Source: Leptospiraceae bacterium
GTDB lineage: Bacteria; Spirochaetota; Leptospiria; Turneriellales; Turneriellaceae
Reading direction: 5' to 3'
Length of the DNA: 10,607 bases
NCBI GenBank assembly: GCA_016788945.1
Contig: JAEUSA010000037.1
Span: forward strand, 1 to 10,607
Part shown: in pieces, positions 1-10,607 of the stretch
Layout: the number at the start of each line of letters is the position of its first letter
How positions within the stretch are numbered: the first letter of the stretch is position 1
Position numbers and translations under genes: made by a program
Notes under the pieces: model-generated
Seen by the model: the letters and a program-made list of their open reading frames with translations, nothing else
Told to the model about the DNA's origin: nothing
Databases searched by the model: none

Positions 1-1419
1 CCTATGTCGTTCTTTGTTAAAGAAAAAACTGGTGTGATGATGAGCCGCATCATCAACGACGCGAACTTGCTTTCCGATTCGGCCTCTGACTATTTGCGCG
101 TTTCGATCAACAATTTTTTTATTATCACGACGCACCTTGTACTGCTGAGCCTAATCAGTTTTAAGCTGTTGATTATCACAATCATCGGTGTCCCTCTCGT
201 GCTGTGGCCGGTAAACCACTACGCGCGCAAAATCAAAGACATTACACAGCGTGAGCAGACGAGCCTTGCCGATCTGACAGGCCATATGCAAGAGGTGATT
301 TCGGGCATTCGTATCATTCGCGCCTTCGGTATGGAAAAATTCGAACACGCGCAGTTCAGCCATATCAACGATTCATTGTTCAGGCAGATTTTCAAATTCC
401 GTATGAACAATGCGCTGTCGCCGGCGCTCGTCGAATTCACCACCAGCCTGATGATCATCGGCCTGATTGTTTACGGCGCGGCCCGCATCATTGACGGCGA
501 ATTTACCTCGGGCAGTTTTTTCCTCTTCCTGTTTACGTTGATGGTCATCATCAGCCCCATCAAACAAATTGCCTCATGGTATAATATGGTGCAGCGCGCG
601 ACAGCTGCGGGCGAGCGTATCTTTGCGCTCATTGACACCCCGAACGACGTCAGCGAAGCCGCACACGCAAAACCGTTCGAACAGCTCAAAAAAGATATCC
701 GTTTCAAGAATATCAGCTTCCACTATCCGCAGACCGAAGCGCAGGTGCTGAGAAATATCAACTTCGATGTGCCGGTAGGTTCGCGCGTCGCCCTCGTCGG
801 TCATTCGGGCGCGGGCAAGTCGACGCTCGTCGACTTGATTCCGCGGTTCTACGATGTCAGCGAAGGCAAAATACTGTTCGACGGTGAAGACGTGCGCGAC
901 CTACGTATCGCCGATCTGCGTCGCGCGATCGGTGTGGTTACGCAGGAAATTTTTCTCTTCAACGGTACCGTGCGACAGAATATTTCTTATGGTCGCGATG
1001 ATATTCCTGAAAGTGAAATCGAGCGCGCGGCCGAAATGGCTTACGCCGACGTTTTCATCAAGAATTTGCCCAAACGCTACGATACCCCGATCGGCGAACG
1101 CGGACTCATGCTCTCCGGCGGGCAGCGGCAGAGAATTTCCATCGCGCGCGCGATTTTGAAAGACCCGCAGATTCTCATACTGGACGAAGCGACGAGTGCG
1201 CTCGATACCGAATCAGAGCGCTTGGTGCAGAAAGCACTCGAAAAACTGATGAAAAACCGCACGGTGTTTGTGATTGCGCACCGCCTGTCGACGATCTACA
1301 GCGCCGATCTGATTCTGGTGATGGATAAAGGACGCATCGTCGAACGCGGTACACATAAACAGTTGCTGAAGAAAAAGGGACATTACAAGAAACTTTACGA
1401 CCTGCAGTTCAGCAAATAG
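1..1419 (+). CDS. msbA: MsbA-type ABC exporter (permease + ATPase), 5' end outside window
   Basis: This is an inner-membrane type IV ABC exporter half-transporter. MsbA members dimerise and flip lipid A-core across the inner membrane using ATP. The frame is open to base 1 and begins with Pro-Met-Ser-Phe-Phe, which matches an internal site about a third of the way into MsbA (the LPxSFF stretch before TM3). The ATG at 4 is therefore internal and the true start lies upstream. Remaining parts are hydrophobic segments at about 110-210 and 440-570, then the ATPase domain from about 685. The ATPase has Walker A GHSGAGKST (799-825), a Q-loop around 937-950, signature LSGGQRQR (1111-1134), Walker B plus D-loop ILILDEATSALD (1171-1206) and the switch His (1279-1281), so it looks catalytically complete. 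The stop is 9 bases before cheX. Lipid A as substrate is inferred from family resemblance; a general lipid or drug exporter is possible. Confidence 0.9.
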   Translation, partial: PMSFFVKEKTGVMMSRIINDANLLSDSASDYLRVSINNFFIITTHLVLLSLISFKLLIITIIGVPLVLWPVNHYARKIKDITQREQTSLADLTGHMQEVISGIRIIRAFGMEKFEHAQFSHINDSLFRQIFKFRMNNALSPALVEFTTSLMIIGLIVYGAARIIDGEFTSGSFFLFLFTLMVIISPIKQIASWYNMVQRATAAGERIFALIDTPNDVSEAAHAKPFEQLKKDIRFKNISFHYPQTEAQVLRNINFDVPVGSRVALVGHSGAGKSTLVDLIPRFYDVSEGKILFDGEDVRDLRIADLRRAIGVVTQEIFLFNGTVRQNISYGRDDIPESEIERAAEMAYADVFIKNLPKRYDTPIGERGLMLSGGQRQRISIARAILKDPQILILDEATSALDTESERLVQKALEKLMKNRTVFVIAHRLSTIYSADLILVMDKGRIVERGTHKQLLKKKGHYKKLYDLQFSK

Positions 1420-1428
1420 CCCGCCGGT

Positions 1429-1875
1429 ATGAAAGAAGCAGAACTCAAGACATTTGTCGAAGGCGTGATGCGCTATTTCAACACCATCACGTCGACGCCG
1501 GCGAGTGTGGGTATTCCCTACGTCAAGTCAGAGAACCACCGCATCGAAGAGATTACCGGCATCATTGGCCTTACCGGCCGCCGCCGCGGTGGTATTTTCA
1601 TAACCTGCCCGCGCGACATGGTCGCCGAAATCGTTACTGAATACCTCGGTGTTGCCGACCCAGGCCTTTCTTCGATCAAAGACCTTGCGGGTGAAATGGC
1701 CAATACCGTCGCCGGCAATGCCTCGCTCGCCTTCGGTTCGGATTTTCAGATTTCGGTGCCCGTTGTTCTCGTCGGCAAGCCTGAACAGATTGATATGCCG
1801 ACGCGCGTGCCGACATTTGTGATTCCCATCGAATGGAAAAACTATAAGGCCTACCTTGCGGTAGGTATTGAGTAG
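1429..1875 (+). CDS. cheX: CheX-like chemotaxis phosphatase
   Basis: This 148-residue cytoplasmic protein fits the CheC/CheX/FliY phosphatase superfamily, single-motif CheX type. CheX dephosphorylates phospho-CheY and so resets flagellar motor switching. The family's ExxN catalytic motif is visible as Gly-Glu-Met-Ala-Asn, with E89 and N92, inside a helix reading DLAGEMANTVAGNA. The alternating beta strands before it (about 44-60) and at the C-terminus (about 107-146) fit the CheX fold. Length is near the usual 150-155 residues. The ATG at 1429 is 9 bases after the exporter stop; I see no strong Shine-Dalgarno, so coupling to upstream translation is plausible. The gene overlaps the next one by 8 bases. 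No other chemotaxis gene is in the window, so the CheY partner is not local. The molecular family is fairly secure; the actual phosphatase target is inferred. Confidence 0.85.
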   Translation: MKEAELKTFVEGVMRYFNTITSTPASVGIPYVKSENHRIEEITGIIGLTGRRRGGIFITCPRDMVAEIVTEYLGVADPGLSSIKDLAGEMANTVAGNASLAFGSDFQISVPVVLVGKPEQIDMPTRVPTFVIPIEWKNYKAYLAVGIE

Positions 1876-2842
1876 CTTGCCCGACCGCATTCTCAAATTG
1901 ACTCTGCCCGCGGGCGAGCGCCTCGACAGGTTTCTCGCCGAAGCGGTGAAAGATTCCGGCGTATCGCGCTCAAAGCTGCAGAAGCTGATTGCCGAAGGCC
2001 GCGTGACGGGAATTCCCGCGCACCACAATAAATCGTCATTTAAGGCCAAACAACCTACCGAAATTGAGATCCGCCTGAGCGACGACGAACCTACTGCCCT
2101 GATACCGTTCGATTTCGATATTCCGGTGCTGTTTGAAGATGAGTACCTCGCCGTCGTGCATAAACCGGCGGGCATGACCGTGCACCCCGGTGCCGGCACG
2201 GGCGCCGACACGATGGTGCACGCATTGATCGGTAAACTCGATCGCCTCGCACCGCACGCGGAACGGCCGGGCATTGTACACCGCCTCGATCGCGAAACCG
2301 AAGGTCTTTTGCTGGTGGCAAAAACCGACAAGGCGCGTACTGCACTTTCGCGTGCATTTGCGGGCCGTGAAGTCAGCAAAGAATATGCGGCGATTGTGTG
2401 GGGGCAGGTGAAGTTACCTGAAGTTGTAGAAGGATTCATAACGCGAGATACCCATAACCGGCGGAAAATGCGTTTTTCCGAACACGAAACTGCGGGACGC
2501 AGCCGTGCTCGCGAAGCGATACTCGAAATCAGCGAACAGAGCCCGCTCAAGTTCGCGACCCGACTTTCGATCGCGCTTATCACCGGGCGCACGCACCAGA
2601 TTCGGGCCACGGCAGCGTATTTCAACGCGCCGATTGTCGGCGACACCGTTTACGGCAATGACGAAAGCAAATTCAAACTCTACAATATCGGACGCGAAAA
2701 GCGCATGCGCATTCAGGCGGCCGGTATGCTACTCATGGCACAAAAGCTGAGCCTGAAGCATCCGTTCAAGCGCAAGACCCTCGATTTTGCCCTGCCGTTG
2801 CCTAAACGCTTTGAAGACGTTGTCGCAATTCTTTCTACCTGA
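1868..2842 (+). CDS. rluD: RluA/RluD-family pseudouridine synthase with S4 domain
   Basis: This enzyme isomerises uridine to pseudouridine in RNA. The RluD branch modifies helix 69 of 23S rRNA during ribosome assembly. Of 324 residues, about 15-70 form an S4 RNA-binding domain (ERLDRFLAEAV, then SRSKLQKLIAEGRV). The synthase domain follows, with HKPAGMTVHPG at 98-108, the catalytic motif HRLDRETEGLLLVAK with D141 as nucleophile, KEYAAIVWG at 171-179 and GRTHQIRATAAYFNAPIVGD at 240-259. Length matches RluD (about 325). The TTG at 1868 overlaps the cheX stop by 8 bases, with AGGT at 1863-1866 just upstream; another TTG at 1877 is possible and would shorten it by 3 residues. The C-terminal 60 residues depart from E. 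coli RluD, so RluC-like or other site specificity cannot be excluded. It ends 5 bases from the convergent thyX stop. Confidence 0.88.
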   Translation: MSSLPDRILKLTLPAGERLDRFLAEAVKDSGVSRSKLQKLIAEGRVTGIPAHHNKSSFKAKQPTEIEIRLSDDEPTALIPFDFDIPVLFEDEYLAVVHKPAGMTVHPGAGTGADTMVHALIGKLDRLAPHAERPGIVHRLDRETEGLLLVAKTDKARTALSRAFAGREVSKEYAAIVWGQVKLPEVVEGFITRDTHNRRKMRFSEHETAGRSRAREAILEISEQSPLKFATRLSIALITGRTHQIRATAAYFNAPIVGDTVYGNDESKFKLYNIGREKRMRIQAAGMLLMAQKLSLKHPFKRKTLDFALPLPKRFEDVVAILST

Positions 2843-2847
2843 CGCTG

Positions 2848-4377
2848 TCAGATCACGCGCGCGTAGTTTTCAAACGGAACCTGCCATACCTTAATGCCGC
2901 AGAAGTGGTCGCCTTCGGGGCAGCGGGGCTTCAAATGTTCGCGCACGACGCACGGGGGGCCGATATACTGCCCGATTTCTGGAAAACGGCTTTTGATTTC
3001 GCTGACCTCGGCATGCGCCGAATAGAAGATTTCTTCCTGCGCATTATAGCAGAGGCGTGATTTCCACTTGTGGTAGAAATTGTAGAAATCACCCGATTCC
3101 ATAAACCGTACGGGAAATGCATTGGGCAGAATGTAGGTGAGGTCTTCGCGCGGAAGTGCTTCGTTTTGCCACAGCGAGCGCAATAGGGCAAAATTTTCCG
3201 AAAGGTAGTTGCGGTAGGTGGCGGCAGCGCGCTCTGATTCGTGAATCAGCCGCGGTGTGATATAATCGTCTTCGAGCGACACCTGCGCCGCAAGGTGCGG
3301 CCGGTTTCCCGGCAGAGTGCGATGGCGCTGCTCCTGCGAGTCTGCCGTATGTGATAATTTCTTCTGGAAGGTGAAATGCGCATGGTTCAGAAGCCGTGTC
3401 GTTTCGTCGAGTGTACCTGGGTAAAAGACATCGCCGAGTAACGGGTTAAGCTGCGTGTCGAGCGCCGCCGCGGCAGAAGGAAAAATCCCCCCTGATTGCG
3501 TGAGTGCATCTACCGATGATGAAACAAGACGCGCACTTTTGCCCGTGAGCAGAGCGTCGAATGCCGCATTATTCTTTTTTGCCGCGGCTGCGTCGATGCT
3601 GCGCTCGGGAGCAGCGAGGGGCTCGGGCATTTCTTCGAAAAGATCTGCGTCAATTTCGCGCACGATGCGCAGCATGTGTATGCCCAAGACGACAAATTCT
3701 TCGCTGCGCGACCATAGCAGCATACGCGCGTAACGCATCAGCGTCAGCGCACTGATGCTGTGGTAGAGATAGGCCACGGTCGAAACCGGCATGATGTAGC
3801 GCGCGACTTCCATGCAGCGCTTCTTGATGGCATCGGCGTGATCTTCCCGATTTCGCGCCTTCAGCCGGTGAATGGAAAAAAAGATCTCTTCGACCACGGG
3901 CGTAAGCTCTGTGATCAGCTGGCTATAGGTGGCAAAGGCGCGCTCGTGCAGCGCATGCACCGCAGCGTTGCCGGCGAGCGTGCGGGGCAGGGTATACCAA
4001 GTGCGGTCGGCTTTGATCGGTACATAACGCTGTGACACCTGCTCTGAATTGTAATAAGGATGAGCGTGCAGTATCTGCCAGATCAACTGCCGGCTGACAT
4101 TCTCGAGGCCAAAAACAAACTGTGCATGCTGGCGTGTCGTGTGGTGGCCAGACTTAAGCGTTGCGCGCGCGACTTTTTTTCGCAGTTCAAGCGATTTTTC
4201 CGATTTGTGCATGTCATCGGGCGTGAGCAAACCCTTTGAACTATAGCATGTGCGTGCTGATGCCGCGGCAATATCAAACGGGCGCGCGGTATGCGCAATC
4301 AGGCGCACCTTTATCGGCGAAACGGCCAGCGCTTCAGCATATTCTTTGGTCAATTCATCGAACCAGTGGGCCGCCAT
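2848..4377 (-). CDS. thyX: Tandem (double-length) ThyX-like thymidylate synthase
   Basis: ThyX makes dTMP from dUMP with FAD, NADPH and methylene-tetrahydrofolate; ordinary members are 220-250 residues, but this has 509 and two ThyX-like halves. Half 1 (about 22-250) has SGHHTTRQHAQFVFG at 76-90 and a signature region at 105-118 reading AHPYYNSEQVSQRY, then a helix resembling the LxxLLxxR region at 208-240. Half 2 (about 325-509) has RHRT at 351-354 and LCYNAQEEI at 442-450, like the usual LRxxxxAQxEI helix. Against RHRxxSxNExSxRY, half 1 lacks both Arg of RHR but keeps SxRY, and half 2 keeps RHR but lacks SxRY. The C-terminus has C476, C486 and C493 with H481 and H491. I chose the ATG at 4377: the frame stays open to 4641, but that stretch lies over the upstream permease gene and has no family character. 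It sits 32 bases downstream of the permease gene and probably ends the operon. Family membership is firm; activity of this split form is inferred. Confidence 0.85.
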   Translation of the reverse strand: MAAHWFDELTKEYAEALAVSPIKVRLIAHTARPFDIAAASARTCYSSKGLLTPDDMHKSEKSLELRKKVARATLKSGHHTTRQHAQFVFGLENVSRQLIWQILHAHPYYNSEQVSQRYVPIKADRTWYTLPRTLAGNAAVHALHERAFATYSQLITELTPVVEEIFFSIHRLKARNREDHADAIKKRCMEVARYIMPVSTVAYLYHSISALTLMRYARMLLWSRSEEFVVLGIHMLRIVREIDADLFEEMPEPLAAPERSIDAAAAKKNNAAFDALLTGKSARLVSSSVDALTQSGGIFPSAAAALDTQLNPLLGDVFYPGTLDETTRLLNHAHFTFQKKLSHTADSQEQRHRTLPGNRPHLAAQVSLEDDYITPRLIHESERAAATYRNYLSENFALLRSLWQNEALPREDLTYILPNAFPVRFMESGDFYNFYHKWKSRLCYNAQEEIFYSAHAEVSEIKSRFPEIGQYIGPPCVVREHLKPRCPEGDHFCGIKVWQVPFENYARVI

Positions 4378-4409
4378 AGGTAAATCTGCAATTGTTCGCC
4401 GGGCCGTCC

Positions 4410-5513
4410 CTAATAATCCATGCGCCAGTAGACATAGGCGGTGGCAGCACCGGCAATAATGTTGGCAAGGTTGCCGGCAATAAAGGGATGTAGCGAACCG
4501 CTCTCGCCGAATGCCGAGCCGAAATACATAAAGAAGAAATACGCGAGGGTAAACAGCATCGACACGGCGATACTGGTGGCGGCACTCCCCTTTTTGAGCC
4601 GTCCGCCGATCATGCCACCAATGAAGGCAATAAAGAAACATACCAGCGGATATCCCGCGTGCCAGAATACTTCGGTCAGAAAGACCGAATATTCACCACC
4701 CGATTCGCGGCGTTTACTGTAGATCTTGTACGAATCGAAAATCGAGCGCTCTTCGGAGTCCATTTCGACATAAAAATTCTGGAATGCCCGCATATTTTCC
4801 GGAAGCTCCAGATCGATATTTTCATAGGAATCGGTATCGAGGTAAAGGCCGCTCTGGTCAAAGCGGGAAATCCGCGCACGGACGAAATGCCAGCGCCCCG
4901 ATTCGCCGCCTTCAGAAATGGCCTTTTCAGCTTCGATGATGCGGCTGATCGAGCCGGTATCGCCCAACTCGAGCAAATGAAAGCCGATCAGTGTTTTATC
5001 GTACCAAGCACCGTAACCGATCGTATAATAACGTTTGCCAAAACGCAGAGTCAGGTTGCTGCTGTGATCATGCTTGCGCAGCCTCGCATCGCTGCCTTTA
5101 TTGCGCAATGCATAGCTGATGTCGACTGCCTTATACGCGGCGGGAAAGGACACGTACTCGTTGAAAAAAAAGAACGCCACCGAAAGAACGCAGGAAAACA
5201 CCACAATGGGCCGCAGAATACGACGAAATGATCTACCCGCTGCGAGCATCACGGTAATCTCAAAATTGCGGCCGAACTGCGCGATGGTAAATGCCACGGC
5301 GAACATCAGCGAAGGCGGTACGATATAGGTAATGAATGTCGGTGCGATGGTGATGTAATACTGTATGAGCAGCGCTGTGCCCTGCTTATTTTCGTTGAAG
5401 TCTTTGATCGAATCGAGCACTTTGACAATCACAGCGACGCCGATCAGCAGCACGAGCGTGCCGAAGAAAGATTTCAAAAATGACTTAAAGACGTAGCGGT
5501 CGAGTATATCCAT
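4410..5513 (-). CDS. lptG: LptF/LptG (YjgP/YjgQ) family LPS-export permease
   Basis: LptF and LptG form the inner-membrane core of the LptB2FG ABC complex that pulls lipopolysaccharide from the inner membrane and passes it to LptC/LptA. This 367-residue protein shows the family layout: three N-terminal membrane segments (about 12-34, 53-80, 101-118), a periplasmic beta-rich domain (about 120-275), and three C-terminal segments (about 284-303, 311-330, 343-362). The start ILDRYVFKSF resembles the LptG N-terminus, and EITVMLAAGRS at 85-95 matches the conserved loop after TM2 (ELxxMRAxG). I placed the start at the ATG at 5513, 1 base after the stop of the upstream glycosyltransferase gene; a longer reading from 5552 would overlap that gene and add 13 residues outside the family N-terminus. 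No clear Shine-Dalgarno is visible, so translational coupling is likely. LptG rather than LptF is a judgement from the N-terminus; the ATPase and partner permease are not in this window. Confidence 0.85.
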   Translation of the reverse strand: MDILDRYVFKSFLKSFFGTLVLLIGVAVIVKVLDSIKDFNENKQGTALLIQYYITIAPTFITYIVPPSLMFAVAFTIAQFGRNFEITVMLAAGRSFRRILRPIVVFSCVLSVAFFFFNEYVSFPAAYKAVDISYALRNKGSDARLRKHDHSSNLTLRFGKRYYTIGYGAWYDKTLIGFHLLELGDTGSISRIIEAEKAISEGGESGRWHFVRARISRFDQSGLYLDTDSYENIDLELPENMRAFQNFYVEMDSEERSIFDSYKIYSKRRESGGEYSVFLTEVFWHAGYPLVCFFIAFIGGMIGGRLKKGSAATSIAVSMLFTLAYFFFMYFGSAFGESGSLHPFIAGNLANIIAGAATAYVYWRMDY

Positions 5514-5514
5514 T

Positions 5515-7089
5515 TTACATCGGGTAACGGTAAACCCAGAATTTATAGCCAAAATAGTTGGTGATGAAACTGATCAGCACAGTGGAAAGCTTGAATAGAT
5601 TTGTGCGCAAGACGCTGAGTTCGGGGTTGTAGAGCAGGTTGAGCCCGTGGAAGATCAGCGCTGAAATAAGCAGCGTAAAAACCGAAACCGTAAAGAAACG
5701 CCGGTATGCCGCACGGCGCTTGAACGTATAGCCGCTGTGCAGAGTGAATGCGAGCAGGTTCGCACACAAAAAGGCCGCGACCATGTACATGAGCTGACGT
5801 ATTTCACCCCCATTGCCGAAGGTGAGGATCAGCGTGTTATGGATCGCAAAATCGGTAAAGGTATTGATCGACCCGGTAACGGCGAACTTGATCAGATGAC
5901 CGAAACGAAAACGAATGAGTTCATTGAGTACGCGCAGCGTCTGCTTGAAAGTTACTTTGCTGCCCGCCTGGTCATTCCAACGCACGGGTACTTCGGCGAC
6001 CGTGAGGCCCACAACGGCGGCCTTTTTCAGAATCTCAAAATCGAAGCCGAATCGGATATTGGCCAGCGAGCGGAATATGTACTGTGCCGCGCGGCGTTCA
6101 AACAGCTTGAACCCGCATTGGGTATCTTTATAGGGCAGATCGAGCAGCAGACGAATCAGCAGATTTCCGCTGCGACTCACGAGGCGGCGCACGATGTTCT
6201 GTTTGACGCCGATTTCACTGCCGCTGAGGTAGCGTGATCCGATTGCCGCGTCGGCGCCGGTTTTGAGTGCCAGTTCGAGTTTGGGGAGTTCAGTAATCGG
6301 CGTTGCTCCATCGGCGTCGCACACGAGTATTCTCTTGGCTGAAGCCGCGAGTACACCTTCGCGCACGGCTGCACCTTTACCCGAATTTTCATAGAGCCTG
6401 AGTGTCTGCACGCGCGGGAAGGCCTTGTGTATGACCGCCGCCGTATTGTCGCGACTGCCGTCGTCGACCACGATGATCTCATGGCTGATTTTGCGCGACT
6501 TGAAATAGCGGATTACCGACGGAAGATAGAGCGGCAGGCGCTCGGCTTCATTGTACGCCGGTATAACACAAGCGATCTCGGGTTGTTTTTCCGGTTCTTT
6601 GCGGTGCGCCTGCAGAACGCACACCGTGCCGACTCCGATGAGCTGGTTGAGATAAGGATGCAGCCTGACTTCGAGCGAGAACAAGAAACGGGCGAGACTT
6701 TTTATTCCCGGCAAAAAGACCAGCCAGATCACGGGCAGGGTAAACGCGCCAAAATGGAATAACTCACGGACTTCATAACCCGGAATATCCTGTACTGCTG
6801 CGCGCAATGAGCGGTCGGCGCCACGGTTAAAAGCCAAAATTACCGCTACCTGCGGCCGATTCTTGCGCAGTGTCAGCGTGCTGCCGGCGGCATCGGCGCT
6901 GATCAGTACTTCAGGTTTCGCGGTCGCCGCTTTCAGCGGAATGAAGTTCCCGAACGATTCGTTGAGTGCACCGGGTTCTGCGTGATAGGTCGCAATGATG
7001 CGCGGGGCATAGGCGCGCACGAGGCGGGCGATTAATCTTTCGAGATAAGGCGAAAGCAGCGAGCGGGAGTTCTTGATAGTAATCAGCAA
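5515..7089 (-). CDS. ALG5-like GT2 glycosyltransferase fused to GtrA membrane domain, with extra N-terminal region
   Basis: This 524-residue protein probably transfers a sugar from a nucleotide donor to a polyprenyl phosphate at the inner membrane and helps flip the product. Residues 171-385 are a GT2 domain of the dolichyl-phosphate glucosyltransferase (ALG5/DPM1) type: CVIPAYNEAERLP, IIVVDDGSRDNT (D209, D210), the DxD site D258-A-D260, KDTQCGFKLF at 321-330 and VAEVPVRW at 364-371. Residues 398-522 are a GtrA domain with about four membrane segments. Residues 1-170 are not part of either; about 75-163 (ending in a hydrophobic FTLPVIWLVF stretch and VCVLQAHRK) faintly resemble the C-terminal half of class I SAM methyltransferases. 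The start is a TTG at 7089; the frame opens at 7119 and offers no ATG between there and 7089, so the exact start is uncertain. It appears to be first in an operon with the lptG- and thyX-like genes. Sugar and acceptor are unknown. Confidence 0.85.
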   Translation of the reverse strand: MLITIKNSRSLLSPYLERLIARLVRAYAPRIIATYHAEPGALNESFGNFIPLKAATAKPEVLISADAAGSTLTLRKNRPQVAVILAFNRGADRSLRAAVQDIPGYEVRELFHFGAFTLPVIWLVFLPGIKSLARFLFSLEVRLHPYLNQLIGVGTVCVLQAHRKEPEKQPEIACVIPAYNEAERLPLYLPSVIRYFKSRKISHEIIVVDDGSRDNTAAVIHKAFPRVQTLRLYENSGKGAAVREGVLAASAKRILVCDADGATPITELPKLELALKTGADAAIGSRYLSGSEIGVKQNIVRRLVSRSGNLLIRLLLDLPYKDTQCGFKLFERRAAQYIFRSLANIRFGFDFEILKKAAVVGLTVAEVPVRWNDQAGSKVTFKQTLRVLNELIRFRFGHLIKFAVTGSINTFTDFAIHNTLILTFGNGGEIRQLMYMVAAFLCANLLAFTLHSGYTFKRRAAYRRFFTVSVFTLLISALIFHGLNLLYNPELSVLRTNLFKLSTVLISFITNYFGYKFWVYRYPM

Positions 7090-7121
7090 CGCGCCGGTTT
7101 TAACGATCAGGGCAGATTGTC
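7090..7121. promoter_or_regulatory. 32-base divergent control region between glycosyltransferase and pepP
   Basis: Two apparently operon-leading genes face away from each other with only 32 bases between their predicted start codons. This is too short for two separate sigma-70 promoters plus leaders, so promoters must overlap the opposite coding regions, or one start lies further downstream than predicted. I cannot pick out convincing -35/-10 boxes. The region also carries the pepP ribosome binding site. Confidence 0.35.
7108..7112 (+). promoter_or_regulatory. Ribosome binding site of pepP
   Basis: CAGGG lies 9 bases before the ATG at 7122, a normal Shine-Dalgarno spacing. It supports 7122 over the internal ATG at 7194, where the only AGG-like match (AGGTG) abuts the start codon and is too close. 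Confidence 0.5.
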
Positions 7122-8528
7122 ATGTCGAAACTCAATCGTCGCAGGGGCGCAAAATGGGTGACGCAACAGCGGACACACCGGGCTCTGCAGGTGATGAGCA
7201 TTCACGGCGAGCGGATCAAGAAAGTGCAGAAGCGGATGCAGCCCGATTCGCTGCTTTTACTGCCTGCCGCACCGGCGCAACTGCGCAACCGCGACACGCA
7301 TTTTCCGTACCGCGCCCATTCCGACATCATCTATCTGACCGGCGTAAACGAAGAAGAGCTGGCGTTAGCGATAACCCCCGAAGCCGTGCATTTCTTTGCG
7401 CAGACGCGCGACCCCGAGCGGGAGCGCTGGGTCGGCCCGGTCAAAGGCCATGAATTTCTGCAACAGCAGCTGTCGGCAGAAGGTCTCGATGTGGTCGCGC
7501 ACGATAATAAAGAATTCACCCAAAGCTGTGGCGAAATGCTCAAAGGTCGGCGTGTACTTTATTTTGATTTCGGTCAATATGCCGATTTTGACCGCCAGCT
7601 ATTCAAGACGCTGCACGAGCTGATCAGCTATTCGCGCCGGGGTACTCTTGCCCCCCGCACCGTCATCAGGGCGTCGGAGCTTTTGCACGAATGTCGGTTA
7701 ATCAAAGATGAGTTTGATCTTGTCCACATGCGCCGGGCAGCGGAAATTTCTGCAGCCGCGCATAACCGCGCTCGGGAATTCATTCTCTCGGCAACGGGCG
7801 AAGTCAGCGAAGCCCGCATCAAGGCGATTATAGAGCATGAATTCATGGCAGCAGGGGCTGACCGTCTCGCTTACCCGTCGATTGTCGCTGCGGGAGCCAA
7901 TGCGACCGTTCTGCATTATGAGGGCAGTGGCGCCGTCGCAGGGCAGGGCGATTTTATTCTGATCGATGCGGGCTGTGAAGTTCATGGTTATGCCTCGGAT
8001 ATCACGCGCACGACCCTCCTTGGCGGAAAGGGGGGAGAGCTCAAATCTGAACTCTACGCTCTCGTGCTCGAAGCGCAGCATAGTGCAATTCGGAACGCCC
8101 GCAGCGGAGCCAGCGTCGACGATGTGCACATGAGTGCGGTGAAGATACTTGCCGCCGGTCTTTTGGAGTTGAAGCTGTTCGATAAAGTTCCCGAACGGCC
8201 GAAAAAAGAAGGCTCAACCGCCGACAAATATGTCAAAGTCACTTCGCTCGACGAGGTGCTCGAAAAGGAATATTACAATCTTTTTTACATGCATCGTACC
8301 TCACATTATCTCGGCCTCGATGTGCACGACGTCGGCGATTATTTCATCGATGGCAAAAGCCGCGTTCTTGAACCCGGCATGGTGATTACCGTCGAGCCGG
8401 GGCTGTATTTTCCGCCCGAATATGATTTTTTAGACCCCCAATTTCGCGGCATCGGCATACGCATTGAAGATGATGTTTTGATTACCAGCGGGGAAAACGA
8501 AGTCTTGACGCGATCTTGCCTCTCGTGA
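7122..8528 (+). CDS. pepP: Xaa-Pro aminopeptidase (aminopeptidase P, M24B)
   Basis: This cytoplasmic dimetal peptidase removes an N-terminal residue that precedes proline. The 468 residues comprise an aminopeptidase P N-terminal domain (about 27-165, with FPYRAHSDIIYLTGVNEEE matching the family's YPYRxxSDFxYLTGFxE) and a pita-bread M24 catalytic domain (about 195-465). All five metal ligands are in place: D282 (in LIDAG), D293 (in SDITRT), H395 (in SHYLGLDVHDVG), E425 (in TVEPG) and E449 (in RIEDD). Length is close to E. coli PepP (441) plus a basic 24-residue leader, SKLNRRRGAKW and onward. The start at 7122 is chosen for its CAGGG Shine-Dalgarno 9 bases upstream; starts at 7191 (GTG) or 7194 (ATG) would give the usual family N-terminus and remain possible. 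It leads a + strand group with the next gene 13 bases downstream. Confidence 0.93.
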   Translation: MSKLNRRRGAKWVTQQRTHRALQVMSIHGERIKKVQKRMQPDSLLLLPAAPAQLRNRDTHFPYRAHSDIIYLTGVNEEELALAITPEAVHFFAQTRDPERERWVGPVKGHEFLQQQLSAEGLDVVAHDNKEFTQSCGEMLKGRRVLYFDFGQYADFDRQLFKTLHELISYSRRGTLAPRTVIRASELLHECRLIKDEFDLVHMRRAAEISAAAHNRAREFILSATGEVSEARIKAIIEHEFMAAGADRLAYPSIVAAGANATVLHYEGSGAVAGQGDFILIDAGCEVHGYASDITRTTLLGGKGGELKSELYALVLEAQHSAIRNARSGASVDDVHMSAVKILAAGLLELKLFDKVPERPKKEGSTADKYVKVTSLDEVLEKEYYNLFYMHRTSHYLGLDVHDVGDYFIDGKSRVLEPGMVITVEPGLYFPPEYDFLDPQFRGIGIRIEDDVLITSGENEVLTRSCLS

Positions 8529-8532
8529 TCTT

Positions 8533-8538
8533 AGGCGG
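8533..8538 (+). promoter_or_regulatory. Ribosome binding site of the outer-membrane protein gene
   Basis: AGGCGG sits between the pepP stop (8526-8528) and the ATG at 8542, with the AGG core 6 bases before the start codon. It fixes the start that gives a clean signal peptide. Confidence 0.5.
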
Positions 8539-8541
8539 CTC

Positions 8542-9165
8542 ATGCTGAAGCATTTGGCAGCTATTTATCTTGTGGTGGCGATAATCTCACCACTGCTTGC
8601 CGTCGACGAGCGCGGTAATGCATTGCCAAGGCGGTTTTCTGCCGGTATCGAATCATCGCTGCTGGCGCACAATGAAGAAGGTCTCGATAAAAGTAAAGGC
8701 GAATATTCGGTCAGCTATTCAACCTTCGGCGGGTCACTGATCGCCCGCTATGAATTTCCCGATTTTTATATTCAGGGTGGTATCGGTGCGATGCGCATGC
8801 TGTCGCTCACCGTTAATACCATCAAAGTCGATATGTCGAATCGGCGGCAATGGCACTTTCCGGTGCTCTACGCACATGCGTATTTCAAAGTGTTTTCCTT
8901 TTTTAATCTCGGGTTGGGATTAACACACCTGACTGAGGCCACCGTCTATGTCGACGGTGCGCCCGTACCTGAATCGAGCTATAACCAGATATTTGCCGAC
9001 GCCGCAGTGCAGTTTACGCCGCGGCTCACCGAAAATCTCACCATGACGATCAGCGGGGTGTTAGGGCTGAACCTCATTCCCGGTAGACAACATACGTATT
9101 CGGTCGGCGACCTATTGCATCTTCGTGTGCAGCTCAATCTCGGCGTGCTCTACGCTCTATTCTGA
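8542..9165 (+). CDS. Secreted small beta-barrel-like outer-membrane protein, family not recognised
   Basis: I do not recognise a named family. The 207 residues begin with a signal peptide: positive residue K3, hydrophobic core from about 5 to 17 and a likely signal peptidase I site after LLA at residue 20. There is no lipobox cysteine. The rest alternates polar and apolar residues in strand-like blocks rich in Tyr, Phe and Gly, for instance SYSTFGGSLIARYEF and DFYIQGGIGAMRML, and ends LNLGVLYALF with a terminal Phe, as expected of a barrel recognised by the BAM complex. Length suits an 8-strand barrel. It lies 13 bases after pepP and 5 bases before the membrane metallopeptidase gene, so it is probably co-expressed with both. 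Outer-membrane location is inferred from these features; a periplasmic beta-rich protein is the alternative. Confidence 0.7.
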   Translation: MLKHLAAIYLVVAIISPLLAVDERGNALPRRFSAGIESSLLAHNEEGLDKSKGEYSVSYSTFGGSLIARYEFPDFYIQGGIGAMRMLSLTVNTIKVDMSNRRQWHFPVLYAHAYFKVFSFFNLGLGLTHLTEATVYVDGAPVPESSYNQIFADAAVQFTPRLTENLTMTISGVLGLNLIPGRQHTYSVGDLLHLRVQLNLGVLYALF

Positions 9166-9170
9166 GATCG

Positions 9171-9980
9171 ATGAAAACAGTTATTCTGCGTGTTGTTGCG
9201 CTGAGCGTGCTGATCGTGCTGCTGATTTTTTTCTGGCAATCGCCTGCCCTGAAGCCGCTCAAGCTTTTTGTTGTGTTTCTGCATGAAACATCGCATGCGA
9301 TTGCGACAATTCTGACCGGCGGGCAACTATCGGCAATTTCGATCGAATGGGACGAATCGGGCGCGACTTATGCCGCGAGCGGCAAGGGCATCTTTTTCCT
9401 TATTGCGATCGCGGGTTATATCGGCAGTATTCTCTGGGGTTATATCATGCTACGTGCTTCGCTCACGGGCCGCTGGATACGTACGGTCTCTCTGCTCGTT
9501 GGGCTCACCGTCATCTTTTTCGGCTTTTTTCCCGACGGTGCTCCGATCAAGACTTCAGATAAGTACCTCAAGTACATTATCAGCGGTGGCTGGGGACTCA
9601 TGTTCACCGTCTCGGCGTTTATTTTTCCGCGTTTTAATCATCTGTTGCTCTTTGTTCTTGGCGGGCTGACAGCGCTGTATTCGCTCTACGACCTCAACGA
9701 TTTTATTCACGGTGATGTGATGCGCACCGACGCGGGAATTCTCGCTCACTATCTGTTAGGCAAATCGGCTCTGGTCAAACCGCTGGCGTACATAATTGCC
9801 GGCTTCATCAGTTCGGTTTCCATCTACATTTTTCTGCGACTGATACGTACGGCCTTGTCGCACGAAGCCGAAGAGCAAGGCGAGGTTGATCTCGCCGAAT
9901 GGCAGCAGCAGAATCCCGATGTCGAGATCACTCCCGAGATGCTCGAATGGCTAAAACAGAAATCCCGTCGCGGTGAATAA
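9171..9980 (+). CDS. M50B-like multi-pass membrane zinc metallopeptidase
   Basis: This 269-residue integral membrane protein resembles the peptidase M50B-like family (distant relatives of site-2 proteases). It has a first membrane segment at 5-21, then an HExxH zinc site HETSH at 38-42 within a hydrophobic helix, followed by LTGGQLSAISIEW, the usual turn after the active helix. Further hydrophobic segments lie at about 73-95, 103-120, 137-152, 157-172 and 203-223. SLYDLNDFIHGD at 171-182 with RTDAGILAH at 185-193 is the second conserved block; D174 or D177 could supply the third zinc ligand. The C-terminal 40 residues are charged and Gln-rich, probably cytosolic. The ATG at 9171 follows the previous stop by 5 bases, with only a weak GAG upstream, suggesting coupled translation. 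Substrate is unknown. Members of this family are mostly uncharacterised, and proteolysis is inferred from the motif. Confidence 0.8.
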   Translation: MKTVILRVVALSVLIVLLIFFWQSPALKPLKLFVVFLHETSHAIATILTGGQLSAISIEWDESGATYAASGKGIFFLIAIAGYIGSILWGYIMLRASLTGRWIRTVSLLVGLTVIFFGFFPDGAPIKTSDKYLKYIISGGWGLMFTVSAFIFPRFNHLLLFVLGGLTALYSLYDLNDFIHGDVMRTDAGILAHYLLGKSALVKPLAYIIAGFISSVSIYIFLRLIRTALSHEAEEQGEVDLAEWQQQNPDVEITPEMLEWLKQKSRRGE

Positions 9981-10051
9981 CCGCATCACGGCCCCGTGGC
10001 CAGATTTTCGTATTCAACTTTACAAGGCGTTGCGGCATAACACGGTCATGC
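9981..10051 (+). other. 71-base gap between metallopeptidase and GGDEF genes
   Basis: This is the longest non-coding stretch in the window. It contains a small inverted repeat, CACGG at 9987-9991 and CCGTG at 9994-9998, too tight to fold fully and not directly followed by a T-run, so it is at best a weak terminator. A poor promoter-like pair, TTCAAC at 10013-10018 and CATAAC at 10036-10041 with 17-base spacing, could drive the GGDEF gene. Neither is convincing. Confidence 0.25.
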
Positions 10052-10607
10052 ATGCGGGTTTCTTCGGGTATCCAGGGCGAACTCGATCTCATCAGTCAGG
10101 TATTCGGTGACGATGAAGCATCGGAAGACAAGGTGCTATCCGCCGCTGAGTCTCTCTATAAAGAAGGTGAAAAAAACATCTACGCGCGGCTACTGCACGT
10201 AATGTGCCATCTGCGCCTGCCACCCGTCGAAGCCAAAAAAACCTGGGAAAATATTCTATCGCACCGAGATCTGCTCGAACAAAAGCTCGGCAGACCCACG
10301 GGTTTCAGAGTGGCGATGCTCGACTATTTCGTCAACGAAAGCCATGAACTCAAAAATCCGAAAGTCATTGAAATTCATGTCTACGCCGAAACCGCAAGAC
10401 AGGCAGCGATCGACGAACTGACCGGTGTGTTCAACCGCAGATTTTTTGACGCGGCAATCGAGCGCGAAGCCAAGCAGGCGATGCGGCGTAATCGCGAGTT
10501 TTCGCTACTTATTCTCGACATCGATAATTTTAAGAAAATTAACGACACGCACGGCCATACGACGGGCGACGCAGTCATCTCCGCCTTAGGTAAATTGCTC
10601 AAACGAT
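10052..10607 (+). CDS. GGDEF (diguanylate cyclase-type) protein, 3' end outside window
   Basis: The C-terminal half is the start of a GGDEF domain, which makes cyclic di-GMP from two GTP. Visible are DELTGVFNRRFFD at 121-133 and LLILDIDNFKKINDTHGHTTGD at about 152-173, including D156, the first metal-binding Asp, and the conserved N164/D165 and H168-x4-D173 positions. The GGDEF loop itself lies beyond the right edge, so activity cannot be judged. Residues 1-115 are mostly charged and helical-looking and match no sensor domain I recognise (no PAS, GAF, receiver Asp motif or membrane segment), so the protein seems cytosolic. The frame opens at 9977; ATG 10052 is the first ATG in frame, but its Shine-Dalgarno is poor and the start is uncertain. 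185 codons are inside the window. Confidence 0.85.
   Translation, partial: MRVSSGIQGELDLISQVFGDDEASEDKVLSAAESLYKEGEKNIYARLLHVMCHLRLPPVEAKKTWENILSHRDLLEQKLGRPTGFRVAMLDYFVNESHELKNPKVIEIHVYAETARQAAIDELTGVFNRRFFDAAIEREAKQAMRRNREFSLLILDIDNFKKINDTHGHTTGDAVISALGKLLKR

Follow-up and report, generated by a model that had tools for sequence, protein, structure and literature searches.

The flavin-dependent thymidylate synthase ThyX ordinarily consists of 4 identical subunits that form 4 equal active sites, each built from three subunits. PMC6514825 distributes the contacts of the Mycobacterium tuberculosis (Mtb) enzyme so that subunit A gives Arg95-His96-Arg97 and Arg199, subunit B gives Ser71 and Arg190 to ligand holding, and subunit C gives Arg87, Ser105, Arg107, Tyr108 and the backbone of Gln103. 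Arg199, R174 in the T. maritima (Tm) enzyme TM0449, is the arginine said to activate dUMP in PMC8316439, and His53 of the Tm enzyme is placed on 'monomer-3' in PMC11940539. Because human cells lack ThyX, the enzyme is discussed as a drug target (PMC4913046).

The protein described here, encoded in a stretch of 10,607 nucleotides from a Leptospiraceae bacterium (the window), qualifies as a ThyX by its fold, its domain content and its role in the genome, but no single domain holds a complete signature. A double-length ThyX of about 530 aa from Chlamydia, reportedly described by Griffin and colleagues in JBC in 2005, is said to be enzymatically active. A search of CC-licensed PMC papers by title and start of abstract, a scope that does not take in the 2005 Chlamydia study, found none with a tandem or divided ThyX as its topic among the matches listed.

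A double-length ThyX gene and its active-site residues

The gene is a minus-strand ORF that begins MAAHWF at 4377, and its start codon is backed by close relatives whose alignments begin at residue 1-3. The first-pass annotation had placed a double-length ThyX at these coordinates, which stand; the strand was corrected to minus, as the plus-strand frame across 2848-4377 holds several stops. The protein scores 142.6 bits against Pfam Thy1 (PF02511; curated cut-off 24.8) in two stretches, at 3655-4305 (7.8e-25) and 2977-3399 (1.9e-16), both above the cut-off, and the ThyX fold is present in both halves (Table 1). On the NCBIfam ThyX equivalog model TIGR02170 the tandem protein reaches 76.4 bits, under the cut-off of 87.9, and a complete RHR...S.RY signature within one domain was found in neither half, both parts being present when the halves are taken together. 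Elsewhere in the window, a minus-strand gene at 5515-7089 encodes a family 2 glycosyltransferase fused to a GtrA-type membrane domain and overlaps the start of an LptF/LptG-type gene.

Table 1. Coordinates of the tandem ThyX gene and of its conserved features, with counterparts in the Mtb and Tm enzymes
Feature	Residues	Coordinates	Strand	Conservation	Remarks
Tandem ThyX gene	509 aa	2848..4377	minus		span includes the stop codon
Half 1	20-258	3604..4320	minus		ThyX domain with subunit B- and C-type residues
H78-H79-T80	78-80	4138..4146	minus	H78 72/72; T80 72/72	H78 = Tm H53 / Mtb H69; T80 = Tm T55 / Mtb Ser71 (subunit B, FAD)
R96	96	4090..4092	minus	72/72	Mtb Arg87 (subunit C, dUMP)
Half 1 motif, HAHPYYNSEQVSQRY	104-118	4024..4068	minus		RHR lost; Q113, S115, R117, Y118 kept
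E190...R193	190-193	3799..3810	minus	each 72/72	Tm E144, R147
Half 2	262-509	2851..3594	minus		ThyX domain with subunit A-type residues and Cys-rich tail
R351-H352-R353	351-353	3319..3327	minus	72, 71 and 72 of 72	Mtb Arg95-His96-Arg97 (subunit A, FAD and dUMP)
R441	441	3055..3057	minus	72/72	Mtb Arg199 / Tm Arg174 (subunit A, activates dUMP)
C443	443	3049..3051	minus	72/72	first of four invariant Cys
Cys-rich tail C476, C486, C493	476-493	2899..2954	minus	70/70 with letters there	PCx9CPEGxxxC

In the translated protein, half 1 residues 105-118 read AHPYYNSEQVSQRY, without RHR and with S115, R117 and Y118, and half 2 residues 351-362 read RHRTLPGNRPHL, with R351, H352 and R353 and without SxRY, both as the first-pass annotation had described. 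The complementary loss of half-motifs that it proposed was borne out and extends to more residues than first noted: the counterparts of H78, T80, R96 and R193 are found in half 1 and are absent from half 2, and that of R441 is confined to half 2; at its place half 1 has L220, in an aligned column of mostly C, A, M or L. The R147 counterpart is gone from half 2, whereas that of E144 is often retained there. Several details required amendment. N358, taken for a kept motif residue, falls in an aligned column with S in 42, A in 10, T in 8, V in 7, N in 3 and L in 2 of 72 proteins. The supposed loss of NE to EQ holds for half of the pair only, as Mtb ThyX itself has S-Q there and Q113 is conserved in 72/72. 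As for the change of RHR to AHP, the absence of the arginines stands, with a register ambiguous by one residue: MAFFT places H104-A105-H106 there, and no Arg occupies this place of half 1 under either register.

When the ligand contacts of the ordinary enzyme are mapped by alignment, those of subunit A fall in half 2 and those of subunits B and C in half 1. Every side-chain contact listed by subunit in PMC6514825, bar Arg190, is present in one half or the other. For Mtb Arg190 (subunit B, FAD) no Arg counterpart was found in any of 77 first or 77 second halves of the window type, the window protein having Leu and Tyr at these places. The subunit letters of Tm H53, R147 and E144 are our own assignment: H53 was given to B for its place two residues ahead of Ser71/T55, and R147 and E144 were grouped with B/C because they segregate with them.

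Conservation and genomic role

Conservation was analyzed in an alignment of 72 proteins, the window protein and 71 relatives, out of 77 unique ORFs of the window type, excluding five that are shorter than 400 aa (L009, two of L089, L090 and L096). Identity was complete (72/72) at H78, T80, R96, S115, R117, Y118, E190, R193, R351, R353 and R441, and H352 was found in 71/72. As some relatives had been found via peptide patterns overlapping the motifs (HPYYNSEQ, HTADSQEQ), a pattern-free subset was also used, comprising the window protein and 28 relatives found by protein similarity alone, and the same positions were identical in 29/29. The residue division is thus not due to chance. Among close relatives, pN was 0.06-0.32 and pS 0.66-0.92 (the latter near or beyond saturation), with a strong synonymous bias in both halves. 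Random drift in either half, which would have spoken against a division of labour, is contradicted by the invariance of the motif residues and by purifying selection on both halves.

Window-type genes occur in database records of Spirochaetes, Deltaproteobacteria, Omnitrophota, Elusimicrobia, Nitrospirota and Chlamydiae, and further in Campylobacterales, Planctomycetota, Micrarchaeota, Woesearchaeota and others. A named isolate, Thermomicrobium roseum, carries a window-type tandem ThyX on a plasmid record. This record and one from Geoalkalibacter are the 2 of 15 matching plasmid records that cover 80% of the query; the Geoalkalibacter match spans 678 bases, a single-domain length. Phage records gave 17 matches, none of them covering 80% of the query. 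In Poribacteria, the locus L089:2974-4559 holds a window-type copy with frame changes between the halves, which we considered as a natural two-gene version and rejected: its two ORFs occupy different frames and a linker-like sequence is found in the third, which makes errors of assembly or sequencing the likelier cause.

The genome of the window is 94% complete and holds this ThyX as its sole ThyX. No match to thyA and no match to DHFR was found in it, in answer to the check for thyA and folA suggested with the first-pass annotation, so that here ThyX replaces thyA and, in this genome, DHFR as well. A survey of the class covered 48 genomes, a tandem match being defined by a best E below 1e-55. 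The tandem form was matched in 36/48, with exactly two PF02511 stretches each (positions were listed for the window's genome and counts for the others), and thyA was found in 0/36. The gene thyA was present in 7/48, all seven without ThyX and with DHFR matches no weaker than 4e-34. In the 36 genomes with the tandem form, DHFR was absent or weak, with two matches above the cut-off (1.9e-7 and 3.0e-6) and one below. Four genomes carried other forms of ThyX, with one stretch in G040, G080 and G181 and two separate genes in G095, and one genome (G120) had neither ThyX nor thyA, with a DHFR match at 1.1e-11. ThyX does not make dihydrofolate, and this distribution of thyA and DHFR is what one would expect if ThyX is active. 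As a separate observation, G095, which belongs to the window's family and has neither tandem ThyX nor thyA, carries its two ThyX frames of 220 aa on different contigs (L151, L160), one of them with RKG instead of RHR.

These data bear on the alternative raised in the first-pass annotation, that activity was lost and another thymidylate synthase exists. A degenerate, inactive ThyX with both halves drifting, in a cell where another enzyme makes or salvages dTMP, would account for the failure of the published motif in each half alone and for the equivalog score of 76.4 bits against 87.9, and the genome of the window does contain a match to the thymidine kinase family (PF00265), which makes thymidine salvage possible for that genome taken by itself. 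However, thymidine kinase was matched in only 8/36 tandem genomes, the window's included, and 28/36 have no match; neither thyA nor DHFR is matched in the genome of the window; the 72 aligned proteins share the same invariant residues; both halves are under purifying selection; and the retained residue sets are complementary. A dead gene was rejected on conservation, purifying selection, the absence of thyA and the complementary sets, and we regard this explanation as very improbable. The least probable reading is that the tandem protein now acts on a different substrate, such as another pyrimidine nucleotide (the case of PolB), and is not the cell's thymidylate synthase: all dUMP-contacting residues listed in PMC6514825 are kept between the halves, and the 36 tandem genomes, with their two PF02511 stretches and no thyA, would be left without a thymidylate synthase. 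The tandem enzyme is very probably active, as judged from its sequence and genomic setting.

Other tandem types, origin and the cysteine set

Four much more divergent tandem types were found in the same phylum, which we classify as TX2 (L097-L102), TX3 (L103, L155), TX4 (L158, L159) and TX5 (L156), next to the window type, TX1. All of them divide the site like the window type and in the same order. In an alignment-free count of 88 tandem proteins (77 window-type and 11 others), S.RY occurred in the first half of 88/88 and RHR in the second half of 87/88. RHR also turned up at other places in 2 first halves, and S.RY likewise in 2 second halves. The complete signature was found in 0/176 tandem halves, versus 35/42 single-domain ThyX proteins, a set of 41 plus T. 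maritima sampled from the same phylum and not exhausting it, in which the strict signature is likewise missing from 7/42.

Aligned counts and trees used 32 tandem proteins, 21 of the 77 window-type proteins and the 11 others. For this purpose, L158, for which the two-domain split failed, and L159, which lay below the first threshold, were divided by hand at a conserved string. In the MAFFT alignment, half 1 retained Tm H53, S/T55, S88, R90, Y91 and R147 in 32/32 each and E144 in 30/32, with R78 in 4, H79 in 1, R80 in 8 and R174 in 2. Half 2 retained R78, R80 and R174 in 32/32 each and H79 in 31/32, with S88 in 0, R147 in 0, S/T55 in 1, H53 in 2, R90 in 2, Y91 in 8 and E144 in 16. Segregation is therefore clean at most positions, but not at E144 or Y91. 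Half 1 still has the third Arg of RHR in 8/8 TX2/TX3 proteins and the first Arg in 4/9 TX2/TX3/TX5 proteins. A profile alignment was unsure around the lost half 2 motif (gaps in 22/77, S at the S88 column in 15 and R at R90 in 15), and a motif at this site of half 2 was not borne out by MAFFT or by the alignment-free count. The frames L158 and L159 themselves are very divergent, with 441 and 488 aa, and the Pfam model finds one domain in each; such enzymes are easily missed.

These counts also bear on whether one half might catalyze the reaction with a non-standard site, the other being structural or regulatory and without catalytic residues. The invariant substitutes at the RHR place of half 1 (H104 and H106 in 72/72, P107 in 71/72) could mean a remade site. 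Yet half 1 has no conserved R174 counterpart and half 2 has neither S88 nor R147, and this reading leaves unexplained both the invariance of the two complementary sets and the recurrence of the same division in the other tandem types; we consider it improbable.

In a tree with the eleven motif columns removed, the two halves of the window type group together (92/77), apart from the other types, in a region where long branches meet. A single clade of all first halves was not rejected (p-AU 0.34), nor was a single clade of all second halves (p-AU 0.19). One ancient duplication and several fusions would both be compatible with the trees.

C443 sits two residues after R441, and together with the three tail cysteines it forms a set that extends beyond the tandem proteins. 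Among the 42 single-domain ThyX proteins, Cys is found at the C443 place in 12 (L104-L110, L116, L120, L126, L150 and L152), all 12 with at least 3 tail Cys, and 0/30 of the others have three. In second halves the set is present in TX1 (21/21) and TX3 (2/2) and absent in TX2, TX4 and TX5. The four cysteines may mark a subfamily of ThyX that binds a metal, as Zn or Fe-S, next to the catalytic Arg. In the 23 solved ThyX sequences with a match to a single-domain protein of this kind, the best-matching stretch stops short of the tail Cys, and nothing on point about the cysteine set was found in CC-licensed PMC papers, among the matches listed. A separate observation concerns the single-domain ThyX proteins of one genus, g72 (L116, the same gene as L149; L150; L152), in which THI replaces RHR, AYxEI replaces AQWEI and S.RY is intact; they may have another activity.

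A proposed composite-site model and its comparison with known systems

The tandem protein is in all likelihood a working flavin-dependent thymidylate synthase in which two fused ThyX domains divide the labour of one active site. As each half keeps what the other has lost, the halves most likely must cooperate to make thymidylate. The A-type residues would come from half 2 and those of the B and C types from half 1, and two chains would pair into a tetramer of domains with pseudo-222 symmetry, in which each half 2 would touch the half 1 of its own chain and that of its partner. With 222 symmetry, every subunit of a tetramer has three neighbours, one across each two-fold axis. If the pseudo-tetramer is kept, with half 2 as A and the halves 1 as B and C, the remaining neighbour must be the second half 2, which would make both half 2 sites complete and both half 1 sites incomplete. 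Against this model stand the missing counterpart of Arg190, the incomplete loss of RHR from half 1 in other tandem types and the mixed distribution of Y91 and E144. The predicted outcome is two complete sites per dimer instead of four, each spanning both chains, with one FAD and one dUMP per chain. The suggestion in the first-pass annotation that specialised halves build fewer, composite sites thus gains support: the residues follow the subunit groups, and the split is invariant and recurring. We find it rather unlikely that tandem ThyX, as an obligate composite enzyme, divided its site more than once, always with B/C first and A second, and that the spare, non-catalytic pockets, where the invariant H104 and H106 replace RHR, were reused, for example in regulation.

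The tandem form is widespread, and it would show how gene fusion can divide the shared site of a symmetric tetramer. As the role of each half can be changed independently, it would offer a natural test of the residues that each subunit contributes. Gene annotation that relies on the motif or on the equivalog cut-off would also overlook genuine thymidylate synthases in many bacteria and in some archaea.

Both halves share the fold of single-domain ThyX (T. maritima TM0449, M. tuberculosis, H. pylori). Unlike these enzymes, the tandem protein consists of two fused, non-equivalent domains, neither with the full signature, and is predicted to have two active sites per assembly, not four. To the Chlamydia double-length ThyX the likeness is one of length and of reported activity; a Chlamydiae MAG (L095) encodes a window-type protein that is 42% identical. 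A further parallel may be drawn with the herpesvirus dUTPase, a fused, single-site, monomeric enzyme whose shared site was reorganised after gene duplication, with motifs in different halves. By analogy, an intersubunit site would have been redistributed over two halves in tandem ThyX as well, but the fold and chemistry are unrelated, and one dUTPase chain makes one site, whereas tandem ThyX is predicted to need two chains.
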